A stretch of 31,992 nucleotides of DNA. Source: a candidate division Zixibacteria bacterium SM23_81 (GTDB lineage: Bacteria > SM23-81). Positions 1 through 31,992 of the stretch are shown one piece after another (within the stretch, counting starts at the first letter, position 1; each line of letters opens with the position of its first letter). The stretch covers positions 1 through 31,992 of the forward strand of contig LJUY01000024.1 of NCBI GenBank assembly GCA_001304015.1, written 5' to 3'. Below the pieces are notes generated by a model. That model was not told where the DNA came from. It did no database searches and worked only from the letters and a program-made list of their open reading frames with translations. The position numbers were made by a program, and so were the translations under genes.

Positions 1-249
1 ACCAAGGAGGAGGGGGGTCGGCACACGCCGTTTTTCAATGGGTATCGGCCGCAGTTTTATTTTCGGACCACGGATGTGACCGGGACGGTGAAGTTGCCTG
101 AGGGTGTGGAAATGGTGATGCCCGGAGATAATACGCGTTTGGAGGTGGAGTTGATCACGCCTATTGCCATGGAGAAGGAGCTGCGGTTTGCCATTCGGGA
201 AGGTGGTCGCACCGTAGGTGCCGGTGTCGTTTCCGAAGTCATAGAGTAG
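1..249 (+). CDS. tuf: Elongation factor Tu, C-terminal fragment
   Basis: The window opens inside this gene; only the last 82 codons are present, ending in TAG. The translation (…[20 protein letters not shown]…, then …[23 protein letters not shown]) is the C-terminal beta-barrel domain 3 of EF-Tu, the GTPase that brings aminoacyl-tRNA to the ribosome. The RTTDVTG and [12 protein letters not shown] segments are highly conserved in the family. It sits 42 bp upstream of rpsJ, the usual str-to-S10 junction. The GTPase domain lies outside the window. Confidence 0.97.
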
Positions 250-291
250 CGTTGTTCTTCTTAAAGCTGGAAAAAACAACAGGAGTTCAGC

Positions 292-600
292 GTGCCAGGA
301 CAGAGAATACGTATTCGCTTGAAGGCTTATGATCATGCCATGTTAGATAGGTCCACGGGCGAAATCGTTCGCACCGCGAAACGAACGGGCGCGAAAATCT
401 CAGGCCCAATTCCTTTGCCCACGAAAAAGACCGTCTACACAGTGTTAAGATCGCCTCATGTGGATAAGAAATCTCGAGAGCAATTCGAAATGCGCATCCA
501 TAAGAGGCTCATCGACATCGTCGAGGCCACCCCCAAGACCATAGAAGCTCTCATGGGGTTGGATCTTCCTGCCGGAGTAGACGTGGAGATCAAGGCCTGA
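292..600 (+). CDS. rpsJ: 30S ribosomal protein S10
   Basis: Protein of 102 residues, the normal S10 length, beginning with GTG behind an AGGAG ribosome binding site at 281-285. The core …[14 protein letters not shown]… and the …[29 protein letters not shown]… segment are diagnostic of S10, which sits in the 30S head and in other bacteria also takes part in NusB-dependent antitermination. It is the first gene of the S10 operon section, 42 bp after tuf and 27 bp before rplC. No separate promoter or S10-type leader is visible in the short gap, so it is probably cotranscribed with tuf. Confidence 0.98.
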
Positions 601-627
601 GGTTAAAGACGAGGATTTTGTTAAGAG

Positions 628-1632
628 ATGATCGGACTCATTGGCAGAAAAGTGGGGATGACGCGCCTCTTCGGTCAAGATGGGAAATCTCTTGCTGTGA
701 CCGCCATTCTCGCGGGCCCCTGTTACGTCATCCAGATAAGGACCGACGAACGGGAAGGTTACCAGGCTGTTCAATTGGGGGCTTTTGATCGGCGTAAAAA
801 GCTGGTTAGGAAACCACAGAGAGGACATTTCGCCAAGGCGGGAGTAGAGCCCAAGGCCAAATTGGCTGAATTTAGGGTGGCAAACACGGATCTGTACCAG
901 CCGGGTCAGGAGCTTCGAGTCGATATCTTTGCGGGGGGCGATCGTGTTAATGTTGTGGGAACCTCAAAGGGCAAAGGCTTCGCGGGAGCAGTGAAAAGGT
1001 GGGGTTTCGCCGGAGGGCCTAAAAGTCATGGTCAATCTGATCGCCACAGAGCACCTGGTTCTATAGGCGGTGCCTCTTGGCCATCCCGTGTGTGGAAGGG
1101 GATGAAGATGGCCGGCAGGATGGGCTCCGAAAGGATCACAGTTCGGAATTTAGAGGTGGTAAAGGTTGACCTGGAACATAACCTGGTGATGGTGAAAGGA
1201 GCCGTGCCAGGGGCGCGTAACGGCTACGTGTTGATTCAACGAACCACCGAGCTGAAATCGCTGCCCTCGGATTCTGAGGTGGTGGAGACGACGGAGAAAG
1301 AGGCTCAGGCGCAGGAGAAAACCCAGGAGGAACCTACTCCGGTTGTGGGAAAGACCGAGGTTCCTAGTTCGACACAAGAAAAAGCTCCTCGTGAGGATGT
1401 TTCCGACGAGGTGGATGAAGCTCCGGCGAGAAAGGAAGCTTCGCACAAGAAGTCTGTCGACAAGACCAAACCGGAGGAGAAAGCCAAGAAGGACTCCTCC
1501 AAGGAGACTGCTTCTCAAAAAACAGAGGCGGAGGCTCCCGTCTCCTCCCAAGGGAAAGTCTCCCAAGACATGGACCAGAGCACAGAAGTCTCGCCGAAGA
1601 GAAAATCGACCGGCGAGAAAAAGGAAGGGTAG
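628..1632 (+). CDS. rplC: 50S ribosomal protein L3 with long C-terminal extension
   Basis: Residues 1-208 form a complete bacterial L3: start MIGLIGRKVGMTR, the central GTSKGKGFAGAVKRWGFAGGPKSHG loop that reaches toward the peptidyl-transferase centre, and GRMGSERITVRNL near the end of the core. Bacterial L3 is usually about 205-220 residues; this one has 334. The extra 126 residues (about 209-334) are low in complexity and rich in E, K, S, T, P and Q, with no hydrophobic core, so probably disordered. The reading frame stays open to a TAG directly abutting the rplD ATG, so the tail is not an obvious frameshift product. L3 helps start 50S assembly. The tail's function is unknown. Confidence 0.96.
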   Translation: MIGLIGRKVGMTRLFGQDGKSLAVTAILAGPCYVIQIRTDEREGYQAVQLGAFDRRKKLVRKPQRGHFAKAGVEPKAKLAEFRVANTDLYQPGQELRVDIFAGGDRVNVVGTSKGKGFAGAVKRWGFAGGPKSHGQSDRHRAPGSIGGASWPSRVWKGMKMAGRMGSERITVRNLEVVKVDLEHNLVMVKGAVPGARNGYVLIQRTTELKSLPSDSEVVETTEKEAQAQEKTQEEPTPVVGKTEVPSSTQEKAPREDVSDEVDEAPARKEASHKKSVDKTKPEEKAKKDSSKETASQKTEAEAPVSSQGKVSQDMDQSTEVSPKRKSTGEKKEG

Positions 1633-2262
1633 ATGGCCAAAGCGAAAACTTACACCTCTCAGGGTCAAGAGAAGAACGAGTTGGATCTTCCGGACGAACT
1701 TTTCGGCATCAAGCCTCACCAGGCGGCTCTGTATAGTGCAGTGAGGGTTTATTTAGCCAATGCCCGCAGGGGGACTGCGTCCACCAAGGGACGCTCAGAG
1801 GTAAGAGGTGGAGGAGCCAAGCCCTGGAGGCAAAAAGGGACAGGTCGGGCACGAGCTGGCACAAATCGCTCTCCACTATGGGTGGGTGGTGGGGTGACCT
1901 TTGGCCCCAAACCTCGTCAACACCGTCTGAAGTTGCCACATAAAGTGGTCCGTTTAGCCCTGAAGTCCGCCCTTTCTTCTTGTGCTCAGGACGGAAGAGT
2001 AGTTCTGCTCGAGGATCCGACACTGGAATCTCCCAAAACCAAAGCCCTTCATGAGATCTTAGCCAACATGGGATTTTCCAAGGGGAAAAGGCTGTTGGTT
2101 CTGGATGGATATGATGAGAACTTGTTCAAATCCGGTCAAAATATTCCTGGATTGGTGCTCAGAACGGCCAATGCGGTTCACGCCTATGATGTGTTGAATA
2201 GCGACCATGTGATCATCACCCACAAGGCGCTGCAGAAGATGGAGGAGGTGTTCTCAGGTTGA
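1633..2262 (+). CDS. rplD: 50S ribosomal protein L4
   Basis: Protein of 209 residues starting at ATG directly after the rplC stop; its GGAAGG binding site lies inside the last rplC codons. The segment …[36 protein letters not shown]… is the conserved L4 extended loop that lines the nascent-peptide exit tunnel with L22. In E. coli L4 also represses its own operon through the S10 leader; no such leader was recognised here. Its TGA overlaps the rplW TTG start by 4 bp, which suggests translational coupling. Confidence 0.97.
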
Positions 2263-2549
2263 AGGCGCCCAGGGAGATTATTGTACGCCCCTTAATTACG
2301 GAAAAGGGAAACTTGCTCAAGGAACGCGGGAATCAGTATCTCTTCAAGGTGGACCGAAGGGCGAATAAGATTGAGATTAAAAGGGCCATCGAGGAGATTT
2401 TCGGAGTCCATATCACTTCTGTGAAGACCATCCGTATGCCAGGAAAAAAGAAACGAATGGGTCGGTTTGAGGGAAGACGCCCGGACTGGAAGAAGGCCGT
2501 CGTGACCGTAAGAGAAGGTGAGAGCATAGAGCTCTTTGAAGGCGTCTAA
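2259..2549 (+). CDS. rplW: 50S ribosomal protein L23
   Basis: Protein of 96 residues with a TTG start that overlaps the rplD stop. The pattern [16 protein letters not shown], …[31 protein letters not shown]… and …GKKKRMGR… is typical L23. L23 sits at the tunnel exit and is the docking site for trigger factor and SRP. Length matches the family. The start is fixed by the absence of an earlier in-frame codon compatible with L23 homologues and by the GGAGG inside the end of rplD (about 2243-2247). Confidence 0.96.
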
Positions 2550-2574
2550 ACCGTTAAATTAGTTGTCATTATTA

Positions 2575-2588
2575 CCCCCCGGGGGGGG
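2575..2588 (+). other. C6G8 homopolymer junction upstream of rplB
   Basis: Six C are followed directly by eight G in the 52-bp gap between rplW and rplB. The run lies 14-27 bp before the L2 ATG, where a normal ribosome binding site is missing. The G part may pair weakly with the anti-Shine-Dalgarno pyrimidines, but spacing is long. It may also be a place where the assembly miscounted a homopolymer. Function unknown. Confidence 0.5.
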
Positions 2589-2601
2589 ACTGGATAAAGA
2601 A

Positions 2602-3426
2602 ATGAGCCTTAAAAAGTTTCGACCGACCACGCCAAGCCAGCGCTTCAAGGCCAGCTCTTCATTTGAGGAAATCACAGCCAAGAAGCCGCACAAACCTCTC
2701 CTTAGGGCATTGAAGAAATCAGGAGGCCGAAACAATCAGGGACACACCACGGTACGACACCGCGGTGGTGGTCACAAACGGTTTTATCGCGTGGTCGATT
2801 TCAAGCGGGACAAACCGGGAATCCCGGCGAAGGTTGCTACCATCGAGTACGATCCAAACAGGGGGGCCCGAATAGCTCTTCTGCATTACCGGGATGGAGA
2901 AAAGCGGTACATGATCGCTCCATTGGATCTTAAGGTGGGTCAGGAGGTTATATCAGGGCCAAAGGCAGAAGTGAGAGTTGGCAACTGCATGCCCTTGAAG
3001 AGAATACCGCTGGGCACGGAGATCCATAATATCGAGCTGAAGCCCCGCCGAGGTGGTCAAATCGCCCGCGGGGCTGGCGCATCCGCCCAACTGATGGCTA
3101 AAGAAGGTGGATTTGCCCTGATTAAACTTCCCTCTGGCGAACTGAGACAGATTCCCTTGGAATGCTACGCCACAATTGGCCAAGTGGGCAATGTGGAGCA
3201 TGAGGGTGTCGCCATGGGTAAGGCGGGGAAAGCCCGCTGGGTGGGGAAAAGGCCTCGGGTGCGAGGGGTTGCCATGAATCCTGTGGACCATCCCTTGGGT
3301 GGTGGCGAGGGTAAAAGCTCCGGGGGGCGTCATCCCTGCACGCCCTGGGGGAATCCCACAAAGGGATATAAGACCAGAAAACGTCGTAAAGATTCGGACA
3401 GGTTTATTGTCAAGAGGCGAGGCTAG
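2602..3426 (+). CDS. rplB: 50S ribosomal protein L2
   Basis: Protein of 274 residues from ATG 2602 ([14 protein letters not shown]), the normal L2 length and N-terminus; an upstream in-frame TTG at 2563 would add 13 unconserved residues across a C/G run and is not preferred. Family signatures include [19 protein letters not shown], …[12 protein letters not shown]… and …[10 protein letters not shown]…, with the conserved His of the peptidyl-transferase-adjacent loop retained. L2 is needed for subunit association and peptide-bond formation. No clear Shine-Dalgarno sequence precedes the start; a run of six C and eight G lies 14 bp upstream instead. Confidence 0.96.
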
Positions 3427-3464
3427 TCGGTGTCGCCGCCGATCTTTTCTGAAGAGGGTGCCAG

Positions 3465-3752
3465 ATGTCACGTTCCATCAAAAAGGGTCCATACATAGAT
3501 CCAAAGCTGTTGAAGAAGATCACGGCCATGAATAGAAGTGGCGAAAAGAAAGTCCTCAAAACATGGGCACGATCTTCGACCATATCGCCTGAGTTCGTGG
3601 GACACACTTTGGCCATCCATAACGGAAACAAGTTCATTCCTGTCTATATATCGGAGAACATGGTAGGTCATAAATTGGGAGAATTCTCGCCCACCAGGAC
3701 TTTTCGTGGTCACAGCGGGAGATTGACGGCCCGGCCAACGGCGCTGAAATAA
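3465..3752 (+). CDS. rpsS: 30S ribosomal protein S19
   Basis: Protein of 95 residues starting [16 protein letters not shown], with the S19 signature …[18 protein letters not shown]… near the C-terminus. S19 binds 16S rRNA in the 30S head together with S13. The ATG is preceded by a GAAGAGGG binding site at 3451-3458. It is located between rplB and rplV, the universal S10-operon order. Confidence 0.97.
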
Positions 3753-3798
3753 TTGAGGTGACCCTAGTCTTTTGCTTTCGTGTTGAGGAGATGGGCTC

Positions 3799-4143
3799 AT
3801 GCAGGCCAGAGCAGTTGCCAGATATGTCAGGACCTCGCCAAGGAAAATGAGAAGAGTGGTGGATATGGTGCGCGGGGAGCCGGTGCAGAAGGCGCTCAAT
3901 ATTCTAAGCTTCATGTCCCAAACCGCTTCGATTCCCGTTATCAAGACCATCCAGTCTGCATCAGCGAATGCCATCAATATTGCTGGTCCCAATTTGCACA
4001 TCGAAGATCTATATGTGAAGGAAGCTTATGTGAATCAGGGCCCTACCTTGAGGAGGTTTCGACCTCGGGCTATGGGACGAGCCTCCAGAATTCGCAAGAG
4101 GACAAGCCATCTCACTATTGTGGTGGCCGATCGCCAAGCATAA
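3799..4143 (+). CDS. rplV: 50S ribosomal protein L22
   Basis: Protein of 114 residues, usual for L22, beginning MQARAVARYVRTSPRKMRRVVDMVRG. The C-terminal …GPTLRRFRPRAMGRASRIRKRTSHLTIVV… is the conserved beta-hairpin that reaches into the exit tunnel and is a known site of macrolide-resistance changes in other bacteria; no deletion is evident here. A GAGGAG site precedes the ATG. A 142-residue open frame at 3780-4208 in another frame is a shadow of this gene. Confidence 0.97.
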   Translation: MQARAVARYVRTSPRKMRRVVDMVRGEPVQKALNILSFMSQTASIPVIKTIQSASANAINIAGPNLHIEDLYVKEAYVNQGPTLRRFRPRAMGRASRIRKRTSHLTIVVADRQA

Positions 4144-4164
4144 TTTTCTGTAGGAGGTTATCTT

Positions 4165-4890
4165 TTGGGACAAAAGACGAACCCAGTGGGCCTGCGTTTA
4201 GGGATTAACAAAACCTGGGATTCTCGTTGGTTTTCCATCCCCAAGTATGCAGAATTGCTTCAAGAAGACTTCACTATAAGAAATTACATTAAGAATCGAC
4301 TGCAAAGAGCTGGGGTGGCGAAAGTTGAGATACAGAGGGCACCCAAGAGGATTACCATAGATATCCACACTGCTCGGCCTGGCATCGTCATCGGAAGAAG
4401 GGGAATCGAGGTGGAGCGCCTCAAAGAGGAGCTTCAGCATCTGACGAAAAAGGACATTTACATTAACATCCAGGAGATTAAACGGCCAGAGTTGGATGCC
4501 TATTTGGTGGCCGAGAGCGTGGCCCGGCAACTTGAGCAGAGGGTTTCGTTTCGACGGGCACTGAAAAAAACGGTGTCGTCCACCATGCGGATGGGAGCCC
4601 AGGGGATCCGGATTGCTTGCTCCGGACGCTTGGGGGGTGCTGAGATGGCCAGAAGGGCGCAGTATCATGAGGGAAGAGTGCCGCTTCATACTTTGAGGGC
4701 GGACATCGACTTTGCCAGAGTGACGGCCCAAACCACTTACGGATGTATTGGAGTTAAGGTTTGGATCTGCAAAGGTGAAGTGCTCAGCAAAGAAGACACT
4801 CAGGAGCCTGGATCGGTCCCGGGACGGAAGAGGGGATCAGGGGGACGGAAAGCCGTCAAGGGTGGACGGGGACGGCCCCAAGAGCGATAA
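4165..4890 (+). CDS. rpsC: 30S ribosomal protein S3 with Gly/Arg-rich tail
   Basis: Protein of 241 residues with a TTG start ([23 protein letters not shown]) behind a clear AGGAGG at 4152-4157. It has the N-terminal KH domain with the …[17 protein letters not shown]… GxxG loop at about 72-80 and the C-terminal S3 domain …[21 protein letters not shown]…[12 protein letters not shown]…. S3 lines the mRNA entry and helps unwind mRNA. After the family core the last ~35 residues are rich in G, R and K, a moderate extension also seen in some phyla. Confidence 0.97.
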
Positions 4891-4902
4891 GGAGATGGGG
4901 CT

Positions 4903-5325
4903 ATGCTGATGCCCAAAAGGGTCAAGCACCGAAAAGAGCAGCGAGGCCGAAGGCGCGGGCAAGCGAACCGTGGCAACGAGGTGGACTTCGGCGAATATGG
5001 ACTACAGGCTCAGGAACCGGCCTGGTTGACCACTCGCCAAATCGAGGCGGCGCGGGTAGCCATGACTCGCCACATAAAAAGGGGTGGCAAGGTTTGGATA
5101 CGTATTTTCCCTAGCAAGCCAGTGACGGCGAAGCCCGCAGAAACCAGAATGGGCAAAGGAAAAGGTTCCCCAGAGGATTGGGTGGCTGTGGTGAAGCCCG
5201 GGAGAGTTCTATTCGAGCTCAGCGGGGTGACCCAAGAATTGGCCAAAGAAGCCCTCCGGCTGGCCGGTCAAAAACTTCCCATCAAGACGAAATTCGTTTC
5301 CAGACGTGAATTTTGGGGGGATTGA
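4903..5325 (+). CDS. rplP: 50S ribosomal protein L16
   Basis: Protein of 140 residues ([19 protein letters not shown]…). ATG 4903 has GGAG at 4891-4894 with good spacing; an ATG two codons later (4909, MPKRVKHRK) matches most homologues and cannot be excluded. The segments …[41 protein letters not shown]… and …[20 protein letters not shown]… identify L16, which organises the A-site tRNA region of the 50S subunit. The arginine in the GKGSPE-adjacent loop region is intact. Confidence 0.97.
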
Positions 5326-5331
5326 GAGAGC

Positions 5332-5559
5332 ATGAAGCCCGAGCAGATCCGTGAGAAAAGCAACGAGGAGCTCGTTCAGCTGCGAGACGATCTTCTGGAG
5401 GAGCTGTTCAATTTGCGATTTCAGTTAGTCTCTCGTCAGCTGGACAACCCGCTGCGCATAAGGTCGGTGCGTAAAGACTTGGCCAGAGTGAAGACCATCA
5501 TGCAAGAGCGGCGTTTCGCCAAGGAAGAGCAGACCACTCAGAAGAACGAGGGAGAATAG
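5332..5559 (+). CDS. rpmC: 50S ribosomal protein L29
   Basis: Protein of 75 residues, slightly longer than the 60-70 usual for L29. The helical hairpin pattern [32 protein letters not shown]…[22 protein letters not shown] is characteristic. L29 binds at the polypeptide exit next to L23. A short charged tail ([14 protein letters not shown]) extends beyond the core. It lies 6 bp after rplP and 3 bp before rpsQ. Confidence 0.95.
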
Positions 5560-5562
5560 GTC

Positions 5563-5844
5563 ATGGCAGACCAGGAGCAGGGGGGCGTTTTGCAGCGGGG
5601 CCAAAGAAAGGTGATGGTGGGCAAAGTCGTAAGCGATAAGATGGATAAAACCGTCGTCGTCTTAGTGGAAAGGCTGCAGATGCATCCCCTCTACGGAAGA
5701 GTCATGAAAAGGTCGAAGAAGCTGGTAGCTCACGACGAGAAGAATCAGTGCCATGTCGGCGATCTCATAAAAGTTATGGAGACCAGACCTCTTAGTAGGA
5801 GAAAGCGGTGGCGGGTAGTGGAAATTCAAGAGAAGGCCCAGTAG
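5563..5844 (+). CDS. rpsQ: 30S ribosomal protein S17
   Basis: Protein of 93 residues. The OB-fold core is recognisable in …[46 protein letters not shown]…, followed by …[24 protein letters not shown]17 is a primary 16S rRNA binder in the 30S body. About 15 residues precede the usual N-terminus; ATG 5563 is preferred because GGAG (5551-5554) stands at a good distance, though starts inside the KVMVGK region are possible. Confidence 0.96.
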
Positions 5845-5868
5845 AACAATGGGGTGGAGTGGAAGTCC

Positions 5869-6237
5869 ATGATCAAGGTGGAAACATCTCTCAATGTGGC
5901 AGATAATTCTGGAGCGAAGCGGATTCGTTGTATACACGTGTTGGGGGGATCGAATCGTCGTTGGGCCGGCGTAGGCGACATCATCGTCGTCAGCGTCAAA
6001 GCCGCTCTTCCCGGCAGCGCTGTGAAGAAGGGTGATGTGGGGAAAGCTGTTGTGGTCAGGACACGCAAAGGGATTCGTCGCCAAGACGGTTCCTACATAA
6101 GTTTTGGGGAAAATGCAGCAGTTTTGATCGACGAGCAGCGTGAGCCAAGGGGCACTCGCATATTCGGCCCGGTTGCTCGGGAGCTCAGGGAGAGACAATT
6201 TATGAAAATCATCTCCCTGGCTCCAGAAGTGCTTTAG
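5869..6237 (+). CDS. rplN: 50S ribosomal protein L14
   Basis: From ATG 5869 the protein has 122 residues ([21 protein letters not shown]…), exactly the common L14 length; a GTG five codons upstream is in frame but lies over the binding site (GGAG about 5856-5859). Signatures are VADNSGAK near the N-terminus and the conserved C-terminal …[21 protein letters not shown]14 contacts L19 and the 30S subunit at an intersubunit bridge and is the site where ribosome silencing factor binds. Confidence 0.97.
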
Positions 6238-6279
6238 GACCTCATTCGGCAGGAGCTTTTCTTCAGGGAGACGAATGGC

Positions 6280-6591
6280 ATGAGGGTGCGTAAGGGCGAT
6301 ACGGTGGTCGTGATTTCCGGTAACGATCGAGGGAAGATGGGCAAGGTTTTGAAAGTGGAGCTCGATTCCGGCAGGATCATCGTAGAGGGCATTCACTTTA
6401 TTAAACGGCACACCAAACCCTCCCAGAGAAGCCAAAAAGGCGGTATCGTGGAGAAGGAAGCTCCTATTAAAGCCAGCAATGTGCTGGTGTACTGCCCAAA
6501 GTGCGATAAAGGTGTCCGAGTGGGGAAAAAAGCGCTGCAGGATGGTCGGCGAGTCCGTTTCTGCCGCCGGTGCGGCGAGATGTTCACGTAA
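6280..6591 (+). CDS. rplX: 50S ribosomal protein L24, zinc-ribbon form
   Basis: Protein of 103 residues with the N-terminal KOW motif ([24 protein letters not shown]). The C-terminal part has C72-x2-C75 and C95-x2-C98, a complete four-cysteine set that should bind zinc; many bacterial L24 proteins keep only part of it. L24 is one of the two assembly-initiator proteins of the 50S subunit. An AGGGAG site lies upstream, and rplE follows after 20 bp. Confidence 0.97.
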
Positions 6592-6611
6592 TTGCGGTTG
6601 AGGAAAAGAGG

Positions 6612-7154
6612 ATGGCACGGCTGAAGAAACTTTACAATGAAGAAGTCATACCGGCTTTGACCAAGAAGTTTAAATATAAAAATAAGATGCAGGTTCCCAG
6701 GCTGGAGAAGATCGTCATCAACATGGGCACGGGGGACGCACTGATCAATCCCAAATTTCTGGACGCCGCTATAGGGGATCTGGCGAGTATTGTGGGTCAG
6801 AAGCCAGCCATTACCAGGGCAAAGAAGTCTATCTCAAATTTCAAGCTGAGAGCGGGTATGGCAGTTGGTTGTCGTGTCACCTTGCGCCGAGAGAAGATGT
6901 TCGAGTTTTTCGACCGATTGGTCAACGTGACCATTCCCAGAATCAGGGATTTCAGAGGGGTGCCCACGAGATCCTTCGATGGTCGAGGTAACTATACGCT
7001 AGGCATCTCCGAACAAATCGTTTTTCCTGAAATCGACTACGACAGCGTGGAAAAAGTCCGAGGGATGGACATCACGGTGGTCACAACGGCCGAGACAGAT
7101 GAGGAAGGCATGGAATTGTTGAAACTTCTGGGCATGCCTTTTAGAGTTTCGTAA
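6612..7154 (+). CDS. rplE: 50S ribosomal protein L5
   Basis: ATG 6612 gives 180 residues ([20 protein letters not shown]…), the standard L5 length; an in-frame ATG at 6570 lies inside rplX and adds no conserved sequence. Family signatures: …[16 protein letters not shown]…, …[24 protein letters not shown]…, …[32 protein letters not shown]…. L5 binds 5S rRNA in the central protuberance and contacts P-site tRNA. An AAGAGG binding site directly precedes the start. Confidence 0.97.
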
Positions 7155-7164
7155 AGGGGGTTGT

Positions 7165-7350
7165 GTGGCCAAGAAGGCGCTCATCGAGAAATCGAGGCGA
7201 ACTCCCAGGTACGCTGTTCGCCGTCATCATCGTTGTCATCGCTGTGGTCGGCCGCGGGGATATCTCAGGAAGTTTGGCCTATGCCGGATTTGTTTCAGAG
7301 AACTGGCCTTGGAAGGAAAGATTCCTGGGGTGACCAAAGCCAGTTGGTAG
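7165..7350 (+). CDS. rpsN: 30S ribosomal protein S14, zinc (type Z)
   Basis: Short S14 of 61 residues with GTG start ([16 protein letters not shown]…). Cysteines C24-x2-C27 and C40-x2-C43 form the zinc-ribbon of the type-Z paralogue (also called rpsZ), whereas zinc-free S14 is about 100 residues. The C-terminal …[11 protein letters not shown] is invariant. S14 lies in the 30S head near S3 and S10. It has the usual place between rplE and rpsH. Confidence 0.97.
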
Positions 7351-7397
7351 AGACCGAATAGAGGTTTGTACTTCATGTTGGCTTCGGGAGGAAGCTG

Positions 7398-7796
7398 ATG
7401 ACCATGACAGATCCCATAGCGGATATGTTGACTAGAATACGGAACGCTTGCAAGGCAAAATTCAAAAGGGTTGATATTCCAGCTTCCAAGTTAAAAAGGG
7501 AGATAGTCCGCATCCTCATGGAAGAGATGTACATAGGTAACTATAAAGTTATCGAGGATAATCGCCAAGGTATCATACGCGTGTATCTCAAGTATGACGA
7601 ACAGGAGCACAGCTCCATATCTGGCCTCGAAAGGATCAGCAAGCCAGGAAAGCGCGTTTACGCTGCGAAAGGCAAAATCCCCAGAGTGCAGAATGGCTTG
7701 GGAACGGCTATTATATCCACATCAAAGGGGGTTATAACTGATAGGGCTTGCCGAGAATTGGGTGTGGGGGGTGAGGTCCTGTGTTATGTGTGGTAA
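7398..7796 (+). CDS. rpsH: 30S ribosomal protein S8
   Basis: Protein of 132 residues, typical for S8. N-terminal [17 protein letters not shown] and C-terminal …[33 protein letters not shown] are diagnostic. S8 binds the central domain of 16S rRNA, and in E. coli it represses the spc operon by binding near rplE; no matching operator was tested for here. ATG has GGAGG about 9 bp upstream (7389-7393). Confidence 0.97.
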
Positions 7797-7844
7797 AGAG
7801 GCTGGTGATGCTGCTCAACGATATATTTCATGGAGGTAAGGTGG

Positions 7845-8381
7845 GTGTCGAGAGTGGGACGCATGCCTATAGAGATTTCCCCTGATGTCAAGGTCGAGGT
7901 TCGCGACAACTCCGTGTCCATCGAAGGCCCCAAAGGGCGATTGGTTCAAACCATCCACCCTAGCATGACCGTAAAGGTAGAGGGTGCAGCACTTCTGGTT
8001 CAGAGGCCTTCCGAGAACAAACTTCACAAGTCATTGCATGGCCTGACCCGAACTCTCCTTTTCAACATGGTGGAAGGAGTGACCAAGGGACATCACAAGA
8101 ACCTCGAGATCCATGGGGTGGGTTATAGAGCTGATCTGCAGAAAGAAGTCTTGGTGCTGCAATTAGGTCTTTCGCATTCTATCGTTTTACGCCCGCCGGA
8201 GGGGATTCAAATTTCTGTGGACAAAGGCAACAAGATTTCTATTTCTGGCATCGACAAACAGTTAGTTGGACAGGTGGCCGCCAAAATCAGATCTTTCCGC
8301 CCCCCAGAGCCGTACAAAGGGAAGGGAATACGGTATGAGGGAGAGGTGGTGAGAAGGAAAGCTGGCAAAACTGGGGCCTAG
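7845..8381 (+). CDS. rplF: 50S ribosomal protein L6
   Basis: I place the start at GTG 7845, giving 178 residues beginning MSRVGRMPIEISPDVKVEV, which matches the usual L6 N-terminus. An in-frame ATG at 7830 is less likely because the GGAGG at 7832-7836 would fall inside it and is ideally placed for 7845. The two repeated L6 domains are visible, ending in …RSFRPPEPYKGKGIRYEGEVVRRKAGK…, the conserved signature. L6 sits near the sarcin-ricin loop and the GTPase centre. Confidence 0.96.
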   Translation: MSRVGRMPIEISPDVKVEVRDNSVSIEGPKGRLVQTIHPSMTVKVEGAALLVQRPSENKLHKSLHGLTRTLLFNMVEGVTKGHHKNLEIHGVGYRADLQKEVLVLQLGLSHSIVLRPPEGIQISVDKGNKISISGIDKQLVGQVAAKIRSFRPPEPYKGKGIRYEGEVVRRKAGKTGA

Positions 8382-8411
8382 GGAATCTTCAATAACAGGA
8401 GCGGCTTTGGA

Positions 8412-8786
8412 ATGCAGGAAAGAGCAAAGAAGCTCAAGCGGGCTCGCCATCGTAGGAAGTTGAGTGTTCGGAAAAAGATCTATGGAACGGCCGATCGTCC
8501 ACGTCTCTCTGTATATCGCAGCTTAAACCAGATTTACACTCAGCTCATCGACGATGACAAGCAGCGCACTCTCACAGCGGTATCCAGCCTTTCTCCGGAA
8601 GTTCGAAAGAGCTTGAAGGGCAAAAAGTCCAAGGTGGAAATTGGCAAGATGGTTGGACTCTTGCTGGCTAAAAAGGCGGCGGAGCAAGGCATAAAAAAAG
8701 TCGTGTTCGACCGTGGCCCCTATCTCTATCACGGACGCGTGAAGGCAGTGGCTCAGGGCGTGAGAGAGGGAGGCCTCGAGTTCTAG
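8412..8786 (+). CDS. rplR: 50S ribosomal protein L18
   Basis: Protein of 124 residues. After a basic N-terminus the conserved …[32 protein letters not shown]… and the C-terminal …[30 protein letters not shown] identify L18, which binds 5S rRNA with L5. It is in standard order between rplF and rpsE; the ATG has an AGGAG site somewhat far upstream (about 8396-8400). Confidence 0.97.
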
Positions 8787-8801
8787 CTGGGCTCTTCGGG
8801 C

Positions 8802-9365
8802 ATGGTGAGTTTACTTTCTCAGGCGGAGGAGAAATTGCCTAGAGTAGAATCTGAACAATTTGAGCTCGTGGAACGAGTTGTCCATGTCAACCGAGTGGCC
8901 AAGGTTGTCAAGGGTGGGCGTCGATTTGGCTTCAATGCTCTGGTGGCCGTTGGCGATACACAAGGGTACGTGGGTATCGGTCTGGGCAAGGCAAATGAGG
9001 TCTCTGAGGCTATTCGCAAGGGAACGGAGGCCGCCCGCAAAAATCTTATTAAAGTTCCCATCGTGAACGACACCATTCCTCACCGGGTTGTAGGCCGGTT
9101 CTGCGCCTCTAGAGTTTTGCTGAAACCCGCTTCTCCTGGCACCGGGGTTATTGCCGGCGGGCCGGTGAGAGCGATATTGGAGTCGGCCGGGATTAAAAAC
9201 ATTTTAACAAAATGTTTGGGTTCCTCAAATCCTCATAATGTTGTTAAGGCCACCATGCAGGGTCTTAGAGCCCTGGAAGATATCCATTCGGTGGCTAAAA
9301 GAAGGGGTATGAGTCCCCAAAGTTTGCTCAAAAATCTGATCGTTTCTCAGAATCAAGCTGAGTAG
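8802..9365 (+). CDS. rpsE: 30S ribosomal protein S5
   Basis: Protein of 187 residues. The N-terminal double-stranded-RNA-binding-like domain …[33 protein letters not shown]… and C-terminal …[36 protein letters not shown]… are classic S5. S5 acts with S4 at the mRNA entry and in decoding accuracy. About 18 residues precede the usual core start, and the Shine-Dalgarno match is weak, so the exact start is a little uncertain (ATG 8802 or GTG 8805). Confidence 0.96.
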
Positions 9366-9408
9366 ATCAAGGGCTATGAGAAGATGGTTGGTACATGGGG
9401 TTTTTAGA

Positions 9409-9591
9409 GTGGCTGGTAAGCTGAAAATCACACAGAAAAAAAGCGCCATCGGGCGACAAAAACGCCAGAAATTAACCATCCGGGCTCTGGGAATTCGGAA
9501 AATGCATCAGAGCGTGGTGCATGAAGACACGCCCCAAATCCGGGGAATGATCCGTAAGGTTTGTCATCTCGTGGAGGTGGAGGAAATTTAG
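9409..9591 (+). CDS. rpmD: 50S ribosomal protein L30
   Basis: GTG 9409 gives 60 residues ([17 protein letters not shown]…), which aligns end to end with the bacterial L30 family, including …[22 protein letters not shown]. An in-frame ATG at 9376 would add 11 residues without family support and has poor binding-site spacing. TGGGG at 9396-9400 may serve as the ribosome binding site. L30 binds 23S rRNA; it is absent in some bacterial lineages, so its presence is informative. Confidence 0.93.
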
Positions 9592-9629
9592 GCAGTCCTT
9601 GCAGCAAACCTGCGTTAGGAGTGGGGAAT

Positions 9630-10070
9630 TTGAAAATAGACGGAGTGATCTTACCACCAAAATCGAGAAAAAGCAGAAAGAGAGTCGGCCGAGGACCAGG
9701 CTCTGGCCATGGACGGTACAGTTGTCGAGGCGTGAAAGGTCAGAAGTCGCGCTCTGGTGCGAAAAAACCACCGTGGTTTGAGGGTGGGCAAATGCCTCTT
9801 CAGAGGAGAGTGCCCAAGAGGGGATTTAAGAATCCCTTTAGGATCCAATACCAGGTGGTCAATCTCTCCCGGTTGCAGGTTTTTAAGAAGGGAAAGCCGG
9901 TTACTCCAGAGTCGCTCCTGGAGAAAAGGCTCATTCGAAAAAAGGAATCTCCAGTGAAAATTCTTGGAAAGGGAGAACTTTCGGCTCCTCTGCACATACG
10001 GGCCCACGCCTTCAGCAAGACGGCCAAGGAAAAGATCGAGTCTGCTGGTGGAAAGTACGAGGTGATCTGA
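9630..10070 (+). CDS. rplO: 50S ribosomal protein L15
   Basis: TTG 9630 gives 146 residues (MKIDGVILPPKSRKSRKRVGRG…), the normal L15 start and length, with AGGAG at 9617-9621 spaced 8 bp. A longer frame from 9561 overlaps rpmD and is not supported. Family features: the Gly-rich RVGRGPGSGHGR…GVKGQKSRSG basic stretch that penetrates 23S rRNA, and the C-terminal …HAFSKTAKEKIESAGGKYEVI. L15 is a late 50S assembly protein. secY starts on the next base after its stop. Confidence 0.95.
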   Translation: MKIDGVILPPKSRKSRKRVGRGPGSGHGRYSCRGVKGQKSRSGAKKPPWFEGGQMPLQRRVPKRGFKNPFRIQYQVVNLSRLQVFKKGKPVTPESLLEKRLIRKKESPVKILGKGELSAPLHIRAHAFSKTAKEKIESAGGKYEVI

Positions 10071-11381
10071 TTGATTAAAAGCATCCAGAGCATTTTCAAG
10101 ATCCCCGAGCTAAGGAGGAGGCTTCTCTTCACCCTGGCGATATTTTTCGTCTATCGAATAGGCGGTCATGTGCCAACGCCAGGAATTAACGCTCAGGCAT
10201 TAGGTCAATTCTTCTCTCAAGCCAGCGGCACCTTATTCGGCCTTTATGACATGTTCGTGGGGGGCTCCTTCAAAAAGATGACCATCTTTGGCCTGGGGAT
10301 TATGCCGTACATCAGCGCCTCCATTATCCTGCAGCTTTTGGGCTCGGTCGTGCCCTATTTCCAGAAGCTTCAGAAGGAAGGCGAGGAAGGCAGGCGAAAG
10401 ATCACCCAGTATACCCGTTACGGGACAGTGGTAATCTCGGCTCTTCAGGCCTACGGGATCAGCGTTTTTCTGGAGAGCATCACAACCCAGGAGGGACAGA
10501 GCATCGTTCTTCACCCCGGCTTCGGCTTTCGGTTACTAACCATGCTCACACTCTGCTCGGGAACGATCTTCATCATGTGGTTGGGTGAGCAGATCACCGA
10601 AAGGGGCATCGGAAACGGCATCTCCTTGATCATCTTCATCGGCATCATCGCCCGTCTCCCAGGCGGCCTGATGAATGAGATCCGACAGGTTCTGGCCGGG
10701 ACTAAAAGGCCCGTTCCAGAATTGTTTTTGGTCTTCTTTCTGATCTTGGCGGTGGCTGCAGTGGTCTTCATCACCCAGGGGAGAAGGCGTGTTCCAGTTC
10801 AGTATGCCAAGCGCGTGATAGGCAGGAAGATGTATGGGGGGCAGAGCACTCACATCCCGCTAAGCGTCAATTCGGCCGGGGTAATTCCAATTATCTTCGC
10901 CTCCTCCATAATGATGGCGCCTCGAACCGTGACGACCTTTTTCCCAAACAGCACTCTTATGCAGACGGTGGGCGAGCTATTCAGTCCCAGCTCAATTCTC
11001 CATATGCTCCTTTTTGGTCTTTTAATCATCTTCTTTGCTTACTTCTATACGGCTATCGTCATCAATCCAATTGATATGGCCGACAATATGCGCAAATACG
11101 GGGGTTTTATTCCCGGTGTGCGACCAGGCAGGAAGACCGCCGAGTATATAGATCGGGTGATGACTCGAATTACTCTGCCAGGAGCTATTTTCTTTGCCCT
11201 TATTGCGGTGATGCCCTTGATTTTAATGCGATCAACCAACATACAGTTCTACTTCGGGGGAACTTCTCTGATCATCGTGGTCGGAGTAGCCATCGATACC
11301 TTACAGCAGATTGAATCTCATCTGTTGATGCGCCATTACGACGGTTTCCTGAAGCGGGGCAAGTTGAGGTCAAGGCGATAA
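10071..11381 (+). CDS. secY: Protein translocase subunit SecY
   Basis: Integral membrane protein of 436 residues with about ten hydrophobic segments, the channel subunit of the SecYEG translocon. The TTG start follows immediately after the rplO stop. Recognisable family segments are …RIGGHVPTPGIN…, the plug-proximal …ASIILQLLGSVVP…, …ITERGIGNGISLIIFIGI…, the cytoplasmic loop …RRRVPVQYAKRV…THIPLSVNSAGVIPIIFASSI…, and …NPIDMADNMRKYGGFIPGVRPG…. SecE and SecG are not in the window. Its position between rplO and adk is standard. Confidence 0.98.
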   Translation: MIKSIQSIFKIPELRRRLLFTLAIFFVYRIGGHVPTPGINAQALGQFFSQASGTLFGLYDMFVGGSFKKMTIFGLGIMPYISASIILQLLGSVVPYFQKLQKEGEEGRRKITQYTRYGTVVISALQAYGISVFLESITTQEGQSIVLHPGFGFRLLTMLTLCSGTIFIMWLGEQITERGIGNGISLIIFIGIIARLPGGLMNEIRQVLAGTKRPVPELFLVFFLILAVAAVVFITQGRRRVPVQYAKRVIGRKMYGGQSTHIPLSVNSAGVIPIIFASSIMMAPRTVTTFFPNSTLMQTVGELFSPSSILHMLLFGLLIIFFAYFYTAIVINPIDMADNMRKYGGFIPGVRPGRKTAEYIDRVMTRITLPGAIFFALIAVMPLILMRSTNIQFYFGGTSLIIVVGVAIDTLQQIESHLLMRHYDGFLKRGKLRSRR

Positions 11382-11407
11382 CAGGCAGAGAAGTCGGAAT
11401 TGTGGAT

Positions 11408-12094
11408 ATGAGGCTAGTTATTCTGGGGCTTCCCGGTTCTGGAAAGGGTACCCAAGGCATCAGGATCAGTGAGGACTTCGGCATTCCTCAAATCTCTACC
11501 GGGGATATTCTTCGCCAGGCGGTGAAAGAAGGGACGGAGTTGGGCCGGAAAGCTGGGCGATATATGGAACAGGGTCAGTTGGTGCCCGATGATCTCATGG
11601 TCGAGTTGGTGGTCCAGAGGTTGGCGAAAGAGGATTGCCGCGCAGGCTTCATATTGGATGGCTTTCCCAGAACTATTCACCAAGCAGAAACCTTAGATGC
11701 TCTTCTAAAAGAAAAAGACATGGTTCTGGATGCTGTCTTAAAACTTCAGGTCAGCGACGAGGCTGTCATTCGACGTCTTTCACACCGTAGGTTGTGTTCT
11801 CGATGTGGCGCCGATTACAATTTGTTAACCAAACCTCCAAAGGAGGAGGGCATCTGTGATCATTGTAGCGGAGGCCTCTACCAGCGGGAGGACGATCGCG
11901 AGGAGACGATCGCCCAGCGACTCCAGGTGTATCACCGCCAGACCAAACCTCTGGAGGCATACTATCGGGACAGTGGGGCTTTGTCTATTTTCGACGCCGA
12001 AAAGGATGTCGAAGAGGTCAGTGCCAATATTAAAGGTGTCCTAAAGTCCTTATCCACTACACAGCTTGCCCAGGGCCCGACTTCGTCAGGATGA
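11408..12094 (+). CDS. adk: Adenylate kinase, zinc-binding LID
   Basis: Catalyses AMP + ATP to 2 ADP in the cytoplasm. ATG 11408 gives 228 residues starting MRLVILGLPGSGKGTQ, with the P-loop at about 7-15; GTG 11402 is an alternative two codons upstream but has poorer spacing. The AMP-binding part has …ISTGDILRQ… and …GFILDGFPRTIHQAETLD…. The LID domain carries C130-x2-C133 and C150-x2-C153, a complete structural zinc site found in many but not all adenylate kinases. The TGA overlaps the map ATG (ATGA). A short tail of ~15 residues extends beyond the family core. Confidence 0.97.
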   Translation: MRLVILGLPGSGKGTQGIRISEDFGIPQISTGDILRQAVKEGTELGRKAGRYMEQGQLVPDDLMVELVVQRLAKEDCRAGFILDGFPRTIHQAETLDALLKEKDMVLDAVLKLQVSDEAVIRRLSHRRLCSRCGADYNLLTKPPKEEGICDHCSGGLYQREDDREETIAQRLQVYHRQTKPLEAYYRDSGALSIFDAEKDVEEVSANIKGVLKSLSTTQLAQGPTSSG

Positions 12095-12837
12095 TTCCTC
12101 TCAAATCGCGCCGTGAGATTGCGCTGATCAAAGAAAGCGGTCGTATTGTCGCTCAAGCCCTTTTGCTGGCCTGCCAAAGAACCCGACCGGGTATGACAAC
12201 GAGTGAGCTCAATGCGATCCTGGAAAAATTTATTATCAGCCAGGGTGGAAAACCAGCCTTTAAGGGTTTCCGTGGTTTTCCGGCCAGCACTTGTATCTCT
12301 GTAAACGAGGAGGTCGTGCACGGCATCCCCGGAAGTCGTCTCCTCAAAGAGGGCGATCTGGTCAGCGTCGACATCGGCGTCGAGAAAAATGCTTATTTTG
12401 GAGATGGGGCTGTGACCTTCGGCGTTGGCTCCCTCTCCTCTCAGGCTAGAGATCTTGTGGAGACCTGTCAGCAGGCATTATCAGCGGGTATAGAAAAAGC
12501 CAGGGTAGGGGCAAGGCTCTCCGACATATCTCATGCGGTGCAGAGCCTTACAGAATCAAGAGGATTCAGTGTCGTTCGAGATCTGGTCGGCCACGGCATT
12601 GGAAAACAGATGCACGAAGACCCTCAGGTGGCCAATTTCGGCCCTCCCGGCAAGGGACCGCGGTTGCAGAGTGGCATGGTTTTGGCTATCGAGCCCATGA
12701 TCACGGCTGGACATCATGCAGTGGCAACATTAGAGGACAACTGGACTGTGGTCACTACGGATGGGTCCTTAGCTGCCCACTACGAGCATACAGTGGCCAT
12801 CACCGAGGATGGCCCTGTCATCATGACAAGAGGATAG
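12091..12837 (+). CDS. map: Type I methionine aminopeptidase
   Basis: Removes the initiator methionine from nascent proteins. The 248 residues contain all expected metal ligands: D94 (SVDIG), D105 (FGDGA), H168 (GHGIG), E201 (EPM) and E232 (YEHT), plus catalytic H77 (VVHGIP) and H175. Length and layout match type I enzymes without an N-terminal extension. ATG overlaps the adk stop by 4 bp, suggesting coupled translation, and infA follows 4 bp later. Confidence 0.97.
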
Positions 12838-12841
12838 CTTT

Positions 12842-13060
12842 ATGGCAAAAGAGGAGACGGTGCAGGCAGAAGGCGTTGTGGTTGAGCATTTGCCCAATGC
12901 CATGTTCCGTGTGGAACTGGAGAATGGTCACCGCGTTCTGGCTCACATCTCCGGAAAGATGAGGATGCACTTCATCAAGATACTGCCTGGCGATAAGGTA
13001 ACTGTAGAGCTCTCGCCGTACGACCTGAGCCGGGGAAGAATTGTCTATCGTTATAAGTAA
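12842..13060 (+). CDS. infA: Translation initiation factor IF-1
   Basis: Protein of 72 residues, the exact IF-1 length, with an OB fold: [20 protein letters not shown], …[20 protein letters not shown]…, …[25 protein letters not shown]. It binds the 30S A site during initiation. GAGGA of the map 3' end acts as the binding site. Its position between map and rpmJ is the standard one. Confidence 0.98.
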
Positions 13061-13121
13061 CAGGAAATTATCAGAAAATTAGTGCCTCGACGATCTGGAT
13101 CTGATGGAGGGAGAATTTGTT

Positions 13122-13235
13122 ATGAAGGTACGGGCTTCCGTGAAAAAGGTGTGTGAACACTGTAAGCTAGTTCGGCGCAAAGGCGTACTTTACGTCATTT
13201 GTCGAAATCCGAGGCACAAACAGAGGCAAGGATAA
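13122..13235 (+). CDS. rpmJ: 50S ribosomal protein L36, zinc form
   Basis: Small gene of 37 codons plus stop: [20 protein letters not shown]…. It has the zinc ligands C11, C14, C27 and H32 of the zinc-binding L36 paralogue. GGAGGGAG at 13107-13114 precedes the ATG at good spacing. L36 is the smallest 50S protein and stabilises 23S rRNA near the L16 region. It is 61 bp after infA and 28 bp before rpsM. Confidence 0.96.
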
Positions 13236-13263
13236 CATCTGAGGTGCGAAGAAGGAGGTCAGA

Positions 13264-13635
13264 TTGGCTAGGATAGCCGGCGTCGATTTGCCCAAGAACA
13301 AGCGTGTGGAGGTGGCTCTCACCTATATCTTTGGGATTGGTCGCTCTTCAGCACGAAAGATTCTGGCTTCTACCGGTGTGAGTCCCGATACTCGGGTGCA
13401 CAAGTTGACTGAAGAAGAAGTCACTTTGCTCCGGTCTAAAATCGAGTCGGATCATAAGGTAGAGGGAAGTCTCCGGGGCGAGATCGCTATGAACATCAAG
13501 AGACTTATGGATATCGGCTGCTATCGGGGACTCCGGCATCGCAGGGGATTGCCCGTTCGTGGGCAACGCACCAGCACCAATGCGAGGACTCGCAAAGGCC
13601 CCAGAAGGACCATTGGAGCAAAGAGAAAGAAATAG
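13264..13635 (+). CDS. rpsM: 30S ribosomal protein S13
   Basis: Protein of 123 residues starting at TTG behind AAGGAGG (13253-13259). The pattern [26 protein letters not shown], …[49 protein letters not shown] is nearly universal for S13. S13 forms bridges to the 50S subunit and contacts P-site tRNA. It opens the alpha-operon part of the cluster. Confidence 0.98.
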
Positions 13636-13683
13636 ATTTCACGGAGTCTCACATTGCGCTGTACCTAGAGAGGGGGTACTTCA

Positions 13684-14070
13684 TTGGCCCAGAAAAAGCG
13701 AGGATCGAAGCGCAAGGAAAAAGTGGATGCTTCCGGTATCGCTCACATAAAGGCGACATTTAACAACACTCTAGTGACCCTCACCGACCGGAAGGGCAAC
13801 GTCATCTCCTGGGCTTCTGCTGGGACTATCGGGTATAAAGGGTCTCGAAAGAGCACTCCTTTTGCTGCTCAGCTGGCAGCCGAAGCATCAGCGAAAGAGG
13901 CTATGGATCTTGGATTACGCAAGATTGAAGTTCGGGTCAAGGGTCCGGGATCTGGGAGAGAGGCCGCCATCCGTTCTTTGCAGGCAGCAGGTTTAGAAAT
14001 AGAAGCCATCAAGGATGTCACCCCAATTCCGCATAATGGTTGCAGACCTCCTAAGAGAAGAAGAGTGTGA
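13684..14070 (+). CDS. rpsK: 30S ribosomal protein S11
   Basis: Protein of 128 residues with a TTG start behind GAGAGGGGG. Conserved segments: …[46 protein letters not shown]… and …[21 protein letters not shown]11 lies on the 30S platform near the E site and the mRNA path. It is in standard order between rpsM and rpsD. Confidence 0.98.
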
Positions 14071-14109
14071 CGGGCCAGAGGGAGGTTTTTTAGTCAAGAA
14101 GGAGGAAAT

Positions 14110-14739
14110 ATGGCCAGGTATACAGCCGCCAATTGCCGACTCTGTCGTCGAGAGGGAGCTAAGCTTTTTCTGAAAGGCAGGCGGTGCTTCACAGACAAAT
14201 GTGCCTTTGAGAAGAGAGATTACGCCCCGGGCCAGCGCAGTCGTTATGCTCGCAGGAAAGTTTCCAATTACGGTATCCAATTGCGCGAGAAGCAGAAAGT
14301 CCGTCGAGCTTACGGTATTTTTGAAAGACAATTTCGGGGATATTACGAAAAGGCCGCTCGGGCGAAAGGGATCACCGGTGAAAACCTCCTGCTGCTTCTT
14401 GAGAGAAGGCTGGACAATATCGTCTATCGTCTCGGATTTGCACCCTCCAGAAAGGCAGCCCGGCAGCTGGTGAGACATGGCCATTTCATGGTGAACGATC
14501 GTAAGGTGGATATTCCCTCCTATCAGGTCAACCTGGGCGATGTCATCCAGGTTCAGAAGAATAGCCGTGACTTTGCCGCTATTCATGATTCTCTGAAGGA
14601 CGCAGGCCGCAGACCGGAGCTATCCTGGCTGCGTTTAGATAAGGTGAATCTTCGAGGTGAACTTCTTCAATTTCCCTCGCGGGAAGATATTGGCATGCCA
14701 TTCGAGGAACAGCTCATCGTGGCATTATATTCTAAATAA
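14110..14739 (+). CDS. rpsD: 30S ribosomal protein S4, zinc form
   Basis: Protein of 209 residues with the zinc-type N-terminus, C9-x2-C12 and C26-x4-C31, followed by the S4 RNA-binding domain …[45 protein letters not shown]…. S4 starts 30S assembly and controls decoding fidelity; in E. coli it represses the alpha operon. AAGGAGG precedes the ATG. Downstream 80 bp separate it from rpoA. Confidence 0.98.
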
Positions 14740-14819
14740 ACCGTGTGACGATCTTATTTGATGGGGTATTTCCCAGACAGGATTTTAAGACCACCGTCAC
14801 TATCAGGGGGCTGGATCGC

Positions 14820-15809
14820 ATGATATGGAGAAGTCTTCAGATGCCGAAAGGTGTCGAGTTGGACAAGGAGTCCGCCACCGATAGGTATGGAAAGTTCATC
14901 ATAGAGCCTTTGGAGCGAGGATTCGGTGTGACCCTTGGCAACTCCCTGCGCAGAGCTCTGCTTTCTGCACTTCAGGGAGCGGCCGTCACGGCCCTCCGTA
15001 TTGAGGGGGTTATGCACGAGTTCGATACGATTCCGGGAGTAATCGAGGACGTGACCGAGATCGTGCTCAATTTCAAGGAACTGAGATTGAAGCTTCACGC
15101 CGATCGATCCAAGAGAGTAATACTGGATGTGGATCACAAAGGAGAGGTGAAGGCTAAGGATATTCAGGCCGATGCCGACGTGGAGATTCTTAATCCAGAA
15201 CTACATCTGTTTACCTTGACCGAGGATAATAAAGTCCACATGGACATCGATATCGGATGCGGCCGGGGATATGTGACCAGCGAACAAAACAAGAGGCCGG
15301 ATCAGCCTTTGGGGACCATCCCGCTGGATTCTATCTTTACGCCGGTTATCAAGGTGAATTATGAAGTGGAGAATACGCGGGTCGGTCGAAGAACCGATTA
15401 TGATAAACTCATCTTGGAGATAATAACAGATTCGAGCCTGAATCCCCAAAATGCCTTGAGTTTTGCTGCGAAGATATTAAAGGATCATCTGCAGATGTTC
15501 ATCACCTTTGAGAAAGAACCCGAGATGGCACCGGAGGAGGAAATCGATGAGGAGACCATTCGGATCCGGAGCTTGCTGAAAATGAAGGTGGATGAGCTGG
15601 AGCTTTCGGTACGTTCCAGTAATTGTCTAAAAGCCGCGGAAATAAAAAGCTTGGAAGATCTCGTTCAAAAGACAGAGGCAGACATGTTGAAGTACAGGAA
15701 CTTCGGTAGAAAGTCTCTCTCCGAACTGCAAGGCATCTTGGAAAAGCTGGGGCTTACCTTTGGGATGGAAGTTCAAAAGTATAAAGATCCATATCTTGAG
15801 GCCGTTTAA
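14820..15809 (+). CDS. rpoA: RNA polymerase alpha subunit
   Basis: ATG 14820 gives 329 residues (MIWRSLQMPKGVELDKE…), the usual size; a GTG at 14745 in frame would add 25 unconserved residues, whereas GGGGG at 14806-14810 fits ATG 14820. The N-terminal dimerisation domain shows …KFIIEPLERGFGVTLGNSLRRALLSALQGAAVTALRIEGVMHEFDTIPGV…, and after a linker (…FEKEPEMAPEEEIDEET…) the C-terminal domain …VDELELSVRSSNCLKAAEIKSLEDLV…NFGRKSLSELQ…LGLTFGM carries the DNA- and activator-binding surface. Located between rpsD and rplQ as in most bacteria. Confidence 0.98.
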   Translation: MIWRSLQMPKGVELDKESATDRYGKFIIEPLERGFGVTLGNSLRRALLSALQGAAVTALRIEGVMHEFDTIPGVIEDVTEIVLNFKELRLKLHADRSKRVILDVDHKGEVKAKDIQADADVEILNPELHLFTLTEDNKVHMDIDIGCGRGYVTSEQNKRPDQPLGTIPLDSIFTPVIKVNYEVENTRVGRRTDYDKLILEIITDSSLNPQNALSFAAKILKDHLQMFITFEKEPEMAPEEEIDEETIRIRSLLKMKVDELELSVRSSNCLKAAEIKSLEDLVQKTEADMLKYRNFGRKSLSELQGILEKLGLTFGMEVQKYKDPYLEAV

Positions 15810-15860
15810 GCATAGACTCGCATCCGGCACCTTTTCACGAAACATTGATGGGCGATTCAG

Positions 15861-16427
15861 ATGAGACACAACCAAAAGAAGAAACATCTCGGGCGCACCG
15901 CGAGCCATCGAAGGGCTATGCTGGCCAACCTGGTGACGTCCCTTTTCGAGAGAGGCCGTATTCGGACCACTCAAGCCAAGGCCAAGGAGGGGCGCAAGTT
16001 AGCGGAGAGGCTTATTACCTCTGCCAAGAAAGGGGATCTTCACGCCCGCCGGCAGGTCCTGAGAACAGTGCACGCTAAAGCTGTGGTGAAAAGGCTGTTC
16101 GATGAGATAGGCCCTCGGTTTGCCAATCGCAATGGGGGGTATACACGAATTGTGAAGTTGGGTCCCAGGCTTGGCGATCGGGCTCCTATGGTTCTTTTTG
16201 AGCTTCTGGGGGAGCCGGTGGTTTCGAAAGACAAGGAAGAAAAGAAGAAGAAAGAAAGGCCATCTGCAGAAAAGAAGAGCGTCAAGGAAGCAGCGAAAAC
16301 GGGAAAAGGAAAAGCTCGTTCGAAAAAAGAGGTGGCCAAGAGGACCCCCAAAATCCCTGCTTCACCGGCAGCCAGCAAGAAGGCAAAGGCCAAAACGAAA
16401 ACTTCTAAAACGACTCCAAAGGGATAG
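15861..16427 (+). CDS. rplQ: 50S ribosomal protein L17 with basic C-terminal tail
   Basis: Residues 1-121 are a complete L17 ([37 protein letters not shown]…, ending …[18 protein letters not shown]). Bacterial L17 commonly has about 115-130 residues; here a further ~67 residues form a lysine-rich, alanine/serine/threonine/proline low-complexity tail, strongly basic and probably disordered. L17 sits near the tunnel exit, so the tail could contact rRNA or nascent-chain factors, but this is inference. It is the last gene of the cluster and is followed by a hairpin terminator. Confidence 0.95.
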
Positions 16428-16453
16428 ATCTTTCCAAGTCTTTGAAGTAATTC

Positions 16454-16486
16454 AAAGGGCAACAATATACGTTGCCCTTTCTTTTT
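16454..16486 (+). terminator. Rho-independent terminator after rplQ
   Basis: A perfect 10-bp stem (AAAGGGCAAC at 16454-16463 with GTTGCCCTTT at 16471-16480), 7-nt loop, followed by CTTTTTG. It lies 26 bp after the rplQ stop and is the first clear intrinsic terminator in the window, marking the end of the ribosomal supercluster. Confidence 0.9.
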
Positions 16487-16503
16487 GTCGTTTTCGAAAC
16501 CGG

Positions 16504-16532
16504 TTGACAAGCTGGGCCAAAGGTATTATTTT
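16504..16532 (+). promoter_or_regulatory. Sigma70-like promoter for the clpB operon
   Basis: TTGACA (16504-16509), 17-bp spacer, TATTTT (16527-16532), just downstream of the rplQ terminator and 75 bp before the small gene preceding clpB. No CIRCE inverted repeat (TTAGCACTC/GAGTGCTAA) is present nearby, so any heat-shock control would use another mechanism. Confidence 0.6.
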
Positions 16533-16607
16533 TTTATGCGGACATCGAGTGTTCCAAATTGCCCCAACGCAACGCCAGGGGTATGATCTTAAAGCTAAAG
16601 GTTGGTT

Positions 16608-16937
16608 ATGTTTATATCAAAGTGGGACCACGTCGTGGAGGAAGTACAGGAAGAGCAGCATCAATGGGAAGCTCGCTCATATCAAGCTCTCCGTAATATG
16701 CTCGGCTATTGTCAGGCTCGCGTAATTCAGCTCGCCGATCAGCGCCGATATCTGGATTTTCAATCGCGGCAACAGCATGATTTATTTGGACTCCTGGAGA
16801 CCTGGCAGAGATTAGAGCGAGTTCAGCATAACTTTCGTCGTTTCTCAGAGAAGTGCCTGTTGATTAAAGTGGAGATAGCCAGGAGAGAAAATCGTCATAG
16901 GGAAAAGCCCAATAGGGGGCAATGCTATGAGACTTGA
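16608..16937 (+). CDS. Uncharacterised small protein translationally coupled to ClpB
   Basis: Protein of 109 residues from ATG 16608, preceded by AAAGG at 16597-16601; a TTG at 16602 is in frame but less likely. I do not recognise the family. The sequence ([20 protein letters not shown]… to …[19 protein letters not shown]…) is rich in Q, E, R and aromatic residues, without membrane segments or signal peptide, and looks entirely alpha-helical with likely coiled-coil stretches at about 10-45 and 65-95. It is neither MerR/HspR-like nor CbpM-like by eye. The stop overlaps the clpB start by 11 bp and both share one promoter. This suggests a role together with the ClpB disaggregase, such as adaptor or regulator, but that is inference from position only. 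Confidence 0.7.
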
Positions 16938-19542
16938 CAAGTTTACCATCAAGGCTCAGGAAGCAGTTCAGGCAGCCCGGATCATCGCCGAAGAACACAA
17001 CCACCAACAGTTGGAGCCGGAGCACCTTCTTCTGGCACTGGTGCGTCAACCCGAGGCAGTGGTGGGGCCTATCCTGCGCAAATTGGGACTCGATCCCGCC
17101 CTGGTGGAGGATCGCATGAAGCAGGAGCTGGCCACGTTTCCCAAGATCAGCGGTGGCGGATCGGATCAGGTGTATCTCTCCCCTCGGCTCTCTCAGGTCC
17201 TCGACTGGGCTTGGCGTGAGGCTCAGCAAATAAAGGACGAGTTTGTCAGCACCGAGCATCTGCTTATCGCCCTGACACAGGGGGAAGGAGCTTGTGCCGA
17301 TTTCCTGAAAAGCTTTGGAGTCACAAAAGACATCATCTTGAAAGCCCTGGTGGACATTCGGGGAACCCAGCGAGTCACCGATCAGAACCCAGAAGACAAA
17401 TATCAGGCTTTAAGCCGTTTCAGCAGAGATCTCACCGATCTCGCCCGCGGCGGAAAACTTGATCCCGTTATCGGTCGAGATGACGAAATTCGTCGCATCA
17501 TGCAGGTACTTTCCCGAAGAACGAAGAACAATCCGGTGCTCATTGGAGATGCCGGGGTGGGAAAAACGGCCATCGTGGAAGGACTGGCGCAGAGGATAGT
17601 GGACGGCGATGTGCCTGAATCCTTGAAGAAAAAGCGATTGGTAGCCCTCGATATTGGCGCTTTGGTGGCAGGGGCCAAATATCGAGGTGAATTCGAAGAT
17701 CGTCTCAAAGCAGTGCTCAAGGAGATCAGCGCTGCGCAAGGTCAGTTTGTCCTGTTTATCGATGAGTTGCATACCCTCGTGGGAGCCGGGGCAGCCGAGG
17801 GAGCCGTCGATGCCTCCAACATGCTTAAACCAGCGCTGGCTCGGGGCGAGTTGCGCACAATCGGCGCCACTACTTTGGATGAATACCGTAAGCATATCGA
17901 GAAGGACGCCGCTTTTGAGCGGCGGTTTCAACCCATCTATGTGGGGGAACCGACCGTAGAGGGCACCATCGCCATCCTGCGGGGTCTCAAAGAGCGCTAT
18001 GAGGTGCATCATGGCGTGCGGATCAAGGACTCAGCCCTCGTGGCCGCCGCCACCCTTTCCCATAGATACATCTCAGAGCGCTTTCTACCAGATAAAGCGG
18101 TGGATCTCATTGACGAGGCTGCCTCCCGGCTTCGCATCGAGATCGACAGCATGCCCACGGAACTGGATGAAGTCGAGCGCAGGATCAAGCAGTTGGAGAT
18201 CGAGCGCAGGGCCTTGAAGAAGGAAAAAGACAAGGCCTCAAAGGCGCGCCTAGAAAAGCTGGACATGGAATTGGCCAACTTAAGGGAAAAAAGCAGCCAT
18301 ATGAAGGCTCAATGGCAGGGCGAGAAGGAAGTCATCGGTCGGATCAGGGAGATAAAGGAGCAGATTGAGGTGGCCAAGGTACAGGAACAGGATGCGGAAC
18401 GCCGGGGTGATCTGGGACAGGCGGCGGAGCTGAAGTACGGTCGTCTGGCAAAGCTGGAGGAGGAGCTGAAGGCCGAGAACCAGCAGCTACAGAAGATACA
18501 ACAAAACGGCGGTATGCTCAAGGAGGAGGTGGACGAGGAAGACGTGGCTGAGGTGGTTTCCAAGTGGACTGGAATTCCCGTCTCGCGCATGCTGGAGGGA
18601 GAAGTTCACAAACTCGTCAAGATGGAGGAACGTCTGCAAGAGAGGGTGGTGGGGCAGGATGAGGCCATAGCGGCTGTGGCCAATGCGGTGCGTAGAGCCA
18701 GAGCTGGCCTGGGCGATCCAAACCGGCCCATTGGATCATTTATCTTTATGGGACCCACCGGTGTGGGAAAAACCGAACTGGCCAGGGCTTTGGCGGAATT
18801 TCTGTTTGACGATGAGAGCGCCATGGTCAGAGTGGATATGTCTGAGTTCCAGGAGCGACACTCCGTAGCTCGCCTCATCGGGGCTCCTCCGGGCTACGTG
18901 GGCTATGAGGAGGGTGGGTATTTAACGGAGGCCGTCCGGAGGCGGCCGTATTCGGTCATCCTCTTCGATGAGATCGAGAAGGCTCACTCCGATGTGTTCA
19001 ACCTGCTGTTGCAGATTCTTGATGATGGGCGCCTGACCGATGGCCAGGGAAGGACGGTCAACTTTAAAAACACTGTATTAATCATGACCTCTAATGTGGG
19101 CAGCCAGTGGATTCAGGAGTTGCGAGGCAAGGAAGAGGCTGAGATGCGTCGTCGAGTTACAGACGCTCTCAGAGCTCAGTTCCGACCAGAGTTTTTAAAC
19201 CGGATCGACGAGTTGATCATCTTCCACAGCTTGGATCTGGAGCAGATTAAAAAGATTGTGGAGATACAAGTGGGCCATTTGAAACGCCGGTTGGCGGAAC
19301 GCAAGATCGAGATTCAACTGTCGGATGCGGCCGACGAGCTCATCGCCAAGGAGGGATTTGATCCCATTTACGGAGCCCGGCCTCTGAAGCGGGTCATCCA
19401 GCGCAAAATTGAGGATCCCCTGGCCATGCAGATCTTAGAGGGGAAGTTTCAAGAGGGCGAGGTTGTGAAAGTGGACGTCGTCGGACAGAATATGGGTTTT
19501 ACCAAGGCAACTAAGGCCAAGGAAAAAGCCGCGTCCTCATAA
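16927..19542 (+). CDS. clpB: ATP-dependent chaperone ClpB
   Basis: Protein of 871 residues, the usual full length. Domains: Clp N-terminal double repeat (1-145), AAA+ domain 1 with Walker A GDAGVGKT (207-214) and Walker B VLFIDE (about 275-280), the long coiled-coil middle domain typical of ClpB and not ClpC/ClpA (about 400-530), AAA+ domain 2 with Walker A GPTGVGKT (609-616) and Walker B LFDE (679-682), and a C-terminal domain ending near residue 855. No ClpP-binding tripeptide loop was seen. It rescues aggregated proteins together with DnaK/DnaJ/GrpE, which are not in this window. ATG start, overlapping the upstream small gene. Confidence 0.98.
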
Positions 19543-19569
19543 AGCTTGGCAGAATCCAGATAACCAAAC

Positions 19570-19606
19570 AACCGGCTGTCGACGATGCTATGGCAGCCGG
19601 TTTTTT
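19570..19606 (+). terminator. Rho-independent terminator after clpB
   Basis: Nine-bp perfect stem (AACCGGCTG at 19570-19578 with CAGCCGGTT at 19594-19602), 15-nt loop, and a six-T run at 19601-19606, beginning 27 bp after the clpB stop. Confidence 0.85.
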
Positions 19607-19739
19607 ATGTATGCAAAATGAGGAAGAGATGTCTCTTGAAACATTACCATGAGACTCATCGTAGATATGTGAAAGTACTTCCGGGAGCTATTCGAGACCG
19701 TCAGTTAAGGAGCTCATGGCGCTTTCATGGAAAAAGTGC

Positions 19740-19768
19740 TTGACTTGCCTCGGGCTTTTACGTATCCC
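19740..19768 (+). promoter_or_regulatory. Possible promoter for the PspC-domain gene
   Basis: TTGACT (19740-19745), 17-bp spacer, TATCCC (19763-19768), about 90 bp before the ATG at 19859. The -35 box is good and the -10 is poor. The rest of the 316-bp gap between clpB and this gene holds the clpB terminator and otherwise nothing that I recognise. Confidence 0.35.
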
Positions 19769-19858
19769 TTGAACAAATTCAGCGACCCAGCGGAATAGAA
19801 GCGCTAAACCTGGAAAAAAACAGTGAGAGAAAAGGTTACTTTTAACAAGGAGTGTTGT

Positions 19859-20557
19859 ATGGCTGTCCAGGGTGAGAGGAAGAAACCTTCATCCTCTGGG
19901 ATGGATCAGGCCCCTCGAAAGCTCTACAAATCTCGACAGAATCGGGTTGTCGATGGAGTTTGCGGCGGTCTGAGCGAATATTTCTGCGTGGATCCTACGT
20001 TGATCAGGGTCGGCTGGGTGATCCTGACTCTATTATGGGGCGCTGGAATTGTGGTCTATGTGATTGCCATGATCGTGATGCCCCGCCAGCCAGAGGATGA
20101 GGCGCAAAAGAGGGTCCCGGAGGCAACAGGGCAGAACACACGCATGTGGTGGGCTGCACTGTTGATCTTGGCAGGATTGATTCTCCTTCTTCAGACACAT
20201 ATACCCGGGCCTTATCACCTGTGGTTCTGGTGGCGGCCTCTGGGCAGATTGCTCTGGCCGCTGTTGCTAGTGCTCGTCGGTTTGTGGATTCTGGGCACCC
20301 AGCTGCGCAAATCGACCATGGAGCCGGAAAAGGGAGCGGCCAGGCGAGAAGCCGGGAAAAAGCTCTACCGTGACGCTTCGGAGCGAATGCTGGCTGGCGT
20401 CTGCAGCGGTTTGGCCGAGTTTCTGGGGATCGATCCTTCCATCATGAGAGTTCTCTGGGCCTTGGCCACTCTGGCATCGGTGGGAGTTGGGGTGATCGTT
20501 TATGTGATTATGTGGATTCTGGTGCCGGAGAAGCCTGGAGAGGAGAAATCCCTCTGA
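19859..20557 (+). CDS. Membrane protein with two PspC domains
   Basis: ATG 19859 has AAGGAG at 19847-19852 and gives 232 residues; a GTG 12 codons earlier is in frame but lacks such a site. Two PspC-type domains are visible: about 22-80 (KLYKSRQNRVVDGVCGGLSE …TLIRVGWVILTLLWGAGIVVYVIAMIVMP) and about 163-226 (KLYRDASERMLAGVCSGLAE …VGVIVYVIMWILVPEKP). Between them lie two hydrophobic segments resembling the LiaF/LiaI transmembrane region. PspC proteins are envelope-stress sensors or effectors in the phage-shock response, acting at the inner membrane. No pspA or pspF is nearby. The internal duplication may allow a single chain to act as a dimer-like unit, which is inference. Confidence 0.85.
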   Translation: MAVQGERKKPSSSGMDQAPRKLYKSRQNRVVDGVCGGLSEYFCVDPTLIRVGWVILTLLWGAGIVVYVIAMIVMPRQPEDEAQKRVPEATGQNTRMWWAALLILAGLILLLQTHIPGPYHLWFWWRPLGRLLWPLLLVLVGLWILGTQLRKSTMEPEKGAARREAGKKLYRDASERMLAGVCSGLAEFLGIDPSIMRVLWALATLASVGVGVIVYVIMWILVPEKPGEEKSL

Positions 20558-20634
20558 ATTCAAGCTTTACCGCCTTTTCCGGGTCAGCATTCCGGTTCTG
20601 CAGGGATGACTTTTGTAGGTTAAGAAAAAACTCC

Positions 20635-20663
20635 TTGACGCCAGTTCGTCGGGAGATTATTTT
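20635..20663 (+). promoter_or_regulatory. Promoter of the PadR-efflux operon
   Basis: TTGACG (20635-20640), 17-bp spacer, TATTTT (20658-20663). The predicted transcription start at about 20670 falls at the edge of a perfect inverted repeat (20673-20704), an arrangement suited to repression. Confidence 0.6.
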
Positions 20664-20672
20664 TAATTCAAC

Positions 20673-20704
20673 TAGTCAAAATTAGAATAATATATTTTTG
20701 ACTA
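20673..20704 (+). promoter_or_regulatory. Inverted repeat, probable PadR operator
   Basis: TAGTCAAAA (20673-20681) and its exact reverse complement TTTTGACTA (20696-20704), separated by 14 AT-rich bases. It sits between the promoter -10 and the padR-like ATG at 20719, with the right arm only 4 bp before the GGAGG. PadR repressors commonly bind inverted repeats in their own promoter, so autoregulation of the operon is likely; the binding itself is inferred. Confidence 0.65.
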
Positions 20705-20718
20705 TTCAAGGAGGAGCC

Positions 20719-21297
20719 ATGACCAAAAATGACCTTGTGGTCCTGGGCCTGTTGCGGGAACAGCCCATGTATGGGTATCAAATCAAGCAACAGGTCGAGG
20801 AGAGACATCTGGACCACTGGGCTCACGTGAGTCTTCCCTCTATTTACAACACCTTGAATCGTTTGGAGAAAAGGGGACTCATTGCTGCTCGACAGGAAAA
20901 AGTGGGCAAGATGCCCGAGCGGACGGTCTATCGCCTGACCCTCAAAGGGGAGAATGGGCTGGCTCGATTGGTGGAGAAAGCGCTGGTCAGCAAAAGGGTT
21001 CCTGAAGACGATTTCTCCGTGGGAGTGGCCTTCATGTATGGGTTGGAAAAGGAACGAGCGGAGGGCTGCCTGCGGGAGAAACTGGACCTTCTGAGAAGCC
21101 ATCGCGACCGCCTTAAACAAGAGCTGGAGGCGTACAAAGAGTATATCCCCTTCAATTGGATGTCGCTGATAAACGTGGGCATGGGCCACATCCAGTTGGA
21201 GATCGATCATGTACAGAATTTGCTAAGAACTCTGAAGAGGGGGAAGACGTGGGGCGATTTGGTCAAGACCAAGGGGCCGAAAAGGAGGAAAACATGA
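20719..21297 (+). CDS. PadR-family transcriptional regulator
   Basis: ATG 20719 with AGGAGG just upstream gives 192 residues. The N-terminal winged helix (about 3-80) has the PadR pattern: LVVLGLLREQPMYGYQIKQQ, …VSLPSIYNTLNRLEKRGLI…, …RTVYRLTLKGE. The C-terminal half (about 85-180) is helical with a coiled-coil-like stretch …LDLLRSHRDRLKQELEAYKEY…, as in the Vir-domain/AphA-like type that dimerises. PadR proteins often repress a neighbouring efflux pump and release DNA on binding the pump's substrate. The gene overlaps the tolC-like ATG by 3 bp, which strongly ties it to the pump. Confidence 0.92.
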   Translation: MTKNDLVVLGLLREQPMYGYQIKQQVEERHLDHWAHVSLPSIYNTLNRLEKRGLIAARQEKVGKMPERTVYRLTLKGENGLARLVEKALVSKRVPEDDFSVGVAFMYGLEKERAEGCLREKLDLLRSHRDRLKQELEAYKEYIPFNWMSLINVGMGHIQLEIDHVQNLLRTLKRGKTWGDLVKTKGPKRRKT

Positions 21298-22643
21298 GAA
21301 CACCACAGCTTGTCTGGCTGATGCTGGTTTTTCTCCTCCTGACGATATCTGCTCCCATCCTGGCCCAGGGCTTGACACTGGGAGAGAGCATTGAGATAGC
21401 CCTGCGAGAGAATGACGAGATCAAGGCCATGGAGGAGAAACATAAGGCAGCCAAATATGGGGTGATGGAATCGGTGGGCAACTTTCTCCCCTCAATGAAC
21501 ATTTCCACGACATATTCCCGCGCCGAGGGCGGACGACAGTTTGAATTTCCCATCGCCACCCGGGCGGATCTGACCACGGGGCAGATTCTCTATGAGGCCA
21601 GTGTGAAGACGAGCTTTTTAGAAGAGAGAGCTCACGATACCAAGCTGGAGGTGGTGCAACCCATCTTCCAGGGAGGGGCTCTGTGGAGTCAGCTAGGTCT
21701 GTCGCGGGCTCAGAGGAGCGCTGCGGAATATGAGCTGCGAGCCAAGCAGCATGAGATCGCCCTGCGGGTTCAGGTGGCCTATTACGGCGTTCTGGAGGCG
21801 GAGAAGATGCTGGAAGCCATGGAGGAGGCCGTTGGCCTGGCCCGGGAGCACGTGCGAGTGGCCCAAGCGCTCTACCAGGCGGGAATGACCGGACGGGCAG
21901 AGACCTTGAGAGCCGATGTGCTGCTCAGCTCCACCCTGCAGGACCGTCTTCGAGCAGAAAACCACCTTACCGTAGCGAGACGGGCATTCAACAGTCTGCT
22001 CAACCAGGATTTGGAGGTGGCAGTCTCTCTCGCGAAGGCAGAGGAGCTCTCCGCGTTGGAGATCACTCTAGAGGAGTGCATTCAGAAGGCCTTCTCAGAA
22101 AATCCCGGGTTGAGAAGTTACCAGGAACAAGTCAAGGTTGCCGGCAAATCCGTGGGACTGGCCAGGAGCGGTTTTTTTCCAAACTTAAACCTCATTTTCG
22201 ATTACGGCTGGCATGAGGATAAATACCGTTTCGATCCGGACGCCGACTTCTGGATGGTTATGGGTGTGGCCAGCTGGGATCTCTTTACCAACGGTCGCAA
22301 TCTAGCGCGCTTCAATCAGAGCAAAGCCGGATACCGGCAGATGAGGCATGAACTGGAAGCCTTTCGCGATGGTCTCAAACTGCAGGTCACTCAGGCATAT
22401 CTAGACCTGGAGGAGGCCCGGAATGGTCTGGAACTTGCCCAGAGAGCTTTGGCCAGTGCCCAGGAGAACTATCGGGTCACAGAGGCCAGCTACCGGGAGG
22501 GACTGGCCACCCAGGTGGACGAGATCGACGCCCAGGTGACTCTCACCGAATCGCGTGTGACCCATGCTCAAACACGATACGGAATGTATAAGGCCCAAGC
22601 CAGATTGGAGAATCTGATGGGCGCGATGCCCCATTTTGAATAG
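21294..22643 (+). CDS. TolC-family outer membrane efflux protein
   Basis: ATG 21294, overlapping the PadR stop (ATGA), with AGGAGG at 21283-21288, gives 449 residues; upstream in-frame starts inside padR are not likely. A signal peptide is visible (MRTPQLVWLMLVFLLLTISA then PILAQG, cleavage near 25). The rest has the two-fold repeat of helical hairpins of the outer membrane efflux protein family: …LGESIEIALRENDEIKAMEEK…, …QVAYYGVLEAEKMLEAMEEAV…, and the second repeat …LEECIQKAFSENPGLRSYQEQVKVAGKSVGLARSGFFPNLNL…QAYLDLEEARNGLELAQRALASAQENYRV…. It should form the trimeric exit duct for the RND pump encoded two genes downstream. Confidence 0.93.
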   Translation: MRTPQLVWLMLVFLLLTISAPILAQGLTLGESIEIALRENDEIKAMEEKHKAAKYGVMESVGNFLPSMNISTTYSRAEGGRQFEFPIATRADLTTGQILYEASVKTSFLEERAHDTKLEVVQPIFQGGALWSQLGLSRAQRSAAEYELRAKQHEIALRVQVAYYGVLEAEKMLEAMEEAVGLAREHVRVAQALYQAGMTGRAETLRADVLLSSTLQDRLRAENHLTVARRAFNSLLNQDLEVAVSLAKAEELSALEITLEECIQKAFSENPGLRSYQEQVKVAGKSVGLARSGFFPNLNLIFDYGWHEDKYRFDPDADFWMVMGVASWDLFTNGRNLARFNQSKAGYRQMRHELEAFRDGLKLQVTQAYLDLEEARNGLELAQRALASAQENYRVTEASYREGLATQVDEIDAQVTLTESRVTHAQTRYGMYKAQARLENLMGAMPHFE

Positions 22644-22662
22644 CCGGCACAGGAGGATACAC

Positions 22663-23724
22663 ATGAAGGGATCAAAATTCACCTCGGTGATGGCGGCAGC
22701 GTTTCTGATCTTCCTTGGTTGCGGTTCAGGCAGCCAGAATGAGGAGGCCCAGGAAAAGATTTCGGTTCAGGTAGAGAAGCCCACATCCATGGATGTGGAG
22801 GATGTGCTCCGTTTCATCGGCGAGCTTAAGGCTGACCGAGAGGCCCGGCTGGAATTCAACCTCAGCGGTAAGATCGCCAGGTTCAACTATGAAGTGGGGG
22901 ATCGGGTGACCAGAGGTACCATCATGGCCACTCTGCAACAGGAGGAGATACTGGCTCACCTGGAGCAGGCCAAGGCTGCCTATGAGAAGGCCAGCGCAGA
23001 TATGGAACGGATCGAACGTCTGCATCAGGAACAGATCACCTCTGACGATAGACTGGAGGCCGCCCAGGTGGGAGCCAAACAGGCTAGGGCTGTCTACGTA
23101 ATGGCTCAGGAAGCCCTAAAGAACAGCTCGGTGGTGGCCCCCTTCAGTGGCTCAGTGGCGGAGAAGAACGGAGAGGTGGGTGAGTATTATAACGCCATGA
23201 TGGGAGGACCGCCTGTATACCGGCTGGTGAAAGTGGATACCGTTAAAGCCATCATCGGGGTTCCCGAGGCGGAAGTGCCCAGGGTGAAGACGGGTCAAGT
23301 AGCTCGGATTCTTCTGGATTCCTATCCCGGAAAGGATTTTCATGGGCTGGTAACGCGTACCGGCCTAACCATCGATCGTTTCAGCCGCACCATGGAGGTG
23401 GAAATCACCGCCCCAAATGAGCACGGCTTATTGAAACCAGGCATGTTGGCCAACATCCAGTTGGTGGTGGATCGACGTCAGGGGGTCCTGTCCATACCCC
23501 AAGGGGCTGTAATACGCGATATGGGCCTGGAGCACGTTTACATTGTTGAGGACGGCAAGGCCGTGAAACGAGAAGTCGTCTCCGGCGTGGAACAAAACGG
23601 CAGGGTCGAGATTGTGCATGGCTTGACAGGGGATGAGCAAGTAGTGTTGGCAGGTCAATTTGGATTGAAAGAGGGTGACCTGGTGAACGTGGGGCAGGCC
23701 GCTCCCTCGGGCCAGGACCAATAG
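22663..23724 (+). CDS. RND efflux periplasmic adaptor (membrane fusion protein)
   Basis: ATG 22663 with AGGAGG upstream gives 353 residues; it starts with a hydrophobic segment ending in a lipobox-like LIFLGC, so it is probably a lipoprotein anchored in the inner membrane, as AcrA/MexA are. Then come the lipoyl half-motif …LEFNLSGKIARFNYEVGDRVTRGTIMATL…, an alpha-hairpin (about 85-140, LAHLEQAKAAYEKASADMER…), the second lipoyl half …NSSVVAPFSGSVAEKNGEVGEYY…, and beta-barrel and membrane-proximal domains …GLLKPGMLANIQLVVDRRQGVLSIPQGAVI…. It bridges the TolC-like channel and the RND pump. It is 19 bp after the channel gene and 16 bp before the pump gene. Confidence 0.94.
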   Translation: MKGSKFTSVMAAAFLIFLGCGSGSQNEEAQEKISVQVEKPTSMDVEDVLRFIGELKADREARLEFNLSGKIARFNYEVGDRVTRGTIMATLQQEEILAHLEQAKAAYEKASADMERIERLHQEQITSDDRLEAAQVGAKQARAVYVMAQEALKNSSVVAPFSGSVAEKNGEVGEYYNAMMGGPPVYRLVKVDTVKAIIGVPEAEVPRVKTGQVARILLDSYPGKDFHGLVTRTGLTIDRFSRTMEVEITAPNEHGLLKPGMLANIQLVVDRRQGVLSIPQGAVIRDMGLEHVYIVEDGKAVKREVVSGVEQNGRVEIVHGLTGDEQVVLAGQFGLKEGDLVNVGQAAPSGQDQ

Positions 23725-23740
23725 AGGAGCTTGGAGGACG

Positions 23741-26700
23741 ATGTTCCTTTCAGATTTTTCCGTAAAGAGACCCGTGGCCATCACCATGATCGTCATGGTT
23801 TTCGTGGCCTTGGGCCTTGTTTCCTTGAGAAAGCTTCCAGTGGAGCTCATCCCGGACATCAATCTGCCGGTTATCTTTCTTTCCTCGAACTATCCGGGGG
23901 TGGGGCCCGAGGAAGTGGAAAAGCTGGTCACTAAACCCTTGGAGATGGCCGTCAGCCGGGCAGCGGGCATCAAGAACGTCAGCTCCACCTCTCGCTTGGG
24001 CAACTGTTCCATGCAGCTGGAATTCGAGTGGGGTACGGATCTGGACCAGGCCATGACGGACATCCGGGAGATGATCGAGCAGTACAAGGAGGACTTTCTG
24101 CCTAAGGAGATGGAAAACCCAATGCTCCTCAAGTACGATCCCACGAGCATCCCGGTTTCCGTCTACGGGTTCAACAGCGAGAGAAGGAGCATGCGCGAGC
24201 TTCGCAAAATGGGTGAGGATTTGGTAGCTCCCTACCTGGAACAGCTGGACGGGGTAGGGTCCGTGTTGGTTTGGGGAGGGGGGTTCCGGGAAATCTCCGT
24301 GTTGGTGGACCAGAAGAAGCTGATGGGTGTGGGTTTGTCGCTGGATCAGCTGGTCCAGCAGCTTCAAGCAGAGAATCTGGACATCAGCTCGGGACACATC
24401 GTGGAGGGGGGCCGCGATTACCAGGTTAAATCCCGGGGAGAGTTTGAGAGTTTAGATGATATTAAAAACGTGGTCGTGACCGTGGCTGCGGGCATTCCCG
24501 TTAGGCTGCGAGATGTGGCCTCCGTTATATACGCACCGGTGGAGGAGACGGCATTCGCCCGGATGCAAGGACAGAACAGCACCGTCATCGCCATCATGAA
24601 GCAGTCGGACGCGAACACCGTAAATGTCTCTAAAAGAGTGCGTAAGGAGCTGGCCAAGATCGAGGAGCGCCTTCCCACCGATGTCGCCATGAGTGAGCTG
24701 TTTGACTCGGCTGAGTACATCGAGCAGTCAGTGAATAACGTGAGGGATGCGGCACTATACGGAGCCATCCTGGCGATTTTGGTTCTCTTTCTGTTTCTGC
24801 GCAGCTATCGCGCATCTTTCATCATCGGCACAGCCATTCCCATCTCGGTGATCATCACTTTTTTCCCGCTCTATTTTCTCAACATCTCAATTAACATCAT
24901 CTCTCTGGGTGGCTTGGCTATAGGCATCGGCATGTTGGTGGATAATTCCATCGTGGTGTTGGAGAACATCTACCGGAGGCTCCAGGGTGGGGAGGATCGC
25001 AACACCTCCGCGCGCAGAGGGGCATCCCAGGTGGCCATGGCCATCACCGCATCAACCCTGACCACCATGGTCATCTTCATACCCATTTTGTTCACCCAGG
25101 GTGTTGTCAGGATCTTCTTCGGCCAGCTGGCGGCCAGCATCGCCTTTTCCCTCTCGGCCAGTCTGGTGGTGGCCCTGACCCTGGTGCCTATGATCTCGGC
25201 AAAGTTGATGAATCAGAAGGCCACAGCCCGCATCGTCAAGGCTCAGAATTTCATCGAGCCCATCCGCAGACTCTATCTGCGCATCCTGAACGGCGCGCTC
25301 AAGCATCGGTTGCGTACCCTGACTTTAGCCTTGATTTTGTTTTTGGTCTCTCTCTTCTTGATCCCGGTTATCGGGATTAACTTCATGCCCGATGCTGATA
25401 ATGGTCTGTTCCAAATCTATATCACCCTGCCAGCGGGCTCCCCGTTAGAGGAGACTAAAGACCTGATTGGGAACTTGGAGGATTATCTCTCTGCCCTGCC
25501 CTACACCGAGATCGTATTCGATATGGGCGGTGAGGCGGGAGATGTGACCACCGATAGAGTGGCCAATGTGGGCACCATGATGGTCCGATTGGTGGACCGC
25601 AAGGAGCGGAGTGTGAGCACCATGGAGGTGGTCAACGCCCTGAGGGATACCCTGCGTTCCTGGAGTGGTGCCAAGTTTCAGGTAGCCACCATGAACCAGT
25701 TGCAGAGCAGCACCTATGGAGATGTGGAGATAAAGGTCAGCGGACAGGATTTTGAGGTTCTTAAAAATTTAGCCCAGAAAATCGAAGAGAGGCTGACGCG
25801 CGTTAAAGGAATTAAAGGCACCAACAGCAGTGTGGAGGAGGCCCATCCGGAGATTCGATGGGTGGTGGACCGGGAGAAGGCGGCCAACCTGGGCCTGGGG
25901 TCCTTTCAGATTGGCCAGACGGTCCAGACGGCTCTCATGGGAAAAGTGGCCACCCGGGTGGAGAAATTCGGCACAGAGATAGACGTGCGCGTATGGCTTA
26001 AGGAGGATCAGCGGGACAAGATCGACCAGCTGAACAGCGTGATGATCCGTTCACCCCTGGGTTTTGATGTGCCTTTGCGTCAGGTGGCCAGTCTGGAATA
26101 TGGCCTGACTCCCGATAAGCTTTTCCGGGAAAATCAGATGCGTGTGGCCTGGATCGGCGGAGACATCGGCGGCCGGGATCTGCGCAGCATCATGACAGAG
26201 GTCCGCCGGGAGATTGGTAAACTTGCCCTTCCCGACGGATATCTCATCAGCTATTCTGGCGAGGACGAGGACATGCGGGAGTCGATGAAGGATCTGTTCA
26301 TCGATTTTCTCTTCGCCGCCTTGCTGGTGTACATGATCATGGCCGCACTATTCGAGTCCTTCATGCATCCCTTTACCATCATGTTCTCCATCCCCTTTGC
26401 CCTCACCGGAGCCCTTCTGGCCCTGTTCATTGGGCACCTGGTGGCCGGCATGACTATCACCGTTAACGCCCTCATCGGCGTGGTCATGCTGGTGGGTATC
26501 GTGGTCAACAACGCCATCGTGCTCCTGGATTATGTCCGCCGGGGGCAAGAGGAGGGCCTGAAGTGCAGGGAGGCTCTGATCAAGGCCGGCAGCGTTCGTA
26601 TGCGCCCCATCCTGCTCACAGCCCTGACCACCATCCTGGGTTTAACTCCACTGGCCCTGGGCATGGGAGAGGGTTCAGAGGTCAGGGCTCCCATGGCTGT

Positions 26701-26878
26701 GGCCGTCATCGGGGGTCTAACCGTCTCCACCCTTTTGACTCTGGTGATCATTCCGGTCATTTACACTTACACCGATGCCTTCGCCGAGAGGGTTAAGAAC
26801 AGGCTTTCATGGATCGTCCATCGAGAAGAGAGGACGGCTGCGCCCAACTATGAAACGGATGCTGCCGATGCGAAATGA
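23741..26878 (+). CDS. RND-family efflux transporter (AcrB-like)
   Basis: Inner-membrane pump of 1045 residues with the family layout: N-terminal cytosolic FLSDFSVKRPVAITMIVMVF helix TM1, large periplasmic loops, TM2-TM6 around 330-490, the second half-repeat with TM7 near 535, and TM8-TM12 near 860-1020. Motifs: GGLAIGIGMLVDNSIVVLEN in TM4 (D401-N402, aligned by eye to D407-D408 of AcrB) and VGIVVNNAIVLLDYVRR in TM10 (N923 at the place of K940). So one Asp is kept, while the second Asp and the Lys of the AcrB proton relay are Asn, as in some other HAE-type subfamilies. Substrate cannot be told from sequence. It completes the tripartite system; the start of the next gene overlaps its end. Confidence 0.95.
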   Translation: MFLSDFSVKRPVAITMIVMVFVALGLVSLRKLPVELIPDINLPVIFLSSNYPGVGPEEVEKLVTKPLEMAVSRAAGIKNVSSTSRLGNCSMQLEFEWGTDLDQAMTDIREMIEQYKEDFLPKEMENPMLLKYDPTSIPVSVYGFNSERRSMRELRKMGEDLVAPYLEQLDGVGSVLVWGGGFREISVLVDQKKLMGVGLSLDQLVQQLQAENLDISSGHIVEGGRDYQVKSRGEFESLDDIKNVVVTVAAGIPVRLRDVASVIYAPVEETAFARMQGQNSTVIAIMKQSDANTVNVSKRVRKELAKIEERLPTDVAMSELFDSAEYIEQSVNNVRDAALYGAILAILVLFLFLRSYRASFIIGTAIPISVIITFFPLYFLNISINIISLGGLAIGIGMLVDNSIVVLENIYRRLQGGEDRNTSARRGASQVAMAITASTLTTMVIFIPILFTQGVVRIFFGQLAASIAFSLSASLVVALTLVPMISAKLMNQKATARIVKAQNFIEPIRRLYLRILNGALKHRLRTLTLALILFLVSLFLIPVIGINFMPDADNGLFQIYITLPAGSPLEETKDLIGNLEDYLSALPYTEIVFDMGGEAGDVTTDRVANVGTMMVRLVDRKERSVSTMEVVNALRDTLRSWSGAKFQVATMNQLQSSTYGDVEIKVSGQDFEVLKNLAQKIEERLTRVKGIKGTNSSVEEAHPEIRWVVDREKAANLGLGSFQIGQTVQTALMGKVATRVEKFGTEIDVRVWLKEDQRDKIDQLNSVMIRSPLGFDVPLRQVASLEYGLTPDKLFRENQMRVAWIGGDIGGRDLRSIMTEVRREIGKLALPDGYLISYSGEDEDMRESMKDLFIDFLFAALLVYMIMAALFESFMHPFTIMFSIPFALTGALLALFIGHLVAGMTITVNALIGVVMLVGIVVNNAIVLLDYVRRGQEEGLKCREALIKAGSVRMRPILLTALTTILGLTPLALGMGEGSEVRAPMAVAVIGGLTVSTLLTLVIIPVIYTYTDAFAERVKNRLSWIVHREERTAAPNYETDAADAK

Positions 26879-27473
26879 AGAGTTCTTACGAGAGCTGCGC
26901 CAAAGTTTTCCCCATGCGGGTACGCTCCATGTGAAGCAGAGCGCCCTACTGGTGGTGGATATGCAGGAGTATTTTCGTCCCATGGCGGGAGAGATACTCC
27001 CTCGGTTGGCGGAGCTCATCGCCACCTGCCACCTGATGGGAGTACCGGTCATCTATACGCAGCATTCCCACCAGGACTCATCCAGGGATGGGGGTATGCT
27101 GGCTCAGTGGTGGGGTCAGGTCATCCTGGCCGGTTCCTTCGATGCCCAGTTGATGCCGGAAATTGCCCCGCTGGCAGAAGATAAGCTTGTGCCAAAAAAT
27201 CGCTACAGTGCTTTTTACAAGACGGATCTGGAGGAACATCTGCACAAGCTGGGAGTGACGGATCTGCTCATCGGTGGGGTCATGACCAATCTGTGCTGCG
27301 AGACCACGGCGCGGGATGCTTTTGTTCGGGATTACCGAGTCTTCTTTTTGGCCGATGGCACGGCCACTGCCACCCAGGACTTCCAACGGGCTTCCTTGAC
27401 AAATCTGGCCTTTGGCTTCGCCTATCTTGTGACCTGTGACCAGATAATCCGGCTGCTGGTGGGCGATGAATAA
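26868..27473 (+). CDS. Isochorismatase-family cysteine hydrolase
   Basis: Probable start ATG 26868, giving 201 residues; ATGs at 26850 and 26859 are also in frame, and all overlap the end of the pump gene. The fold is recognisable: …SALLVVDMQEYFRP…, …GVPVIYTQHSH…, …VPKNRYSAFYKTDL…, …DLLIGGVMTNLCCETTARDAF…. The catalytic triad is D31, K110 and C143. Substrates in this family range from isochorismate to nicotinamide, carbamoylated amines and ureides; no entB- or pncA-specific feature was recognised, so the substrate is unknown. Its overlap with the pump gene suggests cotranscription with the efflux system, possibly as an unrelated passenger. Confidence 0.88.
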   Translation: MRNEEFLRELRQSFPHAGTLHVKQSALLVVDMQEYFRPMAGEILPRLAELIATCHLMGVPVIYTQHSHQDSSRDGGMLAQWWGQVILAGSFDAQLMPEIAPLAEDKLVPKNRYSAFYKTDLEEHLHKLGVTDLLIGGVMTNLCCETTARDAFVRDYRVFFLADGTATATQDFQRASLTNLAFGFAYLVTCDQIIRLLVGDE

Positions 27474-27497
27474 GGTCAGGAGACCAGGGGAGGGGAG

Positions 27498-28328
27498 ATG
27501 AAGAAGAAATCCGCAAAAAGGAACAAGCGTCACGTTTTCGTCGTCTCCGATGCCACGGGTTCCACCTGCGAGTTGGTGGTCAATGCGGCCCTGACGCAGT
27601 TCAAGACCTCCCGGGCCGTGCTCCACAGAGTGCGGCAGGTGCGCAACGTCGATCAAGTTCATGCTGTCATCCAAGAAGCCCAAAAAGTACAGGGCATAGT
27701 GGTGTATACTTTGGTTGTGCCGGATTTGAGGAAAGCCATCCTCACACTCGGCCGGCATCGAGCGGTATCCACCATCGACATTTTAGGACCGGTCTTGAGC
27801 CGGCTGACCGATCTTCTGGAGCTATCACCCATGGCCAAGCCTGGGCTGTTCAAGGGACTGGATCAAGCCTACTTCGAACGCATCGAGGCCATGGACTACG
27901 CCATCAAGCATGATGACGGCCAGAGGCCCGGAGATCTGCCCCAGGCTGACCTGGTTTTGGTGGGGGTATCCCGCACCTCGAAGACGCCCATCAGCGTCTA
28001 CCTATCCTATCGCGGATTCAAGGTAGCCAACGTGCCCATCGTGCTGGATACCATGCCCCTAAGACAGCTCTTCGAGATCGATCCGCACAAGGTTATTGGG
28101 CTGACTATCCGCCCCGAAAGGCTTCAGCTTCTGCGAAGAGCCCGAGCTGAGGGCTACATGATGGACATGCCCACTTACACCAACTTGCGGGTCATCCGGA
28201 AAGAGCTTCAACAAAGCATTGACATCTTTCAGGAACAGGAGTGGCAGACCTTCGACGTCACACTTCGTTCCATAGAGGAGGCGGCCACGGTCATCATGCA
28301 GCTGCTGGGCAGGCATCTCGTGGAATAG
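27498..28328 (+). CDS. ppsR: DUF299 bifunctional kinase/pyrophosphorylase (PEP synthase or PPDK regulator)
   Basis: Protein of 276 residues behind GGGGAGGGGAG. It has the DUF299 pattern: …HVFVVSDATGSTCELVVNAAL… at the N-terminus and the unusual P-loop-like G156-V-S-R-T-S-K-T163, followed by …TPISVYLSYRGFKVANVPIV…, …IGLTIRPERLQLLRRAR…. Members reversibly phosphorylate a threonine of pyruvate,phosphate dikinase or PEP synthase, using ADP for inactivation and phosphate for reactivation. The target gene (ppdK or ppsA) is not in the window, so which enzyme is controlled is unknown. It begins 24 bp after the isochorismatase-like gene. Confidence 0.93.
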   Translation: MKKKSAKRNKRHVFVVSDATGSTCELVVNAALTQFKTSRAVLHRVRQVRNVDQVHAVIQEAQKVQGIVVYTLVVPDLRKAILTLGRHRAVSTIDILGPVLSRLTDLLELSPMAKPGLFKGLDQAYFERIEAMDYAIKHDDGQRPGDLPQADLVLVGVSRTSKTPISVYLSYRGFKVANVPIVLDTMPLRQLFEIDPHKVIGLTIRPERLQLLRRARAEGYMMDMPTYTNLRVIRKELQQSIDIFQEQEWQTFDVTLRSIEEAATVIMQLLGRHLVE

Positions 28329-28334
28329 GGTCTG

Positions 28335-28354
28335 TACGCAATACGCAATACGTA
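28335..28354. repeat. Short tandem repeat after ppsR
   Basis: Two copies of TACGCAA followed by TACGTA, just after the ppsR stop. The stretch is short and of no clear function. Confidence 0.5.
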
Positions 28355-28363
28355 CCAAGCAGC

Positions 28364-28413
28364 CCCAGCGCCATGCAATTTGTCATCGAGACAGGCGCTG
28401 GGTTTTCCCTTTT
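28364..28413 (+). terminator. Probable terminator after ppsR
   Basis: Nine-bp GC-rich perfect stem (CCCAGCGCC at 28364-28372 with GGCGCTGGG at 28394-28402), 21-nt loop, then TTTTCCCTTTT. The long loop and broken T-run make it less certain than the other terminators, but position at an operon end supports it. Confidence 0.65.
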
Positions 28414-28416
28414 CCC

Positions 28417-28445
28417 TTGACAGCCAGCGGATTCGAGGCTATTTT
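28417..28445 (+). promoter_or_regulatory. Sigma70-like promoter for trmO
   Basis: TTGACA (28417-28422), 17-bp spacer, TATTTT (28440-28445), 40 bp before the trmO ATG and right after the preceding terminator. Confidence 0.65.
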
Positions 28446-28485
28446 GGGTGTGCTTTGAGTTTCGAAATCAAGGAGAGGAACGGTT

Positions 28486-28989
28486 ATGGCACAAAGGGTA
28501 ACGGACACTTTCGTCTTCAAGCCCATTGGGATCATCCACACTCCTTTCAAAAAGATTGAGGGCATTCCCATCCAGGGTTCCCTCTGTCCAGAGATGCGGG
28601 GGTGGATAGAGGTCTTCCAGGAGTTCGCCGACGGGCTGCAGGATGTGGACGGATTTTCTCACCTCATCTTGCTGTATGTGTTCCACCGCAGCGAGGGATT
28701 TCGTTTGATCACCAAGCCCTTTTTAGAGGAAACGCCCCGGGGGCTCTTTGCCATTCGCGCTCCCAAGAGGCCGAATCCTATCGGATTTACGGTGGTGAAA
28801 CTTTTGCGAAGAGAGGCCAATCGCCTTGACATCGCCGGCGTTGACATGGTGGACGGAACCCCGCTGCTGGACATCAAACCCTATATTTCTGCCATCGATG
28901 CTCATACCGATACCAAAGATGGTTGGATCTCAGGTAAAATGAGAAGTGATAATGGTAAAAGGCTATCTGATAGCAGGTTTATTGAATAA
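28486..28989 (+). CDS. trmO: tRNA (N6-threonylcarbamoyladenosine(37)-N6)-methyltransferase TrmO
   Basis: Protein of 167 residues with AGGAGAGGAACGG upstream. TsaA/YaeB fold: FVFKPIGIIHTPFK at the N-terminus, …FADGLQDVDGFSHLILLYVFHRSEG…, and the signature …GLFAIRAPKRPNPIGFTVVKLL…, then …VDMVDGTPLLDIKPYISAIDA…. Members methylate N6 of t6A at position 37 of some tRNAs with S-adenosylmethionine. In other bacteria and archaea the same family occurs in varied neighbourhoods, including metal-related ones, so a divergent substrate is possible. It stands alone with its own promoter. Confidence 0.9.
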   Translation: MAQRVTDTFVFKPIGIIHTPFKKIEGIPIQGSLCPEMRGWIEVFQEFADGLQDVDGFSHLILLYVFHRSEGFRLITKPFLEETPRGLFAIRAPKRPNPIGFTVVKLLRREANRLDIAGVDMVDGTPLLDIKPYISAIDAHTDTKDGWISGKMRSDNGKRLSDSRFIE

Positions 28990-29103
28990 TTAGAGGTGAG
29001 TGAAAGTGCAAATAAAGGGCTATGTTGCGTGATGCCTGTTGCGTTGGGGGGCTAAAAGGTATTTCCACGCCACATGGCTCAAACTAACGGGTGGTGCTAT
29101 CAG

Positions 29104-29313
29104 ATGAAATATGGCACGGTTCGCATGTGGGATGATGCTAAGGGCTTCGGCTTTATTCTCTCTGATGACGACGAGGATCTGTTCGTGCACTTTAGCGATC
29201 TTGACCCGCGGGTCAAAGGCAAGCGATTGCAGGAGGGTCAGCGGGTGGCATTCGACATGCGCAGGGAAATGAAGGGCGACCGGGCAATTCATGTGAGGGT
29301 GGTGGAAGGCTAA
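29104..29313 (+). CDS. Cold-shock-domain protein
   Basis: From ATG 29104 the protein has 69 residues (MKYGTVRMWDDAKGFGFILSDD…). RNP1 (KGFGFI) and RNP2 (DLFVHFSDL) are both present, so it should bind single-stranded RNA or DNA as CspA-like proteins do. A GGTGG stretch at 29090-29094 may be its binding site; an ATG at 29074 in frame would add 10 residues and has no better site. The 114-bp gap after trmO shows no clear promoter or terminator. Confidence 0.88.
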   Translation: MKYGTVRMWDDAKGFGFILSDDDEDLFVHFSDLDPRVKGKRLQEGQRVAFDMRREMKGDRAIHVRVVEG

Positions 29314-29339
29314 AAGAATCTTATGACAGTTTAATAAAG

Positions 29340-29391
29340 GCAGTCTTTGCGAGGAGGCGTTCGCTTGGCGAACGCCGACGCGGCAATCTCG
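29340..29391. repeat. Left copy of the hairpin repeat
   Basis: 52 bp: outer 14-mer, then a perfect 9-bp stem GGCGTTCGC/GCGAACGCC (29356-29364 and 29368-29376) with a 3-nt loop, then inner GCAATCTCG. It lies 26 bp after the cold-shock gene and may also act as its transcription terminator because TTTTT follows at 29392-29396. Confidence 0.75.
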
Positions 29392-29484
29392 TTTTTCATA
29401 AAAGCGGCTAGTAACTTTACAGCGCTTTTGGATATCTACACCTCAGTTGCTGTTGTTGAAAGAAGAAAGTCAAAGTTGGTCGCC

Positions 29485-29772
29485 ATGGAAAAGCAATACT
29501 GTGTCTACATCATGACCAACAAAATGAACACCGTATTCTATACCGGTGTCAAAAATAATTTGATCCGACGTGTTTATCAGCACAAAGAGAAAATTTGTAA
29601 AGGCTTTATCAGTCGATATAAAATCGTCAAGCTGGTATACTACGAGATTTTTCAAGATATCTACAATGCAATTTCACGCGAGAAGCAAATAGAAGCCGGT
29701 TCAAGGCCGAAGAAGACAGACCTCATCAATAGCATGAATCCAGAATGGAAAGATCTTTATAAAACGTTGTGA
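29485..29772 (+). CDS. GIY-YIG domain nuclease, stand-alone
   Basis: ATG 29485 gives 95 residues (MEKQYCVYIMTNKMNTVFYT…), the size of single-domain GIY-YIG proteins. The motif parts are Y-V-Y (7-9 region) and Y19-T-G21, with R29, H33 and the metal-binding E66 in SREKQIE, so the active site looks intact. A longer frame from 29347 runs through the left repeat and is not supported. The gene is clearly richer in A and T than its neighbours, which fits transfer. Related single-domain proteins are abundant in environmental bacterial genomes, and their role is not settled. It is framed by inverted hairpin repeats. Confidence 0.88.
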   Translation: MEKQYCVYIMTNKMNTVFYTGVKNNLIRRVYQHKEKICKGFISRYKIVKLVYYEIFQDIYNAISREKQIEAGSRPKKTDLINSMNPEWKDLYKTL

Positions 29773-29782
29773 TATTTAAAGG

Positions 29783-29837
29783 CGAGATTGCTTCGCGGAG
29801 CCTGTGCTGAGCGAAGCGAAGTGCTCGCAAAGACTGC
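29783..29837. repeat. Right copy of the hairpin repeat, inverted
   Basis: 55 bp: CGAGATTGC, a stem GCTTCGC/GCGAAGC (29790-29796 and 29811-29817) with a 14-nt loop, then CTCGCAAAGACTGC. The hairpin core differs in sequence from the left copy but has the same layout. It begins 10 bp after the GIY-YIG stop. Confidence 0.75.
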
Positions 29838-29843
29838 AGAGGG

Positions 29844-29857
29844 GAGATTGCTTCTCG
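29844..29857. repeat. Third, truncated repeat copy
   Basis: GAGATTGCTTCTCG repeats the inner end of the right copy (GAGATTGCTTCGCG at 29784-29797 differs by one base) but the remainder is missing. It sits in the leader of the following acetyltransferase-like gene and may be a remnant of an earlier insertion. Confidence 0.55.
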
Positions 29858-29893
29858 AATTTTATAGGGCCTTCTCTTCCTGTATGCTTCTCT

Positions 29894-30787
29894 ATGCTTA
29901 TGAATTCACAAGCCACCATAATCCTAGATCCATCTTCCCATACCGATGGAGTTAAAGTCTTCATGAAGGCTTTAAAAATCTCAGGAGGGGATACCAAAAT
30001 CAATCTCCTGGAGAAAATCGTTGAAGCCTTCTCCAAGCTTCCCTACGAGAATATAAGCAAGATCATCAAGCTCAGCGATCATCTAGAGGACGAAATACAG
30101 ATTCGCCTGCCTGAGGAGGTAGTTGAGGGCCATCTCACTGAAGGCCTGGGAGGGACGTGCTTTTCCCTGACTTTCACGCTACAAACAATTCTCGCCCAAA
30201 ATGGTTTTTCATGCTACCCGGTGATGGCCAGCATGCGTGCCGGACGCAACATCCATTGCGCTCTCGTAACCCTAATGGGAGAGACCAAGTACCTCATCGA
30301 TCCGGGGTATCTGCTGGGCAAACCCGTGGAGCTGCATCCCAGAAAGCCATATTCTTTTCGAAATGAGTTCGCCCACCTGGAGCTTCGCTTTCAGCCAGAC
30401 GACAGCGCCTACCACCTGTATACTTTCACCGGCCAGGAGCGCAAGTGGCGCTATAACTTCAAAGATCAGCCGACAGGACCCGAGGACTTTCTTCGCTACT
30501 GGCAGAATTCCTTCCACAAGAACGCCATGCACGGCATCTGCCTGAACCGGGTGACCTCGAGAGGGCTGGTCTACGTGCGCAAGAAATTCATGCGGAAGAT
30601 CACCCCGGAAGGAAAGTGGAACGTGAACATCAAGCGCAATTACCATTCAGCCATCCAGGAGACCTTTGGCATTCGGCCAGAGCTAGTAGAACAAGCCCTG
30701 GTGGCTCTGGAGGCCAACATGGCCTGGGAGCGGGAACACGGGCTGTATCATCCCAGGGGGAGAAGGTATGAGACCGTCGGAGCCTGA
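29894..30787 (+). CDS. Arylamine N-acetyltransferase-like protein
   Basis: ATG 29894 (or 29900) gives about 297 residues; an in-frame GTG at 29804 lies inside the repeat and is rejected. The NAT superfamily pattern is seen: …SKLPYENISKII…, …EGLGGTCFSLTFTLQTILAQNGF… with catalytic C89, …GRNIHCALVTLMGETKYLIDPGY… with H121 and D136, the Cys-His-Asp triad. NAT enzymes transfer acyl groups from acyl-CoA to amines; relatives act in amide synthesis or as transglutaminase-like enzymes. The C-terminal half is less familiar, so acceptor and donor are unknown. The stop overlaps the following DUF4416 gene by 20 bp. No good ribosome binding site was seen. Confidence 0.78.
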   Translation: MLMNSQATIILDPSSHTDGVKVFMKALKISGGDTKINLLEKIVEAFSKLPYENISKIIKLSDHLEDEIQIRLPEEVVEGHLTEGLGGTCFSLTFTLQTILAQNGFSCYPVMASMRAGRNIHCALVTLMGETKYLIDPGYLLGKPVELHPRKPYSFRNEFAHLELRFQPDDSAYHLYTFTGQERKWRYNFKDQPTGPEDFLRYWQNSFHKNAMHGICLNRVTSRGLVYVRKKFMRKITPEGKWNVNIKRNYHSAIQETFGIRPELVEQALVALEANMAWEREHGLYHPRGRRYETVGA

Positions 30788-31295
30788 TCCAGTGAAATTG
30801 ATCGCGGGGGTGCTGTATTCGGACCACAGCCTCCTGGAGAGGGCTACCAAACTCCTCAGCGACCAATTCGGTCCTGTGGACTATCGCAGCGAGCCCATGC
30901 CTTTTGAGGTCACCGACTACTATCGGGATGAGATGGGCGGGCCCATCCAGAGGCTTTTTCTCTCATTTAAAGAGCTGATTGACCCGGGCAGGTTGGCCCA
31001 GATCAAAATCAAGACCAACGAGATCGAGGATGCCTTGGCCGTGGATGGTCTCCGCAAGGTCAATTTAGACTGCGGCTACATGGACGTCTGCAAGGTGGTT
31101 TTGGCCTCGGCCAAATACAACGGGCAGAAGATCTATCTGGGGCAAGGAATTTACGCAGACCCGACTCTGCATTACGAGAAGGGACATTTCACTTCCTATC
31201 CGTGGAGCTTTCCCGACTTCAAAAGCGGGCAGTATGAGAGAATTTTTCTGCGCATCCGGGAGTTGTTTAAGGTGGGGAGGAAAAGGGGAGGGTAG
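30768..31295 (+). CDS. DUF4416 family protein
   Basis: Protein of 175 residues, ATG 30768 with GGGGGAGAAGG upstream, overlapping the previous gene. The pattern …PVKLIAGVLYSDHSLLERATKLLSDQFGPVDYRSEPMPFEVTDYYRDEMG…, …RLFLSFKELIDPGRLAQIKIKTNEIE…, …VNLDCGYMDVCKVVLASAKY…, …GIYADPTLHYEKGHFTSYPWSFPDF… is that of DUF4416, a family of unknown function found in several anaerobic and uncultured lineages. No transmembrane segment. The overlap points to coupled expression with the NAT-like gene. Confidence 0.85.
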   Translation: MRPSEPDPVKLIAGVLYSDHSLLERATKLLSDQFGPVDYRSEPMPFEVTDYYRDEMGGPIQRLFLSFKELIDPGRLAQIKIKTNEIEDALAVDGLRKVNLDCGYMDVCKVVLASAKYNGQKIYLGQGIYADPTLHYEKGHFTSYPWSFPDFKSGQYERIFLRIRELFKVGRKRGG

Positions 31296-31327
31296 AAGAA
31301 AGAATAGGAGAATTTCGAATGTAGCGG

Positions 31328-31353
31328 CCGCGTCAATTCGACGCGGTTTTTTT
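31328..31353 (+). terminator. Rho-independent terminator after the DUF4416 gene
   Basis: Seven-bp GC-rich stem (CCGCGTC at 31328-31334 with GACGCGG at 31340-31346), 5-nt loop, and seven T at 31347-31353, 32 bp after the stop. Confidence 0.9.
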
Positions 31354-31397
31354 GTGGCTAAATGAAAGTGAGAATCCCGTGGACTGTTAGATAACCG

Positions 31398-31422
31398 ATT
31401 GCTAGTAAAGAAGATTAGCAAT
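31398..31422. repeat. Short inverted repeat upstream of the last promoter
   Basis: ATTGCTA (31398-31404) and TAGCAAT (31416-31422) with 11 bp between, 60 bp before the -35 box. It could be a regulator site or chance; the rest of the gap 31296-31615 holds a terminator and a promoter. Confidence 0.35.
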
Positions 31423-31481
31423 TTCATAGGGAAAGTGATCCGCTGTTGTCACAATATGTCATCATAAGGGCCACTTTTTTC

Positions 31482-31510
31482 TTGACAAAAACAGCTGCTT
31501 GTGATAGAAT
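31482..31510 (+). promoter_or_regulatory. Strong sigma70-like promoter
   Basis: TTGACA (31482-31487), 17-bp spacer, TAGAAT (31505-31510), the best promoter match in the window. The predicted transcription start near 31517 leaves a leader of about 100 nt before the GTG at 31616. Confidence 0.75.
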
Positions 31511-31615
31511 GGACTTGAGTCAGCTAAATCTTTTTTCGCAGAAGGAGTTAGTTATTTCGTTCTTAATGTCAAGGCCTTTATGACCATAAACATTTTCCTT
31601 TATAGGAGGTGCGCC

Positions 31616-31992
31616 GTGAGAGCAATCGCTTTTGTGATCATGTCGTCTTTGGTGCTTCTATCAACGGCGACGATGGCCGATGTGCCTGGCCTAATCAATT
31701 ACCAGGGTACGCTCACAGATGACAACGGTGTAGCACAGGACACCACCGTTGACATGACCTTTTCCATCTACACCGATTCGACGGGAGGGAGTCTGGTATG
31801 GACCGAAACGCAATCGTCTGTGGTGGTGGACCATGGTCTGTTTAACGTCCTTCTGGGCCGGGTGAATGCCATTTCAGATGAGGTATTTAATGGTGCGTCA
31901 CGTTGGCTCGGCGTTCAGGTGGGAGTTGATCCTGAGCTGGCGCCCCGGCAGCGGATAGCCAGTGTGGGCTATGCCTTTCAGGCTGCCGAGGC
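31616..31992 (+). CDS. Secreted protein of unknown function, 5' part
   Basis: GTG 31616 behind TATAGGAGGTG; 125 codons are present and the frame is still open at the window end. A signal peptide is visible (MRAIAFVIMSSLVLLSTATMA, cleavage likely after ATMA). The mature start (DVPGLINYQGTLTDDNGVAQ…) then …VDMTFSIYTDSTGGSLVWTE…, …GLFNVLLGRVNAISDEVF…, …RWLGVQVGVDPELAPRQRIASVGYAF… follows a pattern I recall from large secreted or cell-surface proteins in uncultured bacteria, with beta-rich N-terminal modules. I do not know a function. The strong promoter suggests high expression. Confidence 0.8.
   Translation, partial: MRAIAFVIMSSLVLLSTATMADVPGLINYQGTLTDDNGVAQDTTVDMTFSIYTDSTGGSLVWTETQSSVVVDHGLFNVLLGRVNAISDEVFNGASRWLGVQVGVDPELAPRQRIASVGYAFQAAE

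Follow-up and report, generated by a model that had tools for sequence, protein, structure and literature searches.

GIY-YIG nucleases of a one-domain family are matched to the CGTC/TGTC-type hairpin repeats that flank their genes in many bacterial phyla

A family of GIY-YIG nucleases is almost certainly paired with CGTC/TGTC-type hairpins in bacteria, and its specificity is matched to the class of the hairpin. Both the coupling and the specificity are well supported by the recurrence of the pairing in unrelated genomes and by the co-variation of three enzyme residues with the hairpin stem. The best reading of these data is a system similar to REP/RAYT, in which an Slx1-like GIY-YIG nuclease takes the place of the HUH transposase, and the family probably fills the place of the partner enzyme that has long been lacking for one of the two large classes of hairpin repeats in bacteria, and would account for their spread. 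The analysis started from one locus (29340-29837) in a stretch of 31,992 nucleotides from the candidate division Zixibacteria bacterium SM23_81; this whole stretch is referred to as the window. A search of the open-access literature found no earlier report that links GIY-YIG enzymes to REP, RAYT, dRS3 or palindromic repeats or to these repeat sequences, and a report elsewhere is possible.

At this locus, two inverted hairpins enclose a single small gene (Table 1). The initial annotation had described exact inverted ends, a hairpin between them in each copy, cores that differ and one GIY-YIG gene, and all of these details hold. The outer ends are exact inverted 14-mers (29340-29353 and 29824-29837) and the inner ends exact inverted 9-mers (29383-29391 and 29783-29791), and the right hairpin shares both with the left copy letter for letter. 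The ATG open reading frame begins 93 bp after the left hairpin and stops 10 bp before the right one. In the left hairpin, the tag GTC (29343-29345) lies within GCAGTC, the outer stem TTGC/GCAA is formed by pairing of 29347-29350 with 29383-29386, and the inner hairpin (29356-29376) reads GGCGTTCGC-ttg-GCGAACGCC. This copy belongs to the TGC class of the general grammar GTC-AT-nnn...n'n'n'-AT-C. The outer TTGC/GCAA stem of the window hairpins has a T-T mismatch at its first position, and the cores are long and variable. Both copies fold as DNA hairpins with a modest gain over shuffled sequences (z -1.8 and -1.9). The neighbours of the unit are ordinary genes, encoding TrmO-like, cold-shock, arylamine N-acetyltransferase-like and DUF4416 proteins, and neither the unit nor the protein has a match in Rfam, NCBIfam, PHROGs or PADLOC.

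Table 1. Features of the hairpin-flanked nuclease unit and its surroundings (positions in the window)
Feature	Position	Strand	Basis
Left hairpin (REP-like)	29340..29391	+	Exact repeat ends, DNA fold, hairpin grammar
GIY-YIG nuclease gene, 95 aa	29485..29772	+	ORF, PF01541 profile, AlphaFold2 model
Codons of residues 71-73 (A-G-S)	29695..29703	+	Inter-helix turn co-varying with hairpin class
Right hairpin, inverted copy of the left with a different core	29783..29837	-	Repeat ends, DNA fold
Third hairpin end, truncated, GGGGAGATTGCTTCTCG	29841..29857	-	Outside the right hairpin of the pair

The only Pfam match of the protein is the GIY-YIG domain, PF01541 (E 6.6e-13; 49.2 bits against a curated cut-off of 22.6). 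The catalytic residues of the I-TevI type are all present (Y8, Y19, R29, H33, E66 and N85); in 73 sequences Y8, Y19, G21, E66 and N85 are invariant, and R29 and H33 are conserved in at least 90%. In the AlphaFold2 model (pLDDT 94), residues 71-73 form the turn between helix 59-71, which bears the catalytic E66, and helix 74-84. This specificity triplet is A71-G72-S73 in the window enzyme ('GSR' type). The solved structures nearest to the model are those of UPF0213 and Slx1, followed by I-TevI and UvrC. A Z of about 7 for these proteins indicates a common fold, and a common function would be putative; the profile matches to UPF0213 structures (1zg2, E 3.7e-8; 1ywl, 6.2e-5) denote kinship and not family membership. 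Fold and catalytic residues are thus shared with UPF0213/YhbQ, Slx1, I-TevI and the N-terminal domain of UvrC. In contrast to the window family, however, the remote YhbQ-like genes that were tested lack hairpin flanks, the four checked in REP-rich genomes have no matching ones, Slx1 acts together with Slx4, and I-TevI carries a separate DNA-binding domain, whereas the window protein consists of the nuclease domain and a short helical end.

The pairing of gene and hairpin recurs far beyond the window. Scanning a genome collection of 84,980 species gave 80 loci with relatives of the window gene, which span Cyanobacteria, Chloroflexota, Bacteroidota, several proteobacterial classes, CPR, Elusimicrobiota, Planctomycetota and others. 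Hairpins were searched for within 250 bp of the gene using a class-neutral grammar (GTC-nT-nnn and, after up to about 75 nt, a complementary nnn-ATC). Among 78 relatives, such a hairpin is present upstream in 64, downstream in 69 and on both sides in 58. By comparison, 5.7% of 860 single 250-bp windows elsewhere in the same loci carry a hairpin, and the reversed pattern gives 4.5%. By an independent method, alignment of inverted repeats, 44% of the genes score 14 or more vs 0.2% of pseudo-gene positions. Likewise, the share of GTCAT...ATC pairs with complementary inner triplets is 48% in the flanks and 12% elsewhere, with 1.6% expected by chance. The nearest hairpins are mostly inverted with their tags pointing outward (62 of 94 pairs) and are separated from the gene by about 30-35 bp. 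In new genomes, 35 of 53 additional loci show the two-sided arrangement, while distant GIY-YIG genes, most of them from the 98 genomes considered below, have hairpins on both sides in 1 of 21.

The stem next to the tag varies between units in concert with the enzyme. When stems are grouped according to the second and the third of their variable bases (GC, CC, CT and TC, i.e., ATnGC, ATnCC, ATnCT and ATnTC), residues 71-73 hold an excess information on the class of 0.75-0.83 bits, compared with 0.44 for the next best position (residue 76) and a column median of 0.055. Class GC is found with x-G-S, CC with K-W-N and similar triplets, CT with G-W-L or N-W-H, and TC with K-W-R. The protein tree is poorly resolved (the best tree has 25 class switches without individual support), and with so few supported branches, pairs matched for identity and out-of-sample forecasts were used in place of phylogenetically independent pairs. 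At a background identity of 55-70%, triplet identity is 0.69 in pairs of the same class and 0.11-0.13 in pairs of different classes. The closest pair of different class, from Sinorhizobium and Rhizobium, is 80% identical and combines RWY with ATCCT vs RWN with ATCCC. Moreover, a rule that was fixed in advance forecast the class correctly for 36 of 45 units in new genomes, including 11 of 11 in the GC class to which the window unit belongs; most misses concerned enzymes of the KWR-like type (CC or TC) or of NW types. That the ends are the recognised part had been proposed from the conservation of the ends in the two window copies, and the co-variation of the stem end beside the GTC tag with three enzyme residues argues for this proposal at the level of sequence. 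Two KWR-type GIY-YIG genes lie only about 1.1 kb apart in one genome (L297 and L298; G359:C1:598609-599960), and both have ATTTC hairpins.

The genome of the window contains four members of the family, and each has a hairpin class of its own next to it: the window gene (contig C17; AGS) with ATTGC hairpins, a second gene (C75; GWL) with ATTCT hairpins, a broken copy, or pseudogene (C70; KWS), with ATTCC hairpins, and a fourth gene (C57; KWK) with ATTCC and ATGCC hairpins on the upstream side only. With the TGCGAG/GCAATC motif alone, this genome's other GIY-YIG genes had appeared unflanked, a reading that was discarded when the class-neutral grammar revealed their own-class hairpins. The search for the end sequences that the initial annotation had called for found TTTGCGAG-N-GCAATCTC at the two window positions only and TTGCGAG-N-GCAATCTC at 7 positions in the genome; the same kind of hairpin flanks the genes of close relatives. 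On C70 there is also a gene-less pair in which relatives of the left and right window hairpins keep their order and orientation about 43 bp apart. Its right member (G000:C70:179-236) is 86% identical to the right window hairpin over 58 bp, including GACTGCA, and the head of its left member is eroded. The gene-less pair, another ATTGC hairpin and the broken GIY-YIG gene with its ATTCC hairpins all lie within about 6 kb of C70 (G000:C70:1-6200).

Hairpins of three classes were also counted in a set of 98 genomes, almost every one from a different family. At least three hairpins were found in 15 of 18 enzyme carriers vs 14 of 80 other genomes (odds ratio 23.6, p 2e-7). Away from the gene, hairpins reach tens to nearly 200 copies per genome, as is the case for REPs; the highest number, 193 copies of the ATTCT class, is found in a genome with a GWL-type enzyme (G008). 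According to the initial annotation, repeats occurring by the hundreds with no link to the gene would count against a unit. Copies away from the gene do approach such numbers, but the matching of classes shows that a link exists. No close enzyme was detected in 14 REP-rich genomes of the sample, among them G066 (77 hairpins) and G061 (52 hairpins of three classes); these 14 genomes have at most remote YhbQ-like genes, and loss of the enzyme after the spread of the hairpins would explain such genomes.

Evidence on the borders of the unit comes from Chryseobacterium, where it occupies two loci. In five species, the unit (381-407 bp) lies between barnase-like and barstar-like genes, as identified by translation alone, and in C. 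gilvum the unit (397 bp) lies beside a different gene. Homology between the two loci starts at GTC and ends at GAC. As it does not extend past the outer ends of the two hairpins, these move together with the gene, and on this sequence comparison the borders of the unit coincide with the hairpin ends. At the locus shared by five of L116, L117, L113, L093, L112 and L123, the unit splits a presumed nuclease-inhibitor pair. In Azospirillum lipoferum 4B (L206:1340-2010), the unit separates sufB from sufC within the suf operon and has hairpin dimers on either side; it is absent in related Azospirillum (L209-L211). Its presence also varies among Sphingobium plasmids (fnrL locus) and among Shinella plasmids, and each of two genomes has two near-identical copies. 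The comparison with syntenic loci lacking the unit, as suggested at the outset, did provide such loci in Azospirillum, Sphingobium and Shinella; their flanks have diverged too far for the junction to be placed exactly. Neither a clean empty site nor an exact duplication of the target was found at these loci or at the C. gilvum locus, where flanks are too diverged or far apart in the relatives. In Sphingobium TomTYG64 (L212:300-355), the position that the whole unit occupies on sister plasmids has one palindrome, each end of which bears a GTC head. This may be a scar left by excision or an earlier target.

This palindrome, for which the direction of change can be read either way, bears on the possibility that the enzyme is a free-standing homing-type endonuclease. 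Its gene would then invade existing hairpin dimers as its target, and the hairpins would be spread by something else. Homing endonucleases do occur among GIY-YIG enzymes, many REP-rich genomes are without the enzyme, and IS elements are known to insert in REPs (PMC1525189). However, the copy number of each hairpin class tracks its cognate enzyme in the 98 genomes (W-type with ATTCC, p 7e-5; GW-type with ATTCT, p 0.004), and in Chryseobacterium the hairpins move with the gene. We consider the homing scenario unlikely. Less probable again is a host-domesticated processor of REP hairpins, which would resolve cruciforms and obstacles or trim REPs and be kept near its substrates without spreading them. 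An Slx1-like fold suits the resolving of structures, and the Chryseobacterium gene, which is syntenic in 5 of 6 species, has a dN well below dS; such strong purifying selection means that the protein is maintained, and together with the synteny it makes the gene look more like a resident than like an active transposon. On the other hand, a generic resolvase needs neither class-specific residues nor flanks of its own class, and paralogues of different classes coexist in one genome, as do relocated and gene-less units. Both scenarios leave the specificity result intact and deny that the enzyme spreads the repeats.

REPs are often found on the 3′ side of genes and might function as RNA elements (PMC3733652), and a run of T follows the left window hairpin, as would suit transcription terminators or mRNA stabilisers that pile up beside a small dispensable gene; this explanation is very improbable, since hairpins are about as frequent upstream as downstream, are inverted and have a class tied to residues 71-73, and other GIY-YIG genes are unflanked. 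A chance inverted repeat at a single locus would agree with the modest fold statistics in the window and is refuted by the recurrence in 58 of 78 and 35 of 53 further loci, the argument against chance resting on these other genomes and not on the single locus.

Returning to the REP/RAYT-like reading, it is likely that the enzyme of the GIY-YIG family spreads the CGTC/TGTC-type hairpins. The unit in the window would be an autonomous REP-like element, composed of two inverted GTC-tagged hairpins around the gene of a dedicated nuclease. The enzyme may recognise the extruded hairpin, either in single-stranded DNA of the lagging strand or in a cruciform, with residues 71-73 reading the stem that adjoins the tag, and would nick the base of the hairpin beside GTC at each end. 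Slx1 cuts branched DNA, which makes it plausible that a hairpin, once extruded, is cut at its base. GIY-YIG enzymes hydrolyse DNA without forming a covalent intermediate for strand transfer. Reinsertion would therefore need host repair or replication, by which the unit might be copied or reinserted. Cleavage and transposition, including the site and strand of the cut and the route of reinsertion, are what we infer from the arrangement and the co-variation. Solitary and paired gene-less hairpins would be non-autonomous products of the enzyme, and as such they would make the family the missing dedicated enzyme of the CGTC/TGTC-type REPs. On balance, we lean towards a class of bacterial mobile elements in many phyla, including the REPs of Neisseria, of rhizobia and of many uncultured lineages, which one-domain GIY-YIG nucleases mobilise by reading the stem through three residues. 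If this is true, it represents a transposition-like mechanism without transposase chemistry together with a simple protein-DNA recognition code. The candidate code, residues 71-73 against stem bases, lends itself to assays with short oligonucleotides and a protein of 95 residues. CGTC/TGTC hairpins are widespread short repeats of bacteria, and a class-matched nuclease family allows direct tests of where they come from, how they spread and whether they are active at present.

With this proposal, the principle of REP/RAYT would also apply to an enzyme of unrelated fold. As in REP/RAYT (TnpA_REP) systems and REPINs, a small endonuclease gene is enclosed by tagged hairpins in inverted orientation, pairs without the gene and single copies are found elsewhere, enzyme and hairpin class match, and a genome can hold several paralogous systems; in the window's genome, inverted hairpins surround the gene and gene-less copies exist. 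The tag is GTAG there and GTC here, however, and the HUH tyrosine transposase is replaced by a GIY-YIG enzyme, for which a covalent DNA-enzyme intermediate is not expected. The initial suggestion of a unit of this kind, putatively mobile and with a GIY-YIG enzyme in the role of the transposase, is favoured by the coupling in many phyla, the borders at the hairpin ends and the gene-less pairs. IS200/IS605 elements also use a small enzyme that recognises subterminal hairpins, but their enzyme family is unrelated, and a window-type unit comprises only about 400-500 bp.

Among published repeats, the window-type hairpins come closest to the CGTC-tagged REP superfamily (Di Nocera, De Gregorio & Rocco 2013, PMC3733652), which includes the Rickettsia RPE and Neisseria CGTC-1 elements and is characterised by a CGTC/TGTC tag, stems that begin with AT and short tails. 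These REPs are described as being without a dedicated transposase and as showing no association with transposase genes; the defining study found no enzyme for them and suggested that extinction may be under way or that other enzymes may move them (PMC3733652). Hairpins at relatives of the window gene share with this superfamily the unpaired (C/T)GTC tag, the AT pairs at the start of the stem, the short unpaired tail, the pairs in opposite orientation and the occurrence in many phyla. Among 225 flanking copies in relatives of the window gene, 204 carry one of these tags (TGTC in 128, CGTC in 76), whereas the window copies read AGTC, and the gene-less relative in the same genome reads GTCATTGC. 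The published families have stems of 8-9 bp and loops of 4-5 nt (PMC3733652). Many copies in relatives have such AT-initiated stems and loops, and the window copies have longer variable cores. Given these deviations, the window copies fit the grammar yet are not filed under the four published families. The hairpins of the relatives differ from the CGTC-tagged REPs in being tied to a nuclease.

Copies of the enzyme on plasmids and in Neisseria are likewise flanked, including those of Rhizobium, Shinella, Sinorhizobium and Azospirillum, by types such as GTCATTCCCGC and GTCATCCCAGG and similar sequences. In N. gonorrhoeae, the flank reads GTCATTCCCGC...GCGGGAATC, which is dRS3-like. Relatives on viral contigs are flanked on both sides in only 12 of 44 cases. 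On Planktothrix plasmid p1 (L201), a unit with ATTCT/ATCCT hairpins lies between the gene of a type IIL restriction enzyme and the DISARM gene drmA.
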